DNA of 32,526 bases, from assembly GCF_003533305.1 (NCBI RefSeq), contig NZ_DOEH01000013.1, positions 1 to 32,526 on the forward strand, written 5' to 3'. Under the pieces are notes generated by a model, which did no database searches, was not told the origin of the DNA, and worked only from the letters and a program-made list of their open reading frames with translations. The position numbers and the translations under genes were made by a program. Of the stretch, positions 1 to 32,526 are shown piece by piece. Position 1 is the first letter of the stretch; the number at the start of each line of letters is the position of its first letter. Origin of the DNA: Providencia sp. GTDB taxonomy: Bacteria; Pseudomonadota; Gammaproteobacteria; Enterobacterales; Enterobacteriaceae.

Positions 1-248
1 TCATAGCCTAGAAAAGTATGCTTTAACATCTCCTTGACGGTCTCAGGCGTGAAATTAGACTTGTTCTTGCATAGATATTTGCTTATCTCTCCGCACCACA
101 TATGAAAAGTGGCATTCTGAGATAGTGAGCGTGTGGACTTCCAAGGCTTGATAATTATTCGGTGTGGTTGGTTTGTTGCTAGAACTTCTTTGAGGTGTTG
201 CCATGCTGCGGTTTTGGTTGATTCGTGGAAGAGGAAATCTGCTTCCAA
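1..248 (-). CDS. NinB-like recombination protein, partial (3' end cut by window)
   Basis: The reading frame is open to the window edge and gives 82 residues. It begins at a TTG with a perfect GGAGG five bases upstream; that GGAGG overlaps the stop of the preceding gene. The visible segment includes KPWKSTRSLSQNATFHMWCG and a closing FTPETVKEMLKHTFLGY. The 'xRSLSQNAxxHxW' pattern is that of NinB/YbcN-type phage recombination proteins, found in the nin region downstream of the replication genes, which is the position here. NinB (lambda Orf) is a recombination mediator in the Red pathway. The assignment comes from remembered family patterns on a truncated product. It is the last gene visible in the pR operon. 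Confidence 0.5.
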   Translation of the reverse strand, partial: MEADFLFHESTKTAAWQHLKEVLATNQPHRIIIKPWKSTRSLSQNATFHMWCGEISKYLCKNKSNFTPETVKEMLKHTFLGY

Positions 249-257
249 GTTAGCCTC

Positions 258-452
258 CTACGGTCTCCAATTCCACGCCCTTATAGCATCGCGCTTCGTA
301 GCGTAAGTTAGAGTGATTGGCTTTATTCTGCATTCACTACCAGCGCATCCTGCATACACGCCTTCACCGTCTGCTACTAGCTCGGCTTGTGCATTACAAA
401 ACGGACAATTACTTAGCGTTGCCCAGTTCGGTAACTTCAGGTCGTAAATCAC
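258..452 (-). CDS. Lar-like small zinc protein (copy 2)
   Basis: 64 residues. The CPFC pair (residues 16-19), two further cysteines in GCAGSEC, and the closing AIRAWNWRP are the hallmarks of the Lar/YdaQ-like restriction-alleviation family: a small zinc ribbon ending in an 'A..AWN.R' tail. Lar of Rac prophage relieves EcoKI type I restriction; whether this member does so is inference. The gene overlaps the 3' end of the preceding Lar-like gene by 44 bp, and its stop overlaps the ribosome-binding site of the NinB-like gene, so the three are probably translationally coupled. Confidence 0.6.
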   Translation of the reverse strand: MIYDLKLPNWATLSNCPFCNAQAELVADGEGVYAGCAGSECRIKPITLTYATKRDAIRAWNWRP

Positions 453-618
453 TGTTAGCTCTCCTGTTCCATGCTGCTATTGCTTCCTGCTCTGACGGCT
501 GAGCCATTCCTTGATGCTCACAACAATGACAAATTACAAACCACATTGGGAATTTAAGTTTTTTAGCGATACCAACTTTTGTTGATTTACATTCAAGGCA
601 CTTCTTGAGTTCGTTCAT
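409..618 (-). CDS. Lar-like small zinc protein (copy 1)
   Basis: 69 residues from the ATG at 618 (another ATG at 621 is directly adjacent). AGAGGG upstream fits the 618 start better. Visible features are CLEC near the N-terminus, a second pair in CHCC, and AIAAWNRR, the same C-terminal signature as in the next gene, followed by an extra 15-residue tail. It is a probable zinc ribbon of the Lar type. Two adjacent members may be a tandem duplication that has diverged strongly. It starts at the stop of the DUF551 gene. Confidence 0.55.
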   Translation of the reverse strand: MNELKKCLECKSTKVGIAKKLKFPMWFVICHCCEHQGMAQPSEQEAIAAWNRRANSDLRPEVTELGNAK

Positions 619-866
619 CATTCACCCTCTGGCATTGGTGGGAGTGGCATCCAGTGAGTTATTGGATAATCGTCATCTTCAATAAACTCATCGTTATCGC
701 TGATAAAATGGCAGTAAGAACGCGACCATACCCAACCTTCAAAACTTGAATCTGAACGCATGAAAACATGCCATACAAACTTGCCATTCCAAAACCATCC
801 AGCAAATACTGGCGTGTCTAGTTCAGGTAATTTATCTGAACACTTAACCCAATTAGTTCCCTGCAT
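618..866 (-). CDS. DUF551 family phage protein
   Basis: 82 residues from ATG 866, chosen because GGGAGG lies at ideal spacing upstream; the longer frame to 926 adds 20 unlikely residues that overlap the previous gene. 'WVKCSDKLPELDTPVFAG' at the N-terminus and 'ITHWMPLPPMP' at the C-terminus are the two conserved ends of DUF551 (usually 'WI.VSERLPE...' and '..THWMPLP.PP'). These proteins are common accessory genes in lambdoid phages and have no established function. Confidence 0.8.
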   Translation of the reverse strand: MQGTNWVKCSDKLPELDTPVFAGWFWNGKFVWHVFMRSDSSFEGWVWSRSYCHFISDNDEFIEDDDYPITHWMPLPPMPEGE

Positions 867-900
867 TAGATGCCTCCCTCTGTTAACGTTGTTCCTTTCA

Positions 901-1149
901 TCACTCACCTCTATGATTAATATCAATATTTTTAGTGTGAATCTTGAATGCCATCCTGATTAGAAGTGTCATCACTCCCGCATGAATAACCACTATTGGT
1001 AATGATTCTAGGTAGGCACTGAAATTAAATTTACTTAATTCCTCCATCACCATCATGAGTGACGCTAGACCCCAAACGATAAGTTGAAATAGAAACATCA
1101 GAGCAGTGTTACTAAATACTTTTACAAGTGCTTCCTCATACCATTTCAT
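901..1149 (-). CDS. Small two-span membrane protein
   Basis: 82 residues from ATG 1149 (a GTG directly upstream at 1152 is the alternative). Two hydrophobic stretches are visible, around residues 16-35 (ALMFLFQLIVWGLASLMMV) and 50-67 (LPIVVIHAGVMTLLIRMA), with a basic C-terminal tail (KIHTKNIDINHRGE), suggesting an inner-membrane hairpin. I do not recognise a family. It lies between the 235-residue unknown gene and DUF551 in the pR operon, where lambdoid phages carry variable accessory genes. Confidence 0.6.
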   Translation of the reverse strand: MKWYEEALVKVFSNTALMFLFQLIVWGLASLMMVMEELSKFNFSAYLESLPIVVIHAGVMTLLIRMAFKIHTKNIDINHRGE

Positions 1150-1164
1150 CACTCAACACCTCGC

Positions 1165-1872
1165 TTAATCATCAGTTGTTTTAAGGGTTATTTGCTTCCC
1201 TTCGGACAGAGACTGAACGCCTAATTGCTTTATTGCATTCATGATTGTGGCTTCAATCTCAGTCTTGCCTTGAGTGACCATTTTATCTACAGCCTCTTCA
1301 GCCAGAGTTACAGAGAAGGCTAAATTTTCAGGCAAGTTATTAACTCTGTTTTGCAGGGTGTTATAAAGTTCAGTTAGCTCTTTCTTCCCTGCTTTCCCCT
1401 TCGCTACAAGTTCATTCAACTGGTTTAATGCGTCATTAAATACCTTGGCTTCATTTTTTGCTGACTGCTTGACGTCATTTTTTATGCGTGACGTAATATC
1501 TTCAGCTTCAGAAATATCGATTTTCGGAGCGTTGACCATGTCGCCTGTGTTGTAGTAGTTCAATGTGCACGGAACGCCAGTGCCAGTGTTTGGTGTGGTT
1601 ATTAAATTAACAAACTGGCTCATCGTCATTGAAAAGTCAGCTATAACTGGCCGAGAGCCTTTTTCGTATGTTTTTGAATAATATACTTCTGACTCACTTC
1701 TTCTGGTTTCCTCACCAATTGCCAACTGAAAGTGCATGTAGTGTTGATGTGATAGGTTTGATCCAAAAAGAGTAGTTCCATTAGATTGAGTAACTGACAT
1801 CTTTAAAATTCCAAAAGCTGGATGTCTAGAAACAGTGCCTCTTTGGAAATCGTTAGTTTTAATTGGTTTCAT
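1165..1872 (-). CDS. Conserved phage protein of unknown function
   Basis: 235 residues with AAGGA upstream of the ATG. The N-terminal two thirds look like a beta-rich domain beginning 'KTNDFQRGTVSRHPAFGILK' and including 'MSMTQSQF'-like SMTMSQFVNLI. The C-terminal third (about 120-235) is charged and helical (DITSRIKNDVKQSAKNEAKV onward), a likely coiled coil. This type of protein occurs next to replication genes in several phages, but I know no function. Its position directly after the helicase loader suggests a link to early DNA metabolism; that is inference. Confidence 0.7.
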   Translation of the reverse strand: MKPIKTNDFQRGTVSRHPAFGILKMSVTQSNGTTLFGSNLSHQHYMHFQLAIGEETRRSESEVYYSKTYEKGSRPVIADFSMTMSQFVNLITTPNTGTGVPCTLNYYNTGDMVNAPKIDISEAEDITSRIKNDVKQSAKNEAKVFNDALNQLNELVAKGKAGKKELTELYNTLQNRVNNLPENLAFSVTLAEEAVDKMVTQGKTEIEATIMNAIKQLGVQSLSEGKQITLKTTDD

Positions 1873-1897
1873 CTAGAAGTCCTTATGATTTGGTGTG

Positions 1898-2626
1898 TTA
1901 CTTAACTTGGCTGCGATAGCTTTCCCATCCGAAATTAATCGTTGTCGGGCTACCCATTCTTAAACGGTCGATGACTCGTTCACCCAGCACCTTTGAAAGC
2001 TCTGCGAATGCTAGGTTTGTCAGCACTCCAACTGGCTTTTTGTTTGCTAATCGACGGTCTACAACTTGGAAGATAATTAAATCCTCGTTGAGGTTTCCTC
2101 GCTGCACGCCAACATCATCAAGCACCAGTAAATCAACCTCACACAGGTCATCGATTAGTTTCGACTCTGAGGTCTTGGCGTCCTTTTGGTAGGTTTCTCG
2201 AACTCTCATCATTAGGTCTGGCAGTGTGGCGATTAGAATGCTCTTGCCGTGCTGTATGAGGTGATTGCCAATTGCTGCCGCTAGGTGATTCTTTCCGGTT
2301 CCTGCGTTGCCGCTAAAGATAAATCCGCCAAAGTTTTTGCCAAAGTTCTCAGCGTAGTTTTTGGCTTTGCGTAATGCGGCTTGCTGTTCAGGCGTAGTGG
2401 CTTGGTAGTTATCGAATGTACAATCTAGATGCAACGGGTTAATACCAGAACGACCCATGATTTTATTCAGTCGAGTAACACGATTTGCATCGGTGATCCG
2501 CTTTGAATCAATTTCGCCCTGCTCTCGTTGCCATGCCATGAGCTCTTCGGGTGTTTCAAACTTTGGCTTGATGTGTTCCGGCATCAGCTTTCTAAACCGA
2601 GCCAGTGCTTGCATTCCTGTGCTCAT
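1898..2626 (-). CDS. DnaC-like helicase loader (AAA+ ATPase)
   Basis: 242 residues, about the size of E. coli DnaC. The Walker A motif is SGNAGTGKN (residues 105-113). The Asn after the Lys is unusual for P-loops but is also present in E. coli DnaC. Walker B is VDLLVLDDVG (about 164-173). A box VII-like LGERVIDRLRMG lies near the C-terminus, and the ending FGWESYRSQVK parallels FNWDSYRSRV in E. coli DnaC. It should load the host DnaB hexamer at the phage origin, the job of lambda P. The start codon overlaps the stop of the O-like gene by one base (TGATG), so translation is coupled. Confidence 0.92.
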   Translation of the reverse strand: MSTGMQALARFRKLMPEHIKPKFETPEELMAWQREQGEIDSKRITDANRVTRLNKIMGRSGINPLHLDCTFDNYQATTPEQQAALRKAKNYAENFGKNFGGFIFSGNAGTGKNHLAAAIGNHLIQHGKSILIATLPDLMMRVRETYQKDAKTSESKLIDDLCEVDLLVLDDVGVQRGNLNEDLIIFQVVDRRLANKKPVGVLTNLAFAELSKVLGERVIDRLRMGSPTTINFGWESYRSQVK

Positions 2627-3417
2627 CAGAAGTTCTCCGGTATGAATTCTTGGGTTCGACTAGGTGGCATAACGCGCTTTGATGGCGTCCAAGCTGACTT
2701 GGTGTTTTTGTTCTGGTAATTCAATTTCTGGCTAGCAGTGATAAACCAGTTCTTAGGTTTGTCAGCTCTAAACTCAATATCCAGTCGTCTCAGTTCGTGT
2801 TCAAGGTCGATGTTTGAATACAGGCTTTGCCACTCAGTGAAATCTTTTTGGTTTAATCGGATCACCTCGCCTTCAAATGCATACTTGCTAGACATCTGGT
2901 GAATACTTGCTGATTTATTTTCTGACTCATCAGGACAAGCCGGATTTTCGGCTTGGGTGTTATAGGGAATCAGGTTAAGGGAATCAGGATGAGGGAAGAG
3001 GGAATCAGCAGGGATAGTTTTGTTCTCTTCTGATTCTTGCACCATACTAGAACCGTGCTTTTCTGGTGCTTCTTCAATATCAATAGGTTGCGTTACTTGT
3101 TCTGGTATTTCACTAGCCGCTTCTTTCATGTGTGGGTTCTGGTGTTTCTTCCAGTTATTAATCTGGATAAACTCATTTCCATCTACTACATATCTAGTGA
3201 TAAAGTTTTTGCCATGTAATTGAGCGAGTAATTTGTCACAATCCGCATCGTCATAAGGCAAAACCATAGCTTTAATTTTGCGTGGTTTATCTTCTAGTCG
3301 ACCTTCGCGATCGGCAACTGTCCATAAGCCTACAAAAAGAACACGAGCCAATGGCTCGCATTCTGCTAAATCATCATTAGTAAAAAAGCCTGGCTTAATA
3401 TTTCTTGCTCTGGCCAT
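2626..3417 (-). CDS. Phage replication initiation protein (O-like, DnaT-like C-terminus)
   Basis: 263 residues. Residues 1-98 form a winged-helix-type domain typical of phage replication proteins (start ARARNIKPGFFTNDDLAE, then ALARVLFVGLW-like LARVLFVGLWTVADREGR and IQINNWKKHQNPH). A low-complexity linker follows to about 180. The C-terminal part (about 187-237: FTEWQSLYSNIDLEHELRRL, then KPKNWFITASQKLN) resembles DnaT/primosomal C-termini. The likely role is origin recognition and recruitment of the DnaC-like loader encoded next. By lambda analogy the origin may lie inside this gene, but I found no clear iterons. It overlaps its neighbours by 1 bp on both sides. Confidence 0.82.
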   Translation of the reverse strand: MARARNIKPGFFTNDDLAECEPLARVLFVGLWTVADREGRLEDKPRKIKAMVLPYDDADCDKLLAQLHGKNFITRYVVDGNEFIQINNWKKHQNPHMKEAASEIPEQVTQPIDIEEAPEKHGSSMVQESEENKTIPADSLFPHPDSLNLIPYNTQAENPACPDESENKSASIHQMSSKYAFEGEVIRLNQKDFTEWQSLYSNIDLEHELRRLDIEFRADKPKNWFITASQKLNYQNKNTKSAWTPSKRVMPPSRTQEFIPENF

Positions 3418-4085
3418 TAGAAAGGTACCTCCGTTATTTTTGCTAAATCAGGATACTTTAGTTCCCATTCCTTTCGCTGCTGCCCGATATAGCTATGAAT
3501 CAAATGAGCTGCCCCATCAGCAAAATAAAGAGAATGAGATTCATTGAATTTTTTGTGGCATAGGTGAGCGGCAAGTCTTATTAACCTTTCGGCAGTAGCA
3601 AGCTTGCAGCCAAGTACTCTAATGTCTAAAGAATCAAATAATTCATCAAGCCTTAGCTCTTTTAATGATTCTGAACAGATAATGTCAAAAGAGTCAGCGA
3701 GATCCTCTACCTTGGTTCCAGTTAAGGCCAAGCAAACTTCTGAACATATATCTGTTATATCTTCTAGGTCGCACTTAAAAAATTCCCTTGATTCATTTAT
3801 TCTGAATTCAGATAAGTGTTTGTGAATAAAGGATTCATCATCCGCTGGTGCGTCAGAATAAAAAGATGCCTCTATCTTGAATTTATCTGGAACGCCTGTC
3901 GCTGATGAGAGTTCTTTTGCTCTACTTTCGGGGGATACAGTTGTCATCCCTACCTTATAGATACCGGGCATATACTCATTACTAAGAACATACACCCAAC
4001 CTTCTGTTCTGAAGTTGTCAGGTAAATCGGCTGTCTTGCGAATATCCCTAGAAACGTTCATGCCGCCTAGGTGTCCTATGCTCAT
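3417..4085 (-). CDS. GIY-YIG family protein, T5orf172 type
   Basis: 222 residues. The N-terminal domain (about residues 28-112) shows the T5orf172 branch of the GIY-YIG fold: GWVYVLSN, then YKVGMTT, RAKELSSATGVPDKFKIEA, a conserved DDESFIHKHL and a closing ESREFFKC. The C-terminal half is helical and unassigned. GIY-YIG domains are nucleases, but T5orf172 members are largely uncharacterised. The start has GGAGG about nine bases upstream. It lies between cII and the O-like gene, a place normally without a gene in lambda, and its stop overlaps the O-like start (TAATG). It is therefore made early from pR, and may be an accessory nuclease or a DNA-binding protein. Confidence 0.85.
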   Translation of the reverse strand: MSIGHLGGMNVSRDIRKTADLPDNFRTEGWVYVLSNEYMPGIYKVGMTTVSPESRAKELSSATGVPDKFKIEASFYSDAPADDESFIHKHLSEFRINESREFFKCDLEDITDICSEVCLALTGTKVEDLADSFDIICSESLKELRLDELFDSLDIRVLGCKLATAERLIRLAAHLCHKKFNESHSLYFADGAAHLIHSYIGQQRKEWELKYPDLAKITEVPF

Positions 4086-4158
4086 TTCCTTCGACCTCCA
4101 TATCGATTTGTTGTGTAATTAATATTCATGTATAATTACCTCCTTAAAGTTGATCCCT

Positions 4159-4491
4159 TTAAATTGACAGTTCTATTTGAGCCTCATCGGTTGCAGCCTT
4201 TGAGGTTTTTCTTTTTGGGTATCTGACATACTCAAGCATTGCCGTTAATGCCTTTGCTATCTCCACTGACTCACTACCTTGAATAATCACATCTTGTATT
4301 GGTGCGTCGAACCCTATCGCATCAAGCAACTTAGCCGCCTTCTCGATAAAGCCATTCTCTGCTTGCCATCTAGTGATTTGAGATTCGTGTACACCGACAG
4401 CCTTCGCAACTTGCTTAGGTGTGGTTAAGATGATCCCTTTTCGAATACGGGATTCAATTGCATGTGCATTGCGTGTAGTTGCGTAGTCCAT
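4159..4491 (-). CDS. cII: CII transcriptional activator
   Basis: 110 residues, a little longer than lambda CII (97). The N-terminus (RNAHAIESRIRKGIILTTPK) and the helix-turn-helix VAKAVGVHESQITRWQAENG (about 28-47) match lambda CII region by region. The C-terminal tail (AATDEAQIELSI) matches the usual acidic '..QIxxx' ending. CII activates the repressor-establishment promoter pRE, and a perfect TTGC-N6-TTGC target lies over the first codons of this gene on the opposite strand (4469-4482). It is transcribed from pR beyond nutR, so its level should depend on the N-like antiterminator. Confidence 0.93.
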   Translation of the reverse strand: MDYATTRNAHAIESRIRKGIILTTPKQVAKAVGVHESQITRWQAENGFIEKAAKLLDAIGFDAPIQDVIIQGSESVEIAKALTAMLEYVRYPKRKTSKAATDEAQIELSI

Positions 4492-4501
4492 AATTTATAT
4501 T
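4469..4501 (+). promoter_or_regulatory. pRE with CII-binding site
   Basis: TTGCGTGTAGTTGC (4469-4482) is a perfect TTGC-N6-TTGC CII site; lambda pRE has TTGCGTTTGTTTGC. Thirteen bases later is TATATT (4496-4501), the same spacing as between the CII repeats and the -10 in lambda pRE. The promoter overlaps the cII start and points through antisense cro into cI, exactly as in lambda. Confidence 0.88.
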
Positions 4502-4529
4502 CCATTAAATAGTTACAGTTAGTCCGTTG

Positions 4530-4545
4530 CTCACGATCCTGTGAG
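4530..4545 (-). other. Short hairpin downstream of nutR (possible tR1-like element)
   Basis: On the pR transcript, CTCAC and GTGAG can pair around a six-base loop, between boxB and cII. No U-run follows, so it is not an intrinsic terminator. It could be part of a Rho-dependent tR1-like region, which in lambda lies at the same place. Weak evidence. Confidence 0.25.
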
Positions 4546-4553
4546 TTGTGGTT

Positions 4554-4594
4554 TCTCCCGTTTGCAAGGAGAGCGGATGAAATGTTAAAGAGCG
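4554..4594 (-). promoter_or_regulatory. nutR antitermination site (boxA and boxB)
   Basis: On the minus strand boxA reads CGCTCTTTAACATT (4594-4581), nearly the rrn/lambda consensus. It is followed by boxB TCTCCTTGCAAACGGGAGA (4572-4554), a 5-6 bp stem with loop TGCAAAC. nutL carries a boxB with the same core and loop. The site lies between cro and cII in the pR transcript, as in lambda. Confidence 0.85.
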
Positions 4595-4600
4595 GTATTA

Positions 4601-4786
4601 CTATTTTTTATTGCTGGGGAATGGTTTGATTTCAATTGCTTGAATTCCACCCTCGGTTGCTGTTAACAAAATATTTCTACCCTCTCTGAGGGCTTTACTA
4701 ATTGCGGTCTGATGTACCCCAATTAATGATGCTGCCTTTTCCTGACTGTTATTTTTTACATACTCAGACAAAGGAATTCTTTCCAT
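4601..4786 (-). CDS. cro: Cro repressor
   Basis: 61 residues from ATG 4786, which has AGGAG upstream; the frame extends to 4816 but that would start inside operator OR1. The sequence follows lambda Cro: ERIPLSEYVKNNSQEKAASL, helix-turn-helix LIGVHQTAISKALREG (about 21-36), a beta strand NILLTATEGG and the ending IKPFPSNKK, which is identical to lambda Cro. Cro dimers bind OR and OL and shut down pRM and the early promoters during lytic growth. First gene of the pR operon. Confidence 0.96.
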   Translation of the reverse strand: MERIPLSEYVKNNSQEKAASLIGVHQTAISKALREGRNILLTATEGGIQAIEIKPFPSNKK

Positions 4787-4815
4787 GGTAAATCTCCTTT
4801 TTATTCCACACCACA

Positions 4816-4844
4816 ATAATACTGAAAGTATTAATAAAGGTCAA
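4816..4844 (-). promoter_or_regulatory. pR promoter
   Basis: On the minus strand, -35 TTGACC (4844-4839) and -10 TATTAT (4821-4816) are separated by 17 bp. The same two hexamers and spacing occur in pL. One operator (4818-4832) covers the spacer and -10, and another (4843-4857) touches the -35, so bound repressor would block polymerase. Confidence 0.88.
4818..4832. promoter_or_regulatory. OR1-type operator
   Basis: AATACTGAAAGTATT is a near-perfect palindrome inside pR. It is the exact reverse complement of the OL operator at 7988-8002. Confidence 0.88.
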
Positions 4845-4857
4845 TACATATGGTATT
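4843..4857. promoter_or_regulatory. OR2-type operator
   Basis: AATACATATGGTATT begins 25 bp after the first operator. It lies just upstream of the weak -35 region of pRM, where bound CI could contact polymerase and activate its own gene. Confidence 0.82.
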
Positions 4858-4866
4858 AACACTTTT

Positions 4867-4881
4867 AATAGCATTGGTATT
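4867..4881. promoter_or_regulatory. OR3-type operator
   Basis: AATAGCATTGGTATT lies 24 bp from OR2 and overlaps the first base of the presumed pRM -10 (TAGAAT, 4881-4886). Binding here should repress cI, the lambda OR3 logic. It is the weakest match of the three. Confidence 0.78.
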
Positions 4882-4893
4882 AGAATTGAGACA
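4881..4893 (+). promoter_or_regulatory. pRM -10 region; cI mRNA likely leaderless
   Basis: TAGAAT (4881-4886) ends seven bases before the cI ATG at 4894, so a transcript from it would begin at or next to the start codon. There is no Shine-Dalgarno sequence and no good -35. That fits an activator-dependent pRM with a leaderless cI message, as in lambda. Confidence 0.65.
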
Positions 4894-5604
4894 ATGAGCA
4901 ATAAGAATAAATTGACGACAGAACAGCTTAATGACGCCAATCGTCTAAAGGCTTTGTATGAGTCCAAGAAAAAATCGCTAGGAATAACACAACAGCAAAT
5001 TGCTGACATGCTTGATATAAGTCAGGGCGGGGTTGGTCATTATCTAAATGGTAGAAACCCACTTAACGTTCAAATCGCTTCAGTGTTTTCTAATTTACTG
5101 CAAGTACCTATAAGCGAGTTCAGCCCATCCCTTGCTAAAGAAGCTGAGCTGATCACTAACGCATTATCTCCAAATGTGTCTAATCCAAGGCCATATCGTC
5201 CAGCGCCTAAATATCCAGTAATTAGCTGGGTTCAAGCAGGGTCTTGGAATGAAGCTTGTGAGCCATACACACTAGATCAGATAGATGAGTGGTATGAGTC
5301 AGAAGTGCATGTGCAAGGCTCCGCATTCTGGTTAAAAGTCGAAGGCGATTCTATGACAGCAGCATCAGGCCAAAGCGTTCCTGAGGGGTCGTTAGTGCTC
5401 GTAGATACTGGTCGAGAGGCTATAAACAATAGTTTAGTCATAGCTAAGTTAACTGATTCGAATGAAGCGACGTTTAAAAAACTGGTCATTGATGGCGGTC
5501 AAAAGTTCTTAAAAGGCTTAAACCCTGCATGGCCAATAACGCCAATCAATGGAAATTGTAAGATCATCGGCGTAGCTGTTCAGATGATGATGCGCTTAGT
5601 CTAG
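4894..5604 (+). CDS. cI: CI repressor, LexA/S24 type
   Basis: 236 residues, the length of lambda CI (237). The N-terminal helix-turn-helix (about 30-66) contains LGITQQQIADML and ISQGGVGHYLNGRNPLN, nearly the lambda recognition segment. The C-terminal half is a self-cleaving S24 domain. The expected Ala-Gly cleavage bond is at A115-G116 (WVQAGSW), the nucleophile is S153 in EGDSM, and the base lysine is K195 in TFKK. The repressor should therefore be inactivated by RecA after DNA damage, making the prophage SOS-inducible. It is made from pRM (maintenance) and pRE (establishment). The genes after it up to the terminator at 7881 are probably co-transcribed in the lysogen. Confidence 0.96.
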   Translation: MSNKNKLTTEQLNDANRLKALYESKKKSLGITQQQIADMLDISQGGVGHYLNGRNPLNVQIASVFSNLLQVPISEFSPSLAKEAELITNALSPNVSNPRPYRPAPKYPVISWVQAGSWNEACEPYTLDQIDEWYESEVHVQGSAFWLKVEGDSMTAASGQSVPEGSLVLVDTGREAINNSLVIAKLTDSNEATFKKLVIDGGQKFLKGLNPAWPITPINGNCKIIGVAVQMMMRLV

Positions 5605-5609
5605 TGGCC

Positions 5610-5626
5610 TGACGACACGTTTTAGG
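5610..5626 (+). repeat. 17-bp direct repeat, copy 1
   Basis: TGACGACACGTTTTAGG starts six bases after the cI stop. It is identical to 6111-6127. The two copies bracket the DUF3024 gene and the small membrane gene, suggesting a recombined or inserted segment. Confidence 0.9.
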
Positions 5627-5633
5627 AGAATGC

Positions 5634-5969
5634 ATGGCACTCAATGAAACAGAAATAGCAGACATTAAACGGTGCATGGAATTCTTTATGATGAAGCGCA
5701 GACCGCCTGCTTTTGTTCGGGATGAGGTAGATTTGCAATATCGTGTTATTGGTAATGAGGTGACTATTTATCGAGTCAATTACATCAATAATAAAAAGTA
5801 TGACTCACCTATTGCTAAGATAGTGCTAAATCGCCCTCATACAAGCTGGAATCTATATAGCATGGTTCAGCCTAACCAATGGATAGCTGCAATCAAAGAA
5901 TCAATACCGTCCTTCTCAGAGGCAATTAAGATAGTCGAGGATGATGTGACTTGTTGCTTCTTTGGGTAA
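5634..5969 (+). CDS. DUF3024 family protein
   Basis: 111 residues with AGGAG upstream of the ATG. 'MALNETEIADIKRCMEFFMMKRRPPAF' followed by RDEVDLQYRVIGNEVTIYRV and a tryptophan-rich second half (TSWNLYSMVQPNQW) matches the layout of DUF3024 proteins (start 'MALNE.E...I...V..FM..RRPP..IR.ELD..YRI'). No function is established for the family. The gene is 30 bp downstream of cI, so it should be expressed in the lysogen, and it lies in the slot where lambda keeps rexA. Whether it takes part in phage exclusion is unknown. Confidence 0.75.
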   Translation: MALNETEIADIKRCMEFFMMKRRPPAFVRDEVDLQYRVIGNEVTIYRVNYINNKKYDSPIAKIVLNRPHTSWNLYSMVQPNQWIAAIKESIPSFSEAIKIVEDDVTCCFFG

Positions 5970-5978
5970 CTATTTGAT

Positions 5979-6113
5979 ATGAAAAAATTACTTAGCTTTA
6001 TATCTAAACATAGGCTGCTGATATTGCTAATCATTGCAGCTACCGCGCTAGGGTATGTACTTCAATTTGTTGAAGAGCCTTTAGCATGGTTAACCGTCTA
6101 TGATAAAGAGTGA
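5979..6113 (+). CDS. Small single-span membrane protein
   Basis: 44 residues, starting MKKLLSFISKHR. One hydrophobic segment (about 13-30, LLILLIIAATALGYVLQF) is followed by an acidic C-terminus (VEEPLAWLTVYDKE). The basic N-terminus suggests the C-terminus faces the periplasm. The ribosome-binding site is weak. The stop codon is the first three bases of the second 17-bp repeat, so the present gene end may have been formed by the recombination that placed the repeat. It lies between DUF3024 and the SIR2 gene. A membrane partner for SIR2 or an unrelated small protein are both possible. Confidence 0.55.
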   Translation: MKKLLSFISKHRLLILLIIAATALGYVLQFVEEPLAWLTVYDKE

Positions 6114-6127
6114 CGACACGTTTTAGG
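6111..6127 (+). repeat. 17-bp direct repeat, copy 2
   Basis: Identical to 5610-5626 (TGACGACACGTTTTAGG); the sequences on either side of the copies differ. It lies 27 bp upstream of the SIR2 gene start. Confidence 0.9.
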
Positions 6128-6154
6128 GTGTGTAAATAAATTAAGGAGCGTTTT

Positions 6155-7789
6155 ATGCCAGAACCTATTTTTAACTTTAAAAACTACCCTATTATCTTCA
6201 TTGGTTCTGGTATATCAAAAAGATACATTAAGAACTTTCCTGCATGGGAAGGTTTGCTGGAAGAATATTGGAAAGTAATAAATAAAACAGATGATTTCTA
6301 TAGTTATCTTTTAGACTTAAAGAAAAAATATTCTAATCATGTTGATGATGCTGATCTTAACCATAAAATTTATACTGAAGCAGCATCTTTTATAGAGGAA
6401 AAGTACAACAACTTATTTTCATCAGGAGATATAAAACTTGATGGATTAACGACAAAAAAAGTATTTAACGACAACATATCACCATTTAAATATTCTATTT
6501 GCCAGAGGTTTGAGAAGCTGGAACTAAGAGATGATATTGATTTAAACGAATATGAATCATTTAAATCATTATTAAAGAAAGCAAAAATGATAGTAACTAC
6601 AAATTATGATTGCTTTATAGAGAACATCCTACACGATCAAGGCGTAAAACCTAGGAAATACATTGGTAATGAAGGTTTTTTTGATGATACCGTCGGGTGG
6701 AGTGAGCTATATAAAATTCATGGTGATGTAGCGCACCCTCACTCAATCATCATAAATAAAGATGACTATGATGAATATGATAAAAAATCTATATTAATCA
6801 GTGCAAAAATTTTATCAAACATGATAAAAAGCCCAATAATATTTATGGGGTACTCTCTATCCGATAGAAATGTTAAAAAATTACTATCTGATTTCTCTTC
6901 TCAGCTACCAAAGGAAGATGGCAGGGTATCATCGGAAAGAATAATACTAGTCGAATACAAAAAAAATGAAAGCTTAGTATTAAAACAGCAAACTTCAGAT
7001 CAGCTACTCCATATAACTTACACATCAATATCTACGGATAACTACAAGCAAGTTTATGATGATATCTGTTTAGTTGATGAAGGGTTATCCCCTTATGATG
7101 TATTACGCTATCAAAGAGCTATAAAAAATCTCATTATTAATGAAGGAGAAAAAGGAAATTTAGATAACTTATTAGTAACACCATCTGACTTAGATAAATT
7201 AGAAGAAAGCGTTAGAAAACATAAAAATCTAGTAGTAGCACTTGGTGACAAAAAATTTGTATTCACGCACATAAAAGAAAGTGATTACATTGATGATTAT
7301 ATCAAAGAAAATAATGAGATATCCATAAAGCCTGCGATTGATTTTATTATAGAAAAACCATTTACAACTAGGATTCCATTTTCAAAATTCATTAATAACT
7401 GTGATTTTACTAAATTAGATCTAAGCAGGTCATGCGTTGATAAACTCAATGGAAGAATAAACGCCCATGGAACACTAGAAGGTGTAATCAATTCTGTTAA
7501 GTTAGATAAAGTCTACTCAGAAATGAAGCTTACATCCATAAAAGAAATTCAAAAAGAAAACCTTACCAAGTACAAAGAATTAATGGTAATAATCAAAAAC
7601 ATAAAACTAATAAGTAAAGTTGAATTAAATAAATTTGTAAAAACAGACGCTTTGCATCTATTTAAAACAACAACAGATGGAAAAGAAAAAACAGAGCTTA
7701 GGCGGCTATTTCTAGCTTATGACTTGCTAACATATGGTGAAGTCCTGACAATTATACCCTATATAGAGAAAAAGGCCGCTATTTTATAA
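6155..7789 (+). CDS. SIR2-domain protein, probable anti-phage NADase
   Basis: 544 residues; AAGGAG lies at good spacing before the ATG. The N-terminal half (about 10-300) carries the SIR2 NAD-binding set: GSGIS (17-21), TTNYD (148-152), KIHGD with the catalytic His at 189, and MGYSLSD (231-237). The C-terminal 240 residues are charged and match no domain I can name. Such stand-alone SIR2 proteins (as in Thoeris ThsA and DSR systems) typically consume NAD+ after sensing infection and stop phage growth. There is no signal peptide or membrane segment. The gene is far richer in A/T than its neighbours (many ATA, AAA and AGA codons), suggesting separate acquisition. It is downstream of cI and ends before a strong terminator, so it should be expressed in the lysogen. 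The SIR2 assignment is firm; the defence role is inference. Confidence 0.88.
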   Translation: MPEPIFNFKNYPIIFIGSGISKRYIKNFPAWEGLLEEYWKVINKTDDFYSYLLDLKKKYSNHVDDADLNHKIYTEAASFIEEKYNNLFSSGDIKLDGLTTKKVFNDNISPFKYSICQRFEKLELRDDIDLNEYESFKSLLKKAKMIVTTNYDCFIENILHDQGVKPRKYIGNEGFFDDTVGWSELYKIHGDVAHPHSIIINKDDYDEYDKKSILISAKILSNMIKSPIIFMGYSLSDRNVKKLLSDFSSQLPKEDGRVSSERIILVEYKKNESLVLKQQTSDQLLHITYTSISTDNYKQVYDDICLVDEGLSPYDVLRYQRAIKNLIINEGEKGNLDNLLVTPSDLDKLEESVRKHKNLVVALGDKKFVFTHIKESDYIDDYIKENNEISIKPAIDFIIEKPFTTRIPFSKFINNCDFTKLDLSRSCVDKLNGRINAHGTLEGVINSVKLDKVYSEMKLTSIKEIQKENLTKYKELMVIIKNIKLISKVELNKFVKTDALHLFKTTTDGKEKTELRRLFLAYDLLTYGEVLTIIPYIEKKAAIL

Positions 7790-7880
7790 GCGACCCTTTC
7801 GATCCCATATGGTGGTGAGATGCTTCCCTACCAGAGCGAAGCGTGGATTAATATTAATAATTCGTATCTTCATTGTCAAT

Positions 7881-7904
7881 AGCCCTCCCAGCGAGGGCTT
7901 TTTT
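7881..7904 (+). terminator. Rho-independent terminator after the cI-SIR2 unit
   Basis: A perfect 7-bp stem (AGCCCTC / GAGGGCT) with loop CCAGC is followed by TTTTT. It closes the lysogenic transcription unit and insulates it from OL/pL, the role of the immunity terminator in lambda. Confidence 0.92.
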
Positions 7905-7987
7905 GTGCCCGCAATTCCCCTCCAGTGTGATTTTCCTCGCAAGATAAATAATTTTTGAAAATAAATTCCGTTTAAATTCAATAAATT

Positions 7988-8002
7988 AATACTTTCAGTA
8001 TT
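7988..8002. promoter_or_regulatory. OL3-type operator
   Basis: AATACTTTCAGTATT, the exact reverse complement of the OR operator at 4818-4832. It is the operator farthest from pL. Confidence 0.85.
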
Positions 8003-8008
8003 TATTTT

Positions 8009-8023
8009 AATATCATTAGTATT
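8009..8023. promoter_or_regulatory. OL2-type operator
   Basis: AATATCATTAGTATT, 21 bp from the previous operator. It overlaps the first two bases of the pL -35 (8022-8027). Confidence 0.82.
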
Positions 8024-8050
8024 GACCACAAGTAATACCTTTAGTATTAT
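8022..8050 (+). promoter_or_regulatory. pL promoter
   Basis: TTGACC (8022-8027), 17 bp, then TATTAT (8045-8050): the same hexamers and spacing as pR. It is overlapped by two operators and reads into nutL and the N-like gene. Confidence 0.88.
8034..8048. promoter_or_regulatory. OL1-type operator
   Basis: AATACCTTTAGTATT lies in the pL spacer and -10, the equivalent position to the operator at 4818-4832 in pR. Confidence 0.86.
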
Positions 8051-8090
8051 TAACTCCATCGAAGGCAAGCAACATGAAATATACGCCTCA

Positions 8091-8130
8091 TGCTCTTTAA
8101 TAATTTAGCTTCCTCCTTGCAAACGGGAGG
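8091..8130 (+). promoter_or_regulatory. nutL antitermination site (boxA and boxB)
   Basis: boxA-like TGCTCTTTAATA (8091-8102) is followed by boxB CCTCCTTGCAAACGGGAGG (8112-8130), a 5-6 bp stem around loop TGCAAAC. The core CTCCTTGCAAACGGGAG is identical to nutR, so one RNA-binding protein should recognise both. Confidence 0.86.
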
Positions 8131-8145
8131 CCAAAGTGAAGTTAG

Positions 8146-8237
8146 CTTTGGGATTGGTATAGATGATTGGCGTGACATAAGCCAACTTCCGGACGCCGGA
8201 TCATGATTTAGTCACATGACTATGCCAATCACCAAAG
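8146..8237 (+). ncRNA. Cloverleaf-forming structured leader of the N-like gene
   Basis: The closing stem pairs 8146-8162 with 8220-8237: 17 pairs, one bulged A and one G-U. Inside are three perfect 5-bp hairpins: TTGGC/GCCAA (8167-8171, 8181-8185), TCCGG/CCGGA (8188-8192, 8196-8200) and TCATG/CATGA (8201-8205, 8215-8219). The element ends ten bases before the Shine-Dalgarno of the N-like gene. Lambda has an RNase III-cleaved hairpin at this place that controls N translation, so a similar regulatory role is likely. The region 7790-8259 otherwise holds the terminator, operators, pL and nutL, and no gene. Confidence 0.65.
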
Positions 8238-8259
8238 TTAACTAACTGAGGATTTTATT

Positions 8260-8460
8260 ATGAACTCAAGACAGCGTTATAAATTACGCAGGAAAGAGAA
8301 GCGCATGGAACAGCGCAAAGAAGAATCACGGAAGGTTAATTCATTCGATGTTATGGCTCAGATAATTTTTGAGTTGAATAAGTTACCAACAGCTCAGGCT
8401 AAGTCGCTAAGACTACGCAAGCCAATCATGCCAAACGGCGATATCACAGCGAGGGCATAA
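8260..8460 (+). CDS. N: N-like transcription antitermination protein
   Basis: 66 residues. The N-terminus is an arginine-rich motif (NSRQRYKLRRKEKRMEQRKE, residues 2-21) resembling the boxB-binding helix of lambda N (TRRRERRAEKQ). The rest has little order-promoting sequence. It is shorter than lambda N (107). Position is the main support: first gene of the pL operon, directly after nutL and a structured leader, with GAGGA before the ATG. It should bind the TGCAAAC boxB loops in nutL and nutR and, with host Nus factors, let polymerase pass terminators in both early operons. There is no sequence-wide similarity to lambda N that I can see, which is usual for N proteins. Confidence 0.72.
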   Translation: MNSRQRYKLRRKEKRMEQRKEESRKVNSFDVMAQIIFELNKLPTAQAKSLRLRKPIMPNGDITARA

Positions 8461-8461
8461 C

Positions 8462-8635
8462 GTGAAATTCATCATCAACTGTCCGGTATGTCATAAAGAT
8501 TTCGACACAAGAACGCCAGCCATGCATATCAGGCAGCATCATAAAGACGCTACTGACCATGAGCTAGTGAAGATTAGAAACGCTCGCAGGAATGCGACAC
8601 ACGCAAGCAACCACGGCTACGCAAGCCGATTATGA
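8462..8635 (+). CDS. Small C2H2-like zinc protein
   Basis: 57 residues from a GTG start one base after the N-like gene's stop. CPVC near the N-terminus and the histidines in HIRQHH (CxxC-x12-H-x3-HH) could bind zinc in a C2H2-like finger. The C-terminal half is basic (KIRNARRNATHASNHGYASRL). The GTG start and tight spacing suggest coupling to the N-like gene. Function is unknown; a nucleic-acid-binding role is plausible. Confidence 0.55.
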   Translation: MKFIINCPVCHKDFDTRTPAMHIRQHHKDATDHELVKIRNARRNATHASNHGYASRL

Positions 8636-8666
8636 GTGACAGTTCAGTCACGGCAAGGGGATGAAT

Positions 8667-8873
8667 ATGAGTTTTCATGACTTATCGAAAGAATCGAAGC
8701 AGATAGCAAGAGAAACACTTGCTGAAATGCTGAAACTTGAGCGAGCACAGGCATTTAACCTAAGTGATGGCGCAAGTATTGAGCTAGCGAAGTTTGTGAA
8801 GGACGCATTTGTTGAATTAGAAACAGAAATAAGCCGCGTTGGGCAAGAGTTTCAACTACCAAGAATGTCTTGA
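8667..8873 (+). CDS. Small phage protein, unknown
   Basis: 68 residues from the second of two close ATGs (8661, 8667); AAGGGG is correctly spaced only for 8667. The protein is helical and acidic (SFHDLSKESKQIARETLAEM onward), with no cysteines and no recognisable motif. It is part of the tightly packed accessory run after N. Confidence 0.5.
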   Translation: MSFHDLSKESKQIARETLAEMLKLERAQAFNLSDGASIELAKFVKDAFVELETEISRVGQEFQLPRMS

Positions 8874-8895
8874 TTAATAGATAGGAGATAGAGAT

Positions 8896-9165
8896 ATGTG
8901 TGATTGCTTGGAAGTTTATGGCGAAAAAATGGAAAACAGAGCCATAGTGAAAATTGGCAGTAAGGGAAAATATATTCACGGAAGCTGGGAAAACCTGTCT
9001 TTAGTAGATGTCAACGGCGTGTTTACAACTCGACCATCACTACCTTTCGCATTCAAATACAGAAAGATTAAATCCAACGGCGAGGAATATGCAAACGTAT
9101 CTTCTGATACACATGTTTTATTCTTCTCATTCTGCCCTTTCTGTGGCGTGAAATATGACAACTAG
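8896..9165 (+). CDS. Small phage protein with C-terminal CPFCG zinc motif
   Basis: 89 residues with AGGAG upstream. The protein has a cysteine pair at the N-terminus (CDC, residues 2-4) and SFCPFCGVKYDN at the C-terminus. The 'FCPFCG..Y' ending is common in small phage proteins that form a zinc ribbon from a terminal knuckle. The middle looks like a beta-barrel (IVKIGSKGKYIHGSW). Function unknown. Confidence 0.6.
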   Translation: MCDCLEVYGEKMENRAIVKIGSKGKYIHGSWENLSLVDVNGVFTTRPSLPFAFKYRKIKSNGEEYANVSSDTHVLFFSFCPFCGVKYDN

Positions 9166-9194
9166 CATCGTGTTTAGTTAATAACGGAGGGAGT

Positions 9195-9398
9195 ATGACA
9201 GATAAACAGAGTTTACCGTGGCAGTTGGAAGAGTTACGCGACAAGTTCGCAATGGCAGCAATGCAAGGTGATTTTGCGGCTCAAAGTAATGATATAAACG
9301 GTTCTGTATATTCTAATGACTTAGAAGACCATGACCTTGATGATTGCGCAAATTTCTACTACCGCATGGCAGATGCAATGTTAAAGGCTAGGGGGTGA
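9195..9398 (+). CDS. Small phage protein, unknown
   Basis: 67 residues; GGAGG upstream. 'WQLEELRDKFAMAAMQGDFA' is a motif I associate with small early-region proteins of lambdoid phages ('...LRDKFAMAALQG..'), followed by a C-terminal helix (CANFYYRMADAMLKARG). No function is known. It ends one base before the next gene. Confidence 0.6.
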   Translation: MTDKQSLPWQLEELRDKFAMAAMQGDFAAQSNDINGSVYSNDLEDHDLDDCANFYYRMADAMLKARG

Positions 9399-9399
9399 T

Positions 9400-9699
9400 A
9401 TGAAATTTAAGCACACGCCAGCGCCGTGGCTAACGGATAGGAATAATACCCATACTGGGCAAATCGCTACAGTTCATGGGTGCGAAAATAACAGCTGGGT
9501 TGAAATCTGGTCTACTAATTGGCCTGAAAGTGAATCTGTACAAGAAGCCAACGCCAATCTAATTGCAGCAGCACCAGAGTTATTAGAGGCATTGATTGAA
9601 ATGCAACGCAATGGTCGCAAGCAAGGCTGGAATGACAGCTACGAATCATCAATGGAAAAAGCTCGCATAGCAATCGCAAAAGCCCTCGGTCAGCAGTAA
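9400..9699 (+). CDS. Conserved phage protein, unknown
   Basis: 99 residues. The hallmarks are 'HTPAPW' at the N-terminus and 'ANANLIAAAPELLEALIEM' in the second half, a pattern found in a widespread phage family of unknown function. It ends with a helix carrying AIAKALGQQ. Confidence 0.65.
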   Translation: MKFKHTPAPWLTDRNNTHTGQIATVHGCENNSWVEIWSTNWPESESVQEANANLIAAAPELLEALIEMQRNGRKQGWNDSYESSMEKARIAIAKALGQQ

Positions 9700-9761
9700 C
9701 CCACCACTTAATCATTCATATCGCTATTAATAGTGAGGAATACGCACATAAGGAATTAATT

Positions 9762-9962
9762 ATGAAATTCACAGAAGCAGAAAGTAATCCAATTGCAAAT
9801 AACAATAAACCAGTTCAAGCCGTAACTATCGGTAAGATAACGATTTCACAGTTTGGCGATGGACAGCTATGGATAGAAGAACCAAGCGGTGAGCATGGCG
9901 GTTCATTTAAAGAATCTGATATCGCCAAGTTACTCGAAGAGTACCACGCCAAGAACTTCTAG
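9762..9962 (+). CDS. Small phage protein, unknown
   Basis: 66 residues, AAGGA upstream. A beta-rich middle (VTIGKITISQFGDGQLWIEE) and a short C-terminal helix (SDIAKLLEEYHAKNF) suggest a small folded domain ('..DGxxWIE...GEGGxF..'), seen in other phage accessory proteins. Function unknown. Confidence 0.55.
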   Translation: MKFTEAESNPIANNNKPVQAVTIGKITISQFGDGQLWIEEPSGEHGGSFKESDIAKLLEEYHAKNF

Positions 9963-10034
9963 TTTTACCCGCCGCACCAACACCAGAACACTTTCAATAA
10001 CAATCGCTATCAATCGATAAGTGAGGGATTTCTT

Positions 10035-10193
10035 ATGCATGAAATAAACGAAACAACCGAATTAAAGCGGCAGGAACTCAGCTATCGACTGAATAGCGAG
10101 AGCTTCAAGGATGAAGTTAAAAACAAAATTAAGTGGGATTGGATAGCTGTTGTTATCGCCCTACTCATTATTTTAACGCTGATATCGAGGTGA
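10035..10193 (+). CDS. Small tail-anchored membrane protein
   Basis: 52 residues. A charged N-terminal helix (about 1-35) precedes one hydrophobic segment at the C-terminus (WIAVVIALLIILTLISR). GAGGG lies upstream of the ATG, and the gene ends three bases before the next. The layout (cytosolic helix plus C-terminal anchor) is common in phage early regions. Function unknown. Confidence 0.55.
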   Translation: MHEINETTELKRQELSYRLNSESFKDEVKNKIKWDWIAVVIALLIILTLISR

Positions 10194-10196
10194 CAT

Positions 10197-10427
10197 ATGT
10201 CAATAAACATCTTAACCGATGGCTATAAGCCAGATATAAGCCCATACAAAAACCACTCGTTAACTATGGAAGGTTACGAACTAAAAAGCTTGCGTGGTGA
10301 CACTAACGCGATATTTGGGGCAATGGAAAGCCCTCTTGAAGATGTCATTGAGTATGCAGTTAGCAAGGGAGCGCTAGATGAACTCATTCAAATGGCAATC
10401 GAGAAGAAAGGCAAGGACGCAGCATGA
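10197..10427 (+). CDS. Small phage protein, unknown
   Basis: 76 residues, with GAGGTG upstream. An extended N-terminal half (INILTDGYKPDISPYKNHSL) is followed by an acidic helical half (SPLEDVIEYAVSKGALDELI). No motif recognised. Its stop overlaps the next start (ATGA). Confidence 0.5.
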   Translation: MSINILTDGYKPDISPYKNHSLTMEGYELKSLRGDTNAIFGAMESPLEDVIEYAVSKGALDELIQMAIEKKGKDAA

Positions 10428-10573
10428 GAATTTCAGATGAACTCAAGCAACGGCAGGATGCCGAGAAGCAACGCAGGGAACGTGAGGAAGAAGCAGAATA
10501 CTATCGAATGGAAAGCTTAGGTATTCAGCCTAAATCAGTGCCTATGAATTGGTTAAGAGGTGAATATGGGTGA
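10424..10573 (+). CDS. Small charged helical protein
   Basis: 49 residues. The first half is an almost continuous charged helix (LKQRQDAEKQRREREEEAEY). It overlaps the previous gene by 4 bp (ATGA) and the next by 8 bp, so translation is chained. The overlaps and the reading-frame fit support a real gene. Function unknown. Confidence 0.5.
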   Translation: MRISDELKQRQDAEKQRREREEEAEYYRMESLGIQPKSVPMNWLRGEYG

Positions 10574-10886
10574 GTATCTCGTTAGATGCTTCCCTTCTCA
10601 CAAAACCAAGGAGGCAGCCTTGGAATCAGCCTTACAACAGATGGGGCTAGCTAGAAAGGGAAAGCCACAAAATATCAACGCATCAGGCAAACAAAGAGAA
10701 GCCGCGAGAGCTTGGGAATCTAACCTAAAAATATCTCAATACTTCCCTCCTCTGCCGGAACATATTCAACAGCAAAGAAAACAGGAAGAACTCGCTAGAT
10801 ATGCAAGGTATCTGGCTAAAGGTGTTCTTGACCCTTACCGAGATATCCCTCAATTACCAATGGGAGGAAGAAAAGTTGGCGACTAA
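10566..10886 (+). CDS. Small phage protein, unknown
   Basis: 106 residues from ATG 10566; a GTG two codons upstream is possible, but AGAGG fits the ATG. It is a basic, helical protein (RCFPSHKTKEAALESALQQM; KQREAARAWESNLKISQYFP; QQQRKQEELARYARYLAKG). No known motif. It overlaps the exonuclease gene by 11 bp. Confidence 0.5.
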   Translation: MGEYLVRCFPSHKTKEAALESALQQMGLARKGKPQNINASGKQREAARAWESNLKISQYFPPLPEHIQQQRKQEELARYARYLAKGVLDPYRDIPQLPMGGRKVGD

Positions 10887-11559
10887 ATACAGGATTATTG
10901 ACACGGAAACTTGCGATTTTGACAGCGGAATTGTTGAAATAGCAAGTATCGATTTAAACGACGCAGAAATTGATTACACATCGCAGCAATCCCATTTTGT
11001 AAATCCACAAAAACCAATCTCAATAAGTGCAATGGCTATTCATCATATCACTGATGAAATGGTTGCCGACTCTCCGTTTATCGGTGATGTCATCGACCAT
11101 TACAAAGGCGCTGATTATCTGGTCGCACATAACGCCGAATTTGATAAGCGAATGATGCCAGAAATGGATATGCCTTTTATCTGCACTTTAAAACTAGCAC
11201 GCCGCTTATGGCCTGAGATAGAAAGCCACAGCAATCAATACCTACGCTACGCACTGAAACTGGATGTTCATGTGCCTGATGGATTGCATGCACATAGAGC
11301 ACTGTATGACTGCATTGTAACAGCATCATTATTTAAACGGATCAAGGATGATTCGGGATGGTCAGATACGGAAATGTTAGAAATAACTAATCAGCCATCC
11401 ATTCTGCACAAAATTGGATTTGGAAAACACTTTGGTATGACGTTCAAGGATATCTACAAAGAAAATCCTAGCTATTTCACTTGGTATTTAAGCCAAGTAG
11501 ATAAAGACGTTAACGTCGAATTCACCATGAAACATTTGATGGAGAAAAAAGATGAGTGA
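10876..11559 (+). CDS. DEDDh exonuclease, ExoX-like
   Basis: 227 residues from a TTG start with GGAGG eight bases upstream; the frame extends upstream to 10801 but that part overlaps the previous gene and is not exonuclease-like. The DEDDh set is visible: D9 and E11 in IIDTETCDF, HNAEFD, and the HRALYD box. The C-terminus (FGKHFGMTFKDIYKENPSYF) is a DUF3820-like tail of the ExoX group. It should degrade DNA 3' to 5'. It is followed directly by an ERF annealing protein and SSB, so it probably processes ends for phage recombination. Confidence 0.88.
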   Translation: MATKYRIIDTETCDFDSGIVEIASIDLNDAEIDYTSQQSHFVNPQKPISISAMAIHHITDEMVADSPFIGDVIDHYKGADYLVAHNAEFDKRMMPEMDMPFICTLKLARRLWPEIESHSNQYLRYALKLDVHVPDGLHAHRALYDCIVTASLFKRIKDDSGWSDTEMLEITNQPSILHKIGFGKHFGMTFKDIYKENPSYFTWYLSQVDKDVNVEFTMKHLMEKKDE

Positions 11560-12172
11560 GGTATACAAAGCAATAAGTAATGTAGCCAAGGAGCTGGCAG
11601 AGAAAGGAATAAGCAAGGAAAAACCAAAAGGCGGCGGCGTGAATTATGCGTTTAGAGGGATTGATGCGGTTTATAACGCCCTAGCCCCTGCATTAGTTAA
11701 ACATGGATTGCTTATATTAACTCGCTGTACTGAGCGCTCGGTATGTGAGCGAACTAGCCAGAAAGGGAATGTATTAATTTATGTAACGGTCAAAGCTGAG
11801 TTTGATTTTGTATCTGTCACGGATGGCAGCAAGCACACAATAATAACGTATGGCGAAGCTATGGATAGCGGAGATAAGGCAACAAACAAAGCAATGTCGA
11901 TTGCATATAAATACGCAGCCTTTCAAGCGTTTTGCATACCGACCGAGGAAACAGCGATTGATGCTGATGCTGAAGTGCACAATGTAGCACCAAGAACGAC
12001 AGAACAGATACTAAGTGATTACACAGGCTTTTTGCATGGAGCAACTAGCGAACTTGTGATCATGAATGAGTACAAAAAAGTATGGAATGAACTAAACGGC
12101 AGTGATACTCAACAAAAAGAGTGCAAGCGGTTAACTGGAATTAGAGTCAATGAACTTAAAGAGGCGGCGTAA
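11552..12172 (+). CDS. erf: ERF-family single-strand annealing protein
   Basis: 206 residues. ERF core: NYAFRGIDAVYNALAPALVK, then GEAMDSGDKATNKAMSIAYK and FQAFCIPTEE, nearly the consensus. It is comparable to P22 Erf (204 residues). It forms oligomers that anneal complementary single strands, letting the phage recombine and circularise without RecA. It overlaps the exonuclease gene by 8 bp, and its stop abuts the ssb start. The shared transcription and packing support a joint recombination module. Confidence 0.94.
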   Translation: MSEVYKAISNVAKELAEKGISKEKPKGGGVNYAFRGIDAVYNALAPALVKHGLLILTRCTERSVCERTSQKGNVLIYVTVKAEFDFVSVTDGSKHTIITYGEAMDSGDKATNKAMSIAYKYAAFQAFCIPTEETAIDADAEVHNVAPRTTEQILSDYTGFLHGATSELVIMNEYKKVWNELNGSDTQQKECKRLTGIRVNELKEAA

Positions 12173-12610
12173 ATGGCAATTAATACAATATCAGTAAGCG
12201 GAAATTTGGGTAAAGACTGCGAGCAAAGATGGACGCCAAATGGAAAAGCGATTGCATCTTTTAGCTTACCAGTAAAGCAAGGCTACGGTGAGCATGAAAA
12301 AACATCGTGGGTTATCTGCAAAATGTTTGGCTCTAAAGCCGAAAAACTACCGGAGTATCTGACCAAAGGAACAAAGGTAACAATAGTCGGTGAGTTTGTT
12401 ATGGAGGAATGGACGGGTAAAAGTGGAGAAAAGAAATCAGCACCAGTAATTATTGTTAATCAGCTAGATTTCGGTGGTAGTGGTAATCAGGCAGGAAGCC
12501 AGAGAGCCCAGCAGCCAACACCACAACCTCAACAATCACAACGACCACAACAAACAGCACCTCAAAATATCGAACCACCGTTAGATTTTGATGACGATAT
12601 CCCCTTCTGA
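12173..12610 (+). CDS. ssb: Single-stranded DNA-binding protein
   Basis: 145 residues. The OB fold (about 1-105) begins INTISVSGNLGKDCEQRWTP and has IASFSLPV, then WVICKMFGSKAEKLPEYLTK and KVTIVGEFV. A Gln/Pro-rich linker and the acidic tip DFDDDIPF follow. That tip is the peptide that docks partner proteins in SSB. Phage-encoded, it is expected to work with ERF and the exonuclease. It starts directly after the ERF stop. Confidence 0.95.
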   Translation: MAINTISVSGNLGKDCEQRWTPNGKAIASFSLPVKQGYGEHEKTSWVICKMFGSKAEKLPEYLTKGTKVTIVGEFVMEEWTGKSGEKKSAPVIIVNQLDFGGSGNQAGSQRAQQPTPQPQQSQRPQQTAPQNIEPPLDFDDDIPF

Positions 12611-12645
12611 CCCTTCCCTATGTGATTTAACCAAAGGATATAACC

Positions 12646-12984
12646 ATGAAAACTCTACATGGACGCTGCATTCGTCGTTGGAAACTAGGATTTAAAGATG
12701 TTTGCGATTCGAAGGTTTCACCATACTGGCGTAAACGAGATTTGAAAGGGTTTTGGCGTGATATTGCCATTGTCGCCGCTGATTCAATGATTCAGGAACT
12801 AGCAGAGAGTAATGCTAAATTTGATTTTAATGGGTATCGGCATGGCTGGTCTCCTGAGTTTTCATCTTTTTTCACCAAGAACCGAGAAAAATATATTACT
12901 GAAGCTCGACTCTTTCTCAATGAAGAGACAACAAACGATGAAATAGACGATTTAATTATAGAATTCGCCTCTAATTGGATTTAG
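12646..12984 (+). CDS. Phage protein of unknown function
   Basis: 112 residues; AAAGGA upstream. Basic N-terminus (HGRCIRRWKLGFKDV), an acidic C-terminus (EETTNDEIDDLIIEFASNWI), and a likely all-helical fold. I recognise no family. It follows ssb in the same direction. Confidence 0.5.
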   Translation: MKTLHGRCIRRWKLGFKDVCDSKVSPYWRKRDLKGFWRDIAIVAADSMIQELAESNAKFDFNGYRHGWSPEFSSFFTKNREKYITEARLFLNEETTNDEIDDLIIEFASNWI

Positions 12985-13017
12985 GACTCAGTGCAAGGAT
13001 GCAAACAGGAGATAGAT

Positions 13018-13356
13018 ATGACAGATAAACTTAAAAAAGAAATAAGTAGCATTATGGATAGAGCTGCAATGGGCAATGCTACCGTCTGTATTTTAAATCG
13101 CTTTGCCAGCACTGTTCAGGTCGCTACTTTTTTAATTAGCAAAGGGAAAGTAAAAGAAGCTACTGACTGGCTATACGGTGCTTTGGAATGGGATTCCGAG
13201 GTTGATATTTTTGGCGACCTGAAAGATAGCGACGGCAATTCAGAGGATATTCAAACTTGGTTTGATAAGCAGATGGAAGGTGAAATTAGCTTTGCAGAAG
13301 CAATTGAATTAATCCGCAAACATTACCCCGAACTCGAAAAGCTACGGACAGCTTAA
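13018..13356 (+). CDS. Phage protein of unknown function
   Basis: 112 residues from ATG 13018, which has AGGAG at good spacing (the frame extends to 12991). Helical and acidic: DKLKKEISSIMDRAAMGN, VATFLISKGKVKEATDWLYG, then a second half ending IRKHYPELEKLRTA. No motif recognised. Confidence 0.5.
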   Translation: MTDKLKKEISSIMDRAAMGNATVCILNRFASTVQVATFLISKGKVKEATDWLYGALEWDSEVDIFGDLKDSDGNSEDIQTWFDKQMEGEISFAEAIELIRKHYPELEKLRTA

Positions 13357-13381
13357 TTTAACTCGCAGGGATGCAATGTAT

Positions 13382-13410
13382 AAAAAAATGCCGCCACGGA
13401 GCGGACGGCA
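13382..13410 (-). terminator. Intrinsic terminator pointing left (copy 1)
   Basis: Read on the minus strand: TGCCG/CGGCA outer stem plus two further G-C pairs past a bulge, then TTTTTTT. It opposes the direction of all genes around it. The region 13357-13675 contains this element and the next one, one doubtful short frame, and no clear gene. Confidence 0.6.
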
Positions 13411-13470
13411 AGGGGGTGTGTAGGGATGTTATAGTTTCTCTGTGTATGCAATTTAAGCATAGTTAATAAC

Positions 13471-13650
13471 ATGGATTTAACAAGGAAGTTAGATAAAAAA
13501 ACGCCGATGCATGGGAGAATCGGCAAGAGATACACACTAAAAAATTCATTGCAAGGGCGGATCTATCGTAAAGAACCAACTAGAGATTACAACCAAAATA
13601 CGTTCATTGTAAGTGTATTTTTAGTGAAATATTTTACTCGATGGGATTAA
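13471..13650 (+). CDS. Doubtful short reading frame
   Basis: 59 codons from ATG 13471; the product is basic (MDLTRKLDKKTPMHGRIGKR at the start). There is no Shine-Dalgarno sequence, and the frame runs through the second left-pointing hairpin. It is listed only because it is the longest frame in this gap and is similar in style to small phage proteins. Confidence 0.2.
   Translation: MDLTRKLDKKTPMHGRIGKRYTLKNSLQGRIYRKEPTRDYNQNTFIVSVFLVKYFTRWD
13495..13525 (-). terminator. Intrinsic terminator pointing left (copy 2)
   Basis: On the minus strand GCCGAT and ATCGGC pair around a ten-base loop, followed by GTTTTTTT. It has the same design as the element at 13382-13410, about 110 bp away. It should stop antisense transcription entering from the right. 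Confidence 0.6.
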
Positions 13651-13675
13651 ATTTAGGTAATGAAGAGGAATGAAT

Positions 13676-13849
13676 ATGAGCAAACAAATGTTGTTATATG
13701 CAAGAACAAACAATCAAGGGTCTACGTGTAACACTGATATTGGCTACACAGAATTTGAATGGGAGAAATTATCTGAAGATGAGCAGCTAGAAGTTATAGC
13801 TGAATTCACAGGTGATGTTGTTGATTTGTGGGTGCAACCTGAGAAATGA
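13676..13849 (+). CDS. Small acidic phage protein
   Basis: 57 residues with GAGGAA six bases before the ATG. The protein starts MSKQMLLYARTNNQGSTC and has an acidic second half (WEKLSEDEQLEVIAEFTGDV). It overlaps the start of the next gene (ATGA), supporting coupled translation. Function unknown. Confidence 0.55.
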   Translation: MSKQMLLYARTNNQGSTCNTDIGYTEFEWEKLSEDEQLEVIAEFTGDVVDLWVQPEK

Positions 13850-14385
13850 ATATGAAAGTGGAACAATCGCAGGTCACTAAGTTAGTTATCTCAGAGGTTC
13901 AGAATCATGATCCTATCCATGTTTACCTTGAGGACTATGGTGATAATCGCCGTGGACGTGTAACTATCAGTGAGTTTGGAAAGTCATGGTCATGCTTCTG
14001 GGGTGGTATGGGAATGTCACTTACCGAGTTTTTATTATGGATAACAAACCAGTATTGGATTGGCTACTTAGACTCAAACCTAGACAGGGAAATTGATGCT
14101 GATAATGAAGATAATATTGCATTCATTAGAAAGCAAATAATTGAATCACGAAAGAATAAAGACATTAGCGAGTTTGAAGCCCGTGACATGTTTGACGATG
14201 CGGAATATAGCGACGATATAAAACAGGATGTGTGTAGCTCGGGGGTATTTAATAAATATGATGATCTTCTTGGCGATGAGCCGTGGCTGGCTCCATGGCC
14301 TAAACAAGAAAGCCCCGACTATTGGCGAATGGAATCGCGCCTTAATGTCATACGTGAAGCTCTTAAGCAATTAAAGGTGGAGTGA
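13846..14385 (+). CDS. Conserved phage protein, unknown
   Basis: 179 residues (or 177 from the ATG at 13852). The segment DPIHVYLEDYGDNRRGRVTI followed by GKSWSCFWGGMG is the signature of a phage family I recall from enterobacterial siphophages. The second half is acidic. No function is established. It is coupled to the genes on both sides by overlapping stop and start codons. Confidence 0.65.
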   Translation: MNMKVEQSQVTKLVISEVQNHDPIHVYLEDYGDNRRGRVTISEFGKSWSCFWGGMGMSLTEFLLWITNQYWIGYLDSNLDREIDADNEDNIAFIRKQIIESRKNKDISEFEARDMFDDAEYSDDIKQDVCSSGVFNKYDDLLGDEPWLAPWPKQESPDYWRMESRLNVIREALKQLKVE

Positions 14386-14561
14386 TGAAATTAACAGAGC
14401 GTCAAATTAACACATTAAAAAATGTAGGTAATGGATATGGCCAGTTAAGTAATCAGCTATCAATTTTCTCATTGGAGAATAAAGGGCTTATTAAACTTCA
14501 CCCTAAAGATGGATGGAAATTAACAAAGTCAGGCATTGAAGAGCTAAATAAGGTGGAGTGA
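14385..14561 (+). CDS. Small winged-helix-like protein
   Basis: 58 residues starting MKLTERQINTLKNVGNGYGQ. The layout, a helix pair then ENKGLIKLHPKDGWKLTKSG and a C-terminal helix, resembles the wing of small winged-helix proteins ('..L..KGLI.....GW.LT..G'). It overlaps both neighbours by one base (TGATG each). Possibly DNA-binding; function unknown. Confidence 0.55.
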   Translation: MKLTERQINTLKNVGNGYGQLSNQLSIFSLENKGLIKLHPKDGWKLTKSGIEELNKVE

Positions 14562-14911
14562 TGGATAAATCAAGGCAGCAATTTGAAGAAGAATTTATAA
14601 AACGCACCGCTTTAGATGCCAATGATATATTTAAAATAGATGATGACACTGGTGAGTATTATTTCATGACTCCACGTCAAGCATGGTATTGGTGGCAAGC
14701 ATCACGCGAGAGTTTAATTGGTAATTTACCCGAAAGTATTAATTGCCCTACCGCACCAGAATTAATATGGCTACAGGTTGACCCCGAGCCAGAGGAGATA
14801 AATAAACCTGTATATCCAATTAATTTATATAGTGGCGATGTAACTTGGAGCGCTGACAGAGAATTCCCAACTGACACGTTATATATTCGTACTGATTTAA
14901 TTCAAAAGTAA
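14561..14911 (+). CDS. Conserved phage protein, unknown
   Basis: 116 residues from ATG 14561, with AGGTGGAG upstream. The N-terminus (SRQQFEEEFIKRTALD) and the block MTPRQAWYWWQASRESL match a very common enterobacterial phage family ('...FE.W......Y...W..WQASR..L') of unknown function. Confidence 0.7.
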   Translation: MDKSRQQFEEEFIKRTALDANDIFKIDDDTGEYYFMTPRQAWYWWQASRESLIGNLPESINCPTAPELIWLQVDPEPEEINKPVYPINLYSGDVTWSADREFPTDTLYIRTDLIQK

Positions 14912-15072
14912 ATAACCATGTAAATAATCGGATATGTATTACCCATGCTAATACAGGGTTCTGCTGTGCCTGTATCTGAGCAAATATACACACAGCAATA
15001 ATGCGAGAGCCGTGCTATGCAGATAATGATGGTGCGGGATGTTGAGATTAAATGTGGTGAGGTAATGAGAGA

Positions 15073-15258
15073 GTGAATAGATTAAGAGAGAGAATAATAG
15101 AAGTTCTTCAATGTAATCAGCTTACCACAGAAGAACTATATCACTTGTGCCACCCTGACTATTCAAGAAGTCAGGTTAGTTGCGTGATTGGTCACTTGGA
15201 AGCAGGTGGAATCATCAAGAAAAGCATTTGTGAATATTGGGAGCTAATCAATGAATAA
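15073..15258 (+). CDS. Small winged-helix protein
   Basis: 61 residues from a GTG start with GAGG upstream. LRERIIEVLQCNQLTTEELY, then SRSQVSCVIGHLEAGGIIKK and a terminal strand form a winged-helix-like pattern (helix, recognition helix, wing). It overlaps ninX by 8 bp. It could be a transcription regulator or a small replication accessory. The 161 bp before it hold no gene I can support. Confidence 0.55.
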   Translation: MNRLRERIIEVLQCNQLTTEELYHLCHPDYSRSQVSCVIGHLEAGGIIKKSICEYWELINE

Positions 15259-15595
15259 ATACACAGAACTATCTGACTTCGAGATTAATAAAAAGGTTGC
15301 TGAGGCGCTGGGGTTAATTTCCGAAGTAACACACTATGGCGTAGTTGCAAAGTCAAATAATAAAGACCACTGGTTTAAATTCGACCCATGCAATAACCCA
15401 TCCGATGCAATGCCGATTATTATTGATAATAAGATATGCACCGCATTTGATGTATTTACAGAAGAACACGACGGCGGTAATTGGGTTGCTTCACCTGCGT
15501 ATGGTTTCGCCAACGAAAGAACTAGAAGCAATAACTTATATCGTGCTGCCATGGAATTATTCCTGTTAATGAAGGATGCGGAGAATGAAGGCTGA
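15251..15595 (+). CDS. ninX: NinX family protein (DUF2591)
   Basis: 114 residues. 'YTELSDFEINKKVAEALG' at the start, FDPCNNPSDAMPIIIDNKI in the middle and NNLYRAAMELFLLM near the end are the three conserved blocks of DUF2591 (NinX). Function unknown. It overlaps the methyltransferase gene. Confidence 0.85.
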   Translation: MNKYTELSDFEINKKVAEALGLISEVTHYGVVAKSNNKDHWFKFDPCNNPSDAMPIIIDNKICTAFDVFTEEHDGGNWVASPAYGFANERTRSNNLYRAAMELFLLMKDAENEG

Positions 15596-16130
15596 CTACG
15601 GAGGTAGCCATACACCAAAGGAATTGCGTGATAGATGGCAAACTCCCCTACCTTTATTTACAGCATTGGACGCTGAATTCGGCTTCTATTTAGATGCCGC
15701 CGCAGATAAAAATAACCACCTTTGTACTCATTACCTCACCGAAAAAGACGACTCGTTAAATTGTGACTGGGAAAGCTACGGAGCTATTTGGGTGAATCCT
15801 CCGTATAGCGAAATTCAGCCGTGGATTAATAAAGCCGCTGAGCAATGTAAAAAACAATTACAGCCCGTCGTAATGTTAATTCCGTCTGATACTTCCGTAG
15901 GCTGGTATGAGTCTGCATTAGAAACGGTTGATGTGGTTAGATTAATAACAGGCGGTCGAATATCATTTATTAATGCAGAAACAAAAAAACCAGTTAACGG
16001 AAATAATAAAGGCTCAATGTTTTTAATATGGCGACCGTACATTAAACCACGAAAGATAATTAGCACTGTTGATAGAGATGAATTAATGAATATCGGTAAC
16101 CAAATATTAAATGAATGGAAAATAGCATAG
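15585..16130 (+). CDS. Phage DNA N-6-adenine methyltransferase
   Basis: 181 residues from ATG 15585; an in-frame ATG at 15576 would give 184. RDRWQTPLPLFTALDAEFGF, FYLDAAADKNN, and the catalytic WVNPPYS (the D/N-PPY box that holds the target adenine) match the phage Dam family (PF05869). VVMLIPSDTSVGWYE and GRISFI are further conserved blocks. It probably methylates adenine in phage DNA, protecting it from host restriction or affecting packaging. It sits between NinX and an unknown gene in the pL operon. Confidence 0.9.
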   Translation: MKADYGGSHTPKELRDRWQTPLPLFTALDAEFGFYLDAAADKNNHLCTHYLTEKDDSLNCDWESYGAIWVNPPYSEIQPWINKAAEQCKKQLQPVVMLIPSDTSVGWYESALETVDVVRLITGGRISFINAETKKPVNGNNKGSMFLIWRPYIKPRKIISTVDRDELMNIGNQILNEWKIA

Positions 16131-16137
16131 GTGGCCT

Positions 16138-16380
16138 ATGACACCACAGGAGCATGAAAACGGATTGCGAGCAGTGGCAAGGAAATGCCACACGGAACTG
16201 AAGGGATACAAAAAAATAACCAACGAAATATCAACCAAAACCCTACTCAAGCACCTTCCCGAATTCACTAAATATTTACCACCCGATAAGAAATTAAAGT
16301 ACACACCTAATATGTGGCTCAATCACTATGTTATGACGATAGATAAGGAGATTAATGGTGACAGGAATAACCATATCTAG
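16138..16380 (+). CDS. Small phage protein, unknown
   Basis: 80 residues; AGGTGG upstream. A basic helical protein ([59 protein letters not shown]). No motif recognised. It overlaps the xis gene by 26 bp, which argues for coupled translation. Confidence 0.5.
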   Translation: MTPQEHENGLRAVARKCHTELKGYKKITNEISTKTLLKHLPEFTKYLPPDKKLKYTPNMWLNHYVMTIDKEINGDRNNHI

Positions 16381-16726
16381 AAAAGAAGCAGCAGAAATAA
16401 TTGGTATAACTGAAAACACACTATCACAGTGGTGCAAGCAAGGAATGATCGCATTCACAAAGAAAAACCCATTAAAGAAAAATTCCCCTTACTTATTCAC
16501 TAGAGCAGCATGTATTGCAGCGGCCAACAAATCAATTCACACTATACCAGTGAACACTGGTGAGACAGGAGAAAGGAAACCATGTCAATATTCCAAAGAG
16601 CAAAAATCTGGTACGGGGATTACACGACGCCAAGCGGCAAGCGTATCAAGGAGTCTCTTGGCACAGCGAACAAGAAGCAAGCACAGGAGTTACACGACAA
16701 ACGAAAGTCTGAATTGTGGCGCATAG
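16355..16726 (+). CDS. xis: Excisionase-like protein
   Basis: 123 residues, AAGGAG before the ATG. The N-terminal part (about 5-55) is a MerR/Xis-like winged helix: [41 protein letters not shown]. The rest is low in order and overlaps the first 145 bases of int in another frame. Position directly before int and the DNA-binding fold support an excisionase, which directs the integrase to cut the prophage out. An overlap of xis with int is known from lambda and P22. The 3' part, read in a frame shared with int, may be unconstrained. Confidence 0.65.
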
Positions 16727-17739
16727 AAAAGCTTGGTGACTTCCCTGATGTCACATTTGAGGAGGCGATTGTTCGTTGGATAGAGGAGAAAGCTGATAAA
16801 AAATCACTGGATGATGATAAAGGTCGGCTTTCCTTTTGGTTAGATCACTTCGAAGGTGTGAAGCTGAAAGATATTACAGAGGCAAAAATTTATGCAGCTG
16901 TAAGCAAGATGAGAAATAGGAAGGTTAGAGAGCGGTGGGAAAAGCAAGCTGAAGCAGCTAAGCGTAAGGGAAAGGAAATCCCTGCTTATTCAGAAGTACA
17001 AGTAACAACAGCTACCAAGGCAAAGCATTTGGCAATTATGAAGTCATTACTACGAACTGCTGAGCGCGAGTGGAAATGGCTGGAAAAGTCACCTGTTATT
17101 AAAGTGCCAACAGTGAGAGAAAAACGGGTTCGGTGGCTAGAACATCACGAAGCACAAAGGCTGATCCGCGAATGCCCTGAGCCACTGAAATCCGTAGTTA
17201 TATTTGCTCTGGCTACTGGGCTGCGACGTTCCAATATAATCAATTTAGAGTGGAATCAGATTGATATGCAAAGAAAAGTCGCTTGGATAAATCCAGAGGA
17301 AAGCAAATCAGGTCAGGCTATCGGCGTGGCTTTAAATGATACATCTTGTCAGGTTCTCAAAGAGCAAATTGGAAATCACCACAAATGGGTCTTTGTTCAT
17401 ACCGAATCCAAAAAGAGACCAGACGGAACATTAACGCCAAGCGTTAGAAAAATGCGAGTTGATTCTAACACAGCATGGAGAGCCGCACTGAAAAGAGCAG
17501 GAATAGAAAACTTCCGCTTTCATGATTTACGGCATACATGGGCGAGTTGGTTAATTCAGTCTGGTGTGCCGCTTTCGGTTCTACAAGAAATGGGCGGCTG
17601 GGAATCAGTTGATATGGTGAGAAGATATGCACACTTAGCACCTAATCATTTAACTGAACATGCGAAGCAAATAGACACTATTTTTGGTAATTGCGTCCCA
17701 AATACGTCCCAGTTAGCAAAAGTGGAGAATTTTAAATGA
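16582..17739 (+). CDS. int: Tyrosine integrase, P22/DLP12 type
   Basis: 385 residues; P22 Int has 387. Arm-binding N-terminus ([20 protein letters not shown]), core-binding domain (about 60-170), then the catalytic domain: Arg in [24 protein letters not shown] (His and Arg), and [20 protein letters not shown] with the nucleophilic Tyr. These blocks are nearly those of P22 and DLP12 integrases. The gene stops 21 bp from the 3' end of tRNA-Arg(UCU), the attachment target. DLP12 uses the same tRNA (argU) in E. coli. It is the last gene of the pL operon. Confidence 0.96.
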
Positions 17740-17760
17740 CGGTAAGTGATTGAAAATTAA

Positions 17761-17837
17761 TGGTGCGCCCTACAGGATTCGAACCTGTGACCTACGGCTT
17801 AGAAGGCCGTTGCTCTATCCAACTGAGCTAAGGGCGC
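17761..17837 (-). tRNA. argU: tRNA-Arg (anticodon TCT), prophage attachment target
   Basis: 77 nt on the minus strand. The acceptor stem GCGCCC pairs with GGGCGC, the anticodon loop is CTTCTAA (TCT), the T arm contains GGTTCGAATCC, and CCA is encoded. It corresponds to E. coli argU. The tRNA is complete although int lies 21 bp from its 3' end, so the crossover must have regenerated it. The att core is probably in its 3' half; the other att copy is outside the window. Confidence 0.96.
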
Positions 17838-17876
17838 ATTGTAAATGCGAACAGCCTATTAAGCTGATGGCGTTGG

Positions 17877-17904
17877 ATTATACGGTTGCTGAGCGCCGAG
17901 TCAA
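17877..17904 (-). promoter_or_regulatory. Promoter of tRNA-Arg
   Basis: On the minus strand TTGACT (17904-17899), 16 bp, TATAAT (17882-17877). Transcription would start about 30-35 bases before the mature tRNA. Confidence 0.8.
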
Positions 17905-18024
17905 TGGCTTTTCGCTACTAAAATAACTATCTGCTCATTTTATGTTACAGATTGACCTGACATTGATGCTAAGTTCTGACAAAATAGACGCATCCCCGAG
18001 TCTCATATATGGATTAAGTTACAG

Positions 18025-18882
18025 ATGTTAGCAAAAATTATTGATGGGAAAACGATTGCGCAGACCATAAGGCAAGAAGTTGCCCAAAAAGTACAGTTAC
18101 GTTTATCTAAAGGTAAGCGTGCGCCCGGACTTGCTGTGATTTTAGTTGGCGCAAATCCAGCTTCACAAATTTATGTCGGCAGCAAACGTCGTGCCTGTGA
18201 AGAAGTCGGTTTTTTATCTCGCTCTTATGATTTACCCAACACGACATCAGAAGCAGAACTGTTGAAACTGATTGATGACTTGAACCAAGACTCACAAATT
18301 GATGGCATCTTAGTTCAGTTGCCACTCCCTGCGGGTATTGATAACGTCAAAGTTATTGAAAGAATCCATCCTGACAAAGATGTCGATGGTTTCCACCCTT
18401 ATAATGTCGGTCGACTATGCCAACGAGCCCCTCGCCTGCGCCCGTGCACACCTAAAGGTATCGTCACCCTGCTTGAACGTTATGACATTAATACCTATGG
18501 GTTAAATGCGGTAATTGTTGGCGCTTCAAATATCGTTGGTCGTCCAATGAGCCTTGAATTATTATTAGCGGGCTGCACCACAACGGTAACTCACCGGTTT
18601 ACCCAAAACTTAGAACAACATGTTCGCAACGCAGATTTACTCGTTGTTGCTGTTGGTAAGCCTAACTTTATACCGGGTGAGTGGATAAAACCGGGTGCAA
18701 TAGTAGTTGATGTGGGCATTAACCGCTTAGACAACGGCAAAGTGACTGGCGATATTGATTTTGATGAAGCCTCGAAATTCGCCTCTTGGATAACCCCTGT
18801 ACCGGGCGGTGTCGGGCCAATGACCGTCGCTACCCTTATCCAAAACACGCTGCAAGCGTGCGAAGAGTATCACGATATTTAA
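18025..18882 (+). CDS. folD: Methylenetetrahydrofolate dehydrogenase / cyclohydrolase
   Basis: 285 residues (288 in E. coli). Bifunctional cytosolic enzyme: oxidises 5,10-methylene-THF with NADP+ and hydrolyses the product to 10-formyl-THF, feeding purine and formyl-methionine synthesis. Visible are Y50 and catalytic K54 in [39 protein letters not shown], the Rossmann motif [18 protein letters not shown] and the closing [15 protein letters not shown]. It is adjacent to tRNA-Arg and followed 17 bp later by ybcJ. Confidence 0.98.
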
Positions 18883-18899
18883 TGAAATCTGGAGCAACA

Positions 18900-19112
18900 A
18901 TGGAAATTTTCAATCTTGATGGGCATCCGCATGTTGAGTTATGCGATTTGCTAAAAATTCAAGGATGGGCAGAAAGCGGTGCAATGGCTAAAGCAATGAT
19001 TGCGGCTGGTCAAGTAAAAGTTGACGATGTAATTGAAACACGTAAACGCTGCAAAATTTTAGCGGGAAAAATCGTTTCACTTGGTAGTGAAAAAATTAAA
19101 GTCCAAGACTAA
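18900..19112 (+). CDS. ybcJ: YbcJ, S4-like RNA-binding protein
   Basis: 70 residues, as in E. coli, from ATG 18900 (GGAG upstream). A single S4-type domain: HPHVELCDLLKIQGWAESGA, AMIAAGQVKVDDVIETRKRC, and KILAGKIVSLG. It is thought to bind RNA, but the partner is unknown. The gene follows folD in the same order as in E. coli and shares its operon. Confidence 0.93.
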   Translation: MEIFNLDGHPHVELCDLLKIQGWAESGAMAKAMIAAGQVKVDDVIETRKRCKILAGKIVSLGSEKIKVQD

Positions 19113-19120
19113 TTCACCTA

Positions 19121-19239
19121 GGGACTACTTTTTTCAACGTTAGTATTAGCATCTATTTGGTTGGTTATTGCTTAAATCATCTTTCACTGATTAATTAAAC
19201 GCTATCATTGGCAATAATAAACTCGAAAAAACTAGTCCC
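19121..19239. repeat. 15-bp inverted repeat flanking 89 bp
   Basis: GGGACTACTTTTTTC (19121-19135) is the reverse complement of GAAAAAACTAGTCCC (19225-19239) at 14 of 15 positions. The enclosed sequence has no gene. It may be a long-range hairpin or the ends of a small mobile element. Confidence 0.5.
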
Positions 19240-19240
19240 A

Positions 19241-19270
19241 GAGTAAGCTGAAGCGTCATTCAGCTTACTC
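19241..19270 (+). terminator. Strong hairpin, probable terminator of folD-ybcJ
   Basis: A perfect 12-bp stem (GAGTAAGCTGAA / TTCAGCTTACTC) with loop GCGTCA, followed by AACTTTT. The U-run is short, so termination strength is uncertain. The rest of the gap 19271-19536 shows AT-rich sequence with no gene. Confidence 0.6.
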
Positions 19271-19536
19271 AACTTTTAACTAACCTCCCTATTTACCTCC
19301 CCTCCTCCCCCTGTATTTCCTGTATAAAATCGGTTATTTCTCACCTAGCGTAAGTCAATTTAAGTCTTTTAATTATTCAACATTCTCGCCTAAAAAAGCA
19401 AAATCAGTATTTCAGCTAAACTTCAGCCAGACTTCAGCTTTTTCAATTAACCAATTTTTAAAAATATAAATTTGCGCTAAAAATCTCTTTTTGCCAGCAA
19501 GATCTCATTTTTCATCCGCCTACTTCATAGACAAGC

Positions 19537-19550
19537 TTTATCGATTCAGC
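19537..19550 (-). promoter_or_regulatory. Putative Cra (FruR) site
   Basis: On the minus strand GCTGAATCGATAAA resembles the Cra consensus (GCTGAAWCGNTTNA). A second, weaker match (CTGAATTGGTTC) lies at 19603-19614. In E. coli the fru operon is repressed by Cra through two sites upstream of fruB, relieved by fructose 1-phosphate. Confidence 0.5.
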
Positions 19551-19639
19551 TATATTGTTAACGATAACACGTATAACAACTAATCAATTTGGCACGTTTT
19601 GTCTGAATTGGTTCTTAAAAAGAATAATCAGGAGAAATC

Positions 19640-20794
19640 ATGTTTAACCTGTCAATTAAAGATATTCATCTTGCTGCCACCGCGCACAGCAAACAAGATG
19701 CAATTGAACAAATTGCAGCGGCACTAGCTGAAGCCGGATATGTTAAAAGCGGTTATGTTCAAGGCATGTTAGAAAGAGAAAACCAAGCGCCAACTTTCTT
19801 AGGTAATGGGATAGCTATCCCTCATGGCACAGTAGATACGCGCTCTCAAGTATTGAAAACGGGTTTTGCTGTATTTCAGTTTCCTCAAGGAATCGACTGG
19901 GGTGAAGGCCAAATCGCTTATATTGTCATCGGTATTGCCGCACAATCTGACGAGCACTTAACACTATTGCGTCAATTAACACACATTATTAGCGATGAAA
20001 ATATTGCCCAGGAAATGGCAAAAACAAATTCCGTGGAAACGTTAAGAAGCTTACTTATGGGGGAAAGTCAGATTCAGCCTCTTAAATTTGATGACACCAT
20101 GGTTACCCTGAATATTGATACTAATAATATCAATGCGTTAAAAATGCAAAATATTATTAGCTTACAAAACTCAGAATCTATTAGCACTGATTTTATCACT
20201 CGAGTATTAACTGAAACCCCCTATTACTTAGGCCAGAGCATTTGGTTGAGTGATAGTGTCACTGGTAATATTCACAGTGCCATTGCGTTATCAACGGTAA
20301 AAAACGAATTCACGTATCAAAATAACCCTGTTAAAGGTTTAATTACTATTTCCTATGCAAATAGTCAGGTTGATGATTTTTTATTTAAAATCAATCAATT
20401 ATTACAAAATAAAAAAATAAATGATTTATTTAAAATAGATAACGTTGATAACCTTATCTCACTCTTTTGTGCCCAAAATGATAACCAAGAAAGCGACACA
20501 TCAGAACAAAATGCCGTGACAGAAGAGTTTATTGTTCATAATCCACATGGACTTCACACACGTCCTAGTACCATGCTAGTCAGCAATATTAAAAAGTTCA
20601 AAAGCGCAATCACTGTAAGTAATCTCGATGGCACCGCCACCCCTGTAAATGGACGAAGCTTGATGAAAATCGTCAGTTTAGGCGCTAAATGTGGTCACCG
20701 CCTGCGTATTCATGCTGAAGGTGCTGACGCCCAAGAAGCGATATCCGCGATCGGTAATGCCATTAATTCAGGTCTTGGAGAGGAAATAGCATGA
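19640..20794 (+). CDS. fruB: Fructose PTS diphosphoryl transfer protein (EIIA-M-FPr)
   Basis: 384 residues. EIIA domain 1-145 with active-site His62 in NGIAIPHGTVDT, a central M domain (about 150-285), and an HPr-like FPr domain from about 293 with His306 in NPHGLHTRPSTM. It passes phosphate from enzyme I through FPr and EIIA to FruA, so fructose enters as fructose 1-phosphate. AGGAG precedes the ATG. It overlaps fruK by 4 bp. Confidence 0.97.
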   Translation: MFNLSIKDIHLAATAHSKQDAIEQIAAALAEAGYVKSGYVQGMLERENQAPTFLGNGIAIPHGTVDTRSQVLKTGFAVFQFPQGIDWGEGQIAYIVIGIAAQSDEHLTLLRQLTHIISDENIAQEMAKTNSVETLRSLLMGESQIQPLKFDDTMVTLNIDTNNINALKMQNIISLQNSESISTDFITRVLTETPYYLGQSIWLSDSVTGNIHSAIALSTVKNEFTYQNNPVKGLITISYANSQVDDFLFKINQLLQNKKINDLFKIDNVDNLISLFCAQNDNQESDTSEQNAVTEEFIVHNPHGLHTRPSTMLVSNIKKFKSAITVSNLDGTATPVNGRSLMKIVSLGAKCGHRLRIHAEGADAQEAISAIGNAINSGLGEEIA

Positions 20795-21732
20795 ACAGGA
20801 GAGTTGCAACCATCACTTTAAACCCGGCTTATGATTTGGTTGGCTTACTGCCTGAAATTGATACTGGTGAAGTGAATCTGGTTAAAACCGCAGGACTTCA
20901 TGCGGCAGGGAAAGGTATTAATGTGGCTAAGGTTCTAAAAAACCTTGGTATTGATGTCACTGTTGGCGGCTTTTTAGGTAAAGAAAATCAAGACGGTTTT
21001 CAAAAAGTGTTTAGTGAAACCGGCATTGCCAATCGCTTTCAAATTGTAGAAGGTCGAACACGCATTAATGTAAAGTTAACTGAAAAAAGCGGTCATGTGA
21101 CCGACTTTAATTTTTCAGGCTTCAAAGTCACGAAAGCAGATTGGCAACGTTTTGTCGCTGACTCACTCAGTTGGGCGGGCCAATTCGATATGATTTGTGT
21201 CAGCGGCAGTATTCCTGAAGGTGTTGATCTCGAAGATTTCACTAAATGGATGCTACGCCTACGTAATGAATGTATGTGCGTTATTTTTGATAGTAGCCGT
21301 GAATCTTTTGTTGCTGGCTTAAAATCCTCACCTTGGCTAGTCAAACCAAATCACCGCGAATTAGAAATCTGGGCAGGTAAACCACTACCGACACATAAAG
21401 ATGTCGTGGAAGCCGCGAATCAATTACGCAGCCAAGGCATTGCCCATGTTGTTATCTCCTTAGGTGCAGAAGGAGCAATGTGGGTAAATTCATCTGGCGC
21501 ATGGTTTGCTAAACCACCTCATTGTGAGGTTATCAGTACTGTTGGTGCCGGAGATTCAATGGTTGGCGGTCTAATTTATGGTCTGATGATGCGACAAACC
21601 AGTGAACATACGCTGCGCTTAGCAACTGCAATTTCCGCTCTTGCCGTTTCCCAACCGAATGTCGGTATCACAGATAGAACGCAGCTAGCTCGCATGATGG
21701 CGCGTATTGATTTGCAACCTTTCACGTTGTAG
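20791..21732 (+). CDS. fruK: 1-phosphofructokinase
   Basis: 313 residues, PfkB family. Substrate region NPAYDLVG, GLHAAGKGINVAKVLKNLG, then ATP site VISLGAEGAMWV and the anion hole GAGDSMVGG with catalytic Asp255. Phosphorylates fructose 1-phosphate to fructose 1,6-bisphosphate in the cytosol. The ATG overlaps the fruB stop, and fruA follows 14 bp after its own stop. Confidence 0.97.
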   Translation: MNRRVATITLNPAYDLVGLLPEIDTGEVNLVKTAGLHAAGKGINVAKVLKNLGIDVTVGGFLGKENQDGFQKVFSETGIANRFQIVEGRTRINVKLTEKSGHVTDFNFSGFKVTKADWQRFVADSLSWAGQFDMICVSGSIPEGVDLEDFTKWMLRLRNECMCVIFDSSRESFVAGLKSSPWLVKPNHRELEIWAGKPLPTHKDVVEAANQLRSQGIAHVVISLGAEGAMWVNSSGAWFAKPPHCEVISTVGAGDSMVGGLIYGLMMRQTSEHTLRLATAISALAVSQPNVGITDRTQLARMMARIDLQPFTL

Positions 21733-21746
21733 TGAGGATAAACATA

Positions 21747-23438
21747 ATGAAACTATGGATTACTGCAAATAATCAGCAAGGCCCCGCAGCGATAAAGCTT
21801 GCCTTTGATGCACTAAAAAGTGCGCTTTCCACGCAAGATATGTCGATTACCGATAAAGCAGCAGATGCTGATGTGGTTATTATTTTTGGGGACGAGCTGC
21901 CTGAAAATTTTGAAGCTCTGGATAAAAAAATCTATTTTGGCCATCCTGATGAAGCCATCAGACAGCCTACCGAATTTTTAGCTAAAGCAAAAGCTGAAGC
22001 CACAATAATAGAATCAACAACATCCGCACAAACAAATTCAAAAACGCTTTCTGTCCTTGCGGTTACCGCTTGCCCCACAGGGGTTGCTCATACTTATATG
22101 TCCGCTGAAGCGCTCGAAGCTGAAGCTAAAAAACGTGGCTGGAAAATCAAAGTTGAAACTCGCGGTTCTGTCGGTGTCGGTAATGAGATCACGGCAGAAG
22201 ATATTGACCAAGCTGATTTGGTGATCGTTGCTGCGGATATTGAAGTGAATGTCGACAAGTTTGCAGGCAAACGCATGTATCGCACCTCCACCAGCGCTGC
22301 ACTCAAGAAGACCGCCCAAGAGATGGATAAAGCACTGAAGGAGGCGACGGTATTTAGCGCTCAAAGTACTGCTAATTCTGAAACACATTCACAAGGTGAA
22401 AAACGCGGTGTCTATAAGCATTTACTGACTGGCGTTTCCTATATGTTACCGATGGTGGTCGCTGGGGGTCTTTGTACTGCGCTGTCATTCGCTTTCGGCT
22501 TAGACTCGGCTCAAGTACAAGGTACTTTGGCTTGGGCGCTTAAAGTTATCGGTGGTGATACCGCTCTCGGCTTAATGGTGCCAGTGCTTTCCGCTTATAT
22601 TGCTTACTCAATAGCCGATAGAACCGGTTTAACCCCTGGTTTAGTCGGCGGTGCCCTTGCCGTCACCTTAGGTGCAGGTTTTCTTGGCGGGATAGTGTCA
22701 GGATTTTTAGCCGGTTACTGTGCACTATTTCTTAGCACAAAAATTAAATTGCCACAGTCAATGGCGGCATTAAAGCCAATTTTAATTATACCGTTACTAT
22801 CCACATTAATTACCGGACTGGCGATGATCTATGTCATCGGTCAACCCGCTGCATTTTTAATGCTTAAGCTAACAACATGGTTGATCTCAATCCAAGGCAC
22901 TAATGCCATTATTTTAGGGGCTATTTTAGGTGCCATGATGTGTACGGATATGGGTGGACCAATTAATAAAGCCGCTTATGCTTTTGGTGTGAGTTTATTA
23001 AGTTCGCAAACCTATGCTCCAATGGCCGCCATTATGGCCGCAGGTATGGTACCACCACTAGCAATGGGGCTCTCAACATTACTTGCTCGCCATAAATTTG
23101 TGCAAGCTGAGCGAGAAGCGGGTAAAGCATCCTTTGTTTTAGGCTTATGTTTTATTTCTGAGGGGGCAATTCCATTCGCCGCTAAAGACCCCATCCGTGT
23201 GCTCCCAGTTTGTATTATCGGTGGAGCGATAACAGGTGCGTTATCCATGTTCTTTGGTATTCAATTAATGGCGCCACATGGTGGTTTATTCGTGCTGCTA
23301 ATACCCGAGGCGGTTAACCATGTTCTGATGTATTTATTCGCGATTATTGCCGGTACGTTGGTTTCAGGTATTTTGTATGCTTTGATTAAAAAAGCCAGCT
23401 CACCAGAAGCGGAACAAGAAATGGCAAGTATCGCTTAA
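21747..23438 (+). CDS. fruA: Fructose-specific PTS EIIBC component
   Basis: 563 residues from ATG 21747 with GAGGA nine bases upstream; a GTG at 21732 is in frame but lacks a site. IIB' (1-95), IIB with phosphocysteine Cys109 in TACPTGVAHTYM, then a IIC membrane domain (from about 225) with about ten hydrophobic spans and the conserved MCTDMGGPINKAAYAFG and ISEGAIPFAAKDP. It imports and phosphorylates fructose. Last gene of fruBKA. Confidence 0.97.
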   Translation: MKLWITANNQQGPAAIKLAFDALKSALSTQDMSITDKAADADVVIIFGDELPENFEALDKKIYFGHPDEAIRQPTEFLAKAKAEATIIESTTSAQTNSKTLSVLAVTACPTGVAHTYMSAEALEAEAKKRGWKIKVETRGSVGVGNEITAEDIDQADLVIVAADIEVNVDKFAGKRMYRTSTSAALKKTAQEMDKALKEATVFSAQSTANSETHSQGEKRGVYKHLLTGVSYMLPMVVAGGLCTALSFAFGLDSAQVQGTLAWALKVIGGDTALGLMVPVLSAYIAYSIADRTGLTPGLVGGALAVTLGAGFLGGIVSGFLAGYCALFLSTKIKLPQSMAALKPILIIPLLSTLITGLAMIYVIGQPAAFLMLKLTTWLISIQGTNAIILGAILGAMMCTDMGGPINKAAYAFGVSLLSSQTYAPMAAIMAAGMVPPLAMGLSTLLARHKFVQAEREAGKASFVLGLCFISEGAIPFAAKDPIRVLPVCIIGGAITGALSMFFGIQLMAPHGGLFVLLIPEAVNHVLMYLFAIIAGTLVSGILYALIKKASSPEAEQEMASIA

Positions 23439-23462
23439 TATATTGTGAATAAAAATATTTGA

Positions 23463-23487
23463 TTCCCCCTTAATTGGGGGATTTTTA
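23463..23487 (+). terminator. Terminator of fruBKA
   Basis: TTCCCCC and GGGGGAT pair around TTAATT, followed by TTTTT. It lies 26 bp after the fruA stop; the phosphatase gene converges 20 bp further on. Confidence 0.88.
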
Positions 23488-23507
23488 ATAGGTATATCTG
23501 TTTATTG

Positions 23508-24725
23508 TTAAACTAGCTTATCCGTCTTCATGATTTTTTCAACTTCCTGTAATGTATGATGCTGTTCTCTAGTCTGAACCATAGTTGGTGTACCACTTTC
23601 ACGTAAATCTAAGATAATTTCTGTTGCTGATAATGTATTTTCTGATTTCATTAATTGCATTGCACCAACAACCAATCCTGTACGACCAACACCAGCTTTA
23701 CAGTGAATCAAAGGAAGTTGTTCTCTTAGGTTATTCTCTTTGTTTCTATTACTTGTGGCCCATCCATTTAACTTTGTTTTAGTCATTAAATTAACTTCTT
23801 TTGCTAAAGCGACTACATCCATTGCTTTTACTGTTGTTTTATCTTCCCAATTAGTGACATGACTCACCGGTATATAATGATTTTTTTTAATACCATCTTG
23901 GGCATAACTTATTTTCATTTTATAACGTTCAATGATTAACTCCCCCTTCTTAATAGTGATATGTTTATTAGGGCGAGTGACAGTTACCTCAAAAGCTCCA
24001 CTTTTTTTATTTTCCATAAAATAGGCTGGGAGTTTGCCTTTTATTATATCATTTTTTGACGCTAAAATCAGTATGGCGGGAACTTTATTATCCACAATCA
24101 TTCGAATATGGTTTTCTAATTTTTTACTATCTTCTATAGGATACTGAGAGCGAATAGCAATATTTTCACCATTAATTTGCAAATGATTAGCCGGTAAGCC
24201 TATTTTTTTATTTAGTTCATCAATGATATGTACTTGAGTTTTTTTAGCTGTGGGTATATCACTATACCGAGCGCCAAGAACACCATTACTTTTATTTACA
24301 TAAACAATTTTTTGATCGGTAATCCTTTGGCTTGTCATAGCCTTTAATTGTTCAAAACTTAGCTGTTCATCTAGTGCCAGAAGAGAATTACTTGGTCCTT
24401 GAGTTAAAGCGATAGCTTCATAATTTTGGGATGCTGTTGACCTAATATTCTGAGTATCAGTTGGTACATGTTGTTTTCTGATTCCAATTACCTTATCAAT
24501 AATCGAATGGCTCCATTGTTTTAATGTGTTAATGGCACTTTGTATTTTCGATAAAAATGGTGTTTTTATCGTTGTATTTTTAACAGACTTCATATTCGCC
24601 AATAAAGTTGGAGGTGCAGTCTTTTGCTCTTTAACACCAGCAATATCATCTGTAAATTCAGTAGAATGAGGCAAAGAAGTAACTTGTGCTATAACAGCTT
24701 GTTTTTTAAATACATTCACGATCAA
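23508..24725 (-). CDS. YopH/SptP-like protein tyrosine phosphatase, probable type III effector
   Basis: 405 residues from a TTG at 24725; a GTG at 24719 or a later ATG are alternatives. The catalytic domain (about 110-405) follows YopH block by block: SQYPIEDSKKLENHIRMIVD, VPAILILAS, LPAYF, the general-acid loop HVTNWEDK (Asp295, WED instead of WPD), the P-loop HCKAGVGRTG (341-350, Cys342 and Arg348), and the Q-loop MVQTREQHHTL. Residues 1-110 have low order, as expected for a secretion and chaperone-binding region. It should remove phosphate from host phosphotyrosine proteins. Codon use is AT-rich, suggesting transfer. Catalytic residues are intact; secretion is inference, since no secretion genes are in the window. 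Confidence 0.85.
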   Translation of the reverse strand: MIVNVFKKQAVIAQVTSLPHSTEFTDDIAGVKEQKTAPPTLLANMKSVKNTTIKTPFLSKIQSAINTLKQWSHSIIDKVIGIRKQHVPTDTQNIRSTASQNYEAIALTQGPSNSLLALDEQLSFEQLKAMTSQRITDQKIVYVNKSNGVLGARYSDIPTAKKTQVHIIDELNKKIGLPANHLQINGENIAIRSQYPIEDSKKLENHIRMIVDNKVPAILILASKNDIIKGKLPAYFMENKKSGAFEVTVTRPNKHITIKKGELIIERYKMKISYAQDGIKKNHYIPVSHVTNWEDKTTVKAMDVVALAKEVNLMTKTKLNGWATSNRNKENNLREQLPLIHCKAGVGRTGLVVGAMQLMKSENTLSATEIILDLRESGTPTMVQTREQHHTLQEVEKIMKTDKLV

Positions 24726-24948
24726 CTATCTCAAATAATAATTAACTTGTTTATTACTTAATCTTATTATTCATTATAGGAATAATTGTTTCTTTCAAAT
24801 TTAGCCATAAATTAGTTATGACCATACAGAAGTGACAAGAATCGATCTCAGTTTAAATTACGATGGATTATCAATAAATTTTCACCTACTCCTTCGAACC
24901 AGCGCGCCTAAATCAATTTAGCATTAAATTTTAATTTTAATAATATTA

Positions 24949-25815
24949 TTAAATAACTTTATTAATCACACTAAAACTTTCAAAAAAAGTATCAGCTTTA
25001 TTACTTTTAAAAGAAAGTGCAAATAGCTCTTTTTTTGGTTCTGGAAGTTTCCTCTCATAACCAGATTGTGGTAAAGATAGTTTTTTCCGATTATTTATTG
25101 TTTCCGTTATGTGGCCTAATAGATTTTGTTTATCATCTTCATTTAAATAGGAAACATCCAACCAATTAACAACATGAATAACGGGTATTGACGTAACCAC
25201 CTTGTCACCACCAAGTGTAATATTGTAGTTATCGATAGCCAATCGGCCTATATTCTGAGTATTTGAAGTTTTAACGGAAAGAATATTGATATCGCCATAT
25301 TTTTTAAATTTTTCACCTTGAAAAAAGATAGGTGCATGAGCGTCATCACACGTTTTTTCCTCAAGTTCTGTATTTGTAGCTAAAATTATCAATGCACTTG
25401 GTGCCTCATTGAGTAATATTTTTAAATATTGTTCAGTATATTTAGACGCACTTAAAAGCTCATTCGATTTTCTTATTAAATTTTCTTTGTTTATAATGGA
25501 TAGGCCATTTTCTTTTTTATTCACAACACTAATATCTTTAGCGAAATCATTACCTTCATCCTTAATATAGCTAATAAAACTGGGTTTTAAGGTTGTCATA
25601 GATGAAGCATGTTTATTAATAATGCAATGAATAAATCGATGCCATAAATTAATCATCTGATTTTTTAATCCACGAAAACAAGAAGGTCTATTAATATTGG
25701 TATTTTTCACCGATGTTATACTCATATTTTGCTGAGCATCACTATTTTGTCGATTTTCATTTTGTAGGGGCATATTAACTGGAGATCTACCTAATAAACT
25801 GGCCGCTGTTGTCAT
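24949..25815 (-). CDS. Non-catalytic paralogue of the YopH-like phosphatase
   Basis: 288 residues, AAGGGA upstream of the ATG. It shares with the neighbouring phosphatase a segment beginning SITSVKNTNINRP, an amphipathic stretch (NLWHRFIHCIINKH), the core SALIILATNTELEE (140-153) and SIPVIHVVNWLDVS (209-222), which aligns with the general-acid loop (Asp220). The P-loop cysteine and arginine are absent: where the active copy has HCKAGVGRTG, this protein has an unrelated 30-residue tail. The region between the N-terminus and the core is also shorter. It is therefore a pseudo-enzyme or a degraded gene. The frame is clean for 288 codons, which suggests retention. It could be a decoy, a regulator of the active copy or a secreted scaffold. 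The 222 bp between the two genes hold no gene. Confidence 0.7.
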   Translation of the reverse strand: MTTAASLLGRSPVNMPLQNENRQNSDAQQNMSITSVKNTNINRPSCFRGLKNQMINLWHRFIHCIINKHASSMTTLKPSFISYIKDEGNDFAKDISVVNKKENGLSIINKENLIRKSNELLSASKYTEQYLKILLNEAPSALIILATNTELEEKTCDDAHAPIFFQGEKFKKYGDINILSVKTSNTQNIGRLAIDNYNITLGGDKVVTSIPVIHVVNWLDVSYLNEDDKQNLLGHITETINNRKKLSLPQSGYERKLPEPKKELFALSFKSNKADTFFESFSVINKVI

Positions 25816-25911
25816 AACTTTGTTCCCTTATATCAAATAATTGCAGATTGTATGTAATTCATACACATTATTTGACAACAAAATAATTATTTCTTGCAGA
25901 TTTAGAAACTA

Positions 25912-25980
25912 ACCAAGCTATCCCAATGAGCATACACAAGTATGTGATTCGGGTAGCCGAGTGAAACCAACGACACTAAA
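25912..25980. repeat. ERIC-like repeat, partial
   Basis: The central palindrome (CCCAATGAGCATAC, ACAAG, TATGTGATTCGGG) and the right flank GTAGCCGAGTGAAACCAACG are almost identical to those of the complete copy at 26226-26350. The outer arms are not recognisable. The gap 25816-26352 has no gene and contains three ERIC-like units. Confidence 0.75.
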
Positions 25981-26093
25981 ACTGATATGTTATTTACACA
26001 CAATATTTGAGAAGAAAATAATTATTTCTTGTTCTTGAAGGTTTGAAGGTTTTATAAAACCATTAGCTATTTTTTATCATTTATGACCATTGA

Positions 26094-26220
26094 ATACGCT
26101 AAATAATTCATACTGTGGGTAGACGGCAAGTAAGGGAATTTCAGGGTATACATAAGTATATTATTCAGGTAGCCAAATGGAACTAACAAAACTATTAATG
26201 ACTTTTAATAAATTATATCC
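26094..26220. repeat. ERIC-like repeat, diverged
   Basis: It keeps the order of ERIC elements (GGCAAGTAAGG, a TATACATAAGTATA centre, then CAGGTAGCCAAATGGAACTAAC) but differs from the neighbouring copies at many positions, so it is an older copy. The ends are approximate. Confidence 0.6.
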
Positions 26221-26225
26221 ATTAA

Positions 26226-26350
26226 ATACTCAAAATAGTTCGAGTTGTAGCAAGGCGGTAAACAAGGCTATCCCGATGAGCATACACAAGTATGTGATTC
26301 GGGTAGCCGAGTGAAACCAACGCTGCTACAGCTTGAAATATGATGAGTAT
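26226..26350. repeat. ERIC (IRU) repeat, complete
   Basis: 125 bp starting ATACTCAAAATAGTTCGAG and ending AAATATGATGAGTAT, with an imperfect palindromic centre (CCCGATGAGCATAC ... TATGTGATTCGGG). Length, ends and centre match the enterobacterial repetitive intergenic consensus (about 127 bp). It lies two bases after the cysS stop codon, so it is part of the cysS 3' end and may affect its mRNA. Confidence 0.85.
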
Positions 26351-26352
26351 TT

Positions 26353-27741
26353 TTATTTACGGCGCCAAATCGTGCCAGCAGTGCTATCTTCCAGTACAAT
26401 CCCCATGGCAGTTAGCTCATCACGCGCCACGTCCGCTAATGCCCATTCTTTATTCTTACGCGCATCATTACGTTGCTTAATTAACGCTTCGATTTTAGCC
26501 ACTTCAGCGTCATCTTCCGTTTGTGCGCCGCCTTTCAAAAAGGTTTCCGGATCTTGCTCTAAAAGACCTAATACCCCCGAAAGCTCACGCAACTGAGCAG
26601 CCATACCGTTTGCCGCAGCCATATCTTCAGCTTTTAAGCGGTTAATCTCACGTACCATATCAAACAGTGCGGAATAAGCTTCTGGGGTATTAAAATCGTC
26701 ATTCATTGCGGCACAAAAACGGGCTTTAAACTCCTCACCACCTTTAGGAGTCGCTGTTTTATCCGTTCCGCGTAAAGCCGTATACAGTCGCTCTAACGCA
26801 GTACGTGCTTGCTTTAAGTTTTCTTCTGTATAGTTAAGCTGGCTGCGATAATGACCAGATAATAAGAAATAACGCACTGTTTCAGCATCGTAATACGCTA
26901 ATACATCACGGATCGTAAAAAAGTTATCGAGAGATTTAGACATTTTCTCTCTATCGACCATCACCATACCCGAGTGCATCCAATAATTAACATAAGGACC
27001 ATCATGGGCGCAGGTGGATTGAGCGATTTCATTTTCATGATGTGGGAACATTAAATCAGAACCTCCACCATGAATATCAAAATGATGACCAAGGGATTTG
27101 CTATTCATTGCAGAACATTCAATGTGCCAGCCTGGACGGCCTAAGCCCCAAGGTGATTCCCAGCTTGGTTCACCTTCTTTCGACATTTTCCATAATACAA
27201 AATCCATTGGATTACGTTTTACATCAGCGACTTCAACACGCGCACCTGCTTGTAATTGGTCTAAATCTTGGCGAGATAATAACCCGTAATCTGGGTCAGT
27301 TTTTACTTCAAACATCACATCGCCATTTTCAGCGACGTAGGCGTGGCCGCGCTGAATTAAACTTTGGGTTAATTCGATAATTTCTTCAATGTGCCTTGTC
27401 GCTCGAGGCTCACTATCTGGACGCAGAATATTTAATGCATCAAAATCTTTATGCATTTCAGCTAACATACGTGTCGTTAACGCTTCAACAGTTTCATTAT
27501 TTTCTGCTGCACGCTTAATAATTTTATCGTCAATATCCGTTACATTACGCACATAATTTAAATCGTAACCTAAATAACGTAAATAACGGCTAATTGCATC
27601 AAAAGCAACAAAGGTACGTCCGTGACCAATATGGCACAGATCGTAAATGGTGATGCCACACACGTACATCCCAATTTTCCCTGAGTGGATGGGCTTAAAT
27701 TCTTCTTTTTGACGACTTAGTGTGTTGTAAATTTGTAGCAT
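26353..27741 (-). CDS. cysS: Cysteinyl-tRNA synthetase
   Basis: 462 residues (461 in E. coli) from ATG 27741 ([18 protein letters not shown]). Class I synthetase. Zinc-binding Cys in [10 protein letters not shown], the HIGH-type motif HIGHGR, the WHIECSAM segment, HHENEIAQS, and KMSKS with the catalytic lysines. It charges tRNA-Cys in the cytosol. It is transcribed away from ppiB, as in E. coli. Confidence 0.98.
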
Positions 27742-28115
27742 CTGAATTTTTCCATTTGTTAGCACAATATGTGTTATTTATCATTTAGTTGAAACATGTC
27801 ACAGATTAAGGCAGCGATCATATCTCATGACTTAAAATACTTCGGATCGCCACAAGGCGAAAAGTTGAACGATAACCACGATATCCACATTAGCTATCTG
27901 TGAATAAAAATACCATGATATTGAACCCCGATCACCCCCAGAATGCAAGGTATTGAACAGGGTTTATTCCCCGATACTGGACTTATTTTGCGCACAATAA
28001 AATTTTTACAAAATGCGCTGTCGCTTCAAGTCAGGTTTCATCTGTGATATAAACTTTCTGATCTCAACGCTTTCATCAGAGAGCGCATAAAAAACAATTA
28101 TTCAGGATAGCTATT
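27742..28115. other. Divergent intergenic region cysS / ppiB
   Basis: 374 bp without a gene. A possible ppiB -10 (TATAAA, 28048-28053) lies about 60 bp before its start codon; the -35 is not clear. I see no terminator, repeat or known operator. Confidence 0.4.
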
Positions 28116-28610
28116 ATGGTTACATTTCATACAAATCACGGTGACATTGTTATTAAAACTTTTAACGACGAAGCACCAGTAACTGTCGAAAACTTCTTAG
28201 CTTACTGCCGCGAAGGCTTTTACAATAATACCATTTTCCACCGTGTTATTAACGGTTTCATGGTTCAGGGCGGTGGTTTTGAGCCTGGCATGAAACAAAA
28301 AGACACGAAAGCCATGATTAAAAATGAAGCCAACAACGGTTTAAAAAATACCCGTGGTACATTGGCGATGGCACGTACTAATGATCCACACTCTGCAACT
28401 GCACAATTTTTTATTAACGTTGCAGACAATGACTTCTTGAACTTCCGTTCAGAGCGCCCTGATGGTTGGGGTTACTGTGTATTCGCTGAAGTTGTTGAAG
28501 GTATGGACGTTGTTGACAAGATCAAAGGCGTAGCAACGGGTCGTAGTGGTCACCACCAAGACGTACCACGCGAAGACGTTCTGATCGAAAAAGTGACTAT
28601 CAGCGAGTAA
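28116..28610 (+). CDS. ppiB: Peptidyl-prolyl cis-trans isomerase B (cyclophilin)
   Basis: 164 residues, the E. coli PpiB length. Cyclophilin core: [13 protein letters not shown] (catalytic Arg), [18 protein letters not shown] and [20 protein letters not shown]. No signal peptide, so cytosolic. It speeds prolyl bond rotation during folding. lpxH follows 11 bp after. Confidence 0.97.
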
Positions 28611-28621
28611 TCTCAGAAGAT

Positions 28622-29344
28622 ATGTCCACTTACATCATTGCAGATTTACATCTGAGTGAAGATGAACCGGCGATCACCGCCGGTTTTATCCATTTTATTC
28701 AGCAGCAAGCTATCCACGCTGAGCGCTTATACATACTCGGTGATTTTTTCAATTATTGGATTGGCGATGATGACGATAATCCGCTTCACCTACAGGTAGC
28801 TCAAGCGCTAAAACAACTGACTGAGCGCGGTATCCCTTGCTATTTCATTCATGGAAATCGTGATTTTTTAATTGGTCAACGTTATGCTAAACAGTGCGGT
28901 ATGACTATCTTACCTCAAGAAACATTGTTAGAACTGTATGGTAAACGAATATTGATTTTACACGGCGATACCCTGTGTATTGATGATGCAGCCTATCAAA
29001 ATTACCGTAAAAAAGTACATACACCTTGGATACAAAAGCTCTTTCTCACTCTACCCTTGTTTATTCGCCGCCGAATTGCACAAAAAATGCGCAGTGATAG
29101 CCAGCACGCGAGCAGTATGAAATCTGAGTCGATCATGGATGTTAATCCACAAGCCGTCATTACTGAGATGCAAAAATATCATGCTGACTGGATGATCCAC
29201 GGACACACCCACCGTCCTGCTATCCATGAAATTGCCATTAATGACAAACCACATTATCGAGGTGTGCTCGGTGCATGGCATCAAGAAGGCTCTGCATTTG
29301 TGATTAATGAACAAGGTATTGAGCTCATTTTTTTCCCATTCTGA
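28622..29344 (+). CDS. lpxH: UDP-2,3-diacylglucosamine hydrolase
   Basis: 240 residues. Metallophosphoesterase motifs in order: DLH (D8, H10), [27 protein letters not shown] and HGHTHRPA. It cleaves UDP-2,3-diacylglucosamine to lipid X and UMP, the fourth step of lipid A synthesis, at the inner face of the membrane. It is co-transcribed with ppiB. Confidence 0.97.
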
Positions 29345-29403
29345 TTAATTTATCTCTCATTATTTTTATCGTTTACGCCTACTGTTAGCTTAAAAAAACA
29401 ACC

Positions 29404-29441
29404 ACGCAAACGTTTTCCTTACCGCATTACCATGATATGAT
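29404..29441 (+). promoter_or_regulatory. PurR box and promoter of purEK
   Basis: ACGCAAACGTTTTCCT (29404-29419) fits the PurR consensus almost perfectly. A -10-like TATGAT (29436-29441) lies 17 bp after the box's TTTTCC, so bound PurR would cover the -35. Repression by purines (hypoxanthine/guanine with PurR) is expected. Confidence 0.88.
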
Positions 29442-29500
29442 CGACTTAATTCCATTTCCCACCTTACCGGTGATATTTTTTAAATACAGGGAAGCACTAA

Positions 29501-30016
29501 ATGACTGCCCAAGTTCCTGCTCAATCTGCGGCAAAAATCGCCATTGTTATGGGTTCTAAAAGTGATTGGACAACCATGCAGCATGCTGCTGATGTGTTGA
29601 CTGAACTGCAACTGCCTTTTCATGTTGAAATTGTCTCCGCTCATCGCACGCCCGATAAACTGTTTTCATTTGCAGAACAGGCTAAAAAAAACGGCTTTGA
29701 TGTGATCATTGCAGGTGCAGGTGGAGCGGCACATTTACCCGGTATGTTAGCAGCGAAAACCCTCGTGCCTATTCTAGGCGTTCCTGTACAAAGTGCTGCA
29801 CTTAGTGGAGTTGATAGCCTGTATTCTATCGTGCAAATGCCAAAGGGCATTCCTGTTGGCACCTTAGCAATAGGGAAAGCAGGAGCCGCAAACGCCGCAC
29901 TATTAGCGGCACAAATTTTGGCGATAACCAATCCGGATATTTTTAAACGCTTATCAGCATGGCGTGAAACACAAACTCAAGATGTGCTAAATAACCCAGA
30001 TCCACGGGAGGCATAA
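29501..30016 (+). CDS. purE: N5-carboxyaminoimidazole ribonucleotide mutase
   Basis: 171 residues. [10 protein letters not shown] near the N-terminus (substrate loop), [10 protein letters not shown] with the catalytic His, and [15 protein letters not shown] followed by GVPV are the class I PurE motifs. It converts N5-CAIR to CAIR in purine synthesis. It overlaps purK by one base (TAATG). Confidence 0.97.
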
Positions 30017-31098
30017 TGAAACCAGTTTGTGTCTTAGGAAATGGTCAGCTTGGTCGTATGTTGCGTCAAGCCGGTGAACCGCTGGGAATAGCTGTCTTTC
30101 CAGTAGGCTTAGATGCGGAACCAGAAGCCGTTCCTTATCAACAAAGCGTGATCACCGCAGAAATTGAACGTTGGCCAGAAACCCCCTTAACCAAAGAATT
30201 AGCCCGTCATAATGCGTTTATTAACCGTGATATTTTTCCACGTTTAGCAGACAGATCCCCACAAAAAAACTTATATGATTCATTGCAACTTGCCACCGCC
30301 CCTTGGGCTTTACTTGAATCCCCTGATCAATGGCCTGAATTATTTGCCACATTAGGTGACTTTCTGATTGTAAAACGCCGCACTGGTGGCTATGACGGCC
30401 GTGGGCAGTGGCGTGTAAGACCCGGCGATGAAACTGATTTACCTGCTGAAATTTATGGTGAATGTATTGTCGAACAAGGCATTCCCTTTGATGCCGAAGT
30501 CTCTATTATTGGTGCTCGAAACCGAGCCGGAAAATCTGTTTTTTACCCAATTACACATAATCTTCATCAAGAAGGTATTTTACGCACCAGTGTCGCCTTC
30601 CCTAAATCAAGCAATGCCCACCAGCAAAAAGCACAATCGATGTTGAGCGCTGTCATGGATGAACTTGATTATATTGGTGTGATGGCAATGGAATGTTTTG
30701 TCGTCGGCGATAAATTACTCATTAATGAGATTGCACCACGGGTGCATAATAGCGGCCACTGGACACAAAATGGCGCATCTATCAGCCAGTTTGAGTTACA
30801 TTTACGCGCTATTTTAGATTTACCCATGCCCTCCCCTGAAGTCGAGAGCCCAGCAGTAATGGTTAATTTAATTGGAACCTACGTAAATGCTGACTGGCTA
30901 AGCTTGCCATTAGTTCATCTACACTGGTATGAAAAAGAAGTACGCCCAGTACGCAAAGTGGGACATTTAAACCTGTCTCACCATGATTGCGACAAACTCA
31001 CTTCAACACTTGATGCACTAACAACTTTGCTGCCAAATGAGTATAAAAGTGGCATTGAGTGGGCAAAAGTAAAATTAGACTGGTACTCTCGCCAATAA
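30016..31098 (+). CDS. purK: N5-carboxyaminoimidazole ribonucleotide synthase
   Basis: 360 residues, ATP-grasp fold. NGQLGRMLRQAGEPLGI (N-terminal), RRTGGYDGRGQWRV (ATP lid), and INEIAPRVHNSGHWTQNG (metal and substrate site) are standard. It makes N5-CAIR from AIR, bicarbonate and ATP, feeding PurE. GGGAGG precedes the start. Confidence 0.97.
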   Translation: MKPVCVLGNGQLGRMLRQAGEPLGIAVFPVGLDAEPEAVPYQQSVITAEIERWPETPLTKELARHNAFINRDIFPRLADRSPQKNLYDSLQLATAPWALLESPDQWPELFATLGDFLIVKRRTGGYDGRGQWRVRPGDETDLPAEIYGECIVEQGIPFDAEVSIIGARNRAGKSVFYPITHNLHQEGILRTSVAFPKSSNAHQQKAQSMLSAVMDELDYIGVMAMECFVVGDKLLINEIAPRVHNSGHWTQNGASISQFELHLRAILDLPMPSPEVESPAVMVNLIGTYVNADWLSLPLVHLHWYEKEVRPVRKVGHLNLSHHDCDKLTSTLDALTTLLPNEYKSGIEWAKVKLDWYSRQ

Positions 31099-31121
31099 AT
31101 AGCGAAAATAGCCCCTATTCG

Positions 31122-31159
31122 ATGCCCGAATATTTAATTTCGGGCATTTTGTTATTTTT
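31122..31159 (+). terminator. Terminator of purEK
   Basis: A perfect 9-bp stem (ATGCCCGAA / TTCGGGCAT) with loop TATTTAAT, then TTTGTTATTTTT. It lies 23 bp after the purK stop. Confidence 0.9.
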
Positions 31160-31221
31160 GCCGTACTCCTGTTGATAATAAATATCAAAATATAAAGGCA
31201 TACGGTTTTACTGGAGCCGAC

Positions 31222-32478
31222 ATGCCAGACGTACAAGCCGCACCCTCTCCAACTTTTAGCCCTTTCTATCAATGGAGCATTTTAGTTCTATTAGGGATGG
31301 TTTATTTTTTAGCTACTGCGACCACATTCACCTCTTTAGGCGTGGTATTGCCCGGGATGATAGAAGAACTAAAATGGAGCTGGACGGAAGCAGGGTTTGG
31401 TTTTACTTTGCTTGGATTAACCTGTGGGCTAGCCAGTTTCTTGCCTTCTTTACTCATTCGTAAGGTGGGTGTCCGCTTAACATTATTGCTAGGCACGTTA
31501 TTCTTTATTGCCGGTTTCTATAATCTCTATTCTACCGAAATCATCAGCACTTACTTTCTTGGTACCGCCTTAATTGGGGTAGGTTTCACCTTACTTGCCA
31601 CGGTGCCAGGCACCTATGTACTTTCCCGCTTATTTGAAAAGCAATCTTTAGCATTCGGTCTTTATTTTACGATTGGTGGTTTAGGCGGCGTGGCAGGGCC
31701 TTGGATCTATTTTTATGCCTCTAATCAACTCGGTTCTTGGCGGATGCATTGGGTACTGTGTGCGATTTACTTGAGTGTCATTACATTAGTCACCATCTTG
31801 ATGCTGCGCGAAGGTAAAAAAGAACAAGCTCACGCCAAAATGGTGATGCAAAAACAAGTCAGCAATGCCAACAAACCTGTTTATCGAACAAATCAGGTTT
31901 GGACCGTAGGCCGAGCACTACGTACTTGGCAATTTTATTTAATTGCCGCAACTTACACTTCATTTTTATGGTGTGGTATTACCGTCAATAGCTTTGCGGT
32001 CGCGCATATTGAAGAACGAGGGTTTAGTATGACGGTAGCGGTGTCATTACTCAGCACCATGGCTTTCGTAAATGCATTTTCTCGATTTATTGGTGGTGCC
32101 GCTGGCGAATGGCTAGAACCTAAAAAGTTACTGATTGGTAGTTTAATTATTATGGTATTGGGTGTGGTTTTCTTAAGTATTGCTACTTCTTGGTTCTGGT
32201 TGATTTTATTTGTTATTTTTGTTGGTATTGGCTATGGCATGACTTTTTTAGCATCCAGTGTCTTATTGTCTAACTATTTCGGTCGCGGCCCTTATTTAGA
32301 ACTTTTTTCCATCGTTAATTTATTTTCCACGATTGCCTGTTTAGCCCCTTTCATTGCAGGTGCAGTAAAAGATTATACTGGCAGTTTCACGCCTGCATTT
32401 TTGATTATTGCAGCGCCGGTTATTGTGATTTTGTTACTAACATTACGAATGAAGCCCCCAACTTTAAATCACTCATAA
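31222..32478 (+). CDS. MFS transporter, substrate unknown
   Basis: 418 residues; GGAG before the ATG. About twelve hydrophobic spans, with a charged central loop (about 195-230, REGKKEQAHAKMVMQKQVSN) between spans 6 and 7, the usual 6+6 MFS layout. An MFS motif-A-like turn (LLIRKVGVRLTL) follows span 2. It resembles the OFA/monocarboxylate type more than drug exporters, but I cannot name a substrate. It follows the purEK terminator and so has its own promoter, not identified here. Confidence 0.85.
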   Translation: MPDVQAAPSPTFSPFYQWSILVLLGMVYFLATATTFTSLGVVLPGMIEELKWSWTEAGFGFTLLGLTCGLASFLPSLLIRKVGVRLTLLLGTLFFIAGFYNLYSTEIISTYFLGTALIGVGFTLLATVPGTYVLSRLFEKQSLAFGLYFTIGGLGGVAGPWIYFYASNQLGSWRMHWVLCAIYLSVITLVTILMLREGKKEQAHAKMVMQKQVSNANKPVYRTNQVWTVGRALRTWQFYLIAATYTSFLWCGITVNSFAVAHIEERGFSMTVAVSLLSTMAFVNAFSRFIGGAAGEWLEPKKLLIGSLIIMVLGVVFLSIATSWFWLILFVIFVGIGYGMTFLASSVLLSNYFGRGPYLELFSIVNLFSTIACLAPFIAGAVKDYTGSFTPAFLIIAAPVIVILLLTLRMKPPTLNHS

Positions 32479-32485
32479 TATATAA

Positions 32486-32526
32486 TTCAAATAGTTAACT
32501 AGCGATATCCCGATGAGCATACATAA
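32486..32526. repeat. ERIC-like repeat, cut by window edge
   Basis: Starts TTCAAATAGTTAACTAGCG and runs into ATCCCGATGAGCATACATAA, the left half of the ERIC centre seen at 26270. The right half is outside the window. Confidence 0.65.

Follow-up and report, generated by a model that had tools for sequence, protein, structure and literature searches.

A SIR2 gene of the candidate defence family PDC-S25 lies in the rex position of a lambdoid prophage, near a 17-bp repeat of the cI tail

Layout of the immunity region

The DNA analysed here, called the window below, is a stretch of 32,526 nucleotides at the start of contig C25 in a 4.39-Mb, 33-contig Providencia genome. Open reading frame (ORF) and Pfam scans place O/P-like genes, cII (4159–4491; PF05269, 38.6 bits) and cro (4601–4786; PF09048, 68.4 bits) on the minus strand and, on the plus strand, genes for a cI-like S24/HTH repressor (4894–5604; PF00717 and PF01381), a DUF3024 protein of 111 aa (5634–5969; PF11225, 68.5 bits; PADLOC PDC-S43, 79.9 bits), a predicted single-span membrane protein of 44 aa (5979–6113) with relatives in sister prophages, and a SIR2 protein of 544 aa (6155–7789; SIR2_2 PF13289, 82.5 bits; PADLOC PDC-S25). 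Past the SIR2 gene come a hairpin and T run resembling a terminator (7881–7899, plus strand, from a hairpin scan), three OL-like operators with pL (7987–8049; TTGACC-17-TATTAT on the plus strand) and the left operon. Three OR-like operators with pR (4817–4882; TTGACC-17-TATTAT on the minus strand) lie between cro and cI. The GC content of the SIR2 gene is 29.7%, against 40.0% for the window.

The OR and OL sides share 18 nt that are complementary at 100%; the operator pattern was derived from the operator-like sites themselves, and comparing its count with shuffles is therefore no independent test. The terminator scan gave 3 such sites where 1.9 are expected in shuffles, and thus it is position, and not number, that argues for the hairpin at 7881–7899; the promoter scan was likewise at shuffle level. 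The ORFs, Pfam matches and operator sites confirm the original prediction that the DUF3024, 44-aa membrane and 544-aa SIR2 proteins are encoded between cI and OL, and the gene order and OL-like sites uphold its comparison with the position of rexAB behind cI. The hairpin that it placed at the end of the unit is present, though the scan is at shuffle level.

A 17-nt perfectly complementary inverted pair, CTCCCGTTTGCAAGGAG, occurs at 4555–4571 and 8113–8129, downstream of pR/cro and of pL, positions that resemble those of the nut sites used in N antitermination. A gene for a T5orf172/MUG113 (GIY-YIG-like) protein (3417–4085, minus strand) separates cII from the replication genes. Two further minus-strand ORFs are on the host side (23508–24725 and 24949–25815), and the translation of the former contains HCxAGxGRTG, which we take to be a phosphatase-like motif.

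Farther along the window are the prophage integrase gene (16582–17739, plus strand) and then tRNA-Arg(TCT) (17761–17837, minus strand), the likely attachment gene. The integrase matches that of IMG/VR contig L087 at 664.5 bits, and the SIR2 protein of L087 clusters with the E. coli SIR2 copies described below. With a folD-like gene, the integrase and tRNA-Arg(TCT) genes (16582–18882) are presumably arranged as at the E. coli DLP12 site. Elsewhere in the same genome, the integrase/tRNA junction recurs, at 89%, at a contig end (C12:547–609) and a third copy of a 17-mer described below is found at C18:4964–4980; the former is perhaps the other end of the prophage and the latter perhaps a second prophage.

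The SIR2 protein

The motifs originally quoted for the SIR2 protein (GSGIS at residues 17–21, TTNYD at 148–152, His189 and MGYSLSD at 231–237) read as quoted in the translation. Its SIR2 domain spans approximately residues 1–310 and includes N150 and H189; among 102 homologs these catalytic residues are kept in 102 and 101, respectively, and the sole protein with Asp replacing the catalytic His is P0083, of a Latilactobacillus sakei cluster. The C-terminal part (311–544) is modelled as helical and is less conserved than the SIR2 half, and a fold search of it against the PDB gave no solved match. Residues 356–370 are strongly conserved, with A362 and G364 invariant, yet they have the lowest model confidence, and this stretch may fold only within an oligomer; structure prediction fails to resolve residues 301–370 more widely.

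The C-terminal half had been described as matching nothing that could be named, a statement that no longer holds: the PADLOC PDC-S25 profile matches the protein at 703.9 bits (residues 3–526 on profile positions 5–525 of 528) and phrog_2695 at 549.7 bits over residues 3–530, so that both halves are covered and the architectures are alike throughout. PDC-S25 is catalogued as a single-gene candidate defence family, and by its full-length match the present protein is assigned to it. Because PDC-S25 is only a catalogued candidate, the match does not put the C-terminal half fully within a CHARACTERISED SIR2 defence family. In the library searched, we found neither an experiment on PDC-S25 nor a paper naming it. 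By both sequence and fold the nearest solved relatives of the SIR2 half are NADase defence effectors (DSR2, KomC and ThsA), and this likeness, with the PDC-S25 match, supports a probable role in defence as first proposed.

DSR2 has a similar SIR2 half with the same catalytic Asn and His, but it is ~1005 aa long (against 544 aa here), carries MD and CTD regions behind SIR2 and is triggered by a tail tube protein; its C-terminal parts were matched only as loose whole-chain alignments with rmsd of 13–16 Å. Thoeris ThsA (SIR2-SLOG/STALD) likewise shares the SIR2 domain and catalytic pair, whereas its profiles match the present protein only within residues 145–267 (71.5 bits) and its C-terminal domain is unmatched; no TIR protein, such as the partner ThsB, was found among the 7 neighbouring proteins scanned. 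SIR2-HerA has an adjacent HerA gene, in contrast to the neighbours here, which are DUF3024, the 44-aa ORF and then OL/pL. The location between cI and OL/N is that of lambda RexAB, and the only Pfam families above cut-off in the three genes are DUF3024 and SIR2_2, with neither RexA nor RexB among them. BstA, lambda RexAB and the 933W-type Stk of the cI-to-N slot all share the location behind the repressor, but these proteins are unrelated to SIR2.

Genomic setting of SIR2 relatives

A DNA search matched 164 of 5,426 E. coli genomes, in all 164 on the chromosome, and no match spans 80% of the query. In the four E. coli lambdoid prophage regions inspected the SIR2 gene directly follows an XRE repressor gene and precedes a kil/gam/bet operon, and three of the four extend to an integrase annotated intD; we take the intD, ybcK and emrE genes in these regions to be DLP12 genes. 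In E. coli PSJ-14 (L169) a SIR2 gene of the PDC-S25 family is interrupted by IS1. Relatives in Gram-positive phages are also often beside a repressor or integrase gene: that of SVep1 is flanked by a CI-like repressor and an integrase, in Javan227 the corresponding stretch has two intervening ORFs, and that of BK5-T lies between lysin and integrase.

We surveyed 77 loci from outside the window's own genome, which fall into 45 clusters at 90%. A repressor gene lies ≤2 kb upstream in 19 clusters and an integrase gene ≤3 kb downstream in 18, with both in 9 and neither in 17, and these 17 include some short contigs. Proximity to a repressor or integrase was found for SIR2 in 28 of the 45 clusters vs 22 of 72 other ORFs of 300+ aa from the same loci; the association is real, but the background is high.

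SIR2 relatives are present in 8 of 50,697 phage records, and the protein was found in 1 of 24 genomes of the host genus. At E ≤ 1e-20, 18 of the 392 genomes in the family sample match; whole-length close relatives among these are in the window's own genome, G119, G361 and G301 (the last with an internal stop), and the others are 26–38% identical over part of the length. One contig of a 3.1-Mb genome in this sample (G147, C1) carries three copies of a shorter SIR2 relative (394-aa frame).

The partner genes and a 17-bp cI-tail scar

The original prediction grouped the DUF3024, 44-aa and SIR2 proteins as one exclusion system and called for a survey of related prophages for the same trio. That survey went against the grouping: neither partner is present at any of the 77 other full-length SIR2 loci, and among 155 loci the DUF3024 and 44-aa genes adjoin SIR2 only in the window. 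A DUF3024 gene lies behind the repressor with RuvC-like and kinase genes in P27, with a ParA-like gene in ST160 and with other cargo in PSTNGR2lys and IME1369_01; it is also behind cI in some family genomes, although in four closely related genomes from a single genus it adjoins host genes instead. The 44-aa protein has its nearest named relative in a Providencia heimbachae MAG (91%) and one that is 55% identical in a sister prophage, and the 44-aa length is kept in its relatives. These occur in 6 of 120 scar loci (below) among the matches listed, where their neighbours are RuvC-like and kinase genes (L205 and L252), DUF3024 (L289) or a different 340-aa gene (L230).

A feature overlooked earlier brackets the two small genes. 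The sequence TGACGACACGTTTTAGG is present as a 17-bp exact direct repeat on the plus strand at 5610–5626 and 6111–6127, and the two copies flank the DUF3024 and 44-aa genes. The cI gene of the window has a TAG stop (5602–5604) six codons ahead of the WPDDTF-stop of its relatives, which persists in frame behind it; the first copy, read in frame with cI past the present stop, encodes (W)PDDTF-stop, and the TGA within the second copy terminates the 44-aa reading frame. A scan of IMG/VR for this sequence found at least 120 stretches, and its reversed control found 22, in none of which a repressor gene ended ≤300 nt upstream. The matches listed include 143 scar instances in 116 distinct contexts: 51 are the in-frame final codons of a repressor gene (all SQWPDDTF-stop), 32 lie behind a repressor gene whose stop comes immediately before, 28 lie behind DUF3024, 4 behind a 44-aa relative, and the remaining 28, unassigned, comprise 13 in other settings, 13 at short ORFs and 2 at a locus edge. 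In 22 of the 23 two-copy loci among the matches listed the copies are 363 bp apart and flank DUF3024. L084 and L105 have cI, a single scar (with one mismatch in L105) and then SIR2, with no DUF3024. In the family sample, 6 of 392 genomes and 4 of 154 genera carry exact copies, and the reversed pattern gave none among the matches listed for these genomes; with one mismatch the scar is found in 9 of 24 genus genomes, against one match for the reversed control.

The 17-bp repeat thus represents the end of the cI coding sequence (..PDDTF-stop), which persists between cargo genes as a scar. That it might instead serve regulation or site-specific recombination was an idea we dropped because in 51 of the 143 instances listed it is, in frame, the SQWPDDTF-stop of cI. 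As far as sequence goes, the scar pattern fits cassettes that were inserted at a short cI tail and that brought one with them.

Cargo of the slot in sister prophages

Among the matches listed, an ORF of 80+ aa begins ≤200 nt past the last scar in 90 of 120 loci, and these ORFs form 29 protein clusters that include relatives of BstA, PD-Lambda-2_A and HipA. Representatives of 20 clusters, accounting for 76 of the 90 loci, were scanned with PADLOC (E ≤ 0.001). Ten gave matches: BstA (372.9 bits), PD-Lambda-2_A (137.5 bits), PDC-M03A (397.4 bits), PDC-M63A twice (146.4 and 43.4 bits), beta (70.9 bits), PDC-M66A (57.7 bits), mREase_IV (56.0 bits, partial), capP (46.1 bits) and HEC-09/NYN (19 bits, weak); those at L216/L219 are weak or partial, and the other ten representatives gave none. 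For control ORFs elsewhere in the loci the figure is at most 9 of 23, an upper limit because 9 families matched and one member of each was checked; 10 of 20 is not clearly above this, and a proposed enrichment of PADLOC matches in the slot was dropped. A BstA relative occupies the scar-marked slot in 12 of the 90 loci (among the matches listed), and RuvC-like plus Stk-like pairs occupy it in L205 and L252 (317.7 bits to the P27 kinase).

Discussion

We consider it probable that this PDC-S25 gene, which lies between cI and OL, guards the lysogen by destroying NAD+ upon phage infection. In the most likely form of this prediction SIR2 would be one swappable defence cargo that is coexpressed with cI, does its own sensing and depletes NAD+. 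SIR2 would share the promoter and transcript of cI, and so would be on in the lysogen and drop when induction shuts cI off. Such expression, likewise part of the original prediction, is likely from the position of the gene and by analogy, since passages of PMC8585504 describe the cI-n gap as a mosaic hotspot in which bstA uses the repressor promoter, and passages of PMC10789677 describe the Phi24B CI, DUF3024, RuvC-like and kinase genes as changing together. The SIR2 half would be an NADase, as in ThsA, DSR2 and KomC, and the more variable C-terminal half would detect a sign of infection; by the example of DSR2, whose C-terminal part is described in PMC11087589 as binding a phage protein and so releasing NADase activity, this cue is most likely a phage protein. 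Detection of the cue would switch the enzyme on and lead to abortive infection. A sensor role for the C-terminal half is something we infer, because its fold is unmatched.

The DUF3024 and 44-aa proteins are probably independent occupants of SIR2's slot, and their genes may have been stacked there through recombination at short cI-tail repeats. A single three-part superinfection-exclusion system appears improbable to us, even though the three genes are adjacent on one strand from cI to one terminator-like hairpin, PADLOC lists DUF3024, too, as a candidate (PDC-S43) and the 44-aa protein is constant in length: scar copies lie between the units, both partners travel with different cargo elsewhere, and the count of 0/77 loci with either partner led us to reject the trio as a unit. 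It is also rather unlikely that SIR2 affects the prophage's own lifestyle (the lysis-lysogeny decision, or host physiology, for example as a deacylase) and not defence. Its place next to the repressor gene in Gram-negative and Gram-positive phages alike would suit such a role, as would the influence of lambda RexA on the switch reported in passages of PMC12894663, but the nearest solved SIR2 relatives are NADase defence effectors, and in sister phages the same slot also houses BstA and PD-Lambda-2_A relatives.

Alternatively, SIR2 might be the effector of a dispersed system in which a different protein makes a nucleotide signal and the C-terminal half binds it, in the manner of the ThsA SLOG domain. 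The ThsA profile match to the SIR2 part and the invariant A362/G364 in the conserved, low-confidence stretch at 356–370 could be read in this way; however, that match is confined to residues 145–267, the model of the C-terminal half is helical and has no counterpart in the PDB, and beside PDC-S25 family members we saw no conserved partner gene, and we regard this arrangement as hardly probable. Our preferred reading, a self-sensing, NAD+-depleting cargo, can be extended to one in which lambdoid phages of this bacterial group use the cI tail as a joint for recombination: immune genes would be stacked and swapped there, every incoming cassette would settle on a short copy of the final repressor codons, the 17-bp sequence would be their tag, and the helical C-terminal half of SIR2 would be a new built-in phage sensor; we offer this extension tentatively, as a possibility on the doubtful side.

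These results connect the candidate family PDC-S25 with the classic rex slot of temperate phages from Gram-negative and Gram-positive hosts, and the conserved active-site residues of SIR2 lend themselves to a clean test with catalytic mutants. The cI-tail scar is a sequence tag with which repressor-linked cargo can be collected (29 clusters at 90 loci among the matches listed), and this cargo makes good screening candidates because it includes relatives of the validated systems BstA and PD-Lambda-2_A together with many proteins that have no family name. If the extended reading is true, the 17-bp tag alone would index an entire reservoir of defence genes carried by prophages.
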